Of a stretch of 64,000 nt of DNA, positions 1-64,000 are shown in pieces. The notes under the pieces were generated by a model. The model had not been told where the DNA came from. It saw only the letters and a list, made by a program, of their open reading frames with translations, and did not search any database. The translations under genes and the position numbers were made by a program. Source of the DNA: [Ruminococcus] torques ATCC 27756 (GTDB lineage Bacteria; Bacillota; Clostridia; Lachnospirales; Lachnospiraceae); assembly GCF_000153925.1 (NCBI RefSeq), contig NZ_DS264345.1, positions 248,001 to 312,000 of the forward strand, read 5' to 3'. Every line of letters starts with the position of its first letter. Position 1 is the first letter of the stretch.

Positions 1-16
1 GAGAGAAAAAATTTTA

Positions 17-369
17 CAAGAGCAAGATCCACCCATGTTTAACGTTATCGCGTTTCCACCTCCGTTCACCTTATGGGTGTTCTCTTGATGGGGAGTGACA
101 ATTCCCCATACCCTTGCTTATATAATTGGTTTACAAAAGAATTTGTTCGCATCACCATGTGTATTTTCAAATAGAAAAAGACATTCAATTACTTATTGAA
201 TGCCCAAAATAGAATTATGTTAATTATGATATTTTGCTGCGTACACCGCCGGTGTAGCTAATAAAAAAGTGGTTATGGGGAGGCCAGTTCCCCAGCAAGA
301 TAAAACTCCGGAATATTACGTATATGGAAGAATGACGATATGGTAATACCGGGGTGGATCTTGCTCTTG
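17..369. mobile_element. MITE-like element with 18-bp terminal inverted repeats
   Basis: Positions 17-34 and 352-369 are perfect 18-bp inverted repeats (outer sequence CAAGAGCAAGATCCACCC). The interior has no plausible gene but contains several hairpins: ATGGGGA/TCCCCAT at 88-94/103-109, enclosed by a GGGTGT/ATACCC pairing; TACACC/GGTGTA around 242-256; and TGGGGA/TCCCCA at 276-281/289-294. A 353-bp non-coding unit with terminal inverted repeats and internal palindromes fits a non-autonomous transposable element or the remains of an insertion sequence. No convincing target-site duplication is visible at the ends and I do not recognise the family. Confidence 0.5.
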
Positions 370-570
370 ATAATTTGAAAAAGAAAAAATGTAGAAAATA
401 CTTTTTTAGATAAGTGATATTCAGAGTGTGTTTGATTTTTTATGATACTCTTACAAAGTGATTCTGATAATTTTTGATTATAGCATTCTGTGTTTTAAAA
501 TTCAATTTTGAATTATAATTCTCAATCATACAAAATCGAAAATCAAATGCAATTTTTCAAAAGACAAGTA
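370..570. other. AT-rich intergenic stretch, no gene seen
   Basis: Between the inverted-repeat element and the promoter at 571 there is a very AT-rich stretch without a credible open reading frame. It includes a short palindrome (AATTCAATTTTGAATT, about 500-517). Nothing else in it can be assigned. Confidence 0.5.
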
Positions 571-599
571 TTGAGAAACAGAACTGCTTATACTATAAT
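571..599 (+). promoter_or_regulatory. Sigma-A promoter of the toxin/antitoxin-like operon
   Basis: TTGAGA (571-576) and TATAAT (594-599) are separated by exactly 17 bases, 24 bases upstream of the first gene of the 624-1426 cluster. A near-consensus vegetative promoter. No operator is obvious within it. Confidence 0.75.
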
Positions 600-623
600 T
601 TACTTATGTCAAAGTGGAGGAAT

Positions 624-854
624 ATGACAATGTCAGAATACGGATTTACTAAAAAAGATTGGGTTTTGTTCAGAGAGAAAATTGCAGACTGGCAAGAAGC
701 CTATATGGATAAGTTGAATAAAGAATATATTGAATTGCTAAATGGTGAAGGAACTCCTTCCGAAAAATTTTGGACTTTAGAAGAACGTATTCGCAATGAT
801 AAAAAAGATACCGGTGTACAGTTAAGAATGAGTCGTTCTGTATACTATTTATAA
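624..854 (+). CDS. Small hypothetical protein, probably C-terminally shortened
   Basis: A 76-residue charged soluble protein (74 residues if the ATG at 630 is used). The GGAGG at 616-620 favours 624 or 630 over the earlier ATG at 606. The start region reads MSEYGFTKKDW and the body is helical and rich in Lys/Glu, with no membrane segment or catalytic motif. From memory, similar Clostridia proteins are often labelled 'multidrug transporter' without basis and continue about 30 residues past the RMSRS motif; here the frame stops six codons after it. The C-terminus may therefore have been lost. It shares the promoter at 571 with the following DUF4258/antitoxin pair. Function unknown. Confidence 0.6.
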   Translation: MTMSEYGFTKKDWVLFREKIADWQEAYMDKLNKEYIELLNGEGTPSEKFWTLEERIRNDKKDTGVQLRMSRSVYYL

Positions 855-881
855 ATTGTAACAAAGTTAAGGAGGGCGCGA

Positions 882-1193
882 ATGAATTTAGAAATATATC
901 AAAAATTGTGTTCAGAATCAAAGGTTCTCTGGACATAGCATTGTCTGCAACGAATGCAGGAAAGAGATATCAGTCGTGCCGATGTAAAAAATGGAATTGC
1001 AACTGGTGAAATTATAGAAGACTACCCTGAAGATTATCCTAATCCAAGTTGCCTGATTTTTGGATATAATGTAAATGGACGAATTTTGCATATTGTTGCC
1101 GGATGTGATAATATAAATATATATATCATAACGGCATATTACCCAGATACAAAGAAATTTGAAAATGATTTAAAGACTCGAAGAAAGAGGTGA
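882..1193 (+). pseudogene. DUF4258 toxin-like gene interrupted by an in-frame TAG
   Basis: An AAGGAGGGCG ribosome binding site precedes the ATG at 882. The frame reads MNLEIYQKLCSESKVLWT, then TAG at 936-938, then HCLQRMQERDISRADVKNGI in the same frame down to the TGA at 1191-1193. The residues around the stop match the conserved start of DUF4258 domains (a WxxH..ERM..R.IS-type motif), where Lys is expected between WT and HC. One AAG-to-TAG change would therefore explain the stop. DUF4258 proteins are RelE-like putative toxins paired with YgiT/MqsA-type zinc-finger antitoxins, and such a gene follows directly. Translation could restart at the ATG at 954 but would lack the conserved N-terminus. 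Most likely an inactivated toxin. Confidence 0.75.
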
Positions 1194-1198
1194 TGGAT

Positions 1199-1426
1199 AT
1201 GTGTATGTATTGTAAAAATAGTACCACTTTCAATAGCACAACAACACACGTCGTAAACTATAAAAATTGTATTATTGTAATTAAAAATGTTCCATGCCTT
1301 GAATGTGATCAGTGTGGAGAAAAATATTATACAGACGAAGTTGCTGAACGCCTTGAATTGATTGTTAATATGGCGAAAAAATTAATGCAGGAAATTGCAG
1401 TTATTGATTATCCACAAGTAGCTTAA
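1199..1426 (+). CDS. YgiT/MqsA-type zinc-finger antitoxin
   Basis: 75 residues beginning MCMYCK. The AAAGAGG at 1184-1190 is 8 bases from this ATG, so it is preferred over the GTG at 1190 and ATG at 1193. Two Cys pairs (CMYC near the N-terminus and CLECDQCG about 30 residues later) form the zinc finger typical of the N-terminal half of MqsA/YgiT-type proteins; the rest is a short helical tail (VAERLELIVNMAKKLMQ). There is no C-terminal helix-turn-helix, so it probably binds the toxin rather than DNA. It directly follows the DUF4258 gene and looks intact although its partner is broken. A terminator hairpin follows at 1434. Confidence 0.8.
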   Translation: MCMYCKNSTTFNSTTTHVVNYKNCIIVIKNVPCLECDQCGEKYYTDEVAERLELIVNMAKKLMQEIAVIDYPQVA

Positions 1427-1433
1427 TAATTTC

Positions 1434-1498
1434 GGCGGAAATATCATTGATGGTATTTCCGCCATTTCTTTTTATATACTCTTCGCACTATTCATTCT
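1434..1498 (+). terminator. Terminator, copy A of a ~65-bp direct repeat
   Basis: A perfect 10-bp stem (GGCGGAAATA/TATTTCCGCC) with a 10-base loop is followed by a T-rich run. It ends the antitoxin operon and, read the other way, could serve the minus-strand exporter genes. The whole 65-bp segment, including the downstream TATATACTCTTCGCACTA stretch, recurs with about four differences at 7298-7361 in the same orientation. Confidence 0.85.
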
Positions 1499-1523
1499 AA
1501 ATGAATTATATTTTCTTAACTAT

Positions 1524-2267
1524 TTATTCCCACTTAAAGCATTTTACAGAAATCCCAAAACAAATGAATATAACAGCTCCCATAAATCCAACAGGAAGCA
1601 AAACGTTTTCGATTGGCAATCCAAGAAATGTTGCTTTCATTAATTGAATACCTTGTGTCAAAGGAAACATACTGATGATCTTCTGCATAGCAGCAGGCAT
1701 AACTTCAAACGGAAGTGTTGTCCCAGAAAAAATCAGCATAGGAAAATACAAGATACAGGCAATGACACTTGCACTTTTCATATTTTTAGCAATACCGCCG
1801 ACTAACAGACCAATGCTTAACGTAGATACCATAGTCAGCAACCAACTTCCCAAAAATAAAAGCAAAGAACCATGTATCTTTATTTTCCAGAACAGCATAG
1901 CAAATAGGAACAAAGTGAGCATGGATACCACGCAATATATGACATAAATTGTAAACTCCACGACAAGCAATTTTACCGGATTGACAGGGGTAACTTTAAA
2001 ACGCTTTAAAATTTTTCGTTCTCTGTATTCTGATACCACAAGGGGTAACCCCATGAGTCCTCCAGCACAAATGGAAATACAACAAAGCGCCCCAAAGGAT
2101 TGCTCCAAAAAAGTGTATGCGGTTCCATCAGCAGCAGGTTTTGTGCCGTAAATAAATCCGAGAATAATCAATACGACTAATGGTATGATAACGGCAAATA
2201 TAACCATATTCATGTTTCTAATATTGAGTTTTAGCTCATTCTTTAAAAGTGTTACAAATGATTTCAT
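1524..2267 (-). CDS. ABC-2 type exporter permease
   Basis: 247 residues with about six hydrophobic segments: one near residues 20-42, then five between roughly 55 and 243. The layout is that of an ABC-2 type transporter such as drug or bacteriocin efflux permeases, ending in a short charged tail. The motif LVVSEYRERKILKRFKVTPV between the second and third segments is the coupling-helix signature of this family. The gene starts 4 bp inside the end of the ATPase gene, so the two are translationally coupled and form an exporter (probably a dimer of each). Substrate unknown. Expression is likely controlled by the MerR-type regulator encoded just upstream. Confidence 0.88.
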   Translation of the reverse strand: MKSFVTLLKNELKLNIRNMNMVIFAVIIPLVVLIILGFIYGTKPAADGTAYTFLEQSFGALCCISICAGGLMGLPLVVSEYRERKILKRFKVTPVNPVKLLVVEFTIYVIYCVVSMLTLFLFAMLFWKIKIHGSLLLFLGSWLLTMVSTLSIGLLVGGIAKNMKSASVIACILYFPMLIFSGTTLPFEVMPAAMQKIISMFPLTQGIQLMKATFLGLPIENVLLPVGFMGAVIFICFGISVKCFKWE

Positions 2268-2986
2268 TCTTCTACCACCTCTCCGAAAAGCATAAGGTAA
2301 GCGTCTTCAAATTTTTCGCAGCCGCTGGCTTTCTTTGCCTGTTCAACAGTTCCGTAAAATACAGCCTTTCCTTTTTTCAGAATACATATCTCGTCACATA
2401 AAGCTTCCACTTCATCCATGAAATGAGAAGTCAAAAAGATTGTCAATCCGTTGTCCTTTAATTCCGACAGGATTTTCCAAACATCACGCCGGGCTTTTGT
2501 ATCAAGTCCGGTAGTCAGCTCATCAAGAAACACAAGCTTCGGATTTGGAATTAGAGCAAGTACAATAAATAAACGTTGGCGTTCTCCACCAGACAGATTT
2601 TTGACTGCATGATCAATCTTGCTTCCGATCCCGAATTTCTCACAAAGTGTTTTCCAATCTGCCGGAGCCTTGTATAAGCAGGCTGTTTCATCGCATAACT
2701 CGGAAACCTTGATTTCCGGCTGATAATTGTTTTCCTGAAACTGTACGCCGACATTTTGGAACAAGCGGCGTCTGTCTTCTTTCGGGTTCAAACCTAAGAC
2801 GGATACCGTTCCGCTGTCTGCCTTTTTTGTTCCTAAGATACATTCAATCGTTGTACTTTTCCCTGCGCCGTTTGCGCCAAGCAGCCCGTAAACGGTGCCG
2901 TATTTTACGGATAGACTGATTTGGTCTATTGCAAGCAGATTGCCATAACTTTTTGACAACTGCTCGACTTTGATTGCAGTTTGCAT
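2264..2986 (-). CDS. ABC exporter ATP-binding protein
   Basis: 240 residues with a complete nucleotide-binding domain: Walker A GANGAGKST near residue 38, Q-loop in VGVQFQENNY, signature LSGGERQRL, Walker B LVFLDELTTGLD and the switch His in LTSHFMDE. The usual DEPT is DELT here, a conservative variation. A strong CAGGAGG lies 8 bases before the ATG. It belongs to the CcmA/drug-exporter class and powers the adjacent ABC-2 permease. Its promoter has a MerR-type dyad matching that of the regulator gene, implying joint control. Confidence 0.92.
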   Translation of the reverse strand: MQTAIKVEQLSKSYGNLLAIDQISLSVKYGTVYGLLGANGAGKSTTIECILGTKKADSGTVSVLGLNPKEDRRRLFQNVGVQFQENNYQPEIKVSELCDETACLYKAPADWKTLCEKFGIGSKIDHAVKNLSGGERQRLFIVLALIPNPKLVFLDELTTGLDTKARRDVWKILSELKDNGLTIFLTSHFMDEVEALCDEICILKKGKAVFYGTVEQAKKASGCEKFEDAYLMLFGEVVEE

Positions 2987-3010
2987 AGTAATACCTCCTG
3001 GTTTATTTTT

Positions 3011-3060
3011 CTCTATAAAAATACCACCAACGATAACATTGGTGGCAAAGTGTAGGGTTT
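3011..3060 (-). promoter_or_regulatory. MerR-type promoter/operator of the ABC exporter
   Basis: Read on the minus strand: AAACCCTACACT, then TTGCCA (3048-3043), a 19-base spacer, then TATTTT (3023-3018). The over-long 19-base spacer with a dyad around it (CCACCAA, 8 bases, TTGGTGG) is the hallmark of MerR-activated promoters. About 50 bp aligns with the promoter of the merR-like gene at 3820-3870, so both are probably bound by the same protein. Confidence 0.7.
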
Positions 3061-3802
3061 ATGAAAATAAGATTTTCATTTCTTGCAACATTTCTAAAAG
3101 AAATTTTGCATTTGTTTCCGCATCTGAAAGGGATATGATAAGTCTATCGCAAACAGAAATAATATCTTCCGTCTGTTTTGGGGTATTTAATGCAACACGA
3201 ATGTCTGTGTTGGGATTTTTAGATAATTGCTGCAAAAGCCGTCGGATTGCTTCTAAAGAATAATTTGCACATCTTAATGAGCGAATGATTTTTAGCCGCT
3301 GTATATCCTCGTCCGTATAAACACGATACCCGTTATTTTTTCGCTTAACAGTAAGCAGACCGTTCATTTCCCAATTTCGGAGTGTATCCATAGAAATATC
3401 AAGTAGATTTGATACGTCTTTCCGTTTCAGATTGTGTGAGTTTTCCTGCGCACCGCCGGACAAAAGCTGTTTCACAATCTTAATTGCTTCTTCGGCATTT
3501 CGTCGTTCCTGTCTAAGCTGCTTTAAGTATTCCTCTGTCAGTATGATTGCTGTGTCGAACTCACCCGCAGCAGACACCGTAACCATTCGTACAATTTTCT
3601 TTCTCAAACCATTTTGCAATACTTCTACTTGAAACGCCAGCCGTATTAATTTGCATTGCCATATATGAAAATCTGTAAATACGCGATAACCATTTGACAG
3701 CCGTTCCGGTTTGGGTATCAACTTCATTTTTTCATATAAGCGAACTGTATTTGGATGTACTCCAATCATTGCAGCAACTTCCGCAGTTTTATATGTAGCC
3801 AT
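3059..3802 (-). CDS. MerR-family regulator with two HTH domains
   Basis: 247 residues. Two MerR-type winged-helix domains are visible: residues 1-70 (YKTAEVAAMIGVHPNTVRLYEK, GYRVFTDFHI) and about 124-195 (KRKDVSNLLDISMDTLRNWE, GYRVYTDEDIQRLKIIRSL), followed by a helical C-terminal part. Tandem MerR domains in one chain are less common than the single-HTH form and could let a monomer bind a dyad or two sites. There is no Cys cluster for metal, so a drug or other organic ligand is more likely. It lies directly upstream of the exporter, and the shared operator suggests autoregulation plus control of the exporter. Confidence 0.85.
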   Translation of the reverse strand: MATYKTAEVAAMIGVHPNTVRLYEKMKLIPKPERLSNGYRVFTDFHIWQCKLIRLAFQVEVLQNGLRKKIVRMVTVSAAGEFDTAIILTEEYLKQLRQERRNAEEAIKIVKQLLSGGAQENSHNLKRKDVSNLLDISMDTLRNWEMNGLLTVKRKNNGYRVYTDEDIQRLKIIRSLRCANYSLEAIRRLLQQLSKNPNTDIRVALNTPKQTEDIISVCDRLIISLSDAETNAKFLLEMLQEMKILFS

Positions 3803-3819
3803 TATTTCTCGCCTCCATT

Positions 3820-3870
3820 CTCTTAAGAATATACCACAATCGAAAAGTCTGGTGTTATAGTGTAGGGTTT
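3820..3870 (-). promoter_or_regulatory. MerR-type promoter/operator of the regulator gene
   Basis: On the minus strand AAACCCTACACT is followed by ATAACA (3858-3853), 19 bases, and TATATT (3833-3828). The dyad between the boxes is imperfect (ACACCA ... TTGTGGT). Alignment with 3011-3060 shows the same CCCTACACT block, the same 19-base spacing and a shared TCG core, which indicates duplication or co-evolution of a binding site. Confidence 0.65.
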
Positions 3871-3923
3871 ATTATATTATAGCTGTTTGAAAAGCGAAAC
3901 AGTAAGATAGGAGCTTTTATCAC

Positions 3924-3975
3924 TTGACAAGTAAACGACTGTTCACTATACTATTCAAGTAAACAATCGTTTACT
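3924..3975 (+). promoter_or_regulatory. Promoter with two TetR-type operators
   Basis: TTGACA (3924-3929), a 17-base spacer and TATACT (3947-3952) form a strong vegetative promoter. Operator 1 (3930-3947, AGTAAAC...GTTCACT) fills the spacer; operator 2 (3958-3975, AGTAAAC AATC GTTTACT) has perfect 7-bp arms and overlaps the likely transcription start. The two sites are 28 bp apart centre to centre. This is a classical tightly repressed layout for the TetR protein encoded immediately downstream. Confidence 0.85.
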
Positions 3976-3992
3976 AATTGGAGGCTATGATG

Positions 3993-4610
3993 ATGAATAC
4001 GAAGGAAAAAATATTAGTGGCTGCTTTACGGCTGTTTGCTGTTAATGGATATGAGGCAGTATCTGTAAGTCAGATTGCAGGAGAATTAGGTATAACCAAG
4101 GGCGCTTTATATAAACATTATAAAAACAAAAGAGATATTTTTAACTGTATATTTGAATACGTTTGCCGACTGGATGTGGAACGCTCTCGAAAAAGCGGCG
4201 TCCCGGAACAGGATTATTCGGATATGCCGGAGGCTTTTTCCCATGTATCCGCAAAAAGTTTAGGCAATTATATGAAAGAGCAGTTCCGCTATTGGAGTGA
4301 AGATGAAATTGCTTGTAATTTTCGTAAAATGCTTACTCTGGAACAATACAAATCTCCGGAAATGAGTGCTTTATATCAAAAAGTTCTTGTCAGCGGACCT
4401 TTGGAGTATATTGAAAATTTACTTTGCGAGATGTCAAAAGAACAGGAGAAACTGCTGCCCTCTCCCCATGCATTGGCAATCGAGTTTTATTCTCCCTTTT
4501 ATCTTCTGCTCAGTATGTCAGATGGGACAGATTGTAAAGAAACAAAAGAAGAAATCGCCCAAAGGTATATGCGTTATATCGATGATTTCTTCCAAAAATA
4601 TTTTTCATAA
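3993..4610 (+). CDS. TetR-family repressor
   Basis: 205 residues from the third of three consecutive ATGs, chosen because TTGGAGG (3978-3984) is 8 bases away. The N-terminal 50 residues are a textbook TetR helix-turn-helix (KEKILVAALRLFAVNGYEAV, QIAGELGITKGALYKHYKNK); the C-terminal ~150 residues are the helical ligand-binding and dimer domain. Two matching palindromes lie in its own promoter, so autorepression is expected. It heads an operon with RsgA, a GNAT acetyltransferase and a GrpB-deaminase fusion, which suggests the operon is induced by a small toxic ligand. The ligand cannot be read from sequence. Confidence 0.9.
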   Translation: MNTKEKILVAALRLFAVNGYEAVSVSQIAGELGITKGALYKHYKNKRDIFNCIFEYVCRLDVERSRKSGVPEQDYSDMPEAFSHVSAKSLGNYMKEQFRYWSEDEIACNFRKMLTLEQYKSPEMSALYQKVLVSGPLEYIENLLCEMSKEQEKLLPSPHALAIEFYSPFYLLLSMSDGTDCKETKEEIAQRYMRYIDDFFQKYFS

Positions 4611-4635
4611 AACGGAAAGAAGAAAGGAAATAAGA

Positions 4636-5697
4636 ATGAACAATTTCATCAACATAAAACAATACGGATTTTCTGAAATGTTTTCAAAGGAAATCCCACA
4701 AGATAGTCCATTAGAACCGGCGCGTGTTCTTTCACAGGAAAAAGGGTTCTATCGGATCATAACAGACAAAGGAGAAAAATTGGCGGAAGTATCCGGAAAG
4801 TTCCGGTATCAAGCCACATTTTCTTCAGAATATCCTGCCGTTGGAGATTTTGTACTGGTAAATTGGAATGAATCCGGCAACAGCGCAATTATCGAATCTC
4901 TGCTGCCGCGAAAAAGCGCTTTTATCCGAAAAGCAGCAGGAGAACCTCAACAGGAACAGATTGTTGCTGCAAATATCGATACGATATTTCTTTGCATGGC
5001 ATTAAACAATGATTTTAACATCAGAAGGTTAGAACGATATCTTTCCATTGCATGGGACAGCTGCGCTATGCCTGTTGTGGTGCTGACAAAATCTGATCTG
5101 TGTGATGATTTAGATTATAAACTTTCTGAAGTCTCTTCCATTGCTTTTGGGCTGGATATTTTGGTTACAACTTCAACAGAAGAAAATGGATACAGGGAAC
5201 TTCTGCCATTTATTTCGGAGGGAAAAACAATTGCGTTTATCGGTTCTTCCGGCGTGGGAAAATCTACTCTTATCAATCTTCTATTGGGTAAAGAGCAGCT
5301 GAAAACGAACGGACTACGCAATGACGATAAAGGCAGGCACACCACAACTCACAGAGAATTGTTTTTACTTCCTTCCGGCGGTATGGTCATCGACACTCCG
5401 GGTATGCGTGAATTGGGAATGTGGGATAACGATACAGGAATTGATAGAACCTTTACAGAAATTGAAACGCTTGCATCTCAATGTAAATTCCGTAATTGTA
5501 CCCATAAAAATGAGCCGGGATGCGCAGTTTTAAAAGCGCTGGAAACGGGCGAACTGGAAATTGACCGCTGGAATTCTTATCAAAAACTAAAAGCTGAAAG
5601 CAGCTACATAGAAGATAAAGAAAGTTATCTGATTGCAAAAGGAAAACGCGAAAAAGAAATTTCCAAGTTAATAAAAAAAATGCCGATCAGAGTATAA
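4636..5697 (+). CDS. rsgA: Ribosome small subunit-dependent GTPase A (RsgA/YjeQ)
   Basis: 353 residues from the ATG after AAAGGAAATAAGA; the open frame extends upstream but lacks a start signal. The order of GTPase motifs is circularly permuted as in RsgA: G4 TKSD (about residue 151), G1 GSSGVGKST (about 203), G3 DTPGM, then the C-terminal zinc knuckle CKFRNCTHKNEPGC (Cys about 283, 288, 296 and His about 290). An N-terminal OB-like segment precedes it. RsgA matures and checks the 30S subunit. Here it sits 25 bases after a TetR gene in an accessory block rather than in the usual prpC-prkC-rsgA context, so it may be an extra, inducible copy tied to ribosome stress. Confidence 0.93.
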   Translation: MNNFINIKQYGFSEMFSKEIPQDSPLEPARVLSQEKGFYRIITDKGEKLAEVSGKFRYQATFSSEYPAVGDFVLVNWNESGNSAIIESLLPRKSAFIRKAAGEPQQEQIVAANIDTIFLCMALNNDFNIRRLERYLSIAWDSCAMPVVVLTKSDLCDDLDYKLSEVSSIAFGLDILVTTSTEENGYRELLPFISEGKTIAFIGSSGVGKSTLINLLLGKEQLKTNGLRNDDKGRHTTTHRELFLLPSGGMVIDTPGMRELGMWDNDTGIDRTFTEIETLASQCKFRNCTHKNEPGCAVLKALETGELEIDRWNSYQKLKAESSYIEDKESYLIAKGKREKEISKLIKKMPIRV

Positions 5698-5714
5698 AGA
5701 GGAGCAGTTATCTT

Positions 5715-6362
5715 ATGAAAGAAAATGTTATTATAAGAAATGAACGAAAAGAAGATTGGGAAATTGTAGAAACTATCACAAGACAAGCCTTCTATAATCT
5801 TTATGTACCGGGATGTGTAGAACATTACTTAGTTCACAATATGCGAGAACATGAAGACTTTATTTCAGAACTGGATTTTGTTTTGGAGCTGAACGGTAAT
5901 GTCATTGGCAATATCATGTACACAAAAGCAAAACTAATTGACGAAAATAAAAACAAAAAAGATATTTTAACATTCGGTCCGATTAGTATTCATCCGGCTT
6001 ATCAAAGGATGGGCTACGGAAAAATGCTTATAGAACATTCATTCCAGGCAGCCATACAGTTAGGCTATGATACGATTGTTATCTTTGGAAGTCCTGCCAA
6101 CTATATCAGTCGTGGATTTAAAAGCTGTAAAAAATATAATGTTTGTATTGAAAACGGGAAATACCCTGCGGCAATGATGGTCAAAGAATTGATTCCTCAT
6201 GTACTGGATGGTCATAAGTGGATTTATCAGGAGAGTCCTGTTATGGCGATCAGCGAAGAAGCAGCGGCACACTATGATAGCACATTAGAACCAATAGAAA
6301 AGAAGTATCTTTCAAGTCAAGAGGAATTTTATATTATGAGTCATTCTTTTGTGGAAGAATAG
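5715..6362 (+). CDS. GNAT-family N-acetyltransferase
   Basis: 215 residues. The N-terminal ~150 residues form a GNAT fold, with the acetyl-CoA binding motif in SIHPAYQRMGYGKMLIEH (R-x-x-G-x-G/A type, about residues 93-110), preceded by GNIMYTKAKL and followed by YDTIVIFGSPANYISRGF. The C-terminal ~60 residues (DGHKWIYQESP...) extend beyond the minimal domain. A GAGGAG lies just before the ATG, 17 bases after rsgA, so it belongs to the TetR operon. The substrate is not evident; GNAT members in TetR-controlled cassettes often acetylate antibiotics or amino-group metabolites, but this is inference. Confidence 0.87.
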   Translation: MKENVIIRNERKEDWEIVETITRQAFYNLYVPGCVEHYLVHNMREHEDFISELDFVLELNGNVIGNIMYTKAKLIDENKNKKDILTFGPISIHPAYQRMGYGKMLIEHSFQAAIQLGYDTIVIFGSPANYISRGFKSCKKYNVCIENGKYPAAMMVKELIPHVLDGHKWIYQESPVMAISEEAAAHYDSTLEPIEKKYLSSQEEFYIMSHSFVEE

Positions 6363-6393
6363 AAAATTGGATTTGAGATAGGAGGTATCAATC

Positions 6394-7293
6394 ATGAGTC
6401 AACATATTACAGTTGTAGACTATAATCCTTTATGGCCAAAAAAATATGAAGAAGAAGCTTTACTAATTAAGGATATTCTCGCAGATAACTGCGTTGCCAT
6501 TTATCATATCGGGAGTACGTCTGTCGAAGGTTTAGCCGCAAAACCTATTATAGATATTATGGCAGCAGTACAAAATCTTGAAAAGGTTGACGATGCTGCA
6601 GAAGCCTTTTCTAAAATAGGTTATGAATATCTCGGCGAATTTGGGATAGCAGGCAGACGGTATCTTCGTAAGGGTGGAGATGAGAGAACTCATCAAATTC
6701 ATATCTTTCAAACAGAGGATTGGAATAATATTGGAAGACATCTTGCCTTTCGTGACTATATGCGTACTCATAAAAAAGAACGAGACGAATATGCAAAAAT
6801 CAAAAAAGTTCTTGCACAGAAATTCCCTTATGATATTGATGGATATTGTGACGGAAAAGAAGAATTTGTGCGTAAAATTGAGAAACTCGCTCTCTCCCAA
6901 TTTGATGGAACATGGGATAAAATGTACCTTGCGGCACGAAATGTACAGAAAAAAAGAGAGATTTCTCCGCTTGTAGAGGCTGGCGGCGTCTCCGCTGCAA
7001 TTCTTACTGAAAAAGGGAATATCTATGTTGGTGTTTGTATCGATACTGCTTGCTCTTTGGGAATGTGTGCAGAAAGAAATGCGATTGCCAATATGATTAC
7101 AAATGGCGAGAATGGCATTTGTCGATTGATAGCGGTTGATCGGAATGGAAAAGCAATCCCGCCTTGTGGTGCCTGCCGGGAATTTATGGTACAGTTAATG
7201 CCGGACCATTATCACTCTATTCAGATCATGATGGATTATGAAAATAAAAAAATGGTTACATTAGGAGATATCACTCCTAACTGGTGGATATAA
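6394..7293 (+). CDS. GrpB (UPF0157) / cytidine deaminase-like fusion protein
   Basis: 299 residues with two domains. Residues 1-170 are a GrpB/UPF0157 domain (VVDYNPLWPKKYEEEA, IYHIGSTSVEGLAAKPIIDI), a nucleotidyltransferase-like fold. Residues about 175-299 are a cytidine deaminase-like zinc domain: CAERNA supplies one Cys and the catalytic Glu, PPCGACREF the other two Cys ligands, and VEAGGVSAAILTEKGNIYVG the substrate-side strand. The second domain resembles both housekeeping cytidine deaminase and blasticidin S deaminase. A perfect AGGAGG precedes the ATG. Last gene of the TetR operon; the fusion suggests modification of a nucleoside or nucleotide-like compound. The function of the combination is not known to me. 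Confidence 0.85.
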   Translation: MSQHITVVDYNPLWPKKYEEEALLIKDILADNCVAIYHIGSTSVEGLAAKPIIDIMAAVQNLEKVDDAAEAFSKIGYEYLGEFGIAGRRYLRKGGDERTHQIHIFQTEDWNNIGRHLAFRDYMRTHKKERDEYAKIKKVLAQKFPYDIDGYCDGKEEFVRKIEKLALSQFDGTWDKMYLAARNVQKKREISPLVEAGGVSAAILTEKGNIYVGVCIDTACSLGMCAERNAIANMITNGENGICRLIAVDRNGKAIPPCGACREFMVQLMPDHYHSIQIMMDYENKKMVTLGDITPNWWI

Positions 7294-7297
7294 GTAT

Positions 7298-7361
7298 GGC
7301 GGAAATATCATTTTTGGTATTTCCGCCACTTCTTTTATATACTCTTCGCACTATTCATTCT
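7298..7361 (+). terminator. Terminator, copy B of the ~65-bp direct repeat
   Basis: The same 10-bp stem as copy A (GGCGGAAATA/TATTTCCGCC) with a slightly different loop (TCATTTTTGG) and the same downstream TATATACTCTTCGCACTATT stretch. It terminates the TetR operon. Direct repetition of this 64-65-bp unit on both sides of a 5.9-kb block marks possible recombination ends. Confidence 0.85.
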
Positions 7362-7399
7362 GTCCACCCAGTTACATAAAATCACAATACTCTCTAAAT

Positions 7400-7900
7400 T
7401 TACATTAATATATGTACGCCGCCTTTTCTACCGCCCAGAACAGTTTTTCCTTTGAGATCTGCCCACTGAAAATGCTCGTTGTCTTGCCGTGCAACGAGAA
7501 AGTTTCCGGCTCGCTGTGTGAGCTGTGCAAAATTAACGACATAGTCGGAAGCTCCTTCGCTGTACATATAAACGGAAGCTTCAGATCCCATAAATCCAAT
7601 ATCGGCTTCTCCGGAAATAACGGCAGTCATTGTTTTATCGGCTCCAAATCCGGTGACAAGTGTGAGGTCGATGTTTTCATCTTTGAAGTATCCTTTCTCA
7701 ATCGCCACATATAGTGGAGCATAGAAAACAGAATGAGCCACTTCGTTTAGTGTGATTTTTACAGGGGAAGTTTTTTGAGACGATACTTCAAAGGAGTCGG
7801 AAGCTGTCGTTTTATCTCCGGTTTCGGCTTTAGAGCATCCCATACACAAAGAAAATACAAGAAGGAAGGCAAAAAGAGAGGTTAAAAGTTGTTTTTTCAT
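7400..7900 (-). pseudogene. Truncated ABC solute-binding lipoprotein (SsuA/ThiY-like)
   Basis: 166 residues. The start at 7900 follows GGAGATTTC and opens with a lipoprotein signal peptide (MKKQLLTSLFAFLLVFSLCMGC). The mature part matches the N-terminal lobe of NMT1/SsuA/ThiY-type binding proteins: LNEVAHSVFYAPLYVAIEKG, GADKTMTAVISGEADIGFMG, DLKGKTVLGGRKGG. A complete protein would have about 320 residues; this frame leaves the conserved sequence right after GGRKGG and stops four codons later. No permease or ATPase gene is alongside. The break falls within about 50 bp of repeat copy B, so the 3' half was probably removed by the same rearrangement. Confidence 0.85.
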
Positions 7901-7965
7901 GAAATCTCCAGATGATTTGGTTTTATTGTAATATATGTAAAATATAACCGTACAGTGAAAAGGAT

Positions 7966-8025
7966 ATAAAAACAGAGCGATACGCAAGTCTCCCGGTTTT
8001 GGGGATTCCTGTAAGTAACGCTCTG
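7966..8025 (-). terminator. Terminator of the zinc-ribbon protein gene
   Basis: CAGAGCG (7973-7979) pairs with CGCTCTG (8019-8025), enclosing a weaker inner stem; on the minus strand the hairpin is followed by TTTTTATAT. It lies 38 bp after the stop of the minus-strand gene ending at 8064. The long loop makes it less certain than the other terminators here. Confidence 0.5.
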
Positions 8026-8063
8026 CTTTTAAATTTCAGTTTTTCTAAAACAGTTATGGCTTT

Positions 8064-9215
8064 CTAATCGTCAAATTCTTCCTCGGCATAATCGTCTTCA
8101 AAGGCTTCATCATAATTTTCTTCACTATCATCATAATCAGATCCTCCGCGGGAAGTGATCGCAAGTATGAGTGAAATAATTGCCAATACTCCGCTTACAA
8201 TAGCTGCGATGAGAAGCTGCAGATCATCTCCACGTTTCAAAAATGCAAATACGCCGCTTCCGAGATAAAAAAGCATCGGAAGAAGGAAAGCAAAAATCGT
8301 ATTTGACTTTTGCATGATAAAATAGAGAAGTGAAGATACGAGCATACAAAGGGCAAGGATAATGTATAAAGTGCCGCTTGTGCCGCCGCCGTCTGTTGTG
8401 CCGTTAAGTCCGGTCATGAATCCTTTATAAGTAAAGAATCCGAATCCTGCGAGAGAGATGATCCCGAGAATGATGCGCACTGCGCGGAATCTCGGAACGC
8501 TTTCGTAATAATCATCTTCATAATCGTCGATTTCCGGTTCAGGCATTTTACGCGAAGCTTTTGTGTCATATTTGTCGTTTTTATTTTTGGATGATTTTGA
8601 GGAGGCTTTTTTTACTTTGTCAGTATCAAGAACTCCTGTTGCAAGCATATCATCATAGCCTTTTTTAACAGCTTTCTCCCGTTTTGTGCGGACTTGTTCC
8701 GGTGGGATGTTACTGTACCGTTTATCTTCGTTCGGAGCTGATTTTTCAGTAGTTTGTTTGGATGAAGGCTTTCTTTTCGGGACTTTCTTTTCGGGATTTT
8801 CCTGAATCCGAACTGTTTTCTCGTCAGTTGCTTTTTCATCAGGCCGCCGTTTTTGATTTTGCGCAGGTGACTTCACCCGGTCGGAAGCTTTTGGGGAAGC
8901 TTCTGCAGCAGCGCGTTTTTTGGGGCTGCCGGTATGAGCTGCTTCCGGCTCTTTGTGCGCCTTTTTGATTTTGTTTTCGTCTTTTTTTTGAGCAACGTCG
9001 CTCTCGTTTTTTTTGCGGCTGGTCTTATCTGCCGCTTCGGCTTTTTTGGCAGATGCCTTTGCCGCTGCTTTTTTTGCACGTTGCTTGTCTAAATTCCACT
9101 GTTTTTTACAGTCACGGCAGACTGCATATTCATTAAAGACAGGATCTCCGCTGTTGTCAGTGCCGATTTGTTTGTTTTTGATCTCAAGTTTGTTTCCGCA
9201 TATCGGACATTTCAT
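8064..9215 (-). CDS. Zinc-ribbon membrane protein with a long charged linker
   Basis: 383 residues from the ATG that begins MKCPICGN; a TTG nine bases upstream is too close to the AGGAG. Three parts are visible. A four-Cys zinc ribbon (CPICGN ... CRDCKK) occupies the first ~40 residues. A Lys/Ala/Glu/Ser-rich low-complexity linker spans about 40-235. Four hydrophobic segments follow at about 245-360, and an Asp/Glu-rich tail (YDDSEENYDEAFEDDYAEEEFDD). No catalytic motif is visible. Likely a membrane protein with a cytoplasmic metal-binding head; function unknown. Not obviously in an operon. Confidence 0.8.
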   Translation of the reverse strand: MKCPICGNKLEIKNKQIGTDNSGDPVFNEYAVCRDCKKQWNLDKQRAKKAAAKASAKKAEAADKTSRKKNESDVAQKKDENKIKKAHKEPEAAHTGSPKKRAAAEASPKASDRVKSPAQNQKRRPDEKATDEKTVRIQENPEKKVPKRKPSSKQTTEKSAPNEDKRYSNIPPEQVRTKREKAVKKGYDDMLATGVLDTDKVKKASSKSSKNKNDKYDTKASRKMPEPEIDDYEDDYYESVPRFRAVRIILGIISLAGFGFFTYKGFMTGLNGTTDGGGTSGTLYIILALCMLVSSLLYFIMQKSNTIFAFLLPMLFYLGSGVFAFLKRGDDLQLLIAAIVSGVLAIISLILAITSRGGSDYDDSEENYDEAFEDDYAEEEFDD

Positions 9216-9454
9216 AAAAATCAATACTCCTCTCTCTTCGTTAAATCGAATTTATAATGGTTTTATTATAACATTTCAAATGAGTTAGAACAATGAAAAA
9301 TGTAACAATAAATCGAAAAATATCAAATATGATCGAAAATATAGCGCGATATGTGATATGATATCAAAATTAAAAGATAAAAAACAGCGTCATAATTATA
9401 CAGATATTGCAAAAAATGACAGCAGAATTTGTAACAAAGGCGAAAGGAGAAATT

Positions 9455-10183
9455 ATGAGATTTGAAGCAGATACACATTCACACACGCTGGCAAGCGGAC
9501 ATGCATACAGCACGATAAAAGAAATGGCGGCGGCAGCAGAAGCAAAAGGCTTAAAAGCGCTTGCGCTTACGGAACATGCTCCGAAAATGCCGGGAACGTG
9601 CGGGTTGTTTTATTTTCAAAACCTGGATGTCGTTCCAAGAAAATGCGGAGGAATTCGCCTCTTAATGGGAGCGGAAGTAAATATAATGGATGAAACAGGC
9701 AGGATCGACCTTCCGGAAAGTACCTGCCGTGATCTGGATATAGTTATTGCGAGCATTCATCCGCCATGCTATGGGATGGGGCACACAGAAGAGGAAAATA
9801 TGAGAGCATACGAGGCTGTGATGAAGAAACCGTATATTAACATTATCGGGCATCCTGATGACGGTCGTTTTCAGATTGATTACGAACGTCTTGTGAAGAT
9901 GGCAAAAGAGACGGGAACGCTTTTGGAAGTAAATAATTCTTCCATGAGACCGTCAAGCAGCAGAAAGGGAACTCGTGAAAATATTCTTACAATGCTTGAT
10001 CTTTGTAAACAGTATGATGTTCCGGTTACGACAGGCAGTGATGCACATGTAGATGTAGATGCAGGCAATTTTACTTATGTAAAAGAAGTGCTTAAATTTT
10101 GCGATTTTCCGGAGGAACTTGTTGTTACGACAAAATTTGATGTATTAAAACAATATTTGAATATGAACACTTTCGGTATGTAG
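9455..10183 (+). CDS. PHP-domain phosphoesterase (YcdX-like)
   Basis: 242 residues from the ATG after AAAGGAGAAATT. Metal-binding motifs of the PHP superfamily are present: DTHSHTLASGHAYS at residues 5-18, LTEHAP (about 45), GAEVNI, ASIHPP, IGHPDD and the C-terminal GSDAHV, matching the trinuclear zinc site of YcdX-type proteins. Length fits the YcdX family. Such enzymes hydrolyse phosphate esters, but the physiological substrate is not fixed. It stands alone, divergent from the zinc-ribbon gene. Confidence 0.9.
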   Translation: MRFEADTHSHTLASGHAYSTIKEMAAAAEAKGLKALALTEHAPKMPGTCGLFYFQNLDVVPRKCGGIRLLMGAEVNIMDETGRIDLPESTCRDLDIVIASIHPPCYGMGHTEEENMRAYEAVMKKPYINIIGHPDDGRFQIDYERLVKMAKETGTLLEVNNSSMRPSSSRKGTRENILTMLDLCKQYDVPVTTGSDAHVDVDAGNFTYVKEVLKFCDFPEELVVTTKFDVLKQYLNMNTFGM

Positions 10184-10369
10184 GAGAGAGCGGACTTTTG
10201 TATGCAGATGAAAGGGATAAGGTACTTTTGTAAAACTTTATAAATTTAACTGATTAACGTATGGACTTCAAGAATTTAATGTGCTAAAATATAACAGTGC
10301 TTGAAATAATTGCTGTGGATGCAGAGGTTGCTCGGATATATGCCACGGTGTTGAAAAGGAGAAGTTTAT

Positions 10370-10660
10370 ATGAGTAAAAAAATCAGGACAGAGGCAGTTG
10401 ACTATCTTTTTGAAGCGATTCTCAGTCTGAAAAATAAAGGAGAATGTTATACTTTTTTTGAGGATATTTGTACGATTAACGAGCTGCTGTCTCTGTCACA
10501 GAGATTTGAAGTGGCAAAAATGCTCAGAGAGCAGAAAACTTATCTTGAAATTGCGGAAAAGACAGGCGCTTCAACGGCAACGATCAGCCGGGTGAACCGT
10601 TCTCTTAATTACGGCAATGATGGATATGACATGGTTTTTGAAAGAATTGATAAAAAATAA
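10370..10660 (+). CDS. TrpR-like protein YerC/YecD
   Basis: 96 residues, full length for the YerC/YecD family. A TrpR-type helix-turn-helix is visible in QRFEVAKMLREQKTYLEIAEKTGASTATISRVNRSL (residues about 44-80), with the typical ending YGNDGYDMVFERI. AAAAGGAGAAG precedes the ATG. A DNA-binding regulator of unknown target, common in Firmicutes and in Bacillus near pcrB-pcrA; here it is about 960 bp from pcrA, a loose echo of that context. A strong terminator follows. Confidence 0.9.
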   Translation: MSKKIRTEAVDYLFEAILSLKNKGECYTFFEDICTINELLSLSQRFEVAKMLREQKTYLEIAEKTGASTATISRVNRSLNYGNDGYDMVFERIDKK

Positions 10661-10697
10661 AAAAATGCCGGAGCGTTCATGCGTGTCCGGCATTTTT
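10661..10697 (+). terminator. Bidirectional terminator between convergent genes
   Basis: AAAAATGCCGGA at 10661-10672 pairs with TCCGGCATTTTT at 10686-10697. The U-rich run on both strands allows it to serve yerC on the plus strand and the DUF1836 gene on the minus strand. Confidence 0.9.
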
Positions 10698-10717
10698 AAT
10701 ACGTACTTTTGTACTCG

Positions 10718-11320
10718 TCAATCTTCTTTTTGAGCAGAAAGTTCGTCTATGATTTTCTCTATCATAACTTTTTTCAAATAGACGTCAAAGCTTAAAGAGC
10801 AAATAAATGCAAAAAGACGAAGTTCTTTTTGATCGGCGTCATCTTCTATATTTGAAAAAGCAGAGAATGAACTTTCGTATGCTTCTTGAACGGATTCGGA
10901 AAGCGGCTTGATACGGGATTTTTCAAGCTTGCAAACTTCGGTATACAGTTCGGAGAGGCTAAGCGCCGCCTCGTCTGAAAAATATTTGTCCCGCAGAGGA
11001 GCAAGTACGGTTTCAATATCTTTGATAGAAAGAATGCTTTTAAAGTAGTAAATAAATATAAGAAGAAGTACATGTTCTTTAGAATATTTTTTCTTGACGG
11101 ACGGAGGAAGAAGATTATTTTTTGAGTAGTTGTTTATCATTGTTTTTGTCAAAATCTTATCTTCGTCACGGCGTTTTGTTCCGGCAAGATGTTCGTCCAT
11201 AAAAGTTGTTACCTGATCCATATATAAATCAATATTCGGTATTTCTTCCGGTTTGATGTAATCAATACGTTTTAAGTTTTCTGTTATGCTGTTTAACAGA
11301 TCTGTCATGTCTATTTTCAT
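10718..11320 (-). CDS. DUF1836 domain protein
   Basis: 200 residues. The region MINNYSKNNLLPPSVKKKYSKEHVLLLIFIYYFKSILSIKDIETVLAPL (about 62-110) matches the DUF1836 family, which resembles a MerR-like winged helix with a following helical part; the rest is helical and acidic. The start at 11320 follows GAGGTGATATT. A probable cytoplasmic regulator of unknown function. Convergent with yerC. Confidence 0.85.
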   Translation of the reverse strand: MKIDMTDLLNSITENLKRIDYIKPEEIPNIDLYMDQVTTFMDEHLAGTKRRDEDKILTKTMINNYSKNNLLPPSVKKKYSKEHVLLLIFIYYFKSILSIKDIETVLAPLRDKYFSDEAALSLSELYTEVCKLEKSRIKPLSESVQEAYESSFSAFSNIEDDADQKELRLFAFICSLSFDVYLKKVMIEKIIDELSAQKED

Positions 11321-11517
11321 AATATCACCTCGATATCCTTATTATATAGTAGTGAAAACTAGATGGCAAGCCTTTTCTAAACCTTTATTAACCGGGATTT
11401 CCCATCGTTGTTTTTGTATAAAAATGTAGTTATCAGCCGTTTTATCAGGAGTGCGCCTTGATAAATGATAACGATATGGAAGCGTTTGGCATGGGATAAA
11501 TGAACGAAAAAAGAAGG

Positions 11518-11546
11518 TTGACTTTAACGAAAATATGTTCGATAAT
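11518..11546 (+). promoter_or_regulatory. Promoter of pcrA
   Basis: TTGACT (11518-11523), a 17-base spacer and GATAAT (11541-11546) lie 77 bases before the pcrA start. The rest of the 11321-11622 gap shows nothing else I can assign. Confidence 0.65.
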
Positions 11547-11622
11547 AAGAACAATACACACTCGTTATTTGAACTAAATATTTTACGGGTAATTGAGAAA
11601 AAGAAAGATAAGGAGCATATAA

Positions 11623-13875
11623 ATGGCTGTATATGATACGTTGAATAAACCTCAAAAGGAGGCTGTATTTCATACGGAAGGTCCGCTTTTGATCCTGGCG
11701 GGAGCGGGTTCGGGAAAAACAAGAGTTTTGACTCACAGAATTGCATACCTGATTGAGGAAAAGGGAGTGAATCCATGGAATATTCTTGCCATTACGTTTA
11801 CAAATAAAGCGGCGGAAGAGATGCGTCAGAGAGTAGACAGCCTTGTCGGGATCGGAGCAGAGAGTATTTGGGTCAGTACGTTTCATTCCATGTGTGTACG
11901 GATCTTAAGAAGATACATAGATCGTCTCGGATATGACAACAGATTTACGATTTATGATACGGATGATCAGAAGACGCTGATGAAAGAAGTATGTCGTAAG
12001 ACAGATATTGATACAAAGCGGTTTAAAGAAAGGATGCTTTTATCGGTAATTTCTTCTGCTAAAAACGAGATGATCCTTCCGGAAGAGTTTGAATTGAATG
12101 CCGGAGGAGATTTTGTACAGCTTAAGATCGCAAAAGTCTATAAAGAATATGAGGCGCAGATGCGGGCGAATAATGCGTTGGATTTTGACGATTTGCTTGT
12201 AAAGACAGTTCAGCTTCTGGAAACGCAGCCTGATGTGAGGGAGAATTATCAGGAACGTTTCAGATATATCATGGTTGACGAATATCAGGACACGAATACC
12301 GTACAGTTTCGGCTTGTCAGCCTGCTTGCGGGAAAGTATAGGAATTTGTGTGTAGTCGGCGATGACGACCAGTCGATCTATAAGTTCCGCGGAGCTAATA
12401 TACGAAATATTTTGGATTTTGAAAAAGAATTTTCAGATGCAAAAGTAATTAAACTGGAACAGAACTACCGCTCTGTCGGGAATGTATTGGAAGTTGCGAA
12501 TAGTGTGATCCGCAACAATAAAGGCAGAAAAGAAAAGACTCTTTGGACTGATAATGAAAAAGGGGAGAAGATCCGTCTGCGGCAGTTTGATACGGCATAT
12601 GACGAAGCGCAGTTTATTGCAGAGGATATTAAGGACGAAACGGCACAGGGAGCAAATTACAGTGATCATGCAGTTTTATACCGAACGAACGCGCAGTCGC
12701 GTCTTCTTGAGGAAAAGTTTGTCGCGATGAATATTCCGTATAAGATTGTCGGAGGCATCAATTTTTATTCCCGAAGAGAGATTAAGGATGTTTTGTCATA
12801 CTTAAAAACGATTGATAACGGAAAAGACGATCTGGCTGTGAGAAGGATTATTAATGTTCCGAAACGGGGGATCGGTTTGACAACGATTAATCGGATTCAG
12901 GAGTCGGCTGCTGCGAGAGGAATAGGGTTTTATGACGCCCTTTCAGCTCCGGACCTTATTCCCGGGATCGGACGCAGCGCATCGAAACTTGATTCATTTG
13001 CAGCTTTGATCGAATATTTTAAAGGAAGATCGGAAGAGAGCGGGGTGACAGATCTTCTGACGGAAGTGATCGAGAAGACAGGGTATACGGAAAGTCTGGA
13101 AGCGGATGATCCTGAGGAACTGGAAGCAAGAGTGCAGAATATAGACGAACTTGTCAGTAAGGCGGCCGTATATGAGGAAAGCTGCAGTGACAGAGGAGAA
13201 AGACCGACGCTGAGCGGTTTCCTTGAAGAGGTGGCTCTTGTCGCTGATATCGACAGCGTAGCGGAAGATCGGGATTACGTGATCCTTATGACTCTTCACA
13301 GTGCGAAAGGTCTGGAATTTCCACATGTATATCTTGCGGGAATGGAAGACGGATTGTTCCCAAGTTATATGTCGATCAGCGGAGATGATCCGGAAGAGTT
13401 GGAGGAGGAACGAAGACTTTGTTATGTGGGCGTGACCCGCGCTGAAGAAAAATTGACTCTTACCTGCGCGCGTATGCGTTTGGTCAGAGGTGAGAGACAA
13501 TATAACAGTATGTCCCGTTTCATTAAAGAGATGCCTTCTGCATTGATTGATACAGGAAAGCGAGAAGGCGGTTTTTCTCAAAATGTTTCTTTGGGAGAGA
13601 AGAGGACGTATTCGTCCGAGGTCAGTGGATACAAAAGATCTGCGTATGCTCAGAAACCGGCATTTGCCGCGATCCAAAAGGGGAGCGGACTGATGGCGAA
13701 AAAGTCGGAGGGACTCTCTTACGGAGTCGGAGATCGTGTACGGCATGTAAAGTTTGGAGACGGCACGGTGACGGAGATTAAAGAGGGTGGAAGAGATTAT
13801 GAGGTGACGGTGCAGTTTGATACTGCAGGAGTCAGAAAAATGTTTGCTTTGTTTGCAAAGCTTATAAAAATATAG
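11623..13875 (+). CDS. pcrA: ATP-dependent DNA helicase PcrA/UvrD
   Basis: 750 residues, the normal length. Superfamily 1 motifs are in order: Q-motif LNKPQKEAV, Walker A AGAGSGKT (26-33), [10 protein letters not shown] (Ia), DEYQDTN (II), [13 protein letters not shown] (III), QNYRS (IV), [14 protein letters not shown] (V) and [10 protein letters not shown] (VI). The C-terminus has the [15 protein letters not shown] Tudor-like element that contacts RNA polymerase in PcrA. It unwinds DNA 3'-5' in repair and replication. AAGGAGCATATAA precedes the ATG. The next gene, endonuclease IV, begins 17 bases after its stop, so a DNA-repair operon is likely. Confidence 0.95.
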
Positions 13876-13891
13876 ATTGGAGGATAACATT

Positions 13892-14803
13892 GTGAAAATA
13901 GGTTCACATGTCGGAATGAGTGGTAAGGAGATGCTGCTTGGTTCTGCAAAAGAAGCAGTATCTTACGGGGCGGATACATTTATGTTTTATACGGGAGCGC
14001 CTCAAAATACGAGGCGGAAAGAAATCGAAGAATTAAATATCGATCCTGCATGGGAATATATGAAAGAGCACGGGATTCAAGAAATCATTGTTCATGCTCC
14101 GTATATTATTAATTTAGGCAATGCGGTAAAGCCGGAAACATTTTCTCTTGCGGTTGAGTTTCTCGCAAAGGAGATAGACCGTACGGTAAGCTGCAGAAGC
14201 CATACGTTGATTCTGCATCCGGGAGCCCATGTAGGAGAAGGAGTCAGCATAGGAACAGAGCAGATCATAAAAGGACTAAACGAAGTTCTTACGCAGGATA
14301 TGGATTGTTGTGTGGCGTTAGAAACAATGGCGGGGAAAGGATCGGAGATCGGTCGTACGTTTGAAGAATTAGCCAGGATTTACGACGGGGTAAAATATAG
14401 CGATAAATTGAGAGTTTGTTTTGATACATGTCATACGAGCGACAGTGGGTATGATATTATTCATCATTTTGATGATGTGATAGAAGAGTTCGATCGTATT
14501 ATAGGAAAAGATCAGATTGCCGTATTTCATATTAACGACAGTAAGAATGTTCCAGGCGCTGCAAAGGACAGGCATGAGAACATCGGATTCGGACATATCG
14601 GTTTTGAAGCGATCAATTATATCGTTCATCATGCGGACTTTAGGGATGTTCCGAAAATACTTGAGACGCCATATATACCATCTGTGGAAAATCCAAAGAA
14701 ATCATATGCTCCTTATAAATATGAAATTGAGATGCTTCGGGCAGGGAAATTTGATCCTGATATGAAAGAACGGATTGTAAAAGAGCATGAAAAAAGCGTC
14801 TGA
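13892..14803 (+). CDS. nfo: Endonuclease IV (apurinic/apyrimidinic)
   Basis: 303 residues from the GTG 8 bases after TTGGAGG; an in-frame TTG overlaps that ribosome binding site and is rejected. Family signatures: IGSHVGMSG at the N-terminus, [43 protein letters not shown] and [25 protein letters not shown], giving the trinuclear zinc ligands of a TIM-barrel AP endonuclease. It cuts DNA 5' of abasic sites in base excision repair. Probably co-transcribed with pcrA. Its last codons and stop overlap the 3' end of a tRNA-Arg gene on the opposite strand by 8 bp. Confidence 0.95.
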
Positions 14804-14866
14804 ACGGAGTCGAACCGTCGCACATGCCTCCGGAGGGCATTGCTCTATCCACTGAGCTACAGACGC
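14796..14866 (-). tRNA. tRNA-Arg (anticodon CCG)
   Basis: On the minus strand the sequence folds as a full cloverleaf: acceptor GCGTCTG/CAGACGC, D stem GCTC/GAGC, anticodon stem ATGCC/GGCAT with loop CTCCGGA (anticodon CCG, reading CGG), and T stem ACGG/CCGT with loop TTCGACT. CCA is not encoded. A T-run follows directly and may terminate it. It overlaps the 3' end of nfo and lies about 150 bp from argS, which encodes the enzyme that charges it, on the other strand. Confidence 0.93.
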
Positions 14867-15013
14867 ATCGTTGTGTTAAACAACTTTAATTATCCTAGCA
14901 TAAAGTAAGCAAAATGTAAAGTGTTTTCAAGTTGTTTGTTGCCGTGAAAACTGATACATGTTAGAATAGCATTCATATGATAAAGAGTTTCTATATAAAG
15001 GAGTGTGGAAAAA

Positions 15014-16780
15014 TTGAAAACAATGTTGGAATTGATCACAACGGAAATGGAAGCGGCTTTTGAAAAAGCCGGTTATGATAAAGAACTTGCAAAAGTAACT
15101 CTTTCAAATCGTCCCGATTTGTGCGAATATCAGTGCAACGGCGCGATGGCAGGAGCAAAGAAATATAAAAAAGCCCCGTTTATGATTGCGGAAGATGTGG
15201 CGGTATATTTAAAGGAAAGTTCTTATTTTGAGACGGTAGAAGTTGTAAAGCCGGGATTTATCAATCTGAAACTTGCTCCGCAAAGTGTTGCGGATTATTT
15301 AAATCAAATGTCAGAAACAGAAAAACTCGGAGTAGAAGAAGCGGAAGAACCAAAAACGATCATGATAGATTACGGCGGACCGAATGTTGCGAAACCGCTT
15401 CATGTAGGACATCTGCGTTCTGCAATTATCGGCGAAAGCGTAAAACGGATTACTCGTTTTAAAGGAAACAAAGTGATCGGTGATATTCATCTGGGAGACT
15501 GGGGATATCAGATGGGACTTATCATCACGGAATTAAAGAAACGCAAACCGGAGCTGCCGTATTTTGATGAAAATTTTACGGGAGAATATCCGGCGGAAGC
15601 TCCGTTTACGATCGGCGAACTGGAGGAGATATATCCGACAGCAAGTTCATATGCAAAAGAAGACGAAGAATACAGGAAAGAAGCGTTGCATGCGACATAT
15701 TTGCTCCAGAACGGCCACAGAGGATACAGAGCGGTTTGGAATCACATCATGAATGTTTCGGTTACAGATCTTAAGAAAAATTATGAGAGACTGAATGTAG
15801 AATTTGATCTTTGGAAAGGCGAGGCGGACGCGCAGAAATATATACCTGATATGGTACAGATGTTAAAAGAAGAAGGCTATGCGCGTTACGACGAGGGCGC
15901 TCTTGTGGTCGATGTTCAGGAAGAGTCGGATAAAAAAGAAGTTCCTCCGTGTATGATCTTAAAGTCAGACGGAGCGGCGCTCTATGATACGACAGATCTT
16001 GCAACACTTGTACAAAGGGAAGAAGATTATCAGCCGGACGAAGTTATCTATGTAGTAGATAAACGTCAGGAACTTCACTTTACACAGGTGTTCCGCTGTG
16101 CAAAAAAGACGGGGATCGTGAGCCCGAATACAAGATTGGAATTTCTCGGATTCGGTACGATGAACGGGAAAGACGGAAAACCGTTCAAAACCCGTGAGGG
16201 CGGCGTTATGCGTCTTGAAAATCTGATCCGCGAAATTAACGATGAAATGTATAAGAAAATTATGGATAATCGTACAGTGGAGGAAGAAGAAGCGAAAAAG
16301 ACGGCCCGCATAGTCGGACTTGCGGCAATTAAATATGGAGATCTGTCGAATCAGGCAGGCAAAGATTATATATTCGACGTAGACAGATTTACTTCATTTG
16401 AGGGAAATACAGGTCCGTATATTCTTTATACAATCGTGCGTATTAAGTCCATTTTGGCAAAGTATAAGGAAAACGGAGGAAGCGCAGAGAAACTTTCGAT
16501 CCGTCCGTCGGGAAATGTATATGAGAAGGCGCTTATGCTTCAAGTCTTGAAGTTCAACGATGTGTTTGAGGCAGTATGCGAAGAGACTGCTCCGCATAAA
16601 TTGTGCGCTTACATTTATGAGATCGCGAATGAATTTAATAAGTTTTATCATGAGACGAAGATCCTCTCCGAGGAAGACGAAGAGAAACGTTCCGGTTATA
16701 TTGCGCTCCTCGGACTGACAAAGCGCGTGTTGGAGACGTGCATTGACCTGCTTGGATTTGAAGCGCCGGAAAGGATGTAA
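15014..16780 (+). CDS. argS: Arginyl-tRNA synthetase
   Basis: 588 residues from TTG at 15014, chosen because AAGGAG (14998-15003) is 10 bases away; the GTG at 15005 is too close. Class I features: the HIGH-type motif HVGHLRS (about residue 133) after GGPNVAKPL, the N-terminal Arg-tRNA synthetase domain, a degenerate KMSKS region (GKDGKPFKTREGG) as is usual for ArgS, and the C-terminal DALR anticodon-binding domain (ENTGPYILYTIVRIKSI ... CIDLLGFEAPERM). It charges tRNA-Arg, one of which is encoded divergently just upstream. Confidence 0.95.
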   Translation: MKTMLELITTEMEAAFEKAGYDKELAKVTLSNRPDLCEYQCNGAMAGAKKYKKAPFMIAEDVAVYLKESSYFETVEVVKPGFINLKLAPQSVADYLNQMSETEKLGVEEAEEPKTIMIDYGGPNVAKPLHVGHLRSAIIGESVKRITRFKGNKVIGDIHLGDWGYQMGLIITELKKRKPELPYFDENFTGEYPAEAPFTIGELEEIYPTASSYAKEDEEYRKEALHATYLLQNGHRGYRAVWNHIMNVSVTDLKKNYERLNVEFDLWKGEADAQKYIPDMVQMLKEEGYARYDEGALVVDVQEESDKKEVPPCMILKSDGAALYDTTDLATLVQREEDYQPDEVIYVVDKRQELHFTQVFRCAKKTGIVSPNTRLEFLGFGTMNGKDGKPFKTREGGVMRLENLIREINDEMYKKIMDNRTVEEEEAKKTARIVGLAAIKYGDLSNQAGKDYIFDVDRFTSFEGNTGPYILYTIVRIKSILAKYKENGGSAEKLSIRPSGNVYEKALMLQVLKFNDVFEAVCEETAPHKLCAYIYEIANEFNKFYHETKILSEEDEEKRSGYIALLGLTKRVLETCIDLLGFEAPERM

Positions 16781-16787
16781 TGGAAAA

Positions 16788-18047
16788 ATGACGGAAAAAC
16801 TGTTTTATAAAGACAGTCATCTTTCAAAGTTCGATGCAGAAGTTCTTTCGTGTGTCAGAGCAAAAAGGCAGCAGGTGAAGGATTCGTTTGGCAGGCTGGA
16901 CGGAAAAGCAGGCGAATATTATGAAATAGAACTTGACAGGACAGCCTTTTTTCCGGAAGGCGGAGGTCAGTATGCCGATACGGGAGTGCTATATATGGCA
17001 GACGATGATACGTGCGGCTTGGATGAAACGGCTCGAAAGAAAGTTCAAGTGCTCGATGTCCGTGAAAGGAACGGGCGTATCTTTCATATAACGGACGGTT
17101 TCATTGAAGCCAAAACTGCGGTGAAAGGAAGTATCGACTGGGAAGAACGCTTTATGAAGATGCAGCAGCATACGGGAGAGCATATCGTTTCAGGGCTGAT
17201 CCACGCCGCATACGGGTATAATAATGTCGGCTTCCATCTTGGCAGTGAGGACTGTACGATGGACTTTGACGGTGAGATCACAGAAGAGGAACTTCGCCGG
17301 ATCGAGGCGGAGGCAAATAAAGCTGTGTGGAAAAACCTGAAAGTATTTACGCATTATCCGAAGAAGGAGGAACTGTCTCAGATAGAATATCGGAGTAAGA
17401 TCGAGATCGAGGGTCAGGTACGTATTATAGAAATTCCGGGGTATGACTGCTGTGCCTGCTGTGCTCCTCATGTGACGTATACAGGAGAGATCGGACTGAT
17501 CAAGCTGGTTCAAGCGCAGCGTTATAAGGGCGGAGTGCGGATCACTATGCTGTGCGGAGTCCGCGCGTTTTCGGATTATGTGAGAAAGGAAGCGCAGGCA
17601 AAAGAAATTTCCAGGCTTCTTTGTGCGAAAGAAAATGAGATTGCAGATGCGGTTGCGCATTTGGCAGAAGAGACGAATCAGCTGAAATATGAACTTGCAG
17701 AAAAAGAGCGGCGCCTAGTGAAAGCGTATGCGGACATGATTTCGGAAAGTAAAGATGCAGTTTGCATTTTTACGGAAGAATTCGGCGGTGATTCCATGCG
17801 TATGTTGATGAATTATGTTTTAGACGCAGGGCATTGTATTTGCGCAGTGTTCTTTGGAAATGAAAAAGACGGGTATCGATATGTGTTGGGAAGCCGTCAA
17901 CAAGATGTACGTGAAATGGCGAAAGAGTTTAATAAAAGATTCGACGGACGCGGCGGCGGAAAACCCGAGATGGTTCAGGGAACAGTCCGAGGCGAGAAAG
18001 AAGCGATCGAGCGATGGCTGATGAAATATGAGTTTGTTTGTATATAG
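16788..18047 (+). CDS. Alanyl-tRNA editing protein, AlaX-L type with DHHA1 domain
   Basis: 419 residues. The start at 16788 lies 8 bases after the argS stop. It lacks the AlaRS catalytic core but has the editing domain: FPEGGGQYADTG (about residues 48-59), HTGEHIVSG (zinc/catalytic His pair) and CCACCAPHV (Cys and His ligands). A coiled-coil stretch follows (about 275-315), then a DHHA1 domain ending DGRGGGKPEMVQG. Such free-standing proteins hydrolyse Ser- or Gly-mischarged tRNA-Ala. Co-transcription with argS makes a small translation-quality operon. Confidence 0.92.
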   Translation: MTEKLFYKDSHLSKFDAEVLSCVRAKRQQVKDSFGRLDGKAGEYYEIELDRTAFFPEGGGQYADTGVLYMADDDTCGLDETARKKVQVLDVRERNGRIFHITDGFIEAKTAVKGSIDWEERFMKMQQHTGEHIVSGLIHAAYGYNNVGFHLGSEDCTMDFDGEITEEELRRIEAEANKAVWKNLKVFTHYPKKEELSQIEYRSKIEIEGQVRIIEIPGYDCCACCAPHVTYTGEIGLIKLVQAQRYKGGVRITMLCGVRAFSDYVRKEAQAKEISRLLCAKENEIADAVAHLAEETNQLKYELAEKERRLVKAYADMISESKDAVCIFTEEFGGDSMRMLMNYVLDAGHCICAVFFGNEKDGYRYVLGSRQQDVREMAKEFNKRFDGRGGGKPEMVQGTVRGEKEAIERWLMKYEFVCI

Positions 18048-18120
18048 GAAACAGTGAATGGTAATAAATAAAGAAAAATGATACAAAACATTTGAAATGT
18101 TACAAAAATATTAAAAAGTG

Positions 18121-18197
18121 TTGAAAAAATGCGGGTGATTTGTTATTATTTATTCGATAGTGAATCGTAAAATAAGAAGAAAAACCTGCATTTTTTT
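18121..18197 (+). promoter_or_regulatory. Candidate promoter overlapping a terminator-like hairpin
   Basis: TTGAAA (18121-18126), 17 bases and TATTAT (18144-18149) resemble a promoter. The same stretch contains ATGCGGGT (about 18128-18135), which can pair with ACCTGCAT (about 18184-18191) next to a run of eight T. The hairpin may simply terminate alaX, or act as an attenuator in the leader of the NlpC/P60 gene. No known riboswitch consensus is recognised. Confidence 0.4.
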
Positions 18198-18260
18198 TGA
18201 TTGGCATCTATTACAGTACAAGTTTCCGACAGATGTTTTTCATTTTTTTAATTAAGTTTG

Positions 18261-18289
18261 TTGAAAAGCGGACGGTTGTGTTGTATGAT
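18261..18289 (+). promoter_or_regulatory. Promoter of the NlpC/P60 hydrolase gene
   Basis: TTGAAA (18261-18266), a 17-base spacer and TATGAT (18284-18289) lie 46 bases before the ATG at 18336. A good vegetative promoter. Confidence 0.7.
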
Positions 18290-18335
18290 GCTGTTATGTG
18301 GGGAAATAGATAATAAAATGAGGAAAGGTGGCAGT

Positions 18336-19409
18336 ATGAGATTAAAAAAGGTACATAGCACATTTCTGACGGCGGCTTTGGCTTGCTCATTAGCAGTGAC
18401 GCCGGTGTTTGCAAATCCGGCAGAAGATGCGGAGAATTTGAAAAATCAGAAAACAGAAGCGGAAAGCGAGCTTTCTAATCTTCAGACGCAGTTTGATACA
18501 TTGATCCAAAAGGCGAATGAACTGGAACTTAAGCTGATTAAGACAGGTGAGGCGATTATTCAGGCGCAGGCAGATCTGGAAGCTGCGGAAGAAAAAAAAG
18601 AAGAACAGTATGAGGCGATGAAAAAGCGGATTAAGTTTATGTACGAATCCGGAACAGGCAGCGCTACAGTCGAGAAAGTTATGACATCCGGCGATATGTC
18701 GAGCATGCTCAGTCAGGCAGAGTATTCGCAGAAGATGCATGAATATGATCGTGAACAACTGAAAGAATATACAAATACAGTAACAGAGATTGAAAATTTG
18801 CAGAAGACACTTGAAGAAGAGCAAAAGAATCTGGAAGCAACGGAAAAAGAGTACGAGGCTGAGCAGGCGACTCTGACCGAGACGATCAATTCTAAAAAAG
18901 ATGAGATCACCAATTTGGACGGCATGATCCAGGAAGCTGCAAGAAAAGCCGAAGAGGAACGAAAAGCAGAGGAAGAACGCCGCAGACGGGAAGAGGAAGC
19001 AAAGAACAATGTGACTCCGGAACAGCCGGTGACACCTTCCAATCCGAATAACGGAAGTTCAGGCGGTTCAGGAGCGGCGCCGTACGATCCGGTAACGGGA
19101 AATGTTATTGTAGACCGTGCATATGGATGTATCGGACTCCCTTATGTGTGGGGAGCGACAGGACCGAACTCTTTTGACTGCTCGGGACTTGTAGGATATT
19201 GTCTGACAGGCGGTTATGGACGTGTAGGAACAACGTATACATTTATGGGATGGCCTCGCGTCAGTGATCCTCAGCCGGGCGATGTATGTACGAACTGGGA
19301 TCATTGCGGTATTTACATTGGAAACGGTATGATGATCCATGCGCCTCAGCCGGGAGAGAATGTTAAGATAGGACCGGTACAGGCAGGAATGGTTTATGTT
19401 CGTCGCTAG
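18336..19409 (+). CDS. Secreted coiled-coil NlpC/P60 peptidoglycan hydrolase
   Basis: 357 residues from the ATG after AGGAAAGGTGGCAGT. A signal peptide with a likely AFA cleavage site ends near residue 26. Residues 30-110 and 155-230 are long coiled coils rich in Glu/Lys/Gln, as in CwlO- and PcsB-type hydrolases. A Pro/Gly/Ser linker follows (about 232-255), then a C-terminal NlpC/P60 domain with catalytic Cys in FDCSGLVGYC, His in WDHCGIYIG and a second His in MMIHAPQPG. It probably cleaves the stem peptide during cell elongation or division. The coiled coil suggests gating by an FtsEX-like membrane partner, which is not encoded here. Confidence 0.92.
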   Translation: MRLKKVHSTFLTAALACSLAVTPVFANPAEDAENLKNQKTEAESELSNLQTQFDTLIQKANELELKLIKTGEAIIQAQADLEAAEEKKEEQYEAMKKRIKFMYESGTGSATVEKVMTSGDMSSMLSQAEYSQKMHEYDREQLKEYTNTVTEIENLQKTLEEEQKNLEATEKEYEAEQATLTETINSKKDEITNLDGMIQEAARKAEEERKAEEERRRREEEAKNNVTPEQPVTPSNPNNGSSGGSGAAPYDPVTGNVIVDRAYGCIGLPYVWGATGPNSFDCSGLVGYCLTGGYGRVGTTYTFMGWPRVSDPQPGDVCTNWDHCGIYIGNGMMIHAPQPGENVKIGPVQAGMVYVRR

Positions 19410-19477
19410 GCGTACAAAGTCAGTCGGTAAGTTATGATAAGATGTATAAAATCAAGTGAATAATACATAGGTCGATC

Positions 19478-19513
19478 GCAGGAGTTGTGAATTTTACAGC
19501 TCCTGCTTTTTTT
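19478..19513 (+). terminator. Rho-independent terminator
   Basis: GCAGGAGTTGT (19478-19488) pairs with ACAGCTCCTGC (19496-19506), including one G-U pair, and is followed by seven T. It ends the NlpC/P60 transcript. Confidence 0.9.
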
Positions 19514-19534
19514 AATAGATTTCATTTTTAAGGA

Positions 19535-19597
19535 TTGACAGAGAAAAAAGATAGGTGTATAGTAAAAGCATAACAATTAAATAAATGCTTAATTGTT
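19535..19597 (+). promoter_or_regulatory. Promoter and dyad operator of the metal-efflux locus
   Basis: TTGACA (19535-19540), 17 bases and TATAGT (19558-19563) form a strong promoter. Just downstream lies a perfect dyad with 9-bp arms, AACAATTAA (19572-19580) and TTAATTGTT (19589-19597), separated by 8 bases. Its place over the transcript start suits repression by the ArsR-family protein encoded at 21905-22273. The pairing of protein and site is inferred. Confidence 0.65.
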
Positions 19598-19634
19598 GAA
19601 ATAAAAAGATTTTAAAAGAAAAGAGGTATTTAAT

Positions 19635-19853
19635 ATGAAAAAGACTTATAAAATTGAAGTAGATTGTGCAAACTGTGCGAATCTGATGGAAGATGCGGCG
19701 AAAAAGACCGGCGGAGTAGAAGATGCGGTGGTGAATTTCATGACACAGAAAATGACTGTACAGTTCGAGGATGGGCGAGAGCCGAAGTCGGTTATGAAAG
19801 ATGTGCTGAAAGCCTGCAAAAAAATAGAGCCGGATTGTGAAATTGAATTTTAA
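19635..19853 (+). CDS. HMA-domain metallochaperone (CopZ-like)
   Basis: 72 residues, a single heavy-metal-associated domain. The metal site is CANC (normally CxxC in MxCxxC context), followed by the family pattern ...GGVEDAVVNFMTQKMTVQFEDG. AAAAGAGGTATTTAAT precedes the ATG. It probably delivers a soft metal ion (Cu, Zn or Cd) to the P-type ATPase encoded next, which lacks an N-terminal HMA domain of its own. The separate HMA may substitute for that missing domain. Confidence 0.9.
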   Translation: MKKTYKIEVDCANCANLMEDAAKKTGGVEDAVVNFMTQKMTVQFEDGREPKSVMKDVLKACKKIEPDCEIEF

Positions 19854-19940
19854 GAAACTTCTCAAAGATTGAATGAAAGTGGCTAAAAAGAAAAAGGAGC
19901 GCCCGATATGCTGATGGCAAAGGGCGCAGATTTATATACA

Positions 19941-19964
19941 ACATATGAACGAATGAACATATGT
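19941..19964. promoter_or_regulatory. ArsR-like dyad upstream of the P-type ATPase
   Basis: ACATATG (19941-19947) and CATATGT (19958-19964) form perfect 7-bp arms around GAACA-like internal sequence, similar to ATATGAACA-type ArsR/SmtB half-sites. A GC-rich hairpin (GCGCCC at 19899-19904, GGGCGC at 19922-19927) lies just upstream. Suggests a second control point in front of the ATPase gene. Confidence 0.45.
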
Positions 19965-19997
19965 GTATATTAAATAGCGAGGAGGATGCAAGGTGTA

Positions 19998-21885
19998 ATG
20001 AGTAAAAAACAGAAAAAAATGTTGACGAGGATCATGGCAGCGGCATTTGGTGTTATTCTATTGAATTTTGTACCTGTAACGGGAATTTTGCGGTTCACAC
20101 TTTATTTAGCAGTATATTTAGTCATAGGATACGATATTTTGAAAAAGGCAGGCAGAGGTATTTTGAACCGGCGCATGTTTGACGAGAATTTTCTGATGGC
20201 AGTCGCAACAATCGGAGCTTTTGCTCTTGCCGTCTATTCAAAAAGCGGCGATTATAACGAGGCAATCGCGGTAATGTTGTTTTATCAGATCGGAGAGTTG
20301 TTCCAAAGTTATGCAGTCGGGAAAAGCCGCAGAAATATCAGTGCATTAATGGATATCCGACCGGATTATGCAAATGTAGAATGTGACGGGAAACTGGAAA
20401 AAAGAGATCCTGATGAAGTCGGAATAGGAAGTATCATCGTAGTACAGCCGGGTGAAAAAGTTCCGCTTGATGGGATTGTCGTCGAAGGAAGCTCCAGTTT
20501 AAATACAAGCGCTTTGACAGGAGAAAGCCTTCCGCGTGATGTGCGTCAGGGAGAAGAGGTGATCAGCGGCTGTATTAATATGACGGGAGTACTGAAAGTT
20601 CGGACTACGAAACAGTTTGAAGAATCAACGGTGTCTAAGATTTTGGAACTTGTGGAAAATTCCGGTTCCAGGAAATCAAAATCCGAACATTTTATCTCCA
20701 AATTCGCCAAAGTGTATACTCCGGCAGTTTGCTACGGGGCATTGGCGCTGGCACTCTTGCCTCCGGTAATAGAGATGGTCTTTCTCGGACAGGCGGCTCA
20801 GTGGGGCGTGTGGATTTACAGAGCTCTTACATTCCTTGTGATTAGTTGTCCCTGTGCACTTGTGATCAGTATTCCTCTTAGCTTTTTTGCGGGAATCGGC
20901 GGGGCAAGCAAAGCAGGAGTGTTGATCAAAGGCTCTAATTATATGGAAACATTGTCTCAGACAAAATATGTTATGTTTGACAAAACAGGAACTTTAACAA
21001 AAGGCGCTTTTGAAGTAAGCGCGGTTCATCACAATGAACTGGAAGAAGAAAAATTATTAGAATATGCGGCGCTTGCAGAATGTGCGTCATCACATCCGAT
21101 CAGCAAAAGTCTGCAAAAAGCATACGGAAAGGAAATTGACAGAAACAGGGTTTCGGATATCCGGGAAATCAGCGGTCATGGGATTACAGCCGTCGTGGAC
21201 GGTCATGAAGTTGCGGCAGGTAACGACAAGCTGATGAAAAAACTCGGTTTGAAGTATCATGAATGCCATACGGCAGGTACGATCATCCATATGGCGATTG
21301 ATAAAAAGTATGCAGGGCATATCGTGATTTCCGATGTTGTGAAAGAACATTCCAAAGAAGCGGTTGCGGAATTGAAAAAAGCAGGGATCAAAAAAAACAG
21401 TCATGCTTACCGGGGATTCGCGGAAAGCTGCCGAGCAGACGGCAAAAACTTTGGGAATCGATCAAGTGTACAGTGAACTGCTCCCCGGAGATAAAGTACA
21501 AAAAGTAGAAGAACTGCTCTTGGAAAAAGAAGGAAAAGAAAAGCTTGTATTCGTAGGTGACGGCATTAATGACGCACCGGTACTGACTCGGGCGGATATC
21601 GGAATTGCAATGGGGGCAATGGGATCGGACGCGGCAATCGAAGCGGCAGATGTAGTGTTGATGGACGATGATCCGTTAAAGATTTCCAAAGCGATTAAAA
21701 TCTCTCAAAAATGTCTGAGAATCGTATATCAAAACATTATATTTGCTTTGGCAATTAAATTTGCCTGTCTTGGACTTGGCGCTCTTGGAATTGCAAATAT
21801 GTGGTTTGCGATCTTTGCCGACGTAGGGGTTATGATCATTGCGGTCTTAAATGCAGTCAGGGCGCTTAGAGTTCAAAATCTATAG
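19998..21885 (+). pseudogene. Heavy-metal P1B-type ATPase, frameshifted in an A8 tract
   Basis: The first frame (19998-21476) has six N-terminal membrane segments, the TGES actuator motif, CPCALVISIPLSF, phosphorylation site DKTGTLTKG and the SHP nucleotide-domain motif. After GIKK it runs off-frame and stops. The second frame (from 21403) resumes exactly with VMLTGDSRKAAEQT, GDGINDAP and two C-terminal membrane segments. One A too many in the run at 21390-21397 (A8 where A7 keeps the frame) accounts for the split; corrected, the protein would be about 628 residues, full length for CadA/ZntA-type exporters without an HMA domain. It could be a true mutation, a sequencing error, or a slippage-tolerated gene. 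Zn/Cd/Pb export is likely from CPC and the ArsR neighbour. Confidence 0.85.
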
Positions 21886-21904
21886 ATCTGAGTTAAATTT
21901 TGAT

Positions 21905-22273
21905 TTATACGTCTTTGTTTATGCAGGAAATATCCATGATCTTTTCGATCATATGATGAAGCGTTTGTGTTTTTTTCGAGTCGACGGCACGGTAATATGT
22001 TTCTTTTCCGTCCCTGCGGGATTCGATCAGACCGCTTGAACGAAGCAGACGTAAATGATGCGCGACGGCAGGACTGCTCATTTCCATCATAGAAGCGATG
22101 TTGATAACACATTCTTCGCAGTGGCACAAGATCCAGAAGATGCGGATGCGGGTAGGATCGCTTAGTTGTTTAAATATATCTGCGGTCGTCTGAAACTCTT
22201 CAATATTCGGTAAATGACTCATTAACTGAGACATTGACTGATTGTGCCGATGGGGCAATGTATAATGTTCCAT
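21905..22273 (-). CDS. ArsR-family metal-responsive repressor
   Basis: 122 residues from the ATG after AAAGGAGTTTTCTT. It has the winged helix-turn-helix (FKQLSDPTRIRIFWIL ... NIASMMEMSSPAVAHHLRLLRSSGLI, ESRRDGKETYYRA). The helix leading into the DNA-binding part has CHCEECV, the place where ArsR/SmtB sensors such as CadC carry metal-binding ELCVCD. An N-terminal His-rich stretch (MEHYTLPHRHNQ) and a C-terminal HHMIEKIM may add ligands. It lies convergent with the P-type ATPase and probably represses the HMA/ATPase transcript until Zn, Cd or Pb binds. Confidence 0.9.
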   Translation of the reverse strand: MEHYTLPHRHNQSMSQLMSHLPNIEEFQTTADIFKQLSDPTRIRIFWILCHCEECVINIASMMEMSSPAVAHHLRLLRSSGLIESRRDGKETYYRAVDSKKTQTLHHMIEKIMDISCINKDV

Positions 22274-22324
22274 AAGAAAACTCCTTTCGGACATAGTTTG
22301 TATAATATATTTTTTGGAAATCGG

Positions 22325-22355
22325 AAAACCCGGCGTCTCTGTGCGCCGGGTTTTT
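22325..22355 (-). terminator. Terminator after the VOC-family gene
   Basis: AAAACCCGGCG pairs with CGCCGGGTTTTT across an 8-base loop. It is placed to end the minus-strand glyoxalase-like gene and would also stop plus-strand read-through. Confidence 0.85.
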
Positions 22356-22386
22356 CAGCGATCATAAAAAACTGCCCTTTTTAATA

Positions 22387-22758
22387 TTATAAATTTTTAG
22401 GTACGATCTCCAGCCAATATCCGTCAGGATCGGAAATGAAATAAATCCCCATCCCCGGATTCTCAAAACAGATGCATTCCATCTCTTTGTGTTTTTCGTG
22501 TGCCGCATCAAAATCATCGGTTTCAAATGCAAGATGGATCTCGTTATCTCCCAAATTGTAAGGGCGGTCCATATCCCGAAGCCATGTCAGTTCGAGTTTG
22601 TGAGGAGTTGTCGAGTCACCGAGATAAACAAGTTTGAAGCTGCCGTCGTCAGCCTCTTTTGTACGTGTGACAGTAAGACCGAGAGCTTCTTTATAAAATC
22701 GCAAAGATGCATCCAGATCGTAGACATTTAAGTTGTTGTGGGCAAAAGTAAAGTTCAT
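22387..22758 (-). CDS. VOC-family protein, glyoxalase I-like
   Basis: 123 residues from the ATG after GGAGGAGCATT. The glyoxalase/VOC pattern is clear: FAHNNLNVYDLDASLRFYKEALGL at the N-terminus, HKLELTWLRD in the first repeat, NEIHLAFETDDFDAAHEKH, and FISDPDGYWLEIVPK at the C-terminus. Candidate metal ligands are His in the first strand, Glu in LELTW, His in IHLAFE and Glu in WLEIVP, as in GloA. Lactoylglutathione lyase is the usual name, but glutathione is not general in Clostridia, so the substrate is uncertain. Confidence 0.87.
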   Translation of the reverse strand: MNFTFAHNNLNVYDLDASLRFYKEALGLTVTRTKEADDGSFKLVYLGDSTTPHKLELTWLRDMDRPYNLGDNEIHLAFETDDFDAAHEKHKEMECICFENPGMGIYFISDPDGYWLEIVPKNL

Positions 22759-22888
22759 AATGCTCCTCCTTATCATTTAATCATAGTTTTTGATATTACA
22801 TTCATAAAGACAGTTCCGATAATATAAATACGGAAAAGTTATTTTTATGTACGGTGTATACCGATTCAGCTTAGTATAACACAAAATG

Positions 22889-22918
22889 TTGTCACAGAGT
22901 GTATATTTGTGGTAAAAT
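22889..22918 (+). promoter_or_regulatory. Promoter of cobO
   Basis: TTGTCA (22889-22894), an 18-base spacer and TAAAAT (22913-22918) lie about 30 bases before the cobO start. Confidence 0.6.
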
Positions 22919-22949
22919 ATAAAGGATTTTTACAGAGAGGTAAAAGACG

Positions 22950-23477
22950 ATGGAACGAGGTTTGATTCATATTTATTGTGGAGACGGCAAAGGAAAGACG
23001 TCCTCAGCCGTCGGGCTGGCGGTCAGAGCTGCGGGCTGCAAAAAGAAAGTGCTTTTTGCACGTTTTCTTAAAAATGAGAATTCGGGAGAATTAAACATTC
23101 TCGACAGCATTTCGGACATTGAAGTTTTACATCTGGAGAAATCTTACGGTTTCTATAAAACACTGACAGAAAAAGAAAAAAAAGAGGTAAAGAAGCTATA
23201 TGAAGCTCTGTGGAATGAGGTCTTGAGAAAAGTTTCCGGCGGATCTTATGACGTACTTGTTATGGATGAATTTATGGCGGCATACCGGTATGGATTGATA
23301 CCAAACGAGGAAGCTCTTTGTTTTCTGGAAAAGAAACCGACAGGTCTGGAAGTTGTCTTAACAGGACGGGATCCTGACCTTCGCCTTGTAGAGAAAGCGG
23401 ATTATGTATCTGAGATCTGCAAGGTGAAACACCCTTACGACCGGGGAATCCGGGCTAGAAGAGGGATTGAGTATTAG
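22950..23477 (+). CDS. cobO: Cob(I)yrinic acid a,c-diamide adenosyltransferase
   Basis: 175 residues, CobO/BtuR/CobA family. The P-loop CGDGKGKTSSAVGLAVRAAG at the N-terminus is the variant that binds ATP in this family; VLVMDEFMAAYRYG and VVLTGRDPDLRLVEKADYVSE are further signatures, ending KHPYDRGIRARRGIEY. It transfers the 5'-deoxyadenosyl group to Co(I) corrinoids. It precedes the cobalamin riboswitch, so it is probably transcribed separately from cbiM and onward. First gene of the cobalamin region. Confidence 0.95.
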   Translation: MERGLIHIYCGDGKGKTSSAVGLAVRAAGCKKKVLFARFLKNENSGELNILDSISDIEVLHLEKSYGFYKTLTEKEKKEVKKLYEALWNEVLRKVSGGSYDVLVMDEFMAAYRYGLIPNEEALCFLEKKPTGLEVVLTGRDPDLRLVEKADYVSEICKVKHPYDRGIRARRGIEY

Positions 23478-23540
23478 TCGGGCTCGGCATACGTTTGAAA
23501 GATAAACAGATAGAGAAGTATAGATTGCTCTTTGTACCGG

Positions 23541-23712
23541 ACTTTAGATAAGGTTAGGTTACTTTGAGATATCTGTGAGGAAGTCAGGTGAGAATCCTGC
23601 ACAATACCCGTTGCTGTATTGGAGGAGCGGTATTCCATATTGCCACTGCGGAATAAGATTCTGTGGGAAGGCGGAATATTTGCATCGATCCCTAAGTCAG
23701 AATATTCACTTT
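23541..23712 (+). promoter_or_regulatory. Cobalamin (adenosylcobalamin) riboswitch
   Basis: The conserved core elements appear in order: GGAAGTCAGGTGAGAATCCT (about 23579-23597), CCCGTTGCTGTA, the B12 box GCCACTG (23642-23648), TGGGAAGGC (about 23664-23672) and the closing CTAAGTCAG (23692-23700). Exact ends are approximate. It precedes cbiM by about 50 bases; a short hairpin (CCGTA/TACGG, 23722-23734) lies between the aptamer and the AAGGAGAGG ribosome binding site, with no T-run, which favours control of translation start. It should shut down cobalt import and probably the downstream operon when B12 is plentiful. Confidence 0.93.
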
Positions 23713-23760
23713 CAAATGAGTCCGTAGATTACGGGATTATGATCAAGGAGAGGAAAAAAC

Positions 23761-24528
23761 ATGTCAAAAAAAGAAAAAATCTTACTAAAGGCATCTATCG
23801 TGTTTGCGGCGGTATTTGCCATAGTCCCGGCAGCGAATGCAATGCATATTATGGAAGGGTATCTTCCGGCTAAATACTGCGTTGCTTGGGGCGTCGTCTG
23901 CCTGCCGTTTCTGATTGCAGGATTTATTTCATTGAAAAACAAAGTAAAAGAAAATAGAAGAAATTTAACGCTGATCGCAATGTCGGGAGCGTTTATTTTC
24001 GTTATTTCATCGCTTAAGATCCCTTCTGTTACAGGGAGTTGTTCGCATATGACAGGAACAGGGCTCGGCGCGATTTTGTTTGGACCGGCATCTGTGAGCG
24101 TGCTCGGTGTCATTGTATTGCTTTTTCAGGCATTGCTTTTAGCTCACGGAGGTTTGACAACACTTGGAGCAAATACATTTTCCATGGCGATCGCAGGACC
24201 GGTCGTCTCTTTTGGAATTTATAAATTATGTCAGAAAATAAATGTAAACAGAAGAGTCGGTATTTTTTTGGCTGCATTTTTAGGAGATCTGTTTACATAT
24301 TGTGTGACAAGTATCCAGCTTGCTTTTGCCTATCCGTCTGAAGCGGGAGGCGTCGGAGCGTCGGCTGTTAAGTTTCTCGGAGTATTTGCGCCTACACAGA
24401 TTCCGCTTGCCGTGATAGAAGGTATCCTTACAGTTGTCATTGTGATAGGTCTGGAAACATATGCAAAACCGGAATTAAGAAGTATAGGATTTTTCAAAAA
24501 TAAAAAGGGGGAGACACAAGATGAGTAA
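23761..24528 (+). CDS. cbiM: Cobalt ECF transporter, substrate-binding membrane protein CbiM
   Basis: 255 residues. After an initial hydrophobic segment ending in AANA comes the hallmark MHIMEGYLP, whose N-terminal Met-His chelates Co(II) in mature CbiM, so processing at that point is expected. Several further membrane segments follow ([55 protein letters not shown]). It imports cobalt with CbiN, CbiQ and CbiO. It is under the cobalamin riboswitch. The 3' end overlaps cbiN by 8 bp. Confidence 0.96.
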
Positions 24529-24871
24529 AAACAAAAAAACAGTGATTTTATTATTGATCGCCGCTGTTTTAATCGCCGTTGTTCCTCTTTTCGTTTTAAA
24601 AGAAGCAGAATTCGGCGGTTCTGATGATGCGGGAAGCGTGATGGTAGAAGAAATTCACGGAGAATATGAGCCGTGGTTTACTCCGGTTTTGGAGACTGCG
24701 TTAGACAGAGAACTGCCCGGAGAGATAGAAAGTCTTATTTTCTGTATTCAGACAGGGATAGGCGTGGGAATCATCGCATTTATAATGGGACGGTTCGTGG
24801 AACGTAAAAAATGGACGGATAGTCTGGGCGATAATGCTTTTGAAGTTTTGAGGGAAAAACAAAAGTCATAG
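24521..24871 (+). CDS. cbiN: Cobalt transporter accessory protein CbiN
   Basis: 116 residues with two membrane segments (about 6-26 and 84-102) around an extracytoplasmic loop containing GSDDAG and EYEPWFTPV, as in CbiN. It assists CbiM in loading cobalt. GGGGGAGACACAAG precedes the ATG within the end of cbiM. Confidence 0.95.
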
Positions 24872-24892
24872 GAGAATAAAAAGGAGCGATGA

Positions 24893-25666
24893 ATGATCAT
24901 TATAGATAAATTGTGTTACCGGTCAAAATTAAGATATGTCAGTGCGGCAGAGAAGTTACTGTATGCCGTTTCTTCTCTTATGATCTGTGTTTTGACCCGC
25001 TCCTATGCGGCGGCTTTGATCGTATTTATCGCAAATGGAATTTTGACGGTAGGAAAGGGGAAGATTCCTCTTTCCTGCTATGTTCGACTGCTGATGATTC
25101 CGATCGTATTTTTGATCGTCGGAACAGGAGCTGTTTTTTTAAATCTATCGAAAGTTCCTATGGATGCATTTGCCGTGCCGGTCGGGGAAATATATATAAC
25201 GGCAAGCCGTGAATCGGCTTTTTGGGCAGTCAATTTATGTATCACGGCGCTGGCGGCAGTGACATGTCTTTATTTTCTGTCGTTGAACACAACGATGACA
25301 GATATACTGGGAGCGCTCAGGAAAATGCATATGCCGAGGCTTCTGATTGAGTTGATGATGTTGATCTATCGTTTTGTATTTATTCTTCTTCATACTGCGT
25401 CTGCAATTATGACAGCACAGGAGGCAAGACTTGGAAATAGAGATTATCGGACACAGCTTCGTGCATTCGGAAAGATGCTGACCGCTTTGTTCTTTATTTC
25501 TTTGAGAAAAGCAAATGCGCTGTATGATGCAATGGAAGCAAGAGGGTATGACGGAACAATCAATGTGCTAGAAAGGAACACTCCGGCGAAAAAGAAAGAA
25601 ATGATATTGTTGGCTGTATTTGAGCTTGTTTTGATAATTGTAGCTGCGGCGGAACGGATGATATGA
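24893..25666 (+). CDS. cbiQ: Cobalt ECF transporter transmembrane protein CbiQ
   Basis: 257 residues, the T-component of the cobalt ECF transporter. It has about five membrane segments and the coupling signatures of EcfT/CbiQ proteins: ARLGNRDYRTQLRAFGKML and NALYDAMEARGYDG (both carry the A-R-G type motif that contacts the ATPase). It links the cobalt-binding CbiM/N pair to the CbiO ATPase. It overlaps cbiO by 4 bp. Confidence 0.95.
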   Translation: MIIIDKLCYRSKLRYVSAAEKLLYAVSSLMICVLTRSYAAALIVFIANGILTVGKGKIPLSCYVRLLMIPIVFLIVGTGAVFLNLSKVPMDAFAVPVGEIYITASRESAFWAVNLCITALAAVTCLYFLSLNTTMTDILGALRKMHMPRLLIELMMLIYRFVFILLHTASAIMTAQEARLGNRDYRTQLRAFGKMLTALFFISLRKANALYDAMEARGYDGTINVLERNTPAKKKEMILLAVFELVLIIVAAAERMI

Positions 25667-26565
25667 TGGATAAAATGAAAGATATGAAAACAAAAAAGAG
25701 AACATTGAAAAAGGAAGAAAAAAAAGAATCAGAAACGGAATATGTGATTCGTGCAGAAAATGTAGATTATACATATGAGGGAAGTAAAATAAAGGCATTG
25801 GATCACTTGAGTTTGAACATTCGTAAAGGGAAAAAAGTCGCGGTTATGGGAGGAAACGGCTGCGGAAAATCTACTTTTTTTCTTTGCCTGAACGGGATCA
25901 GAAGACCGGAATCCGGAAGGATTTTTATAGATGGAAAACCGATCGAATATACAAAAAAAGGACTTTTAGATGTCAGACGAAAAGTCGGGATCGTATTTCA
26001 AAATCCGGATGAACAGCTTTTTTCTGCAAGTGTTTATGAGGAAATCTCTTTCGGGATATTGAACATGGGGGCGGATGAAGAAACTGCCGAAAAGGCGGTC
26101 AGACAGATAATCGAGGAACTGGGGCTTTCTGCGTTTCAGGAAGAGCCGACTCATGCTTTAAGCGGAGGACAGAAAAAACAGGTTGCGATTGCAGACATTC
26201 TGGTTATGCATCCTGAAGTGATGATTTTAGACGAACCTGCGGCGGCGCTTGATATGAAACATACGAAAAAAGTGAATGAGATGATCGAGAGGCTGACGGA
26301 AAAAGGAATTACGGTGCTGATCGCAACACATGATATAGAGTATGCCTGTGGATGGGCAGATGAGATTGTGCTTATGCATGAAGGAAAAGTGATACGCCAT
26401 GCAGAGACGATGGAAATCTGTCAGGATGAGGAAGCGTTGAAAGAAGCAGAATTGGAAATACCGACAGTCATTCGTATGTATCGCAAATTAACAGAGAAAA
26501 AAATCTTATCAGACAAAGAAGAGCCTCCGCGCACATGGGAAGAACTGGAGTCAAGGCTTACTTGA
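25663..26565 (+). CDS. cbiO: Cobalt ECF transporter ATPase CbiO
   Basis: 300 residues. After a Lys/Glu-rich N-terminal tail of about 28 residues comes an ABC ATPase domain: Walker A GGNGCGKST, Q-loop VGIVFQNPDEQLFSASVYEE (the NPDxQ form typical of CbiO/EcfA), signature LSGGQKKQVAIA, Walker B VMILDEPAAALD and switch His in IATHDIEYA. The C-terminal ~40 residues are family-variable. It drives cobalt uptake with CbiMNQ. Confidence 0.95.
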   Translation: MMDKMKDMKTKKRTLKKEEKKESETEYVIRAENVDYTYEGSKIKALDHLSLNIRKGKKVAVMGGNGCGKSTFFLCLNGIRRPESGRIFIDGKPIEYTKKGLLDVRRKVGIVFQNPDEQLFSASVYEEISFGILNMGADEETAEKAVRQIIEELGLSAFQEEPTHALSGGQKKQVAIADILVMHPEVMILDEPAAALDMKHTKKVNEMIERLTEKGITVLIATHDIEYACGWADEIVLMHEGKVIRHAETMEICQDEEALKEAELEIPTVIRMYRKLTEKKILSDKEEPPRTWEELESRLT

Positions 26566-26652
26566 TCTGAAAAGTTTGAAATAGAAAACATCAAAGGGAA
26601 TTTAAGAAAACAGGGAAATAATAAAATAAATAAAAATGAGAGGAGATGTAAA

Positions 26653-27423
26653 ATGAAAAAAGGAATTCTGGCAGTCAGTTTCGGAACAAGTCATATTGAC
26701 ACGATGGAAAAGACGATTGACGTGCTCGAAAAGGAGTTTGCAAAAACGTTTGAAGAAGCTGTTGTATACAGGGCGTTTACAAGCAATATGATTATAAAAA
26801 AATTAAAGCGCACTGCAAATATAAAGGTGCAAACAGTAGGCGAAGCTTTAGAAAAAATGGCGGCAGATGGGATCGAAGAAGTTATCGTTCAGCCGACTCA
26901 TGTGATCAACGGGATAGAAAATGACCGGATGCTGCAAGAAGTCATGGAACATATGCACCTGTTCCGAAAAGTATATGTAGGGAAACCGCTTCTTAGTTCT
27001 GTGGAAGATTATAAAAAAGCAATTCATGCCGTGATGGAAAAAACGGTGATCGGCGAAGATGAAATGCTCGTTCTGATGGGACACGGAACAGATCACCATG
27101 CAAATTCCGCATATCCTACGTTAGAGTATACGTTTCACTCGCTTGGATATCAGCAGGTTCTTGTCGGAACAGTGGAAAGCTTTCCTGATTTGAGAAATGT
27201 AATGGCAAAGCTGGAAATATCGGGCAGAAAAAAAGTCGTACTTATGCCGTTTATGTTTGTTGCCGGAGATCATGCAAAAAATGATATGGCAGGAGAAGAA
27301 GATTCATGGAAAAGCGAGCTGGAGGAAAAAGGATATGAAGTCCGGGTTATTTTAAAAGGACTCGGAGAATTTGAAGGAATCAGAAAAATATTCGCAGAAC
27401 ATATCGAAGAAGCGGAAATGTAA
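26653..27423 (+). CDS. cbiK: Anaerobic cobalt chelatase CbiK
   Basis: 256 residues, the class II chelatase of the anaerobic B12 route. It inserts Co(II) into sirohydrochlorin. Family signs: ILAVSFGTSHIDT at the N-terminus, VIVQPTHVINGIE, and the two catalytic/metal His regions LMGHGTDHHANSAY and FVAGDHAKNDMAG. No signal peptide, so cytoplasmic. It follows the cobalt transporter by 87 bases without a terminator, so imported cobalt is passed to its chelatase within one transcription unit. Confidence 0.95.
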   Translation: MKKGILAVSFGTSHIDTMEKTIDVLEKEFAKTFEEAVVYRAFTSNMIIKKLKRTANIKVQTVGEALEKMAADGIEEVIVQPTHVINGIENDRMLQEVMEHMHLFRKVYVGKPLLSSVEDYKKAIHAVMEKTVIGEDEMLVLMGHGTDHHANSAYPTLEYTFHSLGYQQVLVGTVESFPDLRNVMAKLEISGRKKVVLMPFMFVAGDHAKNDMAGEEDSWKSELEEKGYEVRVILKGLGEFEGIRKIFAEHIEEAEM

Positions 27424-27467
27424 GAACAAGCTAAAAAGAATAAAATAAAAAACAGGAGGAAATACAA

Positions 27468-27920
27468 ATGTTAGAAGCAGGAATGAAAGCGCCGGAGTTT
27501 GCATTGCCGGATCAGAACGGAAAGGTACACACATTGGAAGAATACAAAGGGAAGAAAGTGATCTTATATTTTTATCCGAGAGACAACACTCCGGGATGTA
27601 CAAAACAGGCATGTGGTTTCGGAGAATTATATCCTGAATTTTCAGAAAAAGGAGCGGTTGTGCTTGGAGTAAGCAAGGATAGCGTCGCATCTCATAAGAA
27701 ATTTGAAGAAAAATACGGTTTGCCCTTTACACTTCTTTCAGATACAGAGTTAACATGTATTCAGGCTTATGATGTATGGAAAGAAAAGAATATGTACGGA
27801 AAGAAAACAATGGGTGTTGTCCGCACTACTTATTTGATCGATGAAGAAGGTGTGATCGAGAAAGTGTTCGGTAAAGTAAAAGCGGCGGAAAATCCACGGC
27901 AGATGCTGGAAGAATTGTAA
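27468..27920 (+). CDS. bcp: Thioredoxin-dependent thiol peroxidase (Bcp/PrxQ)
   Basis: 150 residues, AhpC/TSA fold of the Bcp/PrxQ type. The peroxidatic Cys lies in NTPGCTKQACGF, with a second Cys five residues on, the resolving Cys of the PrxQ alpha2 class. Other signs: ILYFYPRDNTPG, VVLGVSKDSVASHKKF and PFTLLSDTE. It removes peroxides with electrons from thioredoxin. It has its own AGGAGG and sits between cbiK and cbiD, a position without an obvious role in B12 synthesis; protection of oxygen-labile cobalt-corrin intermediates is a possible reason. Confidence 0.94.
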   Translation: MLEAGMKAPEFALPDQNGKVHTLEEYKGKKVILYFYPRDNTPGCTKQACGFGELYPEFSEKGAVVLGVSKDSVASHKKFEEKYGLPFTLLSDTELTCIQAYDVWKEKNMYGKKTMGVVRTTYLIDEEGVIEKVFGKVKAAENPRQMLEEL

Positions 27921-27944
27921 AGCATATCAGGAGAATAGCATAAA

Positions 27945-29141
27945 ATGAAACAGGAGATCGGGAGGAACCGGTCGGGACTTCGGCTTGGATATACGACAGG
28001 AAGCTGTGCTGCCGCAGCGGCAAAAGCTGCTGTGGCGATGCTTCTTAAAGAAGAAGAGATTACTCATGTGAAACTGATCACTCCGAAAGGGATCGAGCTG
28101 TATTTGGAAGTAGAGTCAACGATCAGAACTGCGGATTATGTGCAGTGCGCTGTTGAAAAATACAGCGGCGATGATCCTGATGTGACAGATGGGATGAAAG
28201 TATACGCAAAAGCTGAGAAGATCGAGTCATTTTTAAAAGAGGAAGAAGCGGAAGAACGCTGTTTTGAAATCAAAGATCATATTGTTCTTGCCGGAGGAGA
28301 AGGAATCGGCCGGGTCACAAAAGCAGGATTAGAGCAGCAGACAGGCTTTCCCGCGATCAATAAAATACCTCGCAGGATGATTGCCGATGCGGTAGACGAA
28401 GAGTGCCGTCAATACAAGTACGGTGGGAAAATAAAGATTACGCTGTCTATTCCGGGCGGGGAGAAGATCGCAAAGAAGACGTTTAATCCGAGGCTTGGCA
28501 TTGTAGGAGGCCTGTCTGTTCTTGGAACGACAGGCATCGTAGAGCCGATGAGTGAAAAAGCGCTGACTGATACGATATGGCTGGAAATGAAAATGTTAAA
28601 AGAGACAGGGTATGACAGGTGTTATGTTGTTCCGGGAAATTACGGAATGGATTTTTTACGTGAAGAACTCGGCGTGGACGAAGAAGTAACAGTAAAATGC
28701 AGTAACTATATCGGAGATACGATCGACGATGCAAAATTACTCGGGATGAAGGGAATTCTATTTATCGGTCATATCGGAAAATTTGTCAAACTGGCGGCAG
28801 GAGTAATGAATACCCATTCAAGACAGGCAGACTGCAGGATGGAAGTGTTGGCGGTACATGCGGCTTTAGAAGGGGCAGATTCGCATACGGTGCGTTCGGT
28901 CATGGACTGTGTGAATACATCGGAGGCATTAAGAGTACTCAAAGAATGCGGACTTCTCGAAAAAGTAATGGAAAGCGTAATGGAGAGAATAGAATTTTAT
29001 CTGACAAACAGAGCAGGGGAAGCGTTGGATATTGCGGCTGTTGTTTTTTCAAATGAAGAAGGGGTTTTGGGGAAAACCTCGAAAGCAGACAGTCTGTTTG
29101 AGCAGACAAGTCGTTTTGTCAGGCAAAAGAAAGGAAGATAA
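27945..29141 (+). CDS. cbiD: Cobalt-precorrin-5B C1-methyltransferase CbiD
   Basis: 398 residues. The family start LRLGYTTGSCAAAAAKAA is clear, as are VLAGGEGIGRVTKAGL, INKIPRRMIADAV and LFIGHIGKFVKLAAGVMNTHSRQAD. CbiD methylates C1 of cobalt-precorrin-5B with S-adenosylmethionine. It needs the product of CbiG, which I cannot find in this window. AGGAGAATAGCATAAA precedes the ATG, 24 bases after bcp. Confidence 0.95.
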   Translation: MKQEIGRNRSGLRLGYTTGSCAAAAAKAAVAMLLKEEEITHVKLITPKGIELYLEVESTIRTADYVQCAVEKYSGDDPDVTDGMKVYAKAEKIESFLKEEEAEERCFEIKDHIVLAGGEGIGRVTKAGLEQQTGFPAINKIPRRMIADAVDEECRQYKYGGKIKITLSIPGGEKIAKKTFNPRLGIVGGLSVLGTTGIVEPMSEKALTDTIWLEMKMLKETGYDRCYVVPGNYGMDFLREELGVDEEVTVKCSNYIGDTIDDAKLLGMKGILFIGHIGKFVKLAAGVMNTHSRQADCRMEVLAVHAALEGADSHTVRSVMDCVNTSEALRVLKECGLLEKVMESVMERIEFYLTNRAGEALDIAAVVFSNEEGVLGKTSKADSLFEQTSRFVRQKKGR

Positions 29142-29148
29142 AGAGGCT

Positions 29149-29907
29149 ATGAAAGGAAAGTTTACAGGCGTTGGAGTTGGGCCGGGAGATCCGCAGCTTC
29201 TGACATTAAAAGCATTGCATGCGATACAAGAAAGTGATGTTGTCGCGATTCCCGTATCAGACAGCGGTTTGAAAAAGCCGGGTGAAAACGCAGATCCAAA
29301 ATATATGCAGCAGTGTACGGCTTATCAGATCGTCAGACAAGTTTATTCGCAGATCGGGGAAAAAGAGGTGATCTTTCTGCCTATGCCGATGATCAAAGAC
29401 AGGGAGAAACTGATAGAGATTCATGACGAAGACGCGGCGTTTACCGCAGAGAAGTTAAATGAAGGAAAGGATGTTGTGTTTCTTACGATCGGAGACCCGA
29501 GCATTTATTCTACCTGTATGTATATACACAAAAGACTGAAAAGGATGGGATATGAAACAGAGTTGATTCCCGGAATCCCTTCTTTTTGCGCGGCGGCGGC
29601 TCGCCTTGACATTTCCCTTTCAGAAAACAGCGATGAACTGCATATCATACCTGCTTCCTACGGAGTAGAAGAAAGTATGAGGCTGCAGGGAACGAAAGTA
29701 TTTATGAAAAGCGGACGGAAAATGGCGGAAGTGAAACGTTTTCTTGTCGAGAACGCTTTAGAGGCAAAAATGGTGGAAAACTGTGGTATGGATTCGGAGA
29801 AGCTTTATTTTTCGACGGAAGAAATCCCCGAACAGGCGGGATATTATTCGTTGTTTATCATAAAAGATGAAAGCGAAACTCAGCGGAAAGATCGGAGAAA
29901 AGATTAA
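29149..29907 (+). CDS. cbiL: Cobalt-factor II C20-methyltransferase CbiL
   Basis: 252 residues from the ATG at 29149, 7 bases after the cbiD stop. A tetrapyrrole methylase: GVGVGPGDPQLLTLKALHAI at the N-terminus (SAM-binding GxGPGDP), VVFLTIGDPSIYSTCMYIHKRL (second loop) and GIPSFCAAAARLDI. The longer middle part and NADPKYMQQ insertion fit the C20 methylase CbiL/CobI. It adds the methyl group at C20 early in the corrin path. Confidence 0.94.
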   Translation: MKGKFTGVGVGPGDPQLLTLKALHAIQESDVVAIPVSDSGLKKPGENADPKYMQQCTAYQIVRQVYSQIGEKEVIFLPMPMIKDREKLIEIHDEDAAFTAEKLNEGKDVVFLTIGDPSIYSTCMYIHKRLKRMGYETELIPGIPSFCAAAARLDISLSENSDELHIIPASYGVEESMRLQGTKVFMKSGRKMAEVKRFLVENALEAKMVENCGMDSEKLYFSTEEIPEQAGYYSLFIIKDESETQRKDRRKD

Positions 29908-29946
29908 AAAAGTAAAGAGGCTAAGAAAGCGAAAGGAAAGAGAAAG

Positions 29947-30738
29947 ATGGTCACATTTGTTGGAGCAGGTCCGGGTGCAAAAGATTTGATCACTGTGCGT
30001 GGACAACGCCTTTTAGAAGAGGCGGATATTGTTATTTACGCAGGATCGCTTGTGAACCCGAAACTTCTATATGGCTGTAAAGAAACGTGTGCAGTTTACA
30101 ATAGTGCGAAGATGACACTGGAAGAAGTGCTGGAAGTGATAAAAGAAGGTGAGACTCAAAGAAAGAACATTGTCCGGCTTCATACAGGCGATCCTTGCCT
30201 GTACGGGGCGATCAAAGAGCAGATGGATGAGTTGGAAAGACTTGGGATCGGATACGAAGTGTGCCCCGGCGTCAGCTCTTTTTGCGCGGCAGCAGCTGCG
30301 CTCGATGCAGAATATACACTTCCGGGAATTTCACAGTCGGTTGTAATTACCCGTATGGCAGGAAGAACGCCGGTTCCTGAAAAGGAGTCGATCAGAAGTT
30401 TTGCGGCTCATGGCACAACAATGGTTATTTTTTTAAGCACAGGGATGCTAAAAGAACTTTCCGAAGAGCTGATCAGCGGAGGATATGAACAGGACACTCC
30501 TGCCGCGATCGTGTATAAGGCGTCATGGCCGGAGGAAAAAGTACTCAACTGTACGGTAAAAACATTGGCGCAGACTGCAAAAGAGGCAGGCGTAACGAAG
30601 ACGGCGCTTATTGTAGTAGGCAGGGTTTTAGATGGAAAGTATGAACGGTCAAAATTATATGATCCGACATTTACAACAGAATTTCGGAAAGCATCTTCTC
30701 ATGTTGGAAAGGCAGAAAAGGAGAATACTAAAGAATGA
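29947..30738 (+). CDS. cbiF: Cobalt-precorrin-4 C11-methyltransferase CbiF
   Basis: 263 residues, tetrapyrrole methylase. Signatures: FVGAGPGAKDLITVRGQRLL, ADIVIYAGSLVNPKLL (specific to CbiF/CobM), IVRLHTGDPCLYGAIKEQMDEL, and PGVSSFCAAAAALDAEYTLP. It methylates C11. The last 4 bp overlap the start of cbiH. In many anaerobic clusters cbiG lies at this junction; here there is no room for it. Confidence 0.95.
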   Translation: MVTFVGAGPGAKDLITVRGQRLLEEADIVIYAGSLVNPKLLYGCKETCAVYNSAKMTLEEVLEVIKEGETQRKNIVRLHTGDPCLYGAIKEQMDELERLGIGYEVCPGVSSFCAAAAALDAEYTLPGISQSVVITRMAGRTPVPEKESIRSFAAHGTTMVIFLSTGMLKELSEELISGGYEQDTPAAIVYKASWPEEKVLNCTVKTLAQTAKEAGVTKTALIVVGRVLDGKYERSKLYDPTFTTEFRKASSHVGKAEKENTKE

Positions 30739-31466
30739 ATAAAATATATGTTGTAGGACTCGGCCCGGGAGCAGGAGATCAGATGACAGTACAGGCAAAA
30801 AAAGTTCTTGACGCATGTCCGGTCATTATCGGATATACGGTATATATTGATCTTGTCCGTCCTTTATTTCCGGAAAAGCAGTTCTTGAGCACTCCGATGC
30901 GAAAAGAAGCCGACCGCTGTAAGATGGCGTTTGAGGAGGTAAAAAAAGGCGTTGACGTGGCAATGGTATGCAGCGGTGACAGCGGGATTTATGGAATGGC
31001 AGGTCTGATTTATGAGATCGGGAGAGATTACCCTGAGATCGGGATTGAGATTGTTCCCGGGATCACGGCGGCATCAGGAGGAGCAGCCGTTTTAGGCGCG
31101 CCGTTGATGCATGATTTTGCAGTGATCAGTTTAAGCGATCTCCTGACTCCGTGGGAGCTGATCGAGAAGAGACTTTGCGCCGCGGCAGAGGCTGATTTTG
31201 TAATCTGTCTTTATAATCCGTCCAGCAGGAAGAGAGCGGATTATCTTGAGAAAGCCTGTGAGATCATTCTAAAATCACGGTCGGAAGAGACGGTGTGCGG
31301 TCTTGTGAAAAATATAGGAAGAGAAGGCGAGTTATATGAGATCATGACTCTTAAAAAGCTGAAAACAACACAGGCAGATATGTTTACGACTGTTTATATC
31401 GGAAACTCAAATACGAAAGAGTTAAACGGGAAAATGGTAACTCCGAGAGGCTATAAAGATGTGTGA
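30735..31466 (+). CDS. cbiH: Cobalt-precorrin-3 C17-methyltransferase CbiH
   Basis: 243 residues, the length of CbiH alone; some relatives fuse CbiG here but this one does not. Signatures: VVGLGPGAGDQMTVQAKKVL, IIGYTVYIDLVRPL, MVCSGDSGIYGMAGLIYE, GITAASGGAAVLGAPLMHDF and FVICLYNPSSRKRADYL. It catalyses C17 methylation with ring contraction. It overlaps cbiF by 4 bp and cbiET by 8 bp. Confidence 0.95.
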   Translation: MNKIYVVGLGPGAGDQMTVQAKKVLDACPVIIGYTVYIDLVRPLFPEKQFLSTPMRKEADRCKMAFEEVKKGVDVAMVCSGDSGIYGMAGLIYEIGRDYPEIGIEIVPGITAASGGAAVLGAPLMHDFAVISLSDLLTPWELIEKRLCAAAEADFVICLYNPSSRKRADYLEKACEIILKSRSEETVCGLVKNIGREGELYEIMTLKKLKTTQADMFTTVYIGNSNTKELNGKMVTPRGYKDV

Positions 31467-32802
31467 TAAAAAAAGAAAAGTATCTTTGATCGGGATTGGG
31501 ACAGGCGGAGTAAAAGAAATGACCGAAAGAGCGAAAGAAGAGATCCTTGCAAGCGATTGTCTGATCGGAGCTTCACGGATGCTTGAAAGCGCCGCATGTT
31601 TTTTAGAGCAGAAAAAAGATATAAAACGGCGGGATATGTTAAGTGAATATCGGTGGGACTTTATTTTTTCTTATGTAAAAGAGCATGAGGAGTGCAGCCG
31701 GACTGCGGTTTTGTTTTCCGGTGATATCGGGTTTTACAGCGGAGCAAAAAAACTGGAAGCGGCCCTTTTGCATTCAGAGATCGATTGTACGGTTGAATTG
31801 ATTCCGGGGATTTCATCTGTTGTTTATTTTGCCGCAAAACTCGGTGTTTCATGGGACGATGCAAAGATCGTAAGTCTTCATGGAAATGAAACGCTGTTTA
31901 TACAGACGGTAGATACGAACAGAAAAACGTTCTTTCTTCTTGGCGGAAAAGATGCGGGAGAACGACTGCTGAACGCACTTTTGGAGTATGGAATGGGAGA
32001 ACTGTTCCTTTCGGTCGGAAGAGATCTTTCTTATGAAGATGAAAAGATCATAAGGAAAAAAGCGGCAGATTTTCAAATAGAAGAAGTGCGGGGGTTATGT
32101 ACTGCATTGGTGGAAAATGAGAATCCGGCAAAGCGGCGTGGTCCGCATATCCGTGACGATGCGTTTGTCAGAGGAAAAGTTCCAATGACGAAAGAAGAAG
32201 TGCGCGCCGTCAGCATCGCCCGCATGGAGCTTACAGAAGATGCGGTTGTGTATGACGTCGGCGCCGGAACCGGCTCTGTATCTGTGGAGGCGGCTCTTTC
32301 AGGTGAGCAGATAAAAGTGTATGCCATTGAAAAGAATCCGGAGGCGGTGCTTCTTTTGGAAAAAAACAGGAGAAAATTCAGGACGGACGGAATCCGGATC
32401 ATAGAAGGAAGCGCGCCGGAGGCGCTCGTGCATTTGGAACCGCCGACTCATCTGTTTATCGGAGGAAGTTCCGGTAATTTAAAAGAAATATTGACTGTTG
32501 TGAAACAGAAAAATCCAAATGTAAAGATTGTGATCAGCGCTATATCGCTTGAGACAGTCCGGGATGTGATGGACGCGGAAAAAGAAGGGTTACTGACCGA
32601 TATGGAAGTTACACAGATATGTGCGTCGCGTTCTCGTGTTCTGGGGCAGTATCATATGATGACAGGAATGAATCCTGTCTATATTATTTCAGCAGGAGGA
32701 AAGGAAGATGGCTTCGGGAATTTTGATCACGGCGATCTCCAGCGGAAGCGGGAAAACAGCGGCGGCGTGCGCACTTATGGCGGCATATCAGGCTCAAAAT
32801 AA
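31459..32802 (+). CDS. cbiET: Bifunctional CbiE-CbiT methyltransferase
   Basis: 447 residues. Residues 1-205 are CbiE (SLIGIGTGGVKEMTERAKEEI, VLFSGDIGFYSGAKKL, PGISSVVYFAAKLG), methylating C5. From about 215 comes CbiT (DDAFVRGKVPMTKEEVRAV, VYDVGAGTGSVSVEAAL, IGGSSGNLKEIL), methylating C15 with decarboxylation of the C12 side chain. The CbiT domain should end near MNPVYIISAG; about 30 further residues (Gly, Arg and Lys rich) are translated from DNA that also encodes the CbiA P-loop, giving a 95-bp same-strand overlap. Confidence 0.94.
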   Translation: MCDKKRKVSLIGIGTGGVKEMTERAKEEILASDCLIGASRMLESAACFLEQKKDIKRRDMLSEYRWDFIFSYVKEHEECSRTAVLFSGDIGFYSGAKKLEAALLHSEIDCTVELIPGISSVVYFAAKLGVSWDDAKIVSLHGNETLFIQTVDTNRKTFFLLGGKDAGERLLNALLEYGMGELFLSVGRDLSYEDEKIIRKKAADFQIEEVRGLCTALVENENPAKRRGPHIRDDAFVRGKVPMTKEEVRAVSIARMELTEDAVVYDVGAGTGSVSVEAALSGEQIKVYAIEKNPEAVLLLEKNRRKFRTDGIRIIEGSAPEALVHLEPPTHLFIGGSSGNLKEILTVVKQKNPNVKIVISAISLETVRDVMDAEKEGLLTDMEVTQICASRSRVLGQYHMMTGMNPVYIISAGGKEDGFGNFDHGDLQRKRENSGGVRTYGGISGSK

Positions 32803-35308
32803 AAAAGTATCATCCTGTAAATGCGGACCTGACTATATCGATCCGATGTTTCATAAAGAAGTGCTTGGCGTAGATTCAAAAAATCTGGATTTATTCTTTT
32901 CTTCGGAAGATGAGCTGAGAAAAGAATACGCAAAACATGCGGCAGATGCTGAACTTGTTATAACAGAAGGCGTGATGGGATATTATGATGGGATGAGACT
33001 GGATTCTGTTACGGCAAGCTCATATGATGTAGCAAGAACACTTGACATTCCCGCAGTATTGATTCTTCCTTGCAAAGGGGCGGCGCTTTCCCTTTGTGCT
33101 GTTGTCAGCGGGATTGTATCCTTTCAAAAAGACAGCAATATTCAGGGGATCATTTTAAACCGGGTGTCAAAAATGTTGTATCCCAGGTTGAAGAAAATGC
33201 TGGAAGATCATTTGAAATCAGAAGGGTATGATATTCCCGTATTAGGATACATTCCGCAGGATGAAGCGTTTTGTCTGGAAAGCCGTCATCTAGGCCTTGT
33301 TACTCCGCAGGAGATCTGTCATCTGAAAGAACAGATGACAAAGGCAGGAAATATTGTGACAGAGACGGTTGATCTTGACAGATTGTATCAGATCGCACAA
33401 GGGGAACAGAAAGCAAATAGCCCGGAAAAAGGGCAGATCAAGCAGAATATGCGAAACGGGCAGAGCCGGGAGCCGTTTCAATGCGATATGGAAAAGTATA
33501 AAAGCTCAGACGACGGCAAGGTTCGGGTCGGGGTAGCAAAGGATGCGGCGTTTTGTTTTTATTATAAAGAAAATTTAGAACTTCTGGAAGAAAGCGGAGC
33601 AGAACTTGTGTTTTTCAGTCCGTTGAGAGATCAAAAGATTCCCGAAAATATTTCCGGTTTGATTTTCGGGGGAGGTTACCCGGAACTTAACTGTAAGGAA
33701 CTGTCCGAGAACAATTCTATGCGTCGGTCGGTAAAAGATGCGATCAGAAGCGGAATGCCCTGTCTGGCAGAGTGCGGCGGTTTTATGTATCTTCATGAGG
33801 AGATGGAAGATGAGAGGCATATTGTATGGGAGATGGCAGGAGTTTTGAACGGCAGGACTTATCCGGCGGGAAAGCTTGTGCGTTTCGGCTACGTGGAGTT
33901 AAGTCATGAAAAGGAACAAAAGGAAAGCTGTTATCTGAAACAAGGAGAAGTGATCAAAGGGCATGAGTTTCATTATTGGGACAGTTCGGATAACGGAGAA
34001 GGTTTAACAGCAGCGAAGCCGGATCGAAGAACGTCCTGGAAATGTGTTCATACAGAAGGCAGTTTGTTTGCGGGGTATCCTCATTTATATATGCCGTCCT
34101 GTCCGCAGTTTGCAAAGCGTTTTACAGATCAGTGCAGACTGTTTGCCAAAGAAAACGAAGCAAATAAGAAGAAGCAGAGAAGGAATCATATGTCAGAAGA
34201 CAGGAAAAATATGAAAGAACAATCAGAACCGGAATTAGAAAAAGTGACAAAGCGGCTGAACGAATATCTTGAACAGATCTGTCCTCCGGATCAAAAGGCG
34301 GCGGCGCAGGCAAAAAAGCGATGGAAACAGATCGCAAAGCCTTTATTTAGTCTTGGGAAATTGGAGGATGCCGTCACGAAGATTGCGGGAATGAAAGGAA
34401 GTCCTGCGTACAGTTTGGACAAAAAAGGTCTTGTCATCATGTGTGCGGATAACGGAGTGGTAGAAGAAGGCGTTACACAGACCGGGCAGGAAGTGACGGC
34501 TGTTGTCGCCGAAAATTTTACAAAAAGCGAGACAAGTGTATGTAAGATGGCTCAAATCGCGGGAGTGGATCTGTTTCCGATCGATATCGGGATGGTGTCT
34601 GATGTGCCCGGTGTTACAAAGAAAGAATATAAAATTGCACCTGGTACAAAAAATATGACCCGGGAAGCAGCCATGACGAGGACGGAAGCAATCCGGGCAA
34701 TCCTTACGGGAATTGAGATTGTGGGAATGTTGAAGTCGAAGTCATATGAAATTTTGGCAACAGGAGAAATGGGGATAGGAAATACGACGACGAGCAGTGC
34801 GGTTGCATCGGTATTGACGGATATTCCGGTAAAATTAATGACAGGAAGGGGAGCGGGACTTAGCGCAGACGGATTAAGACGAAAGATTGCCGCAATCGAA
34901 AGAGCAATATCGCTTCATGCCCCTGATCGGGGTGATCCCATCGATATAATCTCAAAAGTGGGCGGTTTTGACATTGCAGGTCTTACGGGCGTATTTCTCG
35001 GAGGAGCAATCTTTCGTATCCCGATCGTCATTGACGGTTTTATCTCTTCTGTGGCGGCGCTTTGTGCGGCTCGTCTTGTTCCTGACTGTATCGGTTATAT
35101 GCTTCCTTCGCATTGTTCGGGCGAACCGGCGGCGTCAAAAGTATTGGATGAACTTGGACTATCGGCGCTGCTTGACTGCGGGATGTCTCTCGGAGAAGGA
35201 AGCGGAGCGGTCGCCGTAATGCCTCTTTTGGAAATGGGGTTGTCCGTATATAAAAGCATGAGTACGTTTGAGGAAATACGAGTAGAACAGTACGAAGAAT
35301 TAAAGTAA
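32708..35308 (+). CDS. CbiA-CobT fusion: cobyrinate a,c-diamide synthase / NaMN:DMB phosphoribosyltransferase
   Basis: 866 residues. Residues 1-470 are CbiA: P-loop SSGSGKTAAACALMAA, CKCGPDYIDPMFH, then a class I glutamine amidotransferase part with nucleophile in LAECGGFMYLHEE and His in KGHEFHYWDSS. After a Lys/Asn-rich linker, residues about 495-866 are CobT: CADNGVVEEGVTQTGQEVT, ATGEMGIGNTTTSSAV, RGAGLSADGLRRKI and the C-terminal Glu motif LGEGSGAVAVMPLLEMG. The ATG at 34190 starts the CobT part in frame and has AGAAGG in front, so separate CobT could also be made. The steps are distant in the pathway, so the fusion is not substrate channelling in an obvious sense. Confidence 0.93.
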   Translation: MASGILITAISSGSGKTAAACALMAAYQAQNKKVSSCKCGPDYIDPMFHKEVLGVDSKNLDLFFSSEDELRKEYAKHAADAELVITEGVMGYYDGMRLDSVTASSYDVARTLDIPAVLILPCKGAALSLCAVVSGIVSFQKDSNIQGIILNRVSKMLYPRLKKMLEDHLKSEGYDIPVLGYIPQDEAFCLESRHLGLVTPQEICHLKEQMTKAGNIVTETVDLDRLYQIAQGEQKANSPEKGQIKQNMRNGQSREPFQCDMEKYKSSDDGKVRVGVAKDAAFCFYYKENLELLEESGAELVFFSPLRDQKIPENISGLIFGGGYPELNCKELSENNSMRRSVKDAIRSGMPCLAECGGFMYLHEEMEDERHIVWEMAGVLNGRTYPAGKLVRFGYVELSHEKEQKESCYLKQGEVIKGHEFHYWDSSDNGEGLTAAKPDRRTSWKCVHTEGSLFAGYPHLYMPSCPQFAKRFTDQCRLFAKENEANKKKQRRNHMSEDRKNMKEQSEPELEKVTKRLNEYLEQICPPDQKAAAQAKKRWKQIAKPLFSLGKLEDAVTKIAGMKGSPAYSLDKKGLVIMCADNGVVEEGVTQTGQEVTAVVAENFTKSETSVCKMAQIAGVDLFPIDIGMVSDVPGVTKKEYKIAPGTKNMTREAAMTRTEAIRAILTGIEIVGMLKSKSYEILATGEMGIGNTTTSSAVASVLTDIPVKLMTGRGAGLSADGLRRKIAAIERAISLHAPDRGDPIDIISKVGGFDIAGLTGVFLGGAIFRIPIVIDGFISSVAALCAARLVPDCIGYMLPSHCSGEPAASKVLDELGLSALLDCGMSLGEGSGAVAVMPLLEMGLSVYKSMSTFEEIRVEQYEELK

Positions 35309-35359
35309 GGGCAGGTGTGTTGTAAGAGTGGATAAGATGTATGAGGAGACAAAAAGAAA

Positions 35360-36124
35360 ATGAATATGCTGAAATCTTTGATAATTGCATTGGCTATGTA
35401 TTCAAAACTTCCTGTTCCGAATATAGATTGGGATGAAAAAAATATGAGGTATGCCATGTGTTTTTTCCCGGTCGTAGGGGTGATTATAGGAGCGCTGGTA
35501 TTCGGCGCAGGTCAGCTGATTCTGCGATATACAGAGTGCGGAAAACTCTTTTTTGCGGCGGTAATGACGATGATACCGGTCGCTGTGACAGGGGGGATTC
35601 ATTTGGATGGGTTTGCGGATACGATCGATGCCGTCAGTTCTTATAAAGACAGAGAGAAAAAATTAGAGATTTTGAAAGATCCTCATACAGGAGCGTTTGC
35701 AGTGATCGGTCTGTGCGCCTATTTTCTTATTACGGCAGCTCTTTGGAGTGAAGTGAATCTTAAAACGCTGTCTCTTGCCGTATGGATGTATCCGATATCG
35801 AGAGCGCTGAGCGGACTTTCAGTCGTAAGTTTCAGATCAGCGAAAAGCAGCGGCTTGTTGAGAACATTTCAAGAGAGGGCGGATAGGAAGAGGACGCGGA
35901 TCGTCTTATCTATATGGCTTATGTCTTTGGCAGCAGGAGCAATCTATATTTTTCGTGTTCAGGGTGCAATAATTGTAACGGCCGCGCTGCTTGTATTTTT
36001 CTATTATTATAAAATGAGTTTTAAACAGTTCGGCGGAATTACCGGAGATTTGGCGGGATATTTTTTACAGATATGTGAACTCGTCATGCTGACTGTTGTC
36101 GCCTTTTTGGGAGGAATATGTTGA
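35360..36124 (+). CDS. cobS: Adenosylcobinamide-GDP ribazoletransferase CobS
   Basis: 254 residues with 5-6 membrane segments. The CobS hallmark GIHLDGFADTIDAVSSYKDREKKLEILKDPHTGAFAV contains the DGxxD-type metal site; the N-terminus LIIALAMYSKLPVPNIDW and the C-terminus GGITGDLAGYFLQICELVML are also typical. It joins adenosylcobinamide-GDP to alpha-ribazole in the membrane. It overlaps the next gene by 7 bp. Confidence 0.96.
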   Translation: MNMLKSLIIALAMYSKLPVPNIDWDEKNMRYAMCFFPVVGVIIGALVFGAGQLILRYTECGKLFFAAVMTMIPVAVTGGIHLDGFADTIDAVSSYKDREKKLEILKDPHTGAFAVIGLCAYFLITAALWSEVNLKTLSLAVWMYPISRALSGLSVVSFRSAKSSGLLRTFQERADRKRTRIVLSIWLMSLAAGAIYIFRVQGAIIVTAALLVFFYYYKMSFKQFGGITGDLAGYFLQICELVMLTVVAFLGGIC

Positions 36125-36723
36125 AAATCATGTTAATCCGGCATTTTGCTACGCCGGGAAATGAAAAAAGACAGTATATCGGAAGTACGGATGAAGTGTT
36201 GTCGGAAAAGACCGCTTTTTTAAAGCGGAGTTATCCCATACCGGAATATATTATCGCAAGCCCCATGAAACGTTGTGTACAAACGGCAAAGCGGATTTGG
36301 GGTACGGATTTATCAGGGTGTCCTATCGTTTTGGAACCTTTGATGAGAGAGTGTGATTTCGGACAGTTTGAAGGAAAAACATATGAGCAGCTGAAAAAGA
36401 ACGCCGCTTATATAAAGTGGCTGAAAAGCGGAGGGATAACGGCGTTTCCGGGAGGAGAGGATCAGGAAGAATTCCGAAAGCGCTGTGTGGAAGGAATGAA
36501 AAAACAGGTCAGATTTTTGATTGCCCGACATGTGAAATATGCGGCGTTTGTCGTTCATGGCGGTACGATCATGGCGGTGATGCACGCTCTTTACGAAGAA
36601 AAAAAAGATTTTTATAACTGGCAGGTGGAGAATGGAAGCGGTTATCTTGTATCTGTATCGGAGAAGGAATGGGAGAATGGAATTGAACTGCTGAAAAATG
36701 CGGAGAAAAGGAGCGGAAGATGA
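36118..36723 (+). CDS. cobC: Histidine phosphatase, probable alpha-ribazole phosphatase CobC
   Basis: 201 residues of the histidine phosphatase superfamily: catalytic LIRHFATPGNEKR near the N-terminus (RH; the usual RHGxT is RHFAT here), second Arg in ASPMKRCVQTAK, ECDFGQFEGKTYEQL and VVHGGTIMAVM. Its place between cobS and cbiB supports dephosphorylation of alpha-ribazole phosphate rather than a phosphoglycerate mutase role. It overlaps both neighbours by a few bases. Confidence 0.9.
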   Translation: MLKIMLIRHFATPGNEKRQYIGSTDEVLSEKTAFLKRSYPIPEYIIASPMKRCVQTAKRIWGTDLSGCPIVLEPLMRECDFGQFEGKTYEQLKKNAAYIKWLKSGGITAFPGGEDQEEFRKRCVEGMKKQVRFLIARHVKYAAFVVHGGTIMAVMHALYEEKKDFYNWQVENGSGYLVSVSEKEWENGIELLKNAEKRSGR

Positions 36724-37676
36724 TGTCGTTGGCTGCTTGTGTGACCGGATTTTTTTTGGATCGTCTGTTTGGAGATCCGGTATGGCTGTATCATCCGGTG
36801 AGAATGATCGGAAATATGATTTCATTTTTGGAAAAGAGACTGAGAAAAGAAAATGATAAGAAAAATATGACGGCAGGAGGGGTCTTATGGATTATTGTAG
36901 CGATCCTTTCGTTTGGGATTCCGTTTGCGGGACTGAGGGTGGCGCAGAATATCCATCCGTTGATCTGCTTTTTCTTAGAGTCGTTTTGGTGCTATCAGAT
37001 CTTTGCGGCAAAATCTCTGAGTGAAGAAAGCAAAAAAGTGTATTACTGTTTAAAGAGAAATGATATGAAGGAGGCGCGAAGAGCGGTTTCTATGATTGTC
37101 GGGAGAGATACGGAAAACCTGACCGAAGAAGGTGTGACAAAGGCTGCGGTTGAGACGGTAGCGGAAAATACATCTGACGGAGTGACAGCTCCTCTTCTTT
37201 ATATGATGCTTGGAGGAGCGCCTCTTGGGTTTTTATATAAAGCGGTAAATACGATGGATTCTATGCTCGGGTATAAGAATGAAAAATATTTGTATTTCGG
37301 GAAAATACCGGCGAAGATGGATGATGTATTTAACTTTATTCCTGCCCGTGTGACGGCGATGTTTATGGTATGTGCAAGTTTTCTTGCGGGATTAGACGGG
37401 AAAAATGCATGGAGGATATATTTGCGTGACAGACGAAAACATGCAAGTCCTAATGCTGCCCAGACAGAATCGGTCTGTGCCGGAGCGCTTAGAATCCGGC
37501 TCGCCGGAGATGCAGTTTATTTTGGGAAAGTTTATAAAAAGGAGTTTATCGGAGATGATCTTCGTCCGATTGACCCGGAAGATATTATAAAAGCAGGGAG
37601 ATTAATGTATGTTACGGCATTGTTAATGATGTTTGTTTTCGGAGGAATAAAATTATGCACTGTACTCATCATGTGA
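36720..37676 (+). CDS. cbiB: Adenosylcobinamide-phosphate synthase CbiB
   Basis: 318 residues with several membrane segments. CbiB hallmarks: LDRLFGDPVWLYHPVRMIG at the N-terminus, MIVGRDTENLTEEGVTKAAVETVAENTSDGVTAPLLY in the middle, and KAVNTMDSMLGYKNEKYLYFG. It attaches aminopropanol phosphate (made with CobD, encoded next) to adenosylcobyric acid. Starts within the cobC stop region. Confidence 0.96.
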   Translation: MMSLAACVTGFFLDRLFGDPVWLYHPVRMIGNMISFLEKRLRKENDKKNMTAGGVLWIIVAILSFGIPFAGLRVAQNIHPLICFFLESFWCYQIFAAKSLSEESKKVYYCLKRNDMKEARRAVSMIVGRDTENLTEEGVTKAAVETVAENTSDGVTAPLLYMMLGGAPLGFLYKAVNTMDSMLGYKNEKYLYFGKIPAKMDDVFNFIPARVTAMFMVCASFLAGLDGKNAWRIYLRDRRKHASPNAAQTESVCAGALRIRLAGDAVYFGKVYKKEFIGDDLRPIDPEDIIKAGRLMYVTALLMMFVFGGIKLCTVLIM

Positions 37677-37723
37677 TCTTTTGCCGGATTTTCGTCAGAT
37701 AAGACAAAAGAAGGAGACTGAAT

Positions 37724-38881
37724 ATGCAATATACACATGGAGGCGATATATATACATATGGAGAGATGATTGATTTCTCCGTAAATATCAACCCTCTCGG
37801 TCCGTCTAAAAAAGTGATCGAGGCGGCGAAAAGAGCGCTTTTGCAGTCAGCGGCATATCCGGACTGTAAATGTAGGAAATTAAGGGAAAAACTGGCAGAC
37901 AGGCTTCGGGTGGACGAGAGGATGTTTGCATTTGGAAACGGGGCGGCAGAACTGCTCTATACTCTTGTCCTGGCAGAAAAATCGAAGAAAGCTCTCCTCC
38001 CCATTCCCTCGTTTTCAGAATATGAGCAGGCGTTAAAAACAGTTGGATGCGAAATAAAATACTATCAAACGAAAAAAAATAATGGTTTTTGTATAGATTA
38101 TGATTTCTTAGAAGAACTAACAGAAGATGTGGATATCATTTTTTTATGTTCTCCTTGCAATCCGTCGGGGAAAAAAACGGATATCGAACTCCTAAAAGAA
38201 GCCGCAAAACGATGTGAGCAGAAAAAGATTCGTTTTGTGTTGGATGAGTGCTTTCTTGAATTTGAAAAAGAGCCGGAAAGTCTTTTTGATAAAATAAACA
38301 TCGTTCATTATCCTCACTTGTTTTTGCTTCGGGCTTTTACGAAGACATATGCGATCCCGGGGATCAGGTTAGGGTATGGGTTGACATCTGATGAAAAATT
38401 GTTGGAGAATATGGAGAAGATGCGCCAGCCGTGGAATGTGTCGGTGATCGCCCAGGAGGCGGGCATAGCGGCGCTTGATGAAAAAGACCGGGTAGAAAAA
38501 ATGCGCCGTATGATACAGATAGAACGGATGGAGATAGAGAAACAATTAGATATATTAAAAATTGATTTTGTTTCTTCAGATGCTAATTTCATTCTTATAT
38601 ATAGTGAAATCAATCTGTTTGAAGAACTTTTGCAATACGGGATCTTGATCAGAGACTGTGCAAATTACCGTGGACTTGAAACAGGGTGGTATCGGATAGC
38701 AGTGAAGCAAAGACATGAAAATGAACAACTGCTGAAAGCATTGAAGGAGATTATAGAAAGAAACAGACAGGAGGCGGACATAGATGGCAAAACCGATCAT
38801 GATACAGGGAACGATGTCGAATGTAGGGAAGAGTGTGCTGGCAGGCGCTCTTTGCCGCATCTTGAAGGAGGACGGTTATAA
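37724..38881 (+). CDS. cobD: Threonine-phosphate decarboxylase CobD
   Basis: 385 residues, PLP-dependent aminotransferase fold class I. It begins THGGDIYTYGEMIDFSVNINPLGPS, typical of CobD, and has LCSPCNPSGKKTD, FVLDECFLEF and the Schiff-base Lys in RAFTKTYAIPGIRLGYG. It makes (R)-1-aminopropan-2-ol phosphate for CbiB. The conserved part ends near LKEIIERN; about 30 further residues come from DNA shared with the cbiP start (98-bp overlap). No CobD zinc-type C-terminal domain is present. Confidence 0.93.
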   Translation: MQYTHGGDIYTYGEMIDFSVNINPLGPSKKVIEAAKRALLQSAAYPDCKCRKLREKLADRLRVDERMFAFGNGAAELLYTLVLAEKSKKALLPIPSFSEYEQALKTVGCEIKYYQTKKNNGFCIDYDFLEELTEDVDIIFLCSPCNPSGKKTDIELLKEAAKRCEQKKIRFVLDECFLEFEKEPESLFDKINIVHYPHLFLLRAFTKTYAIPGIRLGYGLTSDEKLLENMEKMRQPWNVSVIAQEAGIAALDEKDRVEKMRRMIQIERMEIEKQLDILKIDFVSSDANFILIYSEINLFEELLQYGILIRDCANYRGLETGWYRIAVKQRHENEQLLKALKEIIERNRQEADIDGKTDHDTGNDVECREECAGRRSLPHLEGGRL

Positions 38882-40313
38882 AACAGCTCCCTTTAAATCA
38901 CAGAATATGGCATTAAATTCCTATATTACAAAAGAGGGACTGGAGATGGGAAGGGCGCAGGTAATGCAGGCAGAAGCGGCAGGAATCGAGCCGAGTGCGG
39001 ATATGAACCCGATCCTTTTAAAACCGACAAATGATACAGGATCACAGATTATCGTCAGAGGCAGACCTTTCGGAATGATGTCTGCGTCTGAGTATTATAA
39101 GCGGAAAAAAGAATTTATTCCTTCGATTATGGAATCATACAGAAAATTGGACGAAACGTATGATGTCATTGTGATCGAAGGAGCGGGAAGTCCGGCGGAG
39201 ATCAATTTAAAGAAAGACGATATTGTCAATATGGGGTTTGCGAAAATGGCAGATGCTCCGGTACTGCTTGTCGGAGATATTGACAGAGGCGGTGTATTTG
39301 CACAGCTTGCGGGAACGATGCTCCTGCTTGAGGAAGAAGAAAAAAAGCGTGTTAAAGGAACGATTATCAATAAATTTCGCGGAGACGTATCGATTTTAAA
39401 ACCCGGACTTCGGATGTTGGAAGAAAAGATAAATACTTCTGTACTTGGAGTTATCCCGTATTTTCATCTTGATATTGAAGATGAAGACAGTTTGACAGAG
39501 CGGTTTCGGAAAAAGAGCAGATCAGGTCTTGCAAAAATCGCGGTTATACGTCTTCCCAGGATTTCTAATTTTACGGATATAGCTCCGCTTGAAGCAGTGG
39601 ATGAACTCGACGTGTCCTATGTGTCAAACATTTCTCAATTTGGAGATCCTGATGTTGTGATCATCCCGGGAAGCAAAAATACGATCAGCGATCTTTTGTG
39701 GATGAGGCAAAACGGTTTGGAAGGGAAAATACTGCGCCATGCGGCAAAAGGAGGCATCGTATTCGGTATTTGCGGAGGATATCAGATGCTCGGACAGTCG
39801 ATCAGCGATCCGACGGGGGCAGAACAAAAAGGAACGGTTCGCGGGATGGGACTTCTGCCGGTGACGACAGTGTTTGAACAGGAAAAAAGAAGGACAAGAG
39901 TTTCAGGAAGGTTTGCCAAAGTAGGCGGAGCGCTTGCAGAAATGAGCGGTGTATGTTATGAAGGGTATGAGATCCATATGGGGAGAACGGTTTTGTCCAA
40001 GGGGACTGTTCCGCTTGTCTATATGGAAGAGGAAGGAGAACAGCGGCAGGACGGAGCGCAGAGCGATCATGTATATGGCTGTTATATGCATGGGATTTTC
40101 GATATGTCTGAAACGGTCAAAACATTTTTGGCGGCAGTTTTAAGAAAAAAAGGAATAGATCCGTCGAAAATTACAGTGCGTGACAGAAACGCATATAAAG
40201 AAGAACAGTATGACCGGCTTGCGTCAATAGTAAGAGAGAACCTGAACATGGAGGCTGTGTATAAGATTATAGAGAAAGGAAACGAAGCGTCATGCAGTCT
40301 GTTATCAGAATAG
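38784..40313 (+). CDS. cbiP: Cobyric acid synthase CbiP
   Basis: 509 residues. N-terminal MIQGTMSNVGKSVLAGALCRIL (P-loop) with FKSQNMALNSYIT and EGAGSPAEINLKKDDIVNMG; C-terminal glutamine amidotransferase with nucleophile in FGICGGYQMLGQ and His in YEGYEIHMGRT and CYMHGIFD. It amidates positions b, d, e and g of adenosylcobyrinic acid a,c-diamide. AGGAGG lies 9 bases before the ATG. It overlaps hemC by 22 bp. Confidence 0.96.
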   Translation: MAKPIMIQGTMSNVGKSVLAGALCRILKEDGYKTAPFKSQNMALNSYITKEGLEMGRAQVMQAEAAGIEPSADMNPILLKPTNDTGSQIIVRGRPFGMMSASEYYKRKKEFIPSIMESYRKLDETYDVIVIEGAGSPAEINLKKDDIVNMGFAKMADAPVLLVGDIDRGGVFAQLAGTMLLLEEEEKKRVKGTIINKFRGDVSILKPGLRMLEEKINTSVLGVIPYFHLDIEDEDSLTERFRKKSRSGLAKIAVIRLPRISNFTDIAPLEAVDELDVSYVSNISQFGDPDVVIIPGSKNTISDLLWMRQNGLEGKILRHAAKGGIVFGICGGYQMLGQSISDPTGAEQKGTVRGMGLLPVTTVFEQEKRRTRVSGRFAKVGGALAEMSGVCYEGYEIHMGRTVLSKGTVPLVYMEEEGEQRQDGAQSDHVYGCYMHGIFDMSETVKTFLAAVLRKKGIDPSKITVRDRNAYKEEQYDRLASIVRENLNMEAVYKIIEKGNEASCSLLSE

Positions 40314-41215
40314 GGAGCAGAGAAAGCAGGCTTGCGGTAAAGCAGGCGGAAATTATAAAAGATCAGATTAGGCGATGTGACCAAACGATTTTAGTTGAGA
40401 TCATCACGATGAAAACGACAGGGGATAAGATCCTTGACAGGAGTTTGGAATCTGTCGGAGGAAAAGGACTTTTTGTAAAAGAATTAGATCAGGCTCTGGC
40501 AGACGGAAGGATCGATCTTGCCGTTCACAGTCTAAAAGATATGCCGATGGAAGAATCTTCTGAATTTCCGATTCTTGCATACAGCAGACGGGAAGATCCA
40601 AGGGATGTGCTTATTTATAAAAGTGAAAAAAAAGAACAGGGAACAGAGGAAGGGTCTATACTCACAAAAACAGGCGCTGTTATAGGAACTTCCAGTAAAA
40701 GGCGCATGATACAGATTCAGAAATTGTATCCGAATGCAGTGTTTCAAGGAATCCGCGGAAACATACAGACAAGACTTAGTAAATTAAACAAAGAAGAATA
40801 CGATGCGGCGGTGCTTGCAGCCGCTGGGGTGAAGCGGCTGAATATGGAAGCGGTGATCGGAAGGTACTTTTCGGTAGATGAGGTGATCCCTGCTGCGGGA
40901 CAGGGAATTTTGGCAGTTCAGGGGAGAAAAGAATTTTTGAAAGATACAGTGTGGCGTCAATATGTGGATGATAAAAAGAGCAGAGTACAGGCTCTGGCAG
41001 AACGTAGTTTTATCCGTGTGCTTGACGGGGGATGCACATCTCCGAGTGCGGCTTATGCAAAAGTAAAGGGAAATGAATTGGAACTGACAGGACTGTATTA
41101 CAATGAAAAAAGCGGACAGTATTTTGTGAAAAAGGCAGCTTCTTATATTGAAGACGCTTCAAGTCTCGGAGAAAGACTTGCCTTGACAATGAAAAAGCAG
41201 TTTGGGGAAAGGTGA
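40292..41215 (+). CDS. hemC: Porphobilinogen deaminase (hydroxymethylbilane synthase)
   Basis: 307 residues. Signatures: RIGSRESRLAVKQAE, KTTGDKILDRSLESVGGKGLFVKELDQAL, DLAVHSLKDMP, AVFQGIRGNIQTRL and the dipyrromethane cofactor Cys in LDGGCTSPSAAYA. It condenses four porphobilinogens to hydroxymethylbilane for CobA-HemD. No hemA, hemL or hemB is in the window. Placed in the B12 operon, it points to a tetrapyrrole branch devoted to corrinoids. Confidence 0.95.
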   Translation: MQSVIRIGSRESRLAVKQAEIIKDQIRRCDQTILVEIITMKTTGDKILDRSLESVGGKGLFVKELDQALADGRIDLAVHSLKDMPMEESSEFPILAYSRREDPRDVLIYKSEKKEQGTEEGSILTKTGAVIGTSSKRRMIQIQKLYPNAVFQGIRGNIQTRLSKLNKEEYDAAVLAAAGVKRLNMEAVIGRYFSVDEVIPAAGQGILAVQGRKEFLKDTVWRQYVDDKKSRVQALAERSFIRVLDGGCTSPSAAYAKVKGNELELTGLYYNEKSGQYFVKKAASYIEDASSLGERLALTMKKQFGER

Positions 41216-41220
41216 GAAAG

Positions 41221-42768
41221 ATGGAACAGAGTTTATATGGAAAGGTATGGATCGCAGGGGCAGGTCCGGGAGATGCGGGATTACTGACTTTGCGGACTGC
41301 GGAATTGATCGAAGAGGCAGATGTCATCGTATATGACGCTCTTTTAAGCGCAGAGATACTAAGCCGTATTCCGCGGGAAACAGAAACAATTTATGTCGGA
41401 AAACATGCGGGAAACCATCCGGTTCCTCAAGAAGAGATCAATCAGATTCTCGTAAGAGAAGCAAAAAAAGGGAAAAGAGTATTGCGTCTCAAAGGCGGAG
41501 ATCCATTCGTGTTCGGAAGAGGCGGAGAAGAAATAGAGATACTTAGAAATGAAAAGATTTCTTTCGAAATTATTCCGGGAATCACTTCTTCAGTAGCAGT
41601 TCCGGCTTATGCGGGGATTCCGGTGACTCATCGAGATTATACCTCATCCTTTCATGTGATTACAGGACATACGAGAAGAGATGTAAAACCCGACATTGAT
41701 TACGAGGCTCTTGTAAAATTAAATGCAACTTTGATCTTTCTTATGGGTGTGTCGGCAATGGAAACGATTCTGACGGAACTGATAAAAGCCGGAATGCCGG
41801 AAGATATGCCTGCGGCTGTGATAGAGCGGGGAACGACTGCGAGACAAAGGCAGGTGTGTGCGACTGTAAAAACATTAAAGCAGCAGGCAGATGAGGCGAA
41901 GATCAAAGCGCCTGCGATTATCGTAGTAGGAAAAGTGTGTTCTTTGTCAGAAGAGTTTCACTGGATAAAAGACAGGATTTTGGGAGGAAAGCAATTTTTG
42001 GTGACAAGACCGAGGCAGAATAGTTCCGCTCTGGCAAAACGCCTGCGAAATCTCGGGGCACAGGTGATCGAGATGCCGTCTATTCATACAGTAGCGATCG
42101 ATCCGAATGAGAGGCTGAAAAAGGCATTAGGGGAAATTCAACATTCCGAAAAAGAGGAATGGTTTGTTTTTACAAGTCCTATAGGAGTACATGTATTTTT
42201 TGAACAATTAGAAAAAGAAGCATGGGATATGAGAAGGCTGCTCGCAGGAAAAGCACAGATAAAAATCGCGGCCATCGGTTCTGCGACGGCGGCTGCATTA
42301 AAAGAACACGGACTGTTTGCAGATATCGTGCCGAAGATTTATAATGCAGGAGAGTTGGGAAAAACACTTGCAGAAAATATTTCAGAGTATAGTGCGGTTA
42401 CGATCTTTCGGGCAGAGGAAGGATCTTTAGAACTGCTTCCGCCTCTTATGGAAACAGGCGTCCCGGTAAACGATATTGCATTATATCGGACCGAATATGA
42501 AGTCTCCTCTTTACTTAGGCACAAGATAGAAAAGATGTTCCAAAAAGAGGAGATCGATGCAGTTACTTTTACAAGCGCCTCAACGGTAAAAGGGTTTGTC
42601 AAAGCAATAAAAAACGTAGAACTTCAAAATGTGTCTGCCGTTTGTATCGGAGAACAAACAGCGGCCGAAGCAAGGAAATACGGAATGAAGATTCAAGTCG
42701 CAAAACGGGCGGATATGGATGCAATGACAGAGAAGATTGTGGAATGTTTCGGAAATGTGAATTTTTAA
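41221..42768 (+). CDS. CobA-HemD fusion: uroporphyrinogen-III C-methyltransferase / synthase
   Basis: 515 residues from ATG at 41221; a GTG nine bases upstream overlaps the ribosome binding site. Residues 1-245 are the SAM-dependent methylase CobA (GAGPGDAGLLTLRTAELI, LKGGDPFVFGRGGEE, GITSSVAVPAYAGIPVTHR). Residues about 260-515 are the HemD uroporphyrinogen-III synthase (VTRPRQNSSALAKRLRNLGA, FTSPIGVHVFFEQL, AIGSATAAALKEHG, FTSASTVKGFVKAI). It converts hydroxymethylbilane to precorrin-2. A common fusion in Firmicutes. The next step, precorrin-2 dehydrogenase, is encoded at 52567. Confidence 0.95.
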   Translation: MEQSLYGKVWIAGAGPGDAGLLTLRTAELIEEADVIVYDALLSAEILSRIPRETETIYVGKHAGNHPVPQEEINQILVREAKKGKRVLRLKGGDPFVFGRGGEEIEILRNEKISFEIIPGITSSVAVPAYAGIPVTHRDYTSSFHVITGHTRRDVKPDIDYEALVKLNATLIFLMGVSAMETILTELIKAGMPEDMPAAVIERGTTARQRQVCATVKTLKQQADEAKIKAPAIIVVGKVCSLSEEFHWIKDRILGGKQFLVTRPRQNSSALAKRLRNLGAQVIEMPSIHTVAIDPNERLKKALGEIQHSEKEEWFVFTSPIGVHVFFEQLEKEAWDMRRLLAGKAQIKIAAIGSATAAALKEHGLFADIVPKIYNAGELGKTLAENISEYSAVTIFRAEEGSLELLPPLMETGVPVNDIALYRTEYEVSSLLRHKIEKMFQKEEIDAVTFTSASTVKGFVKAIKNVELQNVSAVCIGEQTAAEARKYGMKIQVAKRADMDAMTEKIVECFGNVNF

Positions 42769-42826
42769 AAATTTAAAATGACGAGCAGGTTATCCGGTTT
42801 GAAAATTATGGAAAGAAGGAATAATT

Positions 42827-43168
42827 ATGTCGTTTTTAAACAGTAGAAAAGTATCATGGATTATTTTTGGAATCACTCTTTTGACTGCAGTAGTAAGTTT
42901 ATTTTTTCTGCCGGATATTATACCGGTTCATTTTGGCATATTAGGAACGCCGGATGGATGGGATTATAAAATGGGAATTTTGTTATTTCCGATTTTGCAA
43001 TTTTTCCTTTTGTTTTTGACAGGCAGGAAAAAAGTAAAAGATTTTATGTTTCGTTTTGCTCGGACTCCGCTGAATAGCATTCAGTATAATTGGGCGGTAG
43101 ATGGTCTGTTATTGTTTATTTTCTTTGTAGAAATTTGGATTATCACAGAAGCATTTCGGTATAGATAG
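42827..43168 (+). CDS. DUF1648 membrane protein
   Basis: 113 residues with three hydrophobic segments (about 10-29, 49-63, 88-106). The loop after the first segment has the DUF1648 signature DIIPVHFGILGTPDGW. GAAGGAATAATT precedes the ATG. The family occurs in membrane proteins of the SdpI/immunity type, but this short form has no assigned role. It lies 58 bases after the B12 operon and may be transcribed from it. Confidence 0.82.
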   Translation: MSFLNSRKVSWIIFGITLLTAVVSLFFLPDIIPVHFGILGTPDGWDYKMGILLFPILQFFLLFLTGRKKVKDFMFRFARTPLNSIQYNWAVDGLLLFIFFVEIWIITEAFRYR

Positions 43169-43186
43169 AATTCGGAAGGAAGAATA

Positions 43187-43666
43187 ATGGGAAAAAATAA
43201 AGAAAAAACAAATGTAATGAGGATTTTAGATCAGAAGAAGATTGCATATGAAAGCTATAGTTATGTTGATACGGGAGCGGTAAGCGGAATTGAAGTAGCG
43301 GAAGTTTTGGGTGAAAATCCTGATATGGTGTTTAAAACTCTTGTGACGGTCGGAAAATCAAAAACGAATTATGTCTTTGTCATTCCGGTTAACTGTGAAC
43401 TGGATCTAAAGAAAGCGGCACATGCCGTAAAAGAAAAAAGTGTTGAAATGCTAAAATCAAAAGAACTGCTTCCCCTTACCGGATATGTTCACGGCGGATG
43501 TTCTCCGATTGGAATGAAAAAACAGTTTACGACAGTGATACATAAAACGGCAAAAAACTTTGAAACGATGATTTTCAGCGGCGGCAAGATCGGATATCAG
43601 GTAGAACTTAGTCTGGAAGATCTTCTGAAAGTCATTCCGGCAAAGCTGGAGGATGTGACGGAATAA
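43187..43666 (+). CDS. ybaK: Cys-tRNA(Pro) deacylase YbaK/EbsC
   Basis: 159 residues, YbaK/ProRS-type editing domain. Signatures: NVMRILDQKKIAYESY, VFKTLVTVGKSKTNYVFVIPVNCELDLKKAA (with the catalytic-region Lys in KTL), and YVHGGCSPIGMKKQF. It hydrolyses cysteine mischarged on tRNA-Pro. GGAAGGAAGAATA precedes the ATG. Eighteen bases after the DUF1648 gene; no functional link with B12 is apparent. Confidence 0.94.
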   Translation: MGKNKEKTNVMRILDQKKIAYESYSYVDTGAVSGIEVAEVLGENPDMVFKTLVTVGKSKTNYVFVIPVNCELDLKKAAHAVKEKSVEMLKSKELLPLTGYVHGGCSPIGMKKQFTTVIHKTAKNFETMIFSGGKIGYQVELSLEDLLKVIPAKLEDVTE

Positions 43667-43717
43667 AACGGCAGAGCAAAGAAAAAAACAGGGTCTGAAC
43701 AAGGAGGTGAAAGGGCA

Positions 43718-44644
43718 ATGATGCGTTACACATGGAAAAGAATATTGACTGGGATAGTATCATTGTTCCTTCTTGCCACGGTCACTTTTTTTCTCGTAAG
43801 GCTGATACCGGGAAGTCCGTTTCAAAGAGGCGGCGTTTCGGAGCAGGTTGTGGAAGCTGTGGAAGAAGAATATGGGTTGAACGATCCGCTGATCGAGCAG
43901 TATCTGTCATATATGGGAAATCTTTTAAAAGGAGATCTGGGGATTTCTTATCAGGATCCGGGTACATCGGTGGAAGAGATTATCGGACGGGCAGCTCCGC
44001 TTACGGTGTCGCTCGGACTTTCGGCATTGATCGTATCAGTGATCGTCGGTACGGGATGCGGGGTGTTCTATGCCGCGTCGGAAAAAAGGGCAGTGAAAAA
44101 GGTAATCGGATCATTAGGAATGCTGGCGGCGGGCATTCCCGGTTTTGCCGCTGCGATTCTTCTGTTAATGGTATTCAGTGTAAAATTAAAATGGTTTCCT
44201 TCGTCGGGTTTATTTTCTTTTTCACATTATATTTTACCGGTTACGGCATTGTCGCTTTATCCGACGGCTGTGATCACCCGAATGACAGGACATGCATTGG
44301 ATGAGGAGATGGCAAAAGATTACGTTCTTTTTGCCAGGGCAAAAGGATTGAAAAAGAGCAGGATCATTTTTACTCATGCGTTAAAAAACGCATGGTTTCC
44401 GGTATTGAATTATATCGGTCCGGCATCGGCGTTTCTGCTTACGGGAAGTTTTGCCATAGAGAGCGTGTTTACGATTCCGGGTCTGGGAAGAGAGTTTGTC
44501 ATGTCGATTGCAAACAGAGATTATACTCTTATTCTCGGATTGACTGTATTTATGGGAACAGTTGTTATTCTTCTTAATTTGCTCACAGATCTGCTTGGGG
44601 CATGGCTTGATCCAAGTGTCAGAAGAGCTTACAGAAAGAAATAA
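43718..44644 (+). CDS. Opp/Dpp/Nik-type ABC permease, first subunit
   Basis: 308 residues, OppB/DppB/NikB family. Six membrane segments; RLIPGSPFQRGGVSEQ after the first, YGLNDPLIEQYLSYMGNLLKGDLGIS in the large outer loop, and the cytoplasmic EAA-like loop MAKDYVLFARAKGLKKSRIIFTHALKNA (about 191-218). AAGGAGGTGAAAGGGCA precedes the ATG. It is first in a permease-permease-ATPase-binding protein operon. Substrate may be peptides, nickel or a related metal chelate; the position amid B12 genes hints at cobalt or corrin-related import, but this is inference. Confidence 0.92.
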   Translation: MMRYTWKRILTGIVSLFLLATVTFFLVRLIPGSPFQRGGVSEQVVEAVEEEYGLNDPLIEQYLSYMGNLLKGDLGISYQDPGTSVEEIIGRAAPLTVSLGLSALIVSVIVGTGCGVFYAASEKRAVKKVIGSLGMLAAGIPGFAAAILLLMVFSVKLKWFPSSGLFSFSHYILPVTALSLYPTAVITRMTGHALDEEMAKDYVLFARAKGLKKSRIIFTHALKNAWFPVLNYIGPASAFLLTGSFAIESVFTIPGLGREFVMSIANRDYTLILGLTVFMGTVVILLNLLTDLLGAWLDPSVRRAYRKK

Positions 44645-44687
44645 GAAAAAACTTGTGTCAGGAACCGGCGGGAGGTGTGACAAAAAT

Positions 44688-45524
44688 ATGCGGAAAGAAA
44701 ACAGAATAAGCAGTAAAAAAAGAAAGGGATATAGGGATGAAAAAGCGGCGCTTATCATCCTTTTGATCTGGATCTTTCTGGCAGTATGCGTACCTTTATT
44801 CGGGCCTTATTCTCCGACGGAACAAAATGCGGAAATACGGAACCAGCCAATGTCGTTGATTCATTTTTTCGGTACAGACGAGTTTGGAAGAGATAATTTT
44901 ACACGGGTTTGGTATGGAGCAGGCATTAGTCTTGTGATCGGCGTGGGAAGTTCTCTGATCAATGGGATGATCGGTATTTTGTACGGTGCTGTAGCGGGGT
45001 ATCGTGGGAAACGCATCGATATGATTCTGATGAGAGCAGCGGATGTGATTGCCGCGATCCCGTCGATTTTATATGTTATACTGATAACGCTCGTTATGGG
45101 ACCGGGGATAAAAAGCATGATCTTCGGGATTTGTATTGCCGGCTGGATCGATATGGCGCGTGTCGTACGGGGGGAGATGATCCGTTTAAAAGAAACAGAT
45201 TTTGCGGCGGCGGCAAAGATAGATGGTATATCGGGCATTCGGATTTTGTTTAGACATCTGCTTCCGAACGCACTGGGGATGATAGTCGTAAACTTCTTGT
45301 TTCTGATACCGCAGGCGATTTTTACAGAAGCATTTTTAAGCTTTTTGGGGGTGGGATTATCTGCGCCGACGGCAAGTCTCGGAACATTGATACAGGAAGG
45401 ACGAGACAGGATGATTCTTTATCCGTGTGAACTTTTGGCGCCTCTTATTACGTTGTGTGTGCTTTTGGTCGTGTTTCATATACTTGCAATGGCGATGGAA
45501 AGAAGAGGAGGGCAGACAGATTGA
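44688..45524 (+). CDS. Opp/Dpp/Nik-type ABC permease, second subunit
   Basis: 278 residues from ATG at 44688 (GGGAGG 12 bases upstream). OppC/DppC/NikC family: N-terminal segment AALIILLIWIFLAVCVPLFGPYSPTEQN, then HFFGTDEFGRDNFTRVWYGAGISL, and the loop RGEMIRLKETDFAAAAKIDGISGIRILFRHLLPN. It pairs with the first permease. The stop codon overlaps the start of the ATPase gene. Confidence 0.92.
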   Translation: MRKENRISSKKRKGYRDEKAALIILLIWIFLAVCVPLFGPYSPTEQNAEIRNQPMSLIHFFGTDEFGRDNFTRVWYGAGISLVIGVGSSLINGMIGILYGAVAGYRGKRIDMILMRAADVIAAIPSILYVILITLVMGPGIKSMIFGICIAGWIDMARVVRGEMIRLKETDFAAAAKIDGISGIRILFRHLLPNALGMIVVNFLFLIPQAIFTEAFLSFLGVGLSAPTASLGTLIQEGRDRMILYPCELLAPLITLCVLLVVFHILAMAMERRGGQTD

Positions 45525-47299
45525 ATATGCTGGATGTAAGATCACTTTATGTAACGTATTTGTCTGAGGAAGAACGCGTTGAAGCTGTACGGGGGATAGA
45601 TTTTTCGGCGGAAGAAGGAAAAGTGACGGGAATCGTAGGCGAATCCGGTTCAGGCAAGAGTACGGCAATGCTGGCTGTGATGGGACTTTTGGATCATAAA
45701 GCCGCTGTAGAGGCAGAGAAAGTGTCTCTTTTTGGAAATACTGTCAGAGCAGGAGACAATGCGGCCATTATTTTTCAAGATCCTTTAAAATGTCTGAATC
45801 CGACAGTGAAGATCGGCAGACAGATTGCCGAGACTGTGCGGAATAGGAAAAAATGTACATGGCGGGAGGCAAAGAAAAGATCGGAAGAACTATTGGATTC
45901 GGTTGGTATCCGCCACCCCAGGTTAAGGATGAAACAATATCCTTTTGAACTTTCCGGAGGAATGAGACAAAGAGTTGTTATTGCGATTGCCCTTGCCTGC
46001 GAACCGAATCTGATCGTGGCAGACGAACCTACGACGGCGCTTGACGCGGCGATGCAGGTCAGAGTAATCCGGCTGTTGAAAAAAATAGTAAAAGAAACAA
46101 ATACAGCTCTTCTTCTTGTAAGTCATAATATGGGGGTGATCGCTGCAGCTTGTGATTACGTTTATGTTATGAAAGACGGAAAAATGATAGAGAACGGATG
46201 TGCAGATGATATTTTCTACAATCCACAGACTGAATATACAAAGAAACTTCTGTCTGATGCAACGGCAGAACAGCTTCTTGTAAAAGAAAAAGTGTTTGCT
46301 GCTCAGGAAAATCCGCTGTTTACGGTAAGACATTTGAAAAAGCGGTTTCAAAACGAAGAAGGGGTGAACGATGTGTCGTTTGATATTTGTGAGGGTGAAG
46401 TGTTTGCTCTTGCAGGAGAAAGCGGCAGTGGAAAAACGACGCTGGCAAAAATACTTACAGGGCTGGAACAGCCTGACAGTGGGGAAGTGTTTTGCAGGGG
46501 AGAAAGAGTAGATCGAAAAAACAGAAAAAGAAACAAAAATATGCATGGGAAAGTCAGGATGATATTTCAAGATCCGTATTCATCCCTGAATCCGTGCATG
46601 ACGATAAACGAAATGTTGACGGAAACGCTTCGGGCGAAAGAAAAACAAATAAAGTTTGATCAAAAGGAAAGGAAAAAAGACCGGCAAAGACAGATAGAAC
46701 AGATGCTTACGCGCGTAGGATTGAGTAGTTTAGACGGGAAACGGTATCCAAGAGAACTTTCAGGCGGGCAGCGTCAGAAAGCGGCAATCGCCAGGGCGCT
46801 CCTTTTAGAGCCGGAACTTCTCATTTGTGATGAAGCTGTTTCTTCATTAGATGCAGCGACAAGAACGCAGATATTGGATCTGCTGCTGCGAGTAGTAAAA
46901 GAAAAAAAGATCGCCTGTTTGTTTATTTCGCATGACATGGCGCTGATTCGCCGGATCAGTCACAGGACAGGCGTTCTCTACAAAGGAACACTGGCGGAAT
47001 GCGCAAAAACCCGGGATTTATGCAGGGATCCGTGGCATCCGTATACGAAAGCACTTCTCGATTCGGTAATGCCGCCTGATCCGTTGAAGGCAAGAAAACA
47101 AAAAGTACCTGCAGTGCATGAAGGAAAATCAGAAGGAGGCTGTCCGTATTTCGGATCTTGCGGATATAAGATGGAAATGTGCAAAGACGCAGCCCCTGAA
47201 ATGTATGATTTTGAAGGCAGAGCAGTTTCCTGTCACCTTTATTCCAAACAACAACGCGCCGGAAGAAATCCGAATTATAAGATGACATCTCAGATATAA
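45521..47299 (+). CDS. Fused double ABC ATPase (DppD-DppF / NikD-NikE type)
   Basis: 592 residues if TTG at 45521 is used (GGAGGG about 9 bases upstream); the ATG at 45527 is an alternative. Two complete ATPase domains lie in tandem: the first with GESGSGKST, LSGGMRQRVVIA and LIVADEPTTALD, the second (from about 265) with GESGSGKTT, LSGGQRQKAAIA and LLICDEAVSSLD. The C-terminus has a Cys-rich Opp-type tail (GGCPYFGSCGYKMEMC). Most systems encode two separate ATPases; here they are one chain. It powers the two permeases upstream. Confidence 0.92.
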   Translation: MNMLDVRSLYVTYLSEEERVEAVRGIDFSAEEGKVTGIVGESGSGKSTAMLAVMGLLDHKAAVEAEKVSLFGNTVRAGDNAAIIFQDPLKCLNPTVKIGRQIAETVRNRKKCTWREAKKRSEELLDSVGIRHPRLRMKQYPFELSGGMRQRVVIAIALACEPNLIVADEPTTALDAAMQVRVIRLLKKIVKETNTALLLVSHNMGVIAAACDYVYVMKDGKMIENGCADDIFYNPQTEYTKKLLSDATAEQLLVKEKVFAAQENPLFTVRHLKKRFQNEEGVNDVSFDICEGEVFALAGESGSGKTTLAKILTGLEQPDSGEVFCRGERVDRKNRKRNKNMHGKVRMIFQDPYSSLNPCMTINEMLTETLRAKEKQIKFDQKERKKDRQRQIEQMLTRVGLSSLDGKRYPRELSGGQRQKAAIARALLLEPELLICDEAVSSLDAATRTQILDLLLRVVKEKKIACLFISHDMALIRRISHRTGVLYKGTLAECAKTRDLCRDPWHPYTKALLDSVMPPDPLKARKQKVPAVHEGKSEGGCPYFGSCGYKMEMCKDAAPEMYDFEGRAVSCHLYSKQQRAGRNPNYKMTSQI

Positions 47300-47400
47300 A
47301 AAAGCAAAATTACGAAAACTACAGATATAGAAACGGACATCGGTATAGATGAATTGTTGCACAAAGAATCGGGAATCATGAAAATAGGAGATAAATAAAA

Positions 47401-49116
47401 GTGAGATACAGAAAAAATATAAAAGGCGGGGAAAAAAAGATTATAGATCAGAAGGCCATCCTGAAAACAGTGTCGAGAGGAACAGCTTTGTTTTTGGCGG
47501 CGGTATTGTTTGCGGGAAGTATCCTGACAGGGTGTGCAAGTACAGAAAAATCGTCAAAAAGCAGGAAAAACAACGGCAGTGCCGATCATGAGATTACAGT
47601 TGCGATCAACAGTGAAACCGGATCGTTAGATCCGGCAGGATCAATCGCTTTGACGTATCTTGCATATTCGGTAAGCGCTTTAGACGAACTGCTGACCTTT
47701 GATGAAAACGGAGAAATCGAGTACCGTGCGGCACAGTCTTACGAAGTAAATGAAGATTTTACAACGTGGACGTTTCATTTGCGAAAAGATGCGCTTTGGT
47801 CTGACGGAGGAGAAGTGACATCGGCAGATTTTAAGAATACGATCGTAAGAGCGTTAGACCCTGAATCGGGAAGCGGATATGCAGTTTATCTTTTTCCGAT
47901 TTTAAATGCAGAAAAAATTTATAATAAAGAGGCGGATATAGAGACGCTGGGAGTTGAGCTTCCCGATGATAAGACGATTGTTTTTCATCTTGAAAAGCCG
48001 TGCGTATATTTTCTTGATCTTCTCCGGCTCCCGGTATATACGCCTTCCTGCTCGAAATATGCGGATGCTGCTAACCGTGGCTGGGAGAAAGATCCGAAGA
48101 CGAGTTTATCAAACGGTCCTTTTTATTTGGCTGAATATGTACCGAATCAGTATTTTACGCTGAAAAAAAATGAATATTACTGGGGAAAGGACAATATCAG
48201 CTTAGAGAAGATCACCTATCGTTTTTTTGATGACACACAGTCTATGGCAGCGGCTTATGAAACGGGAGAAGTTGATGTGGCAACAGCGCTTCCTTCTTCG
48301 GTCATGGAATTATATGACGGAAAAGAAGATCTGTTTGTGACAGATCAGATTGCGACACGATATATTTATTTTAATCTGAATGTGAAGCCGTTTGACGATG
48401 TCCGTGTGAGGGAGGCGTTTAATCTTGCGGTTGACAGAGAAGAGTTGTGCAAGATTGTCGGAGAAGACACAGAGCCGACGTATAATCTGGTGGCAAAATA
48501 TATGAAAGACAAAAATACGGGGAAATATTTTACGGAGGAGGCAGAACAGCCTTTTGAAGAAAATATAGAACGGGCACAGAAACTTTTGGCAGAAGCCGGA
48601 TATCCCGAAGGAAAAGGATTTCCTGAACTGACATATAGCTATCCGTCTTTGGAACTTGACTCGGACACGGCGCAGGTTATCCGGGAACAGTTGAAGAAAA
48701 ACCTCAATATAGAGATCAAGTTAAACGCTCAAGAATTACAGACAAATTACAGTATGCGTCATGCCGGTAATTTTGATCTGTGCCGGATGAACTGGACGGC
48801 GGACTTTTCTGATCCATACACATATCTTTCGATGCTTCTGTCGGATAGTACGTATAATTGCAGTGGGATCAAAAATGAACAGTATGATGAACTTGTCCGA
48901 AGATCGGATTCCGAAACAGATCCTGTAAAACGGTCTGCGCTGATGCATGAAGCGGAACAACTGGCAGTCGGAGAACAGTTTTATATACTTCCGCTTTACG
49001 CGATGAAGAGCGTTAATCTTGTGAACCCGAAGATCGAAGGAATTCGTCAGATTCCGGCGAGCGGCGCTTTGGAATATCGATATGCGAAAATCAGGACCGG
49101 TCATTCGGAGAAATAA
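47401..49116 (+). CDS. Opp/Nik-type solute-binding lipoprotein
   Basis: 571 residues from GTG at 47401 (AGGAG 10 bases upstream). After a positively charged start and hydrophobic stretch comes the lipobox ILTGC, so the mature protein is anchored outside by a lipid. It belongs to SBP family 5: TWTFHLRKDALWSDGGEVTSADF, LSNGPFYLAEYVPNQYFTLKKNEYYWG, IYFNLNVKPFDDVRVREAFNLAVDR and AGYPEGKGFPELTYS. These bind peptides, nickel chelates or sugars. It follows the ATPase gene by about 100 bases. Ligand not predictable. Confidence 0.92.
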   Translation: MRYRKNIKGGEKKIIDQKAILKTVSRGTALFLAAVLFAGSILTGCASTEKSSKSRKNNGSADHEITVAINSETGSLDPAGSIALTYLAYSVSALDELLTFDENGEIEYRAAQSYEVNEDFTTWTFHLRKDALWSDGGEVTSADFKNTIVRALDPESGSGYAVYLFPILNAEKIYNKEADIETLGVELPDDKTIVFHLEKPCVYFLDLLRLPVYTPSCSKYADAANRGWEKDPKTSLSNGPFYLAEYVPNQYFTLKKNEYYWGKDNISLEKITYRFFDDTQSMAAAYETGEVDVATALPSSVMELYDGKEDLFVTDQIATRYIYFNLNVKPFDDVRVREAFNLAVDREELCKIVGEDTEPTYNLVAKYMKDKNTGKYFTEEAEQPFEENIERAQKLLAEAGYPEGKGFPELTYSYPSLELDSDTAQVIREQLKKNLNIEIKLNAQELQTNYSMRHAGNFDLCRMNWTADFSDPYTYLSMLLSDSTYNCSGIKNEQYDELVRRSDSETDPVKRSALMHEAEQLAVGEQFYILPLYAMKSVNLVNPKIEGIRQIPASGALEYRYAKIRTGHSEK

Positions 49117-49122
49117 CCGGTC
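49095..49122. terminator. Possible terminator between convergent genes
   Basis: GACCGGT (49095-49101) and ACCGGTC (49116-49122) form a 7-bp stem spanning the end of the binding-protein gene. T-runs are weak on both strands, so it is only a candidate for the converging transcripts. Confidence 0.35.
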
Positions 49123-49146
49123 TGCACGCTGCAAAATATTTTCTGC

Positions 49147-50007
49147 TCACTGACAGAGGGAACATCCCGTAGAAGTAGCTGCACAGCCGCCGAGAGCGGT
49201 TTCGCGGTATTCGGCAGGAAGTCTCTTTCCTGCGGTATACATAGCGTCTAACATTTCGTCAAAGGGGATGAGTTGCCGGACTCCGCTTAAAACAATTTCG
49301 GCTGCGGTTAATGCGTTGGCGACACCCGATGCGTTGCGCATCTGACAGGGGCATTCCACAAGACCGCCGACAGGGTCGCATACAAGTCCGAGCATATTCA
49401 TCAGTACGGTGGACGCGGCGTCAAGGCATTGCCGCGCAGTACCCTGCATCAGTTCGACTGCGGCAGAAGCGGCCATTGCCGAGGCGACTCCGACCTCTGC
49501 CTGACAGCCGCCCACAGCGCCGGCAACAGTAGCGTTGCGCATGGCAAGACAGCCGACGGCCCCTGCATTAAAAAGGACACGGATAATATCGTTGTCAGAG
49601 AAATCATATGTCTCCTGAAGCGCAAGAAGCAGTCCGGGAACGATTCCCGCAGACCCGGCTGTAGGCGCGGCAACGATCAGTCCCATAGAGGCGCTTGTTT
49701 CGAGGATTGACATGGAGTAAGTAATTGCCCGGCTTAATGGGTCTTTACAGATGCTTTTCCCGGAACTGAGATGTTCACTTAGAAGTTTTGCTTCGCCTCC
49801 GATGAGTCCGCCTATGGAATGTTTTGGATTTTCAACAGAGGAATGGGCAGATTCTTTCATGATCTGCCATGTTTTTCCCATCTGGTTTATAATGTCCTTT
49901 CGTGTTCTTTCCGTAAAAGTTTCTTCCCGTATCAGCATGATCTCTGAAATAGGACATTCGTTTGTTTCACATAATCCGATCAGCTGCTGTCCGCTTTTAA
50001 AATCCAT
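49147..50007 (-). CDS. sdaAA: L-serine dehydratase, alpha subunit
   Basis: 286 residues. Iron-sulfur type L-serine dehydratase: GLIVAAPTAGSAGIVPG, NATVAGAVGGCQAEVGVASAMAASA, CDPVGGLVECPCQMRNASGVANA and the C-terminal GCAATSTGCSLC supply the Cys ligands of the [4Fe-4S] cluster. It deaminates serine to pyruvate and ammonia with the beta subunit encoded just upstream. AAAGGAGAATTTTA precedes the ATG, inside or at the end of sdaAB. Oxygen-labile, as expected for an anaerobe. Confidence 0.96.
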   Translation of the reverse strand: MDFKSGQQLIGLCETNECPISEIMLIREETFTERTRKDIINQMGKTWQIMKESAHSSVENPKHSIGGLIGGEAKLLSEHLSSGKSICKDPLSRAITYSMSILETSASMGLIVAAPTAGSAGIVPGLLLALQETYDFSDNDIIRVLFNAGAVGCLAMRNATVAGAVGGCQAEVGVASAMAASAAVELMQGTARQCLDAASTVLMNMLGLVCDPVGGLVECPCQMRNASGVANALTAAEIVLSGVRQLIPFDEMLDAMYTAGKRLPAEYRETALGGCAATSTGCSLCQ

Positions 50008-50693
50008 TAAAATTCTCCTTTCTCATTCGGAAGTACGAGCATGACGTCATGTACATAAGGATTTTCTTTGATTCGTCCGGCTACTGTCTGAGGAACGATT
50101 CCGTCAGATTCGACGATGCTGTACGCCGTACACCCTTTTTCTTCCCGGTAAAGCTTCATATAAGCTATATTGACGTTCATTTCGCTTAAGCAGTTTGTGA
50201 TGTGTGCGATCACTCCGGGTTTGTCCTGTTGAATGACGATAAGAGTGCTGTATTCTCCGGTAAAATCAACTTCCACTTCGTTGATTCTTGCGATTCGGAT
50301 TTTTCCTCCTCCGACCGATTCTCCTCGAACGATGAGTTTTTGTCCGTTTTCGTCAGTCATATGGATGTCTACTGTGTTAGGGTGAATTTCGGTTTCTGTT
50401 GTATTTGCCGTAAACGAATACTGAAGTCCGCGCTCATCGGCGATAGAAAATGAATCCGGAATCCGTCTGTCGTCGGTTGAAAATCCCATGATCCCTCCGA
50501 GCAGGGCGCGGTCTGTTCCGTGGCCTTTATATGTGCGGGCAAAAGACCCGTAAAGAATAAAATCAGCTTTTTTAATGGCGGCGTTCGGCATCTTTCCTGC
50601 AAGAAGGGCGATTGCCGCAGCGCCGGCCGTGTGCGAACTGGACGGACCGATCATGTTCGGACCGAGCACATCGAATACACTGATAAATGACAT
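50007..50693 (-). CDS. sdaAB: L-serine dehydratase, beta subunit
   Basis: 228 residues. N-terminal beta-subunit domain (FDVLGPNMIGPSSSHTAGAAAIALLA, FARTYKGHGTDRALLGGIMGF) and C-terminal ACT domain (about 150-225: TLIVIQQDKPGVIAHITNCLSEMNVNIAYMKLYR). The ACT domain may sense serine. AGGAGGAAC precedes the ATG. With sdaAA it forms a two-gene operon that interrupts the cobalamin region on the opposite strand. Confidence 0.95.
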   Translation of the reverse strand: MSFISVFDVLGPNMIGPSSSHTAGAAAIALLAGKMPNAAIKKADFILYGSFARTYKGHGTDRALLGGIMGFSTDDRRIPDSFSIADERGLQYSFTANTTETEIHPNTVDIHMTDENGQKLIVRGESVGGGKIRIARINEVEVDFTGEYSTLIVIQQDKPGVIAHITNCLSEMNVNIAYMKLYREEKGCTAYSIVESDGIVPQTVAGRIKENPYVHDVMLVLPNEKGEF

Positions 50694-50839
50694 AAAAGTT
50701 CCTCCTGTTCTTTTTGTTGACGCTCATATAGAGGTAGTATATCATGTTTTCAAATAAGAATGTAGGTTCAGAGAAGAAAAGATGCGTTTATTGTGTATAG
50801 AAAAGCTATCGGGAAAGAAAAAAGAAAGGTTTTAAAAAT

Positions 50840-51880
50840 ATGATGGAGTTAGTAACAGGAGGAAGCGGAAGCGGGAAATCCGCGTATGCAGAAGACAGGA
50901 TCTGCGCATTGTATGAAGAATACCGTAAGACAGGAAAGAAGGAACAAAAGCTGTATTATATAGCGACGATGTATCCGTATGGAACGGAAACAGAAGAGAA
51001 AATAGCCGACCACAGGAGACGAAGAGAAGGAAAAGGGTTTCGGACTCTTGAATGGTATACAAACATTACGGAAAAGATCCATCAGTTTGAAGCGTCCGGG
51101 GAGGCGCTTGGATGTGTTCTTTTAGAGTGCGTCTCTAATTTGGCTGCGAACGAATTATATATGGAAGAAGGGGCGAAAGACGAGGCTGTCCGGGTTGTTG
51201 CGCAAGCCATGGCAATGTTGAAAAAGAAAAGTTGTCATCTTGTTGTTGTGACAAATGAAATCTTTTCGGAATCGGCAAAAGATTCGGAAGAGATGAGAAA
51301 GTATAAGTATATTATGGGAGAGATCAACAAAGAGCTTGCGAAGATGGCAGATGAAGTGACTGAAGTCGTCTGCGGAAGACCTCTCAGAAGAAAAGTAAAG
51401 ACCGCGGAAGATAAAACTGCATGCGGGAATACAAGACGGAATGAAGGGAACGAAAGACAGATGAAGACGGCAAAGTGTGAAATGTCCTGCGGCAAAATGA
51501 AAAGAGGAATCAGGATCGTGACAGGGGGAGCGTTTCAGGGAAAGAAAAACTACGCGCAGTTATGCTATCCGGGACTGAAATGGAGCAGCGGAGCGGACTG
51601 TAGTTTCGAGGATGTCAAAACATGGGAGGCTGTAGATGGGTTTCATCTTTTTATATGGCGCTGGCTGAAATCAGGAAGAACAAAAGAAGAACTGTTAGAA
51701 ATGATAAGCGAAGAGAGAGATCTTGTTATCGTGTGTGACGAGATCGGGTGCGGTCTGGTTCCGGTTGATGCGTTTGAGCGTGAGTACAGAGAGGCAGTCG
51801 GAAGAATTATGACCGGTTTGACTAAAAAGGCAGTTCGGGCAGACCGCGTGATCTGTGGGATCGGATATGTTATAAAATGA
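50840..51880 (+). CDS. cobU: CobU with a second, degenerate CobU-like domain
   Basis: 346 residues. The first ~190 are CobU, the adenosylcobinamide kinase/guanylyltransferase: P-loop GGSGSGKSAYAE, IADHRRRREGKGFRTLEW (His-Arg motif that takes GMP), LLECVSNLAANELY, VVVTNEIFSESAKDSE. A Lys/Arg/Cys-rich linker (about 195-218) is followed by a second, shorter copy: RIVTGGAFQGKKNYAQL, VIVCDEIGCGLVPVDAFEREYREAVGRI, ADRVICGIGYVIK. In that copy the P-loop GxxGxGKS has become GGAFQGKK, so ATP binding is doubtful. First gene of a three-gene B12 operon. Confidence 0.9.
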   Translation: MMELVTGGSGSGKSAYAEDRICALYEEYRKTGKKEQKLYYIATMYPYGTETEEKIADHRRRREGKGFRTLEWYTNITEKIHQFEASGEALGCVLLECVSNLAANELYMEEGAKDEAVRVVAQAMAMLKKKSCHLVVVTNEIFSESAKDSEEMRKYKYIMGEINKELAKMADEVTEVVCGRPLRRKVKTAEDKTACGNTRRNEGNERQMKTAKCEMSCGKMKRGIRIVTGGAFQGKKNYAQLCYPGLKWSSGADCSFEDVKTWEAVDGFHLFIWRWLKSGRTKEELLEMISEERDLVIVCDEIGCGLVPVDAFEREYREAVGRIMTGLTKKAVRADRVICGIGYVIK

Positions 51881-51922
51881 AAAGAAACACTGAAAACGAT
51901 CAAAGAAAAGGAGGAAAAGAAG

Positions 51923-52570
51923 ATGTTGACAGAGATAGAAAAGGTGCTTCCGTCGGAGATTGAGAAAAGAAGTTTTGAGATCATTGCGGAAGAACTGGGG
52001 GATAAGCAGTTGATTCCGGGAACGGAATCGATCGTGAAAAGATGTATCCATACGAGCGCTGATTTTGATTATGCGGATAATCTTATTTTTTCGGAAAATG
52101 TAGTTGAAAAGGCGCTAAAAGCAATCCGCGGCGGAGCGTCTATTGTGACAGATACACAAATGGGAAAAGCGGGGATCAATAAAAAATGTCTTGCCGGCTA
52201 TGGTGGAGAGGTATATTGCTTTATGTCGGATGACGATGTGGCGCAGGCGGCAAAAAGAAACAAAACAACACGGGCGGCCGCGAGTATGGATAAGGCGGCA
52301 AAATTAGGGGAGCAGGTAATCTTTGCCATCGGAAATGCTCCGACAGCGCTTGTGCGTTTATATGAGCTGATCAAAGAGGAAAAGATCGCCCCGGAACTTG
52401 TGATCGCGGTTCCGGTCGGATTTGTCAATGTTGTACAGTCAAAAGAATTGATCTTAAGTCTTGAAAATACTCCGTATATTGTTGCGAGAGGACGAAAAGG
52501 CGGCAGCAATATTGCGGCATGTATATGTAATGCACTTTTGTACATGGGAGACGGAGGAAAAAGAGAATGA
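51923..52570 (+). CDS. cbiC: Cobalt-precorrin-8 methylmutase CbiC
   Basis: 215 residues. Signatures: EIEKRSFEIIAEELG, KRCIHTSADFDYADNLIFSE (the active-site His), GASIVTDTQMGKAGINK, FAIGNAPTALVRLYEL and VPVGFVNVVQSKELIL. It moves a methyl group from C11 to C12, giving cobyrinic acid. AAGGAGGAAAAGAAG precedes the ATG. The stop overlaps the next gene by 4 bp. Confidence 0.96.
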   Translation: MLTEIEKVLPSEIEKRSFEIIAEELGDKQLIPGTESIVKRCIHTSADFDYADNLIFSENVVEKALKAIRGGASIVTDTQMGKAGINKKCLAGYGGEVYCFMSDDDVAQAAKRNKTTRAAASMDKAAKLGEQVIFAIGNAPTALVRLYELIKEEKIAPELVIAVPVGFVNVVQSKELILSLENTPYIVARGRKGGSNIAACICNALLYMGDGGKRE

Positions 52571-53040
52571 AAAAGCCGTATTTTCCGATGTTTGTTGATC
52601 TTTCGGGCAGACAGGTTACTGTAGTGGGAGGGGGCAGTGTTGCGCTTCGCCGATCGGAGACGCTGCTTTATTTCGGCGTGGATATTAAAGTGATCGCGCC
52701 GGAGATCAGAAGTGAGTTTTATCGTCTGGATTCCGAAGGAAAAGTTGTTTTGTGTAACAGAGAATATCAGGAAGGGGATGCAAAAGGAGCAGATCTTGTG
52801 ATCGCCGCATCAAACTGTCGGGAAGTAAACCGCCGTGTGTATGAAGAGTGTCAAAAAGCACATATTCCGGTCAACACGGCAGACGACAGAGAGTTGTGTG
52901 ACTTTTATTTTCCGTCTGTCGTATTGGCAGAAGATATTGTCATCGGACTAAATTCCATAGATCACGATCCGAAGAAAGTGAAAGAAGCGAGAAAGATTAT
53001 TGAAAATGTGTTTGATAATGAACGAGATTACCGTTCCTGA
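52567..53040 (+). CDS. Precorrin-2 dehydrogenase (SirC/CysG N-terminal type)
   Basis: 157 residues, the NAD-binding half of siroheme synthase only. PMFVDLSGRQVTVVGGGSVALRRSETLL (Rossmann GxGxxA-like), LVIAASNCREVNRRVYEEC and NTADDRELCDFYFPSVV are typical. It oxidises precorrin-2 to sirohydrochlorin, the CbiK substrate. It lacks the C-terminal dimer/chelatase extension of Met8p-like enzymes, so it is probably a dehydrogenase only. Confidence 0.92.
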   Translation: MKKPYFPMFVDLSGRQVTVVGGGSVALRRSETLLYFGVDIKVIAPEIRSEFYRLDSEGKVVLCNREYQEGDAKGADLVIAASNCREVNRRVYEECQKAHIPVNTADDRELCDFYFPSVVLAEDIVIGLNSIDHDPKKVKEARKIIENVFDNERDYRS

Positions 53041-53069
53041 TAATAAGATAAAGAAGGTGTTAAAACATT

Positions 53070-53098
53070 CTGTCAGCAGAAAAACTGCTGGCAGTTTC
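53070..53098 (+). terminator. Terminator after the second B12 operon
   Basis: CTGTCAGCAG (53070-53079) pairs with CTGCTGGCAG (53085-53094) around AAAAA, followed by TTTCT. The remaining sequence up to the hymA start at 53352 is AT-rich, with a possible promoter (TTAACA 53268-53273, 17 bases, TGATAT 53291-53296) and nothing else recognisable. Confidence 0.75.
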
Positions 53099-53351
53099 TG
53101 CATTGGCGACAGACTGAAGTGTGGATCCGTTCGATCCGTCGATGTTTCGGTAATAAATGTAAAAAGATAAAAGATATAAAAAATGAAAAAGAAACAGATG
53201 TATTATGTGTAAAATGTAAAAACAAAAGCGGTGCACATTGTTTTTGGTGATAAAAATAGACAAAAAATTAACAAAAAATAAGTAGAATTATGATATTTTG
53301 TATGATATGATATCTCTAATGGGCATTAACAGTAAGAATGGAGGTTGAAGA

Positions 53352-53846
53352 ATGGCAGAGAAAAAGGCGACTGTTCCTTTCTCGGGAACAAAAGAACAGG
53401 AAGAAGCACTCATGAAAGTAATCCATGAGCTAAAAGATGAAAAAGGGGCGCTGATGCCGATCTTGCAGAAAGCGCAGGATATATATGGGTATCTTCCGAT
53501 CGAAGTTCAGAAAATGATCTCAGACGAGACAGGTATTCCGATGGAGAAGATCTATGGAGTGGCAACATTTTATTCACAGTTCACATTGAGTCCGAAAGGA
53601 AAATACAGGATTTCCGTCTGTCTTGGAACGGCATGTTATGTAAAAGGATCGGGAGATATTTACAATGCTTTGATGGAAAAGTTAGGTATTGTCGGCGGAG
53701 AATGTACGCCGGACGGAAAGTTTTCTCTTGATGCGTGCCGATGTGTCGGAGCATGCGGATTAGCTCCTGTTATGATGATCAATGACGAAGTATACGGACG
53801 TTTGACAGTAGATGATCTGGATGACATTTTAGCGAAGTATGAATAA
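53352..53846 (+). CDS. Hydrogenase subunit HymA/HndA (NuoE-like, [2Fe-2S])
   Basis: 164 residues, NuoE/thioredoxin-like ferredoxin fold. The [2Fe-2S] ligands are in SVCLGTACYVKGS and LDACRCVGACGLAPVM (C-x4-C ... C-x3-C). A helical N-terminal part (LMPILQKAQDIYGYLPIEVQKMI) is typical. It is the small subunit of a trimeric [FeFe] hydrogenase, carrying electrons between NAD(H)-FMN and the others. GGAGGTTGAAGA precedes the ATG. Confidence 0.94.
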   Translation: MAEKKATVPFSGTKEQEEALMKVIHELKDEKGALMPILQKAQDIYGYLPIEVQKMISDETGIPMEKIYGVATFYSQFTLSPKGKYRISVCLGTACYVKGSGDIYNALMEKLGIVGGECTPDGKFSLDACRCVGACGLAPVMMINDEVYGRLTVDDLDDILAKYE

Positions 53847-53929
53847 TGCGGACATCAAAATCCCGGATAATATGAAAACGGGAATATGATACTTATTGAT
53901 TTTAGAAAAACAGGAAATGGAGGAGTTAT

Positions 53930-55849
53930 ATGAAATCTCTTGAACAATTACATGAGATCTGTGAGCGGATGCGTAAAGTCGTGCAGCTTAGAGAAGAGAA
54001 TGCGAAAGAAATACTTGAGAAAGCCGCAATGTGTGAAAGCGGAAAAGATGCCGATGGAAATACATACCGCACGCATGTGCTTGTCTGCGGCGGAACCGGA
54101 TGTACGTCTTCCGGAAGCGCCCGGATCAGAGAGAGACTGGAAAAAGAGATCGAAGCGAACGGATTGTCCGATGAAGTCTGTGTTGTTAAGACAGGTTGTT
54201 TCGGCTTGTGTGCGTTAGGCCCGATCATGATCGTATATCCGGAAGGAACGTTTTATTCTATGGTTCAGGAAGAAGATATTCCGGAGATTGTGACAGAACA
54301 TCTGCTCAAAGGAAACGTGGTAAAGCATCTGCTTTATGAAGAGACTGTAAAAGCAGATAAGATCATTCCGTTAAACGAGACGAATTTTTATAAAAAACAG
54401 CACAGAGTCGCTCTGCGAAACTGCGGTGTCATCAATCCCGAAAAGATCGACGAATATATCGGAACAGGCGGATACGAAGCGCTCGGTATTGTTCTGACGG
54501 AAAAGAAGCCGGAAGATGTGATTCAGATTCTTTTGGACAGCGGGCTTCGCGGCAGAGGCGGAGCAGGATTCCCGACAGGGTTAAAATGGAAGTTTGCGGC
54601 AGGAAATGACGCAGATCAAAAATATGTCTGTTGTAATGCGGACGAAGGAGATCCGGGAGCATTTATGGATCGTTCGATCTTAGAGGGAGATCCTCATGCG
54701 GTTCTTGAAGCAATGGCGATCGCCGGATATGCGATCGGAGCATCCCAAGGCTATATTTATGTTCGTGCAGAGTATCCGATCGCCGTGCAGCGTCTTGAGA
54801 TTGCGATCGAACAGGCAAGAGAGTACGGTCTGCTCGGAAAAAATATTTTCGATAGCGGATTTGACTTTGATATTGAATTAAGGCTTGGAGCAGGCGCGTT
54901 TGTCTGCGGAGAAGAGACGGCTCTTATGACTTCTATAGAAGGAAACAGAGGAGAGCCGCGTCCGCGTCCGCCGTTCCCGGCGCTGAAAGGCCTGTTTCAA
55001 AAACCGACAATTTTAAATAACGTGGAGACGTATGCCAATATCCCTCAGATTATTGTGAACGGACCGGAGTGGTTCGCTTCGATGGGAACGGAAAAATCAA
55101 AAGGAACGAAAGTATTTGCTCTCGGCGGAAAGATCCATAATACAGGACTTGTAGAAATTCCGATGGGAACGACGCTTCGCGAGATCGTAGAAGAGATCGG
55201 CGGAGGAGTGCCAAACGGAAAGAAATTCAAAGCTGCTCAGACGGGAGGCCCGTCAGGAGGATGTATCCCTGCAGAACATTTAGATATTCCGATCGATTAC
55301 GATAATCTGCTTTCAATCGGTTCAATGATGGGTTCCGGCGGTTTGATCGTCATGGATGAAGATACTTGCATGGTCGATATCGCGAAATTCTTCCTTGAGT
55401 TTACGGTAGATGAGTCATGCGGAAAATGTACTCCGTGCCGGATCGGAACACGCCGTATGCTTGAAATCCTTGAGAAGATCACAAAAGGTCAGGCAACGAT
55501 GGAAGATCTCGATAAGCTGGAAGAACTGTGCTATCATCTCCAATCAAATTCTCTGTGTGCGCTCGGACAGACGGCTCCGAATCCGGTGCTTTCGACTTTG
55601 AGATATTTCAGAGACGAGTATATTGCTCACATTGTAGATAAAAAATGCCCTGCCGGAGTATGTAAAGATCTCCTTCAATATAAGATCGATCCGGATAAAT
55701 GTAAAGGTTGTACGCTCTGTGCGAGAACCTGTCCGGCAGATGCGATCATCGGTAAAGTAAAAGAAGTGCATATGATCAATCCTGAAAAATGTCTCAAGTG
55801 CGGAGCTTGTATGGAAAAATGCCGCTTCGGAGCAATTTACAAAGAATAA
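53930..55849 (+). CDS. Hydrogenase NAD-binding subunit HymB/HndC (NuoF-like)
   Basis: 639 residues. Order: N-terminal thioredoxin-like [2Fe-2S] part (VCGGTGCTSSGSA, KTGCFGLCALGPI, residues about 45-110); NuoF core with the FMN/NADH motif GLRGRGGAGFPTGLKW, CNADEGDPGAFMDR and the N3 cluster site SCGKCTPCRIGTRRMLE; and a C-terminal two-cluster ferredoxin (CKGCTLCARTCPADAI, CLKCGACMEKCRFGAI). It binds NAD(H) and FMN; trimeric relatives bifurcate electrons between NADH and ferredoxin. AATGGAGGAGTTAT precedes the ATG. Confidence 0.95.
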   Translation: MKSLEQLHEICERMRKVVQLREENAKEILEKAAMCESGKDADGNTYRTHVLVCGGTGCTSSGSARIRERLEKEIEANGLSDEVCVVKTGCFGLCALGPIMIVYPEGTFYSMVQEEDIPEIVTEHLLKGNVVKHLLYEETVKADKIIPLNETNFYKKQHRVALRNCGVINPEKIDEYIGTGGYEALGIVLTEKKPEDVIQILLDSGLRGRGGAGFPTGLKWKFAAGNDADQKYVCCNADEGDPGAFMDRSILEGDPHAVLEAMAIAGYAIGASQGYIYVRAEYPIAVQRLEIAIEQAREYGLLGKNIFDSGFDFDIELRLGAGAFVCGEETALMTSIEGNRGEPRPRPPFPALKGLFQKPTILNNVETYANIPQIIVNGPEWFASMGTEKSKGTKVFALGGKIHNTGLVEIPMGTTLREIVEEIGGGVPNGKKFKAAQTGGPSGGCIPAEHLDIPIDYDNLLSIGSMMGSGGLIVMDEDTCMVDIAKFFLEFTVDESCGKCTPCRIGTRRMLEILEKITKGQATMEDLDKLEELCYHLQSNSLCALGQTAPNPVLSTLRYFRDEYIAHIVDKKCPAGVCKDLLQYKIDPDKCKGCTLCARTCPADAIIGKVKEVHMINPEKCLKCGACMEKCRFGAIYKE

Positions 55850-55863
55850 GGAGGGCAGAGAAG

Positions 55864-57606
55864 ATGGGAAATGTGAATTTAAAGATCAATGGTTTAAATG
55901 TGACAGCGCCTGCCGGCTCTACGATCCTTGAAGCGGCACAGGCTGCGGGAATTAAGATACCGACTTTGTGTTATTTAAAAGAGATCAATGAGATCGGCGC
56001 CTGCCGTATGTGCGTCGTGGAAGTAAAAGGCGCAAGAAATCTCGTGGCATCTTGTGTACATCCGGTTGCAGAAGGGATGGAAGTGCAGACGAATACGCCG
56101 AAACTTCTTGATTCGAGAAGAAGAACATTAGAGCTGCTTTTGTCGAATCATGACAAAAAATGTCTGTCTTGTGTCAGAAGCGGGCAGTGTGAACTTCAAG
56201 AGCTTTGTCAGGAACTCGGAGTGACAGATGAAAATTACTTCGAGGGCGAGACAACACATTATGAATTGGATGAAAGCGCGGTTCATATGGTGCGGGATAA
56301 CAACAAATGTATCCTTTGCCGGAGATGTTCTGCCGTCTGTGAAAAAGTGCAGAGCGTAGGAGTGATCGGACCGAACAACAGAGGATTTGCCACGTTTATC
56401 GGCTCTCCGTTCGAGATGGGACTGGGAGATACAAGCTGCGTCGGCTGCGGACAGTGTATCGCGGCATGTCCGACGGGCGCGCTCTACGAAAAGAGCAATA
56501 TCGACGACGTTCTTGCCGCTATTGCGGATGAGACAAAACATGTTGTAGTACAGCCTGCTCCGTCGGTGCGGGCGGCTCTTGGCGAAGAATTCGGTTATCC
56601 GATGGGAACAGACGTAGAAGGAAAGATGGCTGCGGCTCTTAGAAGGATCGGATTTGATAAAGTATTCGATACAAATTTCAGTGCAGACCTTACGATTATG
56701 GAAGAAGCTCATGAATTTTTAGACAGAGTGAAAAACAAAGGAGTCCTTCCGCTTATGACGTCATGCTCACCCGGATGGGTAAAATATTGCGAGCATTACT
56801 ATCCGGATCAGCTCGATCATCTTTCAAGCTGCAAATCACCGCAGCAGATGTTCGGAGCGATTACGAAAACATATTATGCGGAAAAGATGAACATTGCGCC
56901 TGAAGATATTGTCTGCGTCAGCGTGATGCCGTGTACGGCGAAGAAGTTTGAAATCCAAAGAGAAGATCAGGACGCAGGCGGCGTTCCTGATGTAGATATT
57001 TCGATCACGACAAGGGAACTTGCACGCCTGATCCGTAAAGTCGGAATTAATTTCCGCAGTCTTCCGGATGAAGGATTCGACGATCCGCTCGGAGAATCTA
57101 CAGGAGCGGGAGTGATCTTCGGCGCAACAGGAGGCGTTATGGAAGCGGCTCTTCGTACCGCAGTGGAAGAACTGACAGGCGAGACGCTTGAGAAAGTAGA
57201 ATTTACAGAAGTTCGTGGAACAGAGGGAATCAAAGAAGCGGTTTACAACGTAGCAGGAATGGATGTGAAAGTCGCCGTTGCTTCCGGACTTTCCAATGCG
57301 AAGATTATCATGGATAAAATAAGAGCTAAAGAGGCGGACTATCATTTTGTTGAGATCATGTGCTGTCCTGGAGGATGTGTCAACGGCGGCGGTCAGCCTC
57401 AGGTGCATGCGGATGTGCGTAATTTTGAAGATGTAAAGGCAATTCGTGCAAAGGTACTTTATGATAACGATGCCGCAAAAACATTGAGAAAATCTCATGA
57501 GAATCCGTCCATCAAACGGGTTTACAGCGAATATCTCGGCGAACCGGGAAGTGAGAAAGCGCATCATATTCTTCATACAACATATGTAAAACGTACAGTG
57601 AATTAA
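55864..57606 (+). CDS. [FeFe] hydrogenase catalytic subunit HymC/HndD
   Basis: 580 residues from ATG at 55864 (AAGGAGGG about 8 bases upstream). Plant-type [2Fe-2S] (CYLKEINEIGACRMCVVE), His-Cys3 [4Fe-4S] (HDKKCLSCVRSGQCELQELC), two [4Fe-4S] (CILCRRCSAVC, CVGCGQCIAACPTGAL), then the H-cluster motifs: L1 MTSCSPGWVKYCEHYYPDQ, L2 VMPCTAKKFE, L3 EIMCCPGGCVNGGGQP. L1 is TSCSP rather than TSCCP; the H-cluster ligand Cys is kept. A C-terminal small-subunit-like tail completes it. Forms or consumes H2 with HymA and HymB. Confidence 0.95.
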   Translation: MGNVNLKINGLNVTAPAGSTILEAAQAAGIKIPTLCYLKEINEIGACRMCVVEVKGARNLVASCVHPVAEGMEVQTNTPKLLDSRRRTLELLLSNHDKKCLSCVRSGQCELQELCQELGVTDENYFEGETTHYELDESAVHMVRDNNKCILCRRCSAVCEKVQSVGVIGPNNRGFATFIGSPFEMGLGDTSCVGCGQCIAACPTGALYEKSNIDDVLAAIADETKHVVVQPAPSVRAALGEEFGYPMGTDVEGKMAAALRRIGFDKVFDTNFSADLTIMEEAHEFLDRVKNKGVLPLMTSCSPGWVKYCEHYYPDQLDHLSSCKSPQQMFGAITKTYYAEKMNIAPEDIVCVSVMPCTAKKFEIQREDQDAGGVPDVDISITTRELARLIRKVGINFRSLPDEGFDDPLGESTGAGVIFGATGGVMEAALRTAVEELTGETLEKVEFTEVRGTEGIKEAVYNVAGMDVKVAVASGLSNAKIIMDKIRAKEADYHFVEIMCCPGGCVNGGGQPQVHADVRNFEDVKAIRAKVLYDNDAAKTLRKSHENPSIKRVYSEYLGEPGSEKAHHILHTTYVKRTVN

Positions 57607-57617
57607 AAAGTCCGAGA

Positions 57618-57710
57618 AACAACTGATCTTAGTTGTTATGGACCGCGCTGTTACTATATGTCAAATATTTTATAACACAGGGAAGTCTTTTAGATTTTCC
57701 TGTGTTATAA
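57618..57710 (+). terminator. Two hairpins after the hydrogenase operon
   Basis: AACAACT/AGTTGTT (57618-57624/57631-57637) and a longer stem TTATAACACAGG/CCTGTGTTATAA (57670-57681/57699-57710) follow the hymC stop. The second is the likelier terminator, though its T-run is short, so read-through into the CPBP gene and the sensor genes is possible. Confidence 0.5.
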
Positions 57711-57821
57711 TTATAAAAAGCTGTTTTATTAAAAAGATAACTGACAGGAAATGAAGATAAAACAAAAAGTTGTGAACAATGTGACTTTGCCGGTCGGTTT
57801 ATCGGGAAAGGGGAACGGAAT

Positions 57822-58787
57822 ATGGGATGGGATTGGCATAAGTTTCGGAAAGATACGGCATTTGCGACAAGAAATCTGGTCTGGTACACTTTGATCATGT
57901 CGGTTGTGACAGAGATGGTCTCCGCAATGGTTTCGGCATTGACGAAGACAGGCGGTTCGTCAGAGTCGCTTATTTCGGAGGTGACGGGAACGGCAGCTTC
58001 CGCAGGGATGATCGCAGGAGTTTTGATCGGAGTTTTCTGTCTTTTTAAGATTGACGGTACAAAAGCAGAAAAGATCGATATTTTCCAAAAATCGAAACGA
58101 AAGATGACAGCAGGCGCATTTTCAAGATTTTGCATCTACATGATCATGGCTCAGATGGTCTTTTCGTTGATCGCAGCAGCAGCGGAACTGATTTTGAATC
58201 AGTTGGGGCTTTCGATGGATACGCTGACAGAGCTTGCTTCGGTCGGTTCTGATATGGGGATTATGATGATGATCTATGCCGGATTCGTCGGACCGGTTGT
58301 GGAAGAACTCGTTTTCAGAGGATTTCTTATGAGACGGTTTGAAAAATATGGTAAAGGATTTGCGGTTATTGTCTCGGCAGTTTTGTTCGGTGTTATGCAC
58401 GGGAATCCGCTTCAGATCGTATTCGGAACGCTCGTGGGACTTATTTTAGGATATATAGCAATCGAATATTCGATAAAATGGTCGATCATCCTTCACATCG
58501 CGAATAACTTTATTCTCGGAGATGTGATCGGCGGCTTGTTCGGGCTGCTTCCCGATGATGTGGAAGGGATTGCGTTTACTGTATTTTTAGGTATCGGTTT
58601 TGTGATCGGTTTCGTTCTTCTGATTATAAGAAGAAAAGAGTGGATTAGCTGGCTGAAAGAAAACGCTGCGCCCGGGAGTTATTATCTTAATGCTCTTACA
58701 ACGCCTTCGGCAGTGATCTTTATCGGTTATAATCTGTTGAACGGGCTGATGCTTTTGACGCTGATATTTATGGAACCGTTTTTGTGA
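57822..58787 (+). CDS. CPBP-family intramembrane protease-like protein
   Basis: 321 residues with about eight membrane segments. The CPBP/Abi motifs are present: GPVVEELVFRGFLMRRFEKYG (EExxxR, about residues 164-184), FGVMHGNP (second motif His) and LHIANNF (third motif His). These form the metal-free glutamic-type site of Rce1-like proteases. Role unknown; family members process peptides or protect against bacteriocins. It lies between the hydrogenase and its putative sensor. Confidence 0.88.
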   Translation: MGWDWHKFRKDTAFATRNLVWYTLIMSVVTEMVSAMVSALTKTGGSSESLISEVTGTAASAGMIAGVLIGVFCLFKIDGTKAEKIDIFQKSKRKMTAGAFSRFCIYMIMAQMVFSLIAAAAELILNQLGLSMDTLTELASVGSDMGIMMMIYAGFVGPVVEELVFRGFLMRRFEKYGKGFAVIVSAVLFGVMHGNPLQIVFGTLVGLILGYIAIEYSIKWSIILHIANNFILGDVIGGLFGLLPDDVEGIAFTVFLGIGFVIGFVLLIIRRKEWISWLKENAAPGSYYLNALTTPSAVIFIGYNLLNGLMLLTLIFMEPFL

Positions 58788-58818
58788 AAAAGGGAACGTC
58801 CTACAGGAGGTATGAGGA

Positions 58819-60528
58819 ATGAAAGTCATTGATTTTAAAGATGCAAAATGCCGTCATTGTTATAAATGCGTACGAAACTGCGCGGTAAAAGCGATCAGTG
58901 TCAAAGACGAGCAGGCGCGCATTATGGTCGATCATTGTATCAACTGCGGGCGCTGTCTGGAAGTCTGTCCGCAGAACGCAAAAACATTTGCAAGCGATCT
59001 GGAAAGAGTGAAAGGATATTTGGCACAAGGGTTTAAAACGATCATATCGATCGCTCCGTCCTATGCGGGAGTTCTTGATTTTGATCAGCCGGGGCAGGTC
59101 GTGGACGCGCTTTTGAAACTTGGATTTTATGAGGTGAGAGAGACTGCGGAAGGGGCGGCTCTTGTGACAAATGAATATAAAAAACTTGTGCGGGAAAATG
59201 AGATGCCGAATATTATTACGACATGCTGTCCGAGTGTGAACGATCTGATCGAAAAATATTATCCCGACTGCGCGAAGTATATGGCTCCTGTCGTATCGCC
59301 GATGGTAGCCCACGGCAGATATATTAAGAAAATATACGGATCGGATGTGAAAGTTGTATTTTTAGGTCCGTGTATCGCGAAGAAGCAGGAGGCGATCGGA
59401 GACGAGAGAGTATTCGGCGCGGTCGATGCGATCCTGACATTTGAAGAGCTGGCAGATTGGTTCGCCGAAGAAGGGATTGATCTTCGTCAATGCGAAGAGA
59501 AACCGATGGGGAACCCTGATCCTAAGATCAACAGACTCTATCCTGTCAGCGGAGGGGTGATCCAGTCTGTGATCACAGAGGAAGATGCAGACGGATATCA
59601 TAAAGTATTTGTAGACGGACTGGAAAACTGTATGGAGATGCTGGAATGTCTAGGAAAGGGAGAACTGGATCATTGCTTTATCGAGGCGAACGTCTGTGAA
59701 GGCGGATGTGCGAAAGGACCTGCGTCGGCACATTGGAACACATCTTATGTAAAGACAAAAGTAAAAATAGAAAACGGAGTTTCTTATAAGGCGGCGCGTG
59801 ATCTTCCGGATATGACGGCGGAAGAACTGCACAAAGAGTTTAAAGACTGTAGTCTTTCAGATGCGATGCCGTCCGAAGAACAGATCCGTCATATTTTGAA
59901 ATCTACCGGAAAATATTGTGCGGAAGACGAACTGAACTGCGGGGCATGCGGATATTCTACATGCAGGGAAAAAGCGGTCGCAGTCTTTCAGGGAAAAGCG
60001 GAATTGTCTATGTGTATGCCTTATGCATTGACACAGGCAGAGTCGATGTCTAATGTCGTGATGGATGTGACGCCGAATATGATCTTTGTCATCGGAAGCG
60101 ATATGAAGATATTAGACTGCAACAGGAAAGGGCAGGATCTTCTCGGAGTCGGACGGGAGGAAGCGGTACAACGGTATATTTTTGAATTTATCGAGACAGA
60201 GGATATTGAAGAAGTGCTGGACACGAAAAAACCGGTGATGCATAAAAAGATCAAGATTGATAATGACAGGCTGACAGTGGAAGAGACGATCGTATACATT
60301 GACAATCTGGATGCCGCTTTGGTGACATATCAAGATGTGACGCGGGAAGAAAAAGTGAGGGAACAGCATTATAAGCTGAAAGTCGGAACTGTGGAAATGG
60401 CGCAGAAAGTGATCGAAAAGCAGATGATGGTCGCCCAGGAGATCGCGGGGCTGCTTGGCGAGACAACGGCAGAGACGAAAGTTACATTGACGAAATTGAG
60501 AGACTCGATATTGAATGAAGAAGATTAA
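58819..60528 (+). CDS. PAS-containing sensory [FeFe] hydrogenase (HydS/HfsD-like)
   Basis: 569 residues. N-terminal two-cluster ferredoxin (CRHCYKCVRNCAVKAI, CINCGRCLEVCPQNAK), then a group C-type H-cluster domain: L1 TTCCPSVNDLIEKYYPD, L2 FLGPCIAKKQE, L3 EANVCEGGCAKGPA. All four H-cluster Cys are in place but the surroundings differ from the catalytic HymC. A further Cys motif follows (LNCGACGYSTCREKAVAVFQGKAELSMCMPY, about 373-403), then a PAS domain (about 408-520) and a C-terminal helical tail. The build suggests an H2/redox sensor that signals through PAS to the phosphatase encoded next. AGGAGGTATGAGGA precedes the ATG. Confidence 0.92.
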   Translation: MKVIDFKDAKCRHCYKCVRNCAVKAISVKDEQARIMVDHCINCGRCLEVCPQNAKTFASDLERVKGYLAQGFKTIISIAPSYAGVLDFDQPGQVVDALLKLGFYEVRETAEGAALVTNEYKKLVRENEMPNIITTCCPSVNDLIEKYYPDCAKYMAPVVSPMVAHGRYIKKIYGSDVKVVFLGPCIAKKQEAIGDERVFGAVDAILTFEELADWFAEEGIDLRQCEEKPMGNPDPKINRLYPVSGGVIQSVITEEDADGYHKVFVDGLENCMEMLECLGKGELDHCFIEANVCEGGCAKGPASAHWNTSYVKTKVKIENGVSYKAARDLPDMTAEELHKEFKDCSLSDAMPSEEQIRHILKSTGKYCAEDELNCGACGYSTCREKAVAVFQGKAELSMCMPYALTQAESMSNVVMDVTPNMIFVIGSDMKILDCNRKGQDLLGVGREEAVQRYIFEFIETEDIEEVLDTKKPVMHKKIKIDNDRLTVEETIVYIDNLDAALVTYQDVTREEKVREQHYKLKVGTVEMAQKVIEKQMMVAQEIAGLLGETTAETKVTLTKLRDSILNEED

Positions 60529-60530
60529 AG

Positions 60531-60593
60531 GTAACAGTTCAGCCATGATAAGCACGTAGTGCGGTTTTACGAATGGCGCGGTTGAACTGTTAC
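60531..60593. repeat. Structured palindromic element between sensor and phosphatase genes
   Basis: Perfect 11-bp inverted repeats GTAACAGTTCA (60531-60541) and TGAACTGTTAC (60583-60593) enclose a second stem GCCAT/ATGGC and an inner GCAC/GTGC hairpin. The nested shape has no T-run, so it is not a simple terminator. It may be a dispersed intergenic repeat, an RNA processing site or a translation control element for the phosphatase gene 57 bases downstream. Confidence 0.5.
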
Positions 60594-60649
60594 GATTAAA
60601 GATGAAACAGATGAAAGTCAGAAAAAAGAAGTAGGACGGAGAGAGGTTC

Positions 60650-61825
60650 ATGAGTGTAAGTATTGATGTAGCTTGGAAGAGTTTGAATAAACATCACGAA
60701 GAATTGTGCGGAGATAAAGTAGAAGTGTTAAAGACGGACGATTCCGATATACTGATCCTTGCAGATGGGATGGGAAGCGGTGTGAAGGCGAATATTCTGG
60801 CGACATTGACGTCGAAAATTCTCGGAACGATGTTATATGAGGGGGCGGCGTTGGAGTCGTGTGTAGAAACGATTGCAAAAACGCTTCCGATATGTCAGGT
60901 GAGAAAGGTGGCGTATGCGACATTTTCTGTTTTGCAGATCTTTCACAGCGGTGAGGCGTATCTTGTAGAGTTTGACAATCCGTCCTGTGTGTTTATCCGT
61001 GATGGGAAGATTGTGAACTATGCATATGAAACCCGCGAGATCGAGGGAAAAAAGATACATGAATATCGGTTTCAAGTACAGAAAAACGATTGCTTTGTCC
61101 TGATGAGCGACGGTGTGATCTATGCCGGAGCGGGATCGATTCTGAACCTTCAGGGATGGACGTGGGAAGCGATGGCGGAGTATACGCTTAAATGTACGAA
61201 AAAGACGATGTCTGCGTCCCGTCTGGCAGTTATGTTAAGTCAGGCATGCGACGAACTGTATGAAGAAAAACCGGGAGACGATACGACAGTTGCGGTTGCA
61301 CGCGTGATTGACAGAAGAATTGTAAATGTTTTTACAGGACCGCCGAAAGAGAAAAAAGATGACGAGCGGATGATGTATGAGTTTATGCATACGGAAGGAA
61401 AGAAAGTTGTGGCAGGAGGAACGAGCGCTAATATTGCGGCGCGTATCCTCGGAAAAGAGATTGTCACAAAGGTGGACAGCCGTAATCCCGATATTCCTCC
61501 GATGGCAGTTATAGAAGGAATCGATCTTGTGACGGAAGGAGTGCTTACTCTCGGAAAATGCATAAAGCTTTTGAAAAAATATGTAAGAGATGAGTTCGAT
61601 GCAGAATTTTTTGATGAGCTTGATGCGGAAAACGGAGCGTCTAAGCTGGCAAAACTTTTGATTGAAGAATGTACGGAACTGAATCTGTTCGTAGGAACGG
61701 CTGTGAATGACGCCCATAGAGAGTCGGAACTGAACTTTGATCTGAGTATGCGGCAGAATCTTGTAGAACAGCTTGTTTCTACAGCAGAAAAAATGGGAAG
61801 AAGAGTAAAAGTAAAGTATTATTAA
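60650..61825 (+). CDS. SpoIIE/PP2C-type phosphatase of the hydrogenase sensor locus
   Basis: 391 residues. Residues 1-225 are a PP2C/SpoIIE phosphatase domain: DILILADGMGSGVKANILA (metal-binding Asp), FVLMSDGVIYAGAG and EKPGDDTTVAVARVI (Asp pair). The C-terminal ~160 residues (GPPKEKKDDERMMYEFMHTEGKKVVAGGTSANIAARILGK...) are shared with phosphatases that sit beside [FeFe] hydrogenase sensor genes. It probably acts on a phosphorylated regulator according to the state of the PAS/H-cluster sensor encoded before it. GGAGAGAGGTTC precedes the ATG. Confidence 0.9.
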   Translation: MSVSIDVAWKSLNKHHEELCGDKVEVLKTDDSDILILADGMGSGVKANILATLTSKILGTMLYEGAALESCVETIAKTLPICQVRKVAYATFSVLQIFHSGEAYLVEFDNPSCVFIRDGKIVNYAYETREIEGKKIHEYRFQVQKNDCFVLMSDGVIYAGAGSILNLQGWTWEAMAEYTLKCTKKTMSASRLAVMLSQACDELYEEKPGDDTTVAVARVIDRRIVNVFTGPPKEKKDDERMMYEFMHTEGKKVVAGGTSANIAARILGKEIVTKVDSRNPDIPPMAVIEGIDLVTEGVLTLGKCIKLLKKYVRDEFDAEFFDELDAENGASKLAKLLIEECTELNLFVGTAVNDAHRESELNFDLSMRQNLVEQLVSTAEKMGRRVKVKYY

Positions 61826-61880
61826 AATATTTTCCGAAAGGCAGGAAGCAAAAAAGCAGGAAATAAAAAGAATAAAAGAA

Positions 61881-61946
61881 AAAACCGGCATTGCTTCCGT
61901 GGGCAGATGAAGAAAAAAGTCTGCTGTTGGATGCAATGCCGGTTTT
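61881..61946. terminator. Bidirectional terminator with long nested stem
   Basis: AAAACCGGCATTGC (61881-61894) pairs with GCAATGCCGGTTTT (61933-61946); an inner GCAGA/TCTGC stem fills the loop. A/T runs on both sides let it end both the phosphatase gene and the converging ABC permease gene. Confidence 0.85.
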
Positions 61947-61970
61947 GTCAGAAATATCAGACAAAAATGT

Positions 61971-64000
61971 TTACTTCAAAAGATAAGTGAAAGTATTGTT
62001 TTCTTTTTTAAATGTAACTTCTGCATAATCACGTGACGTTCCTCCCCTGTCGAGAAAATCAGAAGGATTAAGGTAAAGATGTTCTGCCAGAAGCCGGAAA
62101 TCTTCGGGAGCTGTGATCGTGAACATTGACGTTGCATCTTTTTCATCTGATTGTTCGTAAGCAGCTTTATCCGGATCGGAATTGTTCTCATCTTTGGCAG
62201 AAGAAAAGGATGCTAAAAGATCGTTCCATTTTTTGTTTTTCATTGAGTCGCCGCTTAAGTATAGAGTGACAGAGTCGATATCTTCTGCACGGATAAGTCT
62301 TTTTATTTTGTATCCGTATTTTTCAAGACAGGAAAGTGTATTTTCATAGTCTTCGTAAATGTACAATGATCCGATCGAAAACGTCTTGTAATTGGTTTCA
62401 TCTTCGGAGGAAGTTACCGGAAAAGCTGTATTGACTGCAGCATTCCATTCACGCGTTCCGTTCACCCATGAATGGAAAGGCTGATTCGTATTCGTCTCTT
62501 TGTTAGGAACATGGCGGATCGTAAGGGAAAATTCTCCAATCGGAACTTCGCTTCCGAGTTTTCGGATATCTGTGTTTAATACGTCTTTTTCATATGCGCT
62601 TAGAAGTTCTGTTCTTTGTTCGGCAGTCAGAAGTAATTCTTCGGGCGTTATATAAATATCCTGAAGCGAGACAGAAGATACGTTTTCTTTCTCCACATGG
62701 AAGATCGGGAAAAGTTCCTTGCGGTAATCTTCTTTTTGGCAGAGCTTTGTGAATGCCTCAAGCGTTTCATTATAGGAAACACAGTAGTTTCTATAAACTT
62801 TCTTCCCGCTTTCCAGTTCAAAGCAAAATGCGGCGCATATATAATTGTCGGAATCTTTATCCGTCTGCATCGATGTCTGAGAGGAGTAAAGCGTGTTTGG
62901 AGTAATGCCTTTTTTCACGTTTTCGATTCCCGATTGCGCAAGATTGTATAAAACGTCAACGTCATCGGAAAGAACGAAACTTTCCCTGTCATCCTCTGAA
63001 GTATAGTCTTCGGGATACCAGAAATAGGATGCGAACGAATCGGGAAGCGTTCCGATCCGGGCAATTTTTTTTTCTTTCGGAAGGTATGTGTCATATCCGG
63101 TAAAATCAAATTGAAACACTGCAAGCAAAACGGCTACAAACCCGATGGCAATTACGGAAGAACGCCATCCTTTTAATAGCATTTTCAGATCCTGCCAGTA
63201 AATAAACTCGATTAATCCGCATAGCAGGACAATGGCGAGCATACTTAAGATAATGATCCATTTTGTGCCGGAAGCTCCGATAAATGATTTTACAAGAAGA
63301 CTGATAAACACTGCGGTCGGAATACTGATCAGTACTTTAAATACAGGCGGTGTAAATTTAAACGCAAGGGCATTTCCGGCTGATTCCGAAGGGTAAATGC
63401 GATACAGCATGATCGAGGCCGCCAAAAGAAGAACGATCAAAACAAGAGCAGCGGTGATCATAAACACATTCGAGTAAGAATTATTTTGTTCAAGCATGCG
63501 GATGAACAACGGAAATGGCGAAAGATATTCCGAAAGTTTTTCAGGTATACTGTCGTGTACGTTATAAGTTGTCTGGAAAAACGCATCTCGCAGCGACGGA
63601 AGCAGTGTCAATACGAGGCTTGGATAGACTCCGATGACAAGTGTTCCGAGGAACATCGTTACGCTTCGTCCGGTCAGCATTCCCGCAAAAATACATGTGT
63701 GATAGATCAGAAGGAATGCGAGGATTCCCGTCCCCATTGTAAGAAAACATTCTCCGGCGAGAGAAAGAGTCATAATTCCTTTTACAGCGCCGACAAGGAT
63801 CGTCAATACAGTACATACTATATATGGGATGAGAAAGAGGAACAGTCCTGCCAAATAAGAGATTGCGAACAACTGATGACGTTTGAGCGCAAGTCCGTGG
63901 TAAAAATCAAGTTTTTCTTTTTTATGCATGAACTGAAACCCGCTTATTCCGACTGCGAAAGCGAGAATTCCGATCAGTATGATGAGAAAAGCGGAATTAT
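61971..64000 (-). CDS. ABC permease-like membrane protein, DUF6449 type (partial, 5' end outside window)
   Basis: At least 675 residues; the frame is open to the window edge. The codons upstream of the ATG at 63929 read FLIILIGILAFAVGISGFQF, a membrane helix that leads directly into HKKEKLDFYHGLALKRHQLF, so that ATG is internal. About eight more membrane segments fill the N-terminal half, with the FYH-LxxKR motif seen in ABC-2 type permeases of the DUF6449 group. The last ~380 residues are a soluble domain with many acidic and Ser residues. It would need an ATPase, probably encoded just outside the window. Role unknown. Confidence 0.8.
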   Translation of the reverse strand, partial: NSAFLIILIGILAFAVGISGFQFMHKKEKLDFYHGLALKRHQLFAISYLAGLFLFLIPYIVCTVLTILVGAVKGIMTLSLAGECFLTMGTGILAFLLIYHTCIFAGMLTGRSVTMFLGTLVIGVYPSLVLTLLPSLRDAFFQTTYNVHDSIPEKLSEYLSPFPLFIRMLEQNNSYSNVFMITAALVLIVLLLAASIMLYRIYPSESAGNALAFKFTPPVFKVLISIPTAVFISLLVKSFIGASGTKWIIILSMLAIVLLCGLIEFIYWQDLKMLLKGWRSSVIAIGFVAVLLAVFQFDFTGYDTYLPKEKKIARIGTLPDSFASYFWYPEDYTSEDDRESFVLSDDVDVLYNLAQSGIENVKKGITPNTLYSSQTSMQTDKDSDNYICAAFCFELESGKKVYRNYCVSYNETLEAFTKLCQKEDYRKELFPIFHVEKENVSSVSLQDIYITPEELLLTAEQRTELLSAYEKDVLNTDIRKLGSEVPIGEFSLTIRHVPNKETNTNQPFHSWVNGTREWNAAVNTAFPVTSSEDETNYKTFSIGSLYIYEDYENTLSCLEKYGYKIKRLIRAEDIDSVTLYLSGDSMKNKKWNDLLASFSSAKDENNSDPDKAAYEQSDEKDATSMFTITAPEDFRLLAEHLYLNPSDFLDRGGTSRDYAEVTFKKENNTFTYLLK

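Follow-up and report, generated by a model that had tools for sequence, protein, structure and literature searches.

The window, a 64,000-nucleotide stretch of the [Ruminococcus] torques ATCC 27756 genome, carries a gene for a PAS-linked [FeFe] hydrogenase, HydS, followed by a gene for a SpoIIE/PP2C-type Ser/Thr phosphatase. We consider it probable that the two form a phosphatase-linked sensory pair, in which HydS would sense and the phosphatase would relay the signal to a protein encoded elsewhere. Judged by sequence against the published HydDB definition (PMC5037454), the pair belongs to an already classified type, [FeFe] group C3, "phosphatase-linked (putative)": the four H-cluster cysteines, a C-terminal [4Fe-4S] motif followed by PAS, and the adjacent phosphatase gene are all present. 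The sensing-pair reading is itself an already published working hypothesis for this class. The analysis adds a dedicated phosphatase domain, a near-invariant Cys beside the metal motif, and sigma-54 activators whose homologous hydrogenase modules back sensing.

HydS and its locus

Each domain call in HydS is based on at least one profile model above its cut-off (Table 1); the additional Fe-S match to PF04060 covers residues 372-401 (E 3e-11). In an alignment of the 67 of 70 HydS proteins that exceed 540 aa, 16 Cys are invariant in all 67, namely eight of the N-terminal clusters, four of the H-cluster and four of the C-terminal cluster (C374, C377, C382 and C399), whose spacing is that quoted in PMC8163306. 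The cofactor sites are thus intact, and the preliminary description was right that HydS keeps all H-cluster cysteines and has a further Cys cluster and a PAS domain. Outside the cluster motifs, few stretches are conserved as well as residues 529-556, whereas the PAS domain is not strongly conserved. The second-sphere position equivalent to CpI M353 is G in 65 of the 67 proteins and that of M497 is N in 63; such changes resemble in kind those described in sensory enzymes. The proton-carrier position of catalytic enzymes is Cys in 62 of 67, so turnover would be possible; only 17% of sensory hydrogenase sequences keep this Cys.

Table 1. Features of the hydrogenase-phosphatase locus (positions in the window)
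Feature	Position	Strand	Basis
hymABC-type group A [FeFe] hydrogenase genes	53352..57606 (53352-53846, 53930-55849, 55861-57606)	+	domains of all three
19-pair hairpin downstream of hymC, may end the hym transcript	57670..57710	+	fold z -5.5
CPBP (CAAX-type) protease gene, directly upstream of HydS (31-nt gap)	57822..58787	+	PF02517
HydS, PAS-linked [FeFe] hydrogenase, group C3 type, 569 aa	58819..60528	+	ORF and domain profiles
N-terminal 2x[4Fe-4S] ferredoxin-like domain, HydS residues 7-54	58837..58980	+	Fer4 families; 8 Cys invariant in 67/67
H-cluster domain, HydS residues 73-301	59035..59721	+	Fe_hyd_lg_C PF02906, E 7e-59; H-cluster Cys C137, C185, C293, C297
C-terminal [4Fe-4S] motif of HydS, Cx2Cx4Cx16C, C374-C399	59938..60015	+	PF04060; invariant in 67/67
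PAS domain, HydS residues 416-494	60064..60300	+	PF00989 (416-478, E 3e-6) and PF13426 (419-494), both above cut-off
C-terminal segment, HydS residues 529-556, proposed output contact	60403..60486	+	conservation across 67 HydS; function and helical state putative
Dispersed palindromic repeat copy between HydS and phosphatase genes	60530..60594		27 matching places in genome, own included
SpoIIE/PP2C-type Ser/Thr phosphatase, 391 aa	60650..61825	+	ORF, domain profile, predicted fold; activity putative
Cys20-Gly-Asp22 of phosphatase, Cys adjoining metal-binding Asp motif	60707..60715	+	conservation, 109 distinct phosphatases
Phosphatase catalytic domain, residues 34-219, PF07228 (SpoIIE)	60749..61306	+	E 2e-16
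Dedicated C-terminal alpha/beta domain of phosphatase, residues 224-391, without Pfam family	61319..61822	+	profile, sequence and structure comparison

The pair lies beside a catalytic hydrogenase, as had been stated earlier, with the CPBP protease gene and a hairpin in between. The HymC-like protein scores 919.7 bits with NF040763, the NCBIfam model for group A6 (NADH-dependent), and so exceeds its cut-off. The hairpin has no T-run and is absent from the terminator scan list. The CPBP protease gene and HydS are possibly in one transcript. The gene after the phosphatase is on the minus strand and encodes a DUF6449 protein. Besides HydS, the genome encodes HymC-type and group B hydrogenases, the latter on contig C40.

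The phosphatase and its C-terminal domain

The downstream gene had been described as a SpoIIE-type phosphatase with a C-terminal domain typical of this context, and the results agree on both counts. Residues 1-222 of the predicted fold match SpoIIE and RsbX in structure comparison, and the phosphatase aligns with 3pu9_A (Z 25.0, rmsd 2.9, 220 aligned) and 5ucg_A (Z 24.6, rmsd 2.6, 213 aligned); fold and Asp motifs together place it in the SpoIIE/PPM family. Conservation was assessed among frames of 330-470 aa with the motif DGxGSGx[KY]AN, of which 124 were found and 109 are distinct. D22, D39, D154, D210 and D211, which we take to be the metal-binding Asp of the SpoIIE/PPM fold, are present in all 109. 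Cys20 is Cys in 108, and the lone exception (Ser) comes from genome G121, the only one in which no HydS was found.

The C-terminal ~165 aa of the phosphatase form a dedicated alpha/beta domain that no Pfam family covers and that is tied to the HydS context within the sampled class. Against Pfam, 39 members of the domain gave a best E of 0.0068, to unrelated families; no match to PDB sequences was better than E 0.28; and Foldseek found none in PDB or BFVD at E<=1e-3 (best E 0.083). The best matches in structure comparison are FwdB/FhcB/NuoG (molybdopterin oxidoreductase-type) domains, with Z of 7-9. The values for 6s6y_B (Z 8.8, rmsd 2.8, 113 aligned) and 8om1_G (Z 7.3, rmsd 2.8, 110 aligned) are at a level at which, by the tool's own caution, the likeness may reflect a common arrangement. 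Matches to methylglyoxal synthases are weaker (Z 5-6), as are the others shown. The invariant residues of the domain (GPP, GG, TEG and G/N) are at or directly after strands expected to form the walls of a putative pocket. When the whole phosphatase is aligned to the RsbU-RsbW protein 3ke6, the match covers residues 2-383, but we do not accept kinship of the domain with RsbW, because 3ke6 is absent from the 50 matches shown in the domain's own search.

Linkage, homologous fusions and candidate partners

Linkage of the two genes is very strong. The sample of the class comprises 291 genomes; of the 83 full-length phosphatases in them, 79 are encoded directly downstream of HydS, and the gap, measured from one match end to the other, ranges from -2 to 124 nt. 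An adjacent phosphatase, whole or partial, accompanies 84 of the 85 HydS matches kept, which are those in frames of 479-615 aa after exclusion of sigma-54 fusions, group B hits and fragments. In G121 the phosphatase is beside hymABC, and no HydS was found at E<=1e-40 (an 18-kb stretch was read, and the HydS search scored at most four candidates per genome). When the window and 80 loci (81 sources) were read for ORFs, a phosphatase ORF was obtained in 75, of which 70 have HydS just upstream; the six loci without a phosphatase ORF call and the five without an upstream call reflect, at least in part, contig ends and greedy ORF choice. Two reverse ORFs lie between the pair positions in one locus (L098). 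The pair is not always near hymABC, since a nuoF-like hym gene occurs in the fetched flanks (up to 10 kb) of 22 of the 75 sources. A hydrogenase ORF is at most 1.5 kb downstream of the pair in 33 of 66 sources with enough sequence, and all ten of these hydrogenases that were scored pass TIGR04105.

Twelve longer relatives were scanned. Ten carry the hydrogenase and Fe-S domains fused to a sigma-54 activator, one has the hydrogenase domain fused to an MCP domain, and one (L159) has no output domain that we could see. Fusion of homologous modules to sigma-54 activators or an MCP domain supports a role in sensing and signalling. The earlier proposal of an H2/redox-sensing pair is supported in part: a sensing pair is the best reading, given these fusions and the gene linkage, with H2 as the putative signal, although the literature name that it used requires correction (see below).

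An ECF sigma factor is found beside the pair in 8 of 75 sources, and a ~490-aa protein in 11 of 75. All of these are among relatives whose phosphatase is 84-90% identical to that of the window, and we read both genes as local synteny.

It had also been stated that the output kinase or target is not encoded at the locus. This is correct, and genome-wide searches with PF00069, PF13581, PF07228 and STAS likewise found no dedicated kinase or anti-sigma partner. PF00069 detects three kinases: a PASTA-type one with a PP2C gene as its neighbour, and two that belong to an FHA/PP2C cluster. PF13581 detects one stand-alone RsbW-type match, which adjoins the only STAS match of the genome on contig C26, and three hits in frames of 476-503 aa. 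PF07228 detects SpoIIE, the HydS-linked phosphatase, and the PP2C encoded next to the PASTA kinase. Apart from the HydS-linked phosphatase itself, none of these proteins is encoded near the pair, and we rejected them as dedicated partners.

Proposed function and comparison with known systems

In the sensing-pair reading, HydS would be altered by H2 itself or by the redox poise that governs the state of its H-cluster. The change would travel via the C-terminal [4Fe-4S] segment and then PAS until it reaches the conserved C-terminal segment, and this segment would bind and switch the partner phosphatase. The phosphatase would then dephosphorylate a Ser/Thr-phosphorylated protein encoded elsewhere, and thereby adjust hydrogenase and fermentation output. 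By analogy with hfs mutants of Thermoanaerobacterium, HydS probably restrains the effect of the phosphatase: deletion of hfsA/B raises ethanol and the adhE transcript, and deletion of hfsC/D does not. HydDB and a 2022 review call the sensory role of group C3 putative, and in the literature we found neither direct experimental proof of H2 sensing by a group C3 enzyme nor a published signal route beyond the phosphatase. Also weighing against the reading are the retained proton-carrier Cys, the G121 phosphatase for which no HydS was found, the many sources with no hym gene in the fetched flanks, and L159 with its lack of an output domain.

A more speculative extension, which we regard as possible but doubtful, is that the phosphatase is a two-input switch, in which HydS reports H2 or redox state, the C-terminal domain binds a metabolite, Cys20 adds redox- or HydS-dependent control, and the target lies in clostridial fermentation. 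If so, a dedicated Ser/Thr phosphatase would integrate hydrogen and a metabolite. H2 partial pressure influences the split of electrons between H2, ethanol and acids in gut and biofuel clostridia, and group C3 pairs are prime candidates for the sensor. Three concrete handles are available for testing the signal route: the LCGD cysteine, the conserved C-terminal segment of HydS, and the domain peculiar to the phosphatase.

Other explanations differ from the sensing pair in the signal, in the role of HydS or in the route of output. HydS might sense general redox state or a PAS ligand rather than H2, with the H-cluster equilibrating with the ferredoxin pool through the N-terminal clusters. The full ferredoxin-like relay in HydS and the description of HfsB as possibly responding to redox potential are consistent with this idea, as is the observation that the C-terminal cluster of TamHydS, a group D relative, is not reduced by H2, which also argues against a simple electron relay. 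However, a complete set of H-cluster Cys in 67/67 would be superfluous for mere redox relay, and we think this explanation unlikely. That HydS is mainly a catalytic hydrogenase with little or no regulatory role appears very unlikely: it has all cluster Cys and usually the proton-transfer Cys, but the PAS domain, the conserved C-terminal segment, the near-obligate phosphatase linkage and the Met-to-Gly/Asn second-sphere changes argue against this, and the genome already has HymC-type and group B hydrogenases.

Direct, post-translational action of the phosphatase on a hydrogenase or fermentation enzyme, instead of an effect through transcription, would suit the G121 arrangement and the hfs mutants, whose enzyme activities could not be accounted for by the adhE transcript alone. 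A 111-fold decrease of the sensory-hydrogenase cluster in Ruminococcus albus co-culture points instead to transcription, though not demonstrably through this phosphatase, and we judge direct action rather improbable. Least probable of all is RsbW-type partner switching, in which the phosphatase would work with DRTGG proteins and an RsbW-like ATPase of about 141 aa that is linked to hydrogenase genes, both found beside the hym genes of relatives. Such an ATPase occurs at 8 of 75 sources, and G096 has the order phosphatase, DRTGG-like, RsbW-like ATPase, Fe-S protein, DRTGG-like, PHP and hym genes (DRTGG-like by sequence likeness only). Yet the ATPase has no match in the window's own genome at E<=1e-20, and we rejected it as an obligate partner: of 86 phosphatase genomes, 38 lack it, this one included, against 48 in which it is present (odds ratio 1.6, Fisher p 0.07, uncorrected for relatedness). 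This count excludes genomes G111 and G216, because their matches cover only a catalytic domain in frames of 766-791 aa.

Among known systems, the pair shares with HydDB group C3 the PAS-linked hydrogenase and adjacent Ser/Thr phosphatase, and no feature tested sets it apart. HydS does not fit group D (M2e), which is defined as lacking a PAS domain (PMC8163306), and its score of 210.5 bits is below the TIGR04105 cut-off of 450 for group B monomeric enzymes. By description, HfsB and HfsC of Thermoanaerobacterium, a PAS-hydrogenase and a serine phosphatase in one operon, have the same order as the window pair. There the third gene, hfsD, encodes a ferredoxin-linked hydrogenase, whereas the window has no HfsD-type gene downstream of the phosphatase and has hymABC upstream instead. 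Accordingly, of the sensory relatives named in the preliminary description, HydS is apt and HfsD should read HfsB.

The R. albus HydS cluster also combines a sensory group C hydrogenase with a putative Ser/Thr phosphatase, described as part of the system, but it includes a ferredoxin-only hydrogenase and an alcohol/aldehyde dehydrogenase, whereas the window hydrogenase is HymABC-type (NADH-dependent by NCBIfam). Thermotoga maritima HydS has in common with the window protein the H-domain, C-terminal cluster, PAS and G at M353, but has Ala at C299 and Ser at M497 where the window HydS has Cys and Asn. Unlike the RsbU/RsbW/RsbV partner-switching module, the locus has no STAS or RsbW-type kinase genes among the seven window proteins scanned. 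SpoIIE, RsbU and RsbX share the PPM/SpoIIE fold and Asp motifs with the window phosphatase, which has in addition its dedicated C-terminal domain and an LCGD motif, where the SpoIIE of the same genome has ISGD. Finally, sigma-54 activators with Fe_hyd_lg_C have a homologous Fe-S/hydrogenase(-PAS) input module, but they carry their AAA+/HTH output in the same chain and form a clade separate from HydS (99/99).

Gene content of the locus

The hydrogenase called HydS here carries, in order, a two-cluster ferredoxin-like N-terminus, the H-cluster domain, an Fe-S motif of family PF04060 and a PAS domain, and the adjacent phosphatase consists of a SpoIIE phosphatase domain plus ~165 further residues that a domain scan assigns to no Pfam family. 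These ORFs and domains bear out the preliminary description of a second hydrogenase with a PAS domain and a further Cys cluster, followed by a SpoIIE-type phosphatase gene. The pair was also rightly placed beside a catalytic hydrogenase, as hymABC-type genes lie upstream; the HymC-like protein scores 920 bits in the NCBIfam model for NADH-dependent group A6 (cut-off 765). The genome comprises 2.7 Mb. The closest named relatives fetched are Mediterraneibacter-type Lachnospiraceae, whose phosphatases are at most 90% identical to that of the window.

Features of the locus and its surroundings in the window
Feature	Position	Strand	Remark
Cobalamin riboswitch	23534-23727		68 bits
Cobalamin/siroheme-biosynthesis-type genes	50840-53040		immediately upstream of hym genes
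hymABC-type genes	53352-57606		upstream of HydS gene
Hairpin	57670-57710		19 pairs, after hymC
CPBP protease gene	57822-58787		upstream of HydS gene
HydS gene	58819-60528	+	ORF, 569 aa
Palindromic repeat	60530-60594		~65 nt, between hydS and phosphatase gene
Phosphatase gene	60650-61825	+	ORF, 391 aa

The hairpin after hymC (fold z -5.5) has no clear T-run, and may mark the end of the hym transcript. The palindromic repeat, whose interior is strongly conserved, occupies about half of the unusually wide hydS-phosphatase gap. It matches 27 places genome-wide, its own copy counted, of which 8 were aligned, and it reached no Rfam gathering threshold in a scan of the window.

Linkage and fusions in related bacteria

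In an even sample of 291 genomes across the class, 79 of 83 full-length phosphatases are encoded directly downstream of HydS and in its orientation, the match ends lying -2 to 124 nt apart, and 84/85 HydS matches kept have an adjoining phosphatase, whole or partial. HydS and phosphatase genes therefore form a unit. The four exceptions are a HydS piece ending just upstream of the phosphatase on the same contig (G108), a genome with broken contigs (G248), genes ~15 kb apart within one hydrogenase cluster (G096), and a phosphatase convergent with hymABC in a genome with no HydS at E<=1e-40 (G121). In one locus (L055:6288-10071, genome G040), two tandem PAS-hydrogenase genes precede one phosphatase.

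The surroundings of the pair vary between genomes. Of 75 sources, window included, 22 have a nuoF-like hym gene in the fetched flanks, and a further hydrogenase ORF follows the pair within 1.5 kb in 33 of the 66 sources with enough sequence. Ten of these ORFs were tested against the group B model TIGR04105, and all ten pass it; the window's genome encodes its group B enzyme (620 bits) on another contig than the pair.

Domain scans covered twelve longer relatives (588-911 aa) that came from the same class search. In ten of them (L052, L056 and L150-L157) the hydrogenase and Fe-S domains are followed by a sigma-54 activator domain, in most cases together with a PAS domain (L056 lacks it, and L152 has none at the threshold used). 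Another (L158:557-2320, 588 aa) fuses the hydrogenase domain to an MCP signalling domain, which resembles the HydDB C2 idea within a single chain. The last one, L159, lacks any output domain. A tree built from 35 hydrogenases sets the ten sigma-54 fusions apart as a separate clade (99/99). The window protein falls in another group (90/93, 18 sequences), which includes L159 and leaves three more distant phosphatase-linked proteins outside. Clostridial sigma-54 activators with hydrogenase and Fe-S domains have already appeared in print within a list of domains (PMC6615313), and our literature search found no treatment beyond that list in the accessible text. The sigma-54 fusions are candidate one-protein H2-responsive transcription factors. 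As evidence for a sensing role, the fusions show that homologous modules drive known outputs; they are no proof of H2 as the signal.

Conserved sites in the two proteins

We aligned 67 of 70 HydS proteins from the window and from loci around related phosphatases. The eight N-terminal cluster cysteines, the four H-cluster cysteines and the four cysteines of a C-terminal Cx2Cx4Cx16C motif are invariant, in keeping with the earlier statement that HydS keeps all H-cluster cysteines. Positions equivalent to those of C. pasteurianum hydrogenase (CpI), placed by motif and alignment, are Cys at C299 (62/67), Gly at M353 (65/67) and Asn at M497 (63/67). The accessible text of Chongdar et al. 2023 (PMC10055695) gives Cys at the C299 position for just 17% of sensory sequences and Gly at M353 for ~51%. 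As far as the alignment indicates, this branch retains the proton-carrier Cys of catalytic enzymes and lacks both methionines; the retained Cys counts against a sensor incapable of turnover. Residues 529-556 are among the best conserved outside the cluster motifs, and the PAS domain is poorly conserved. This C-terminal end is the natural candidate for phosphatase contact.

All 109 distinct phosphatases have D22, D39, D154, D210 and D211, which we take to be aspartates of the metal-binding type. Cys20, in an LCGD motif adjoining D22, is present in 108 of them; the sole exception has Ser, in the genome without a detected HydS (G121), and SpoIIE of the window's own genome carries ISGD at this position. 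A single case provides no correlation between Cys20 and HydS, yet it suggests a test.

The phosphatase C-terminal domain was described as typical of this context, and its profile indeed matches in 86/291 genomes where, among the matches listed, all fall in the ~390-aa phosphatase or fragments of it, judged by frame length and position. One such match crosses a stop codon in a 46-aa frame near a group B-like hydrogenase match (G081:C5:4844-4984), an apparent remnant of a lost pair. Predicted alone, the domain folds confidently (mean pLDDT 91.4, pTM 0.87). In the model, four strands have invariant residues at them or immediately behind them (fragment numbering: P8 after 2-6, GG33-34 after 28-32, TEG72-74 where strand 70-72 ends, and G126 after 120-125). 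This arrangement resembles that of ligand-binding alpha/beta folds, and the domain may bind a ligand. Foldseek returned no match at E<=1e-3 in PDB or BFVD, and the top VIA structural rows, FwdB/FhcB/NuoG domains (Z 8.8-7.3, rmsd 2.8-3.7 over 110-123 residues), are too weak for assignment.

Search for output partners, and published systems

Genome-wide family searches found three Hanks-type kinases, one adjacent STAS/RsbW-type pair, and SpoIIE and other PP2C proteins, none of them near the pair, in line with the earlier remark that no output kinase or target is encoded at the locus. Hym clusters of relatives encode a small RsbW-like ATPase in 8/75 sources, DRTGG proteins in 13/75 and PHP proteins in 5/75. 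In G096 (L054:14894-19171), the phosphatase is followed by a DRTGG-like protein (so called by sequence likeness), an RsbW-like ATPase, a 416-aa Fe-S/hydrogenase-like protein, another DRTGG-like protein, a PHP protein and then hym genes. Such runs are a recurring, putative hydrogenase accessory set. Of 86 phosphatase genomes, 38 lack the RsbW-like ATPase, the window's genome (no match at E<=1e-20) included, which rules it out as a general partner.

Comparable systems have been described, as far as the accessible texts go. HydDB describes its group C3 as a putative phosphatase-linked class that may sense H2 and act via Ser/Thr phosphatases (PMC5037454), and Greening et al. 2019 report a phosphatase alongside the group C hydrogenase of R. 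albus, whose gene cluster is down 111-fold in co-culture (PMC6776011). The C-terminal cluster of TamHydS, a group D protein, is unresponsive to H2 (PMC13104023). In Thermoanaerobacterium, the PAS hydrogenase is HfsB, the serine phosphatase HfsC and the ferredoxin-linked hydrogenase HfsD (PMC11837493). Deletion of hfsA or hfsB shifts flux towards ethanol, with adhE transcript up two- to threefold; deletion of hfsC or hfsD shifts it towards lactate and does not change adhE significantly; and H2 is lowered more by deleting hfsA, B or AB than by deleting all four genes (PMC5707799). By analogy, the simplest sign from these mutants would be that HydS restrains the phosphatase's effect.

The preliminary observation is correct overall, and its reading as a sensing pair is the current working hypothesis. 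The pair joins a class that is already known and still to be settled by experiment, and it offers a few new handles, among them phosphatase Cys20 in LCGD and the conserved 529-556 segment of HydS.
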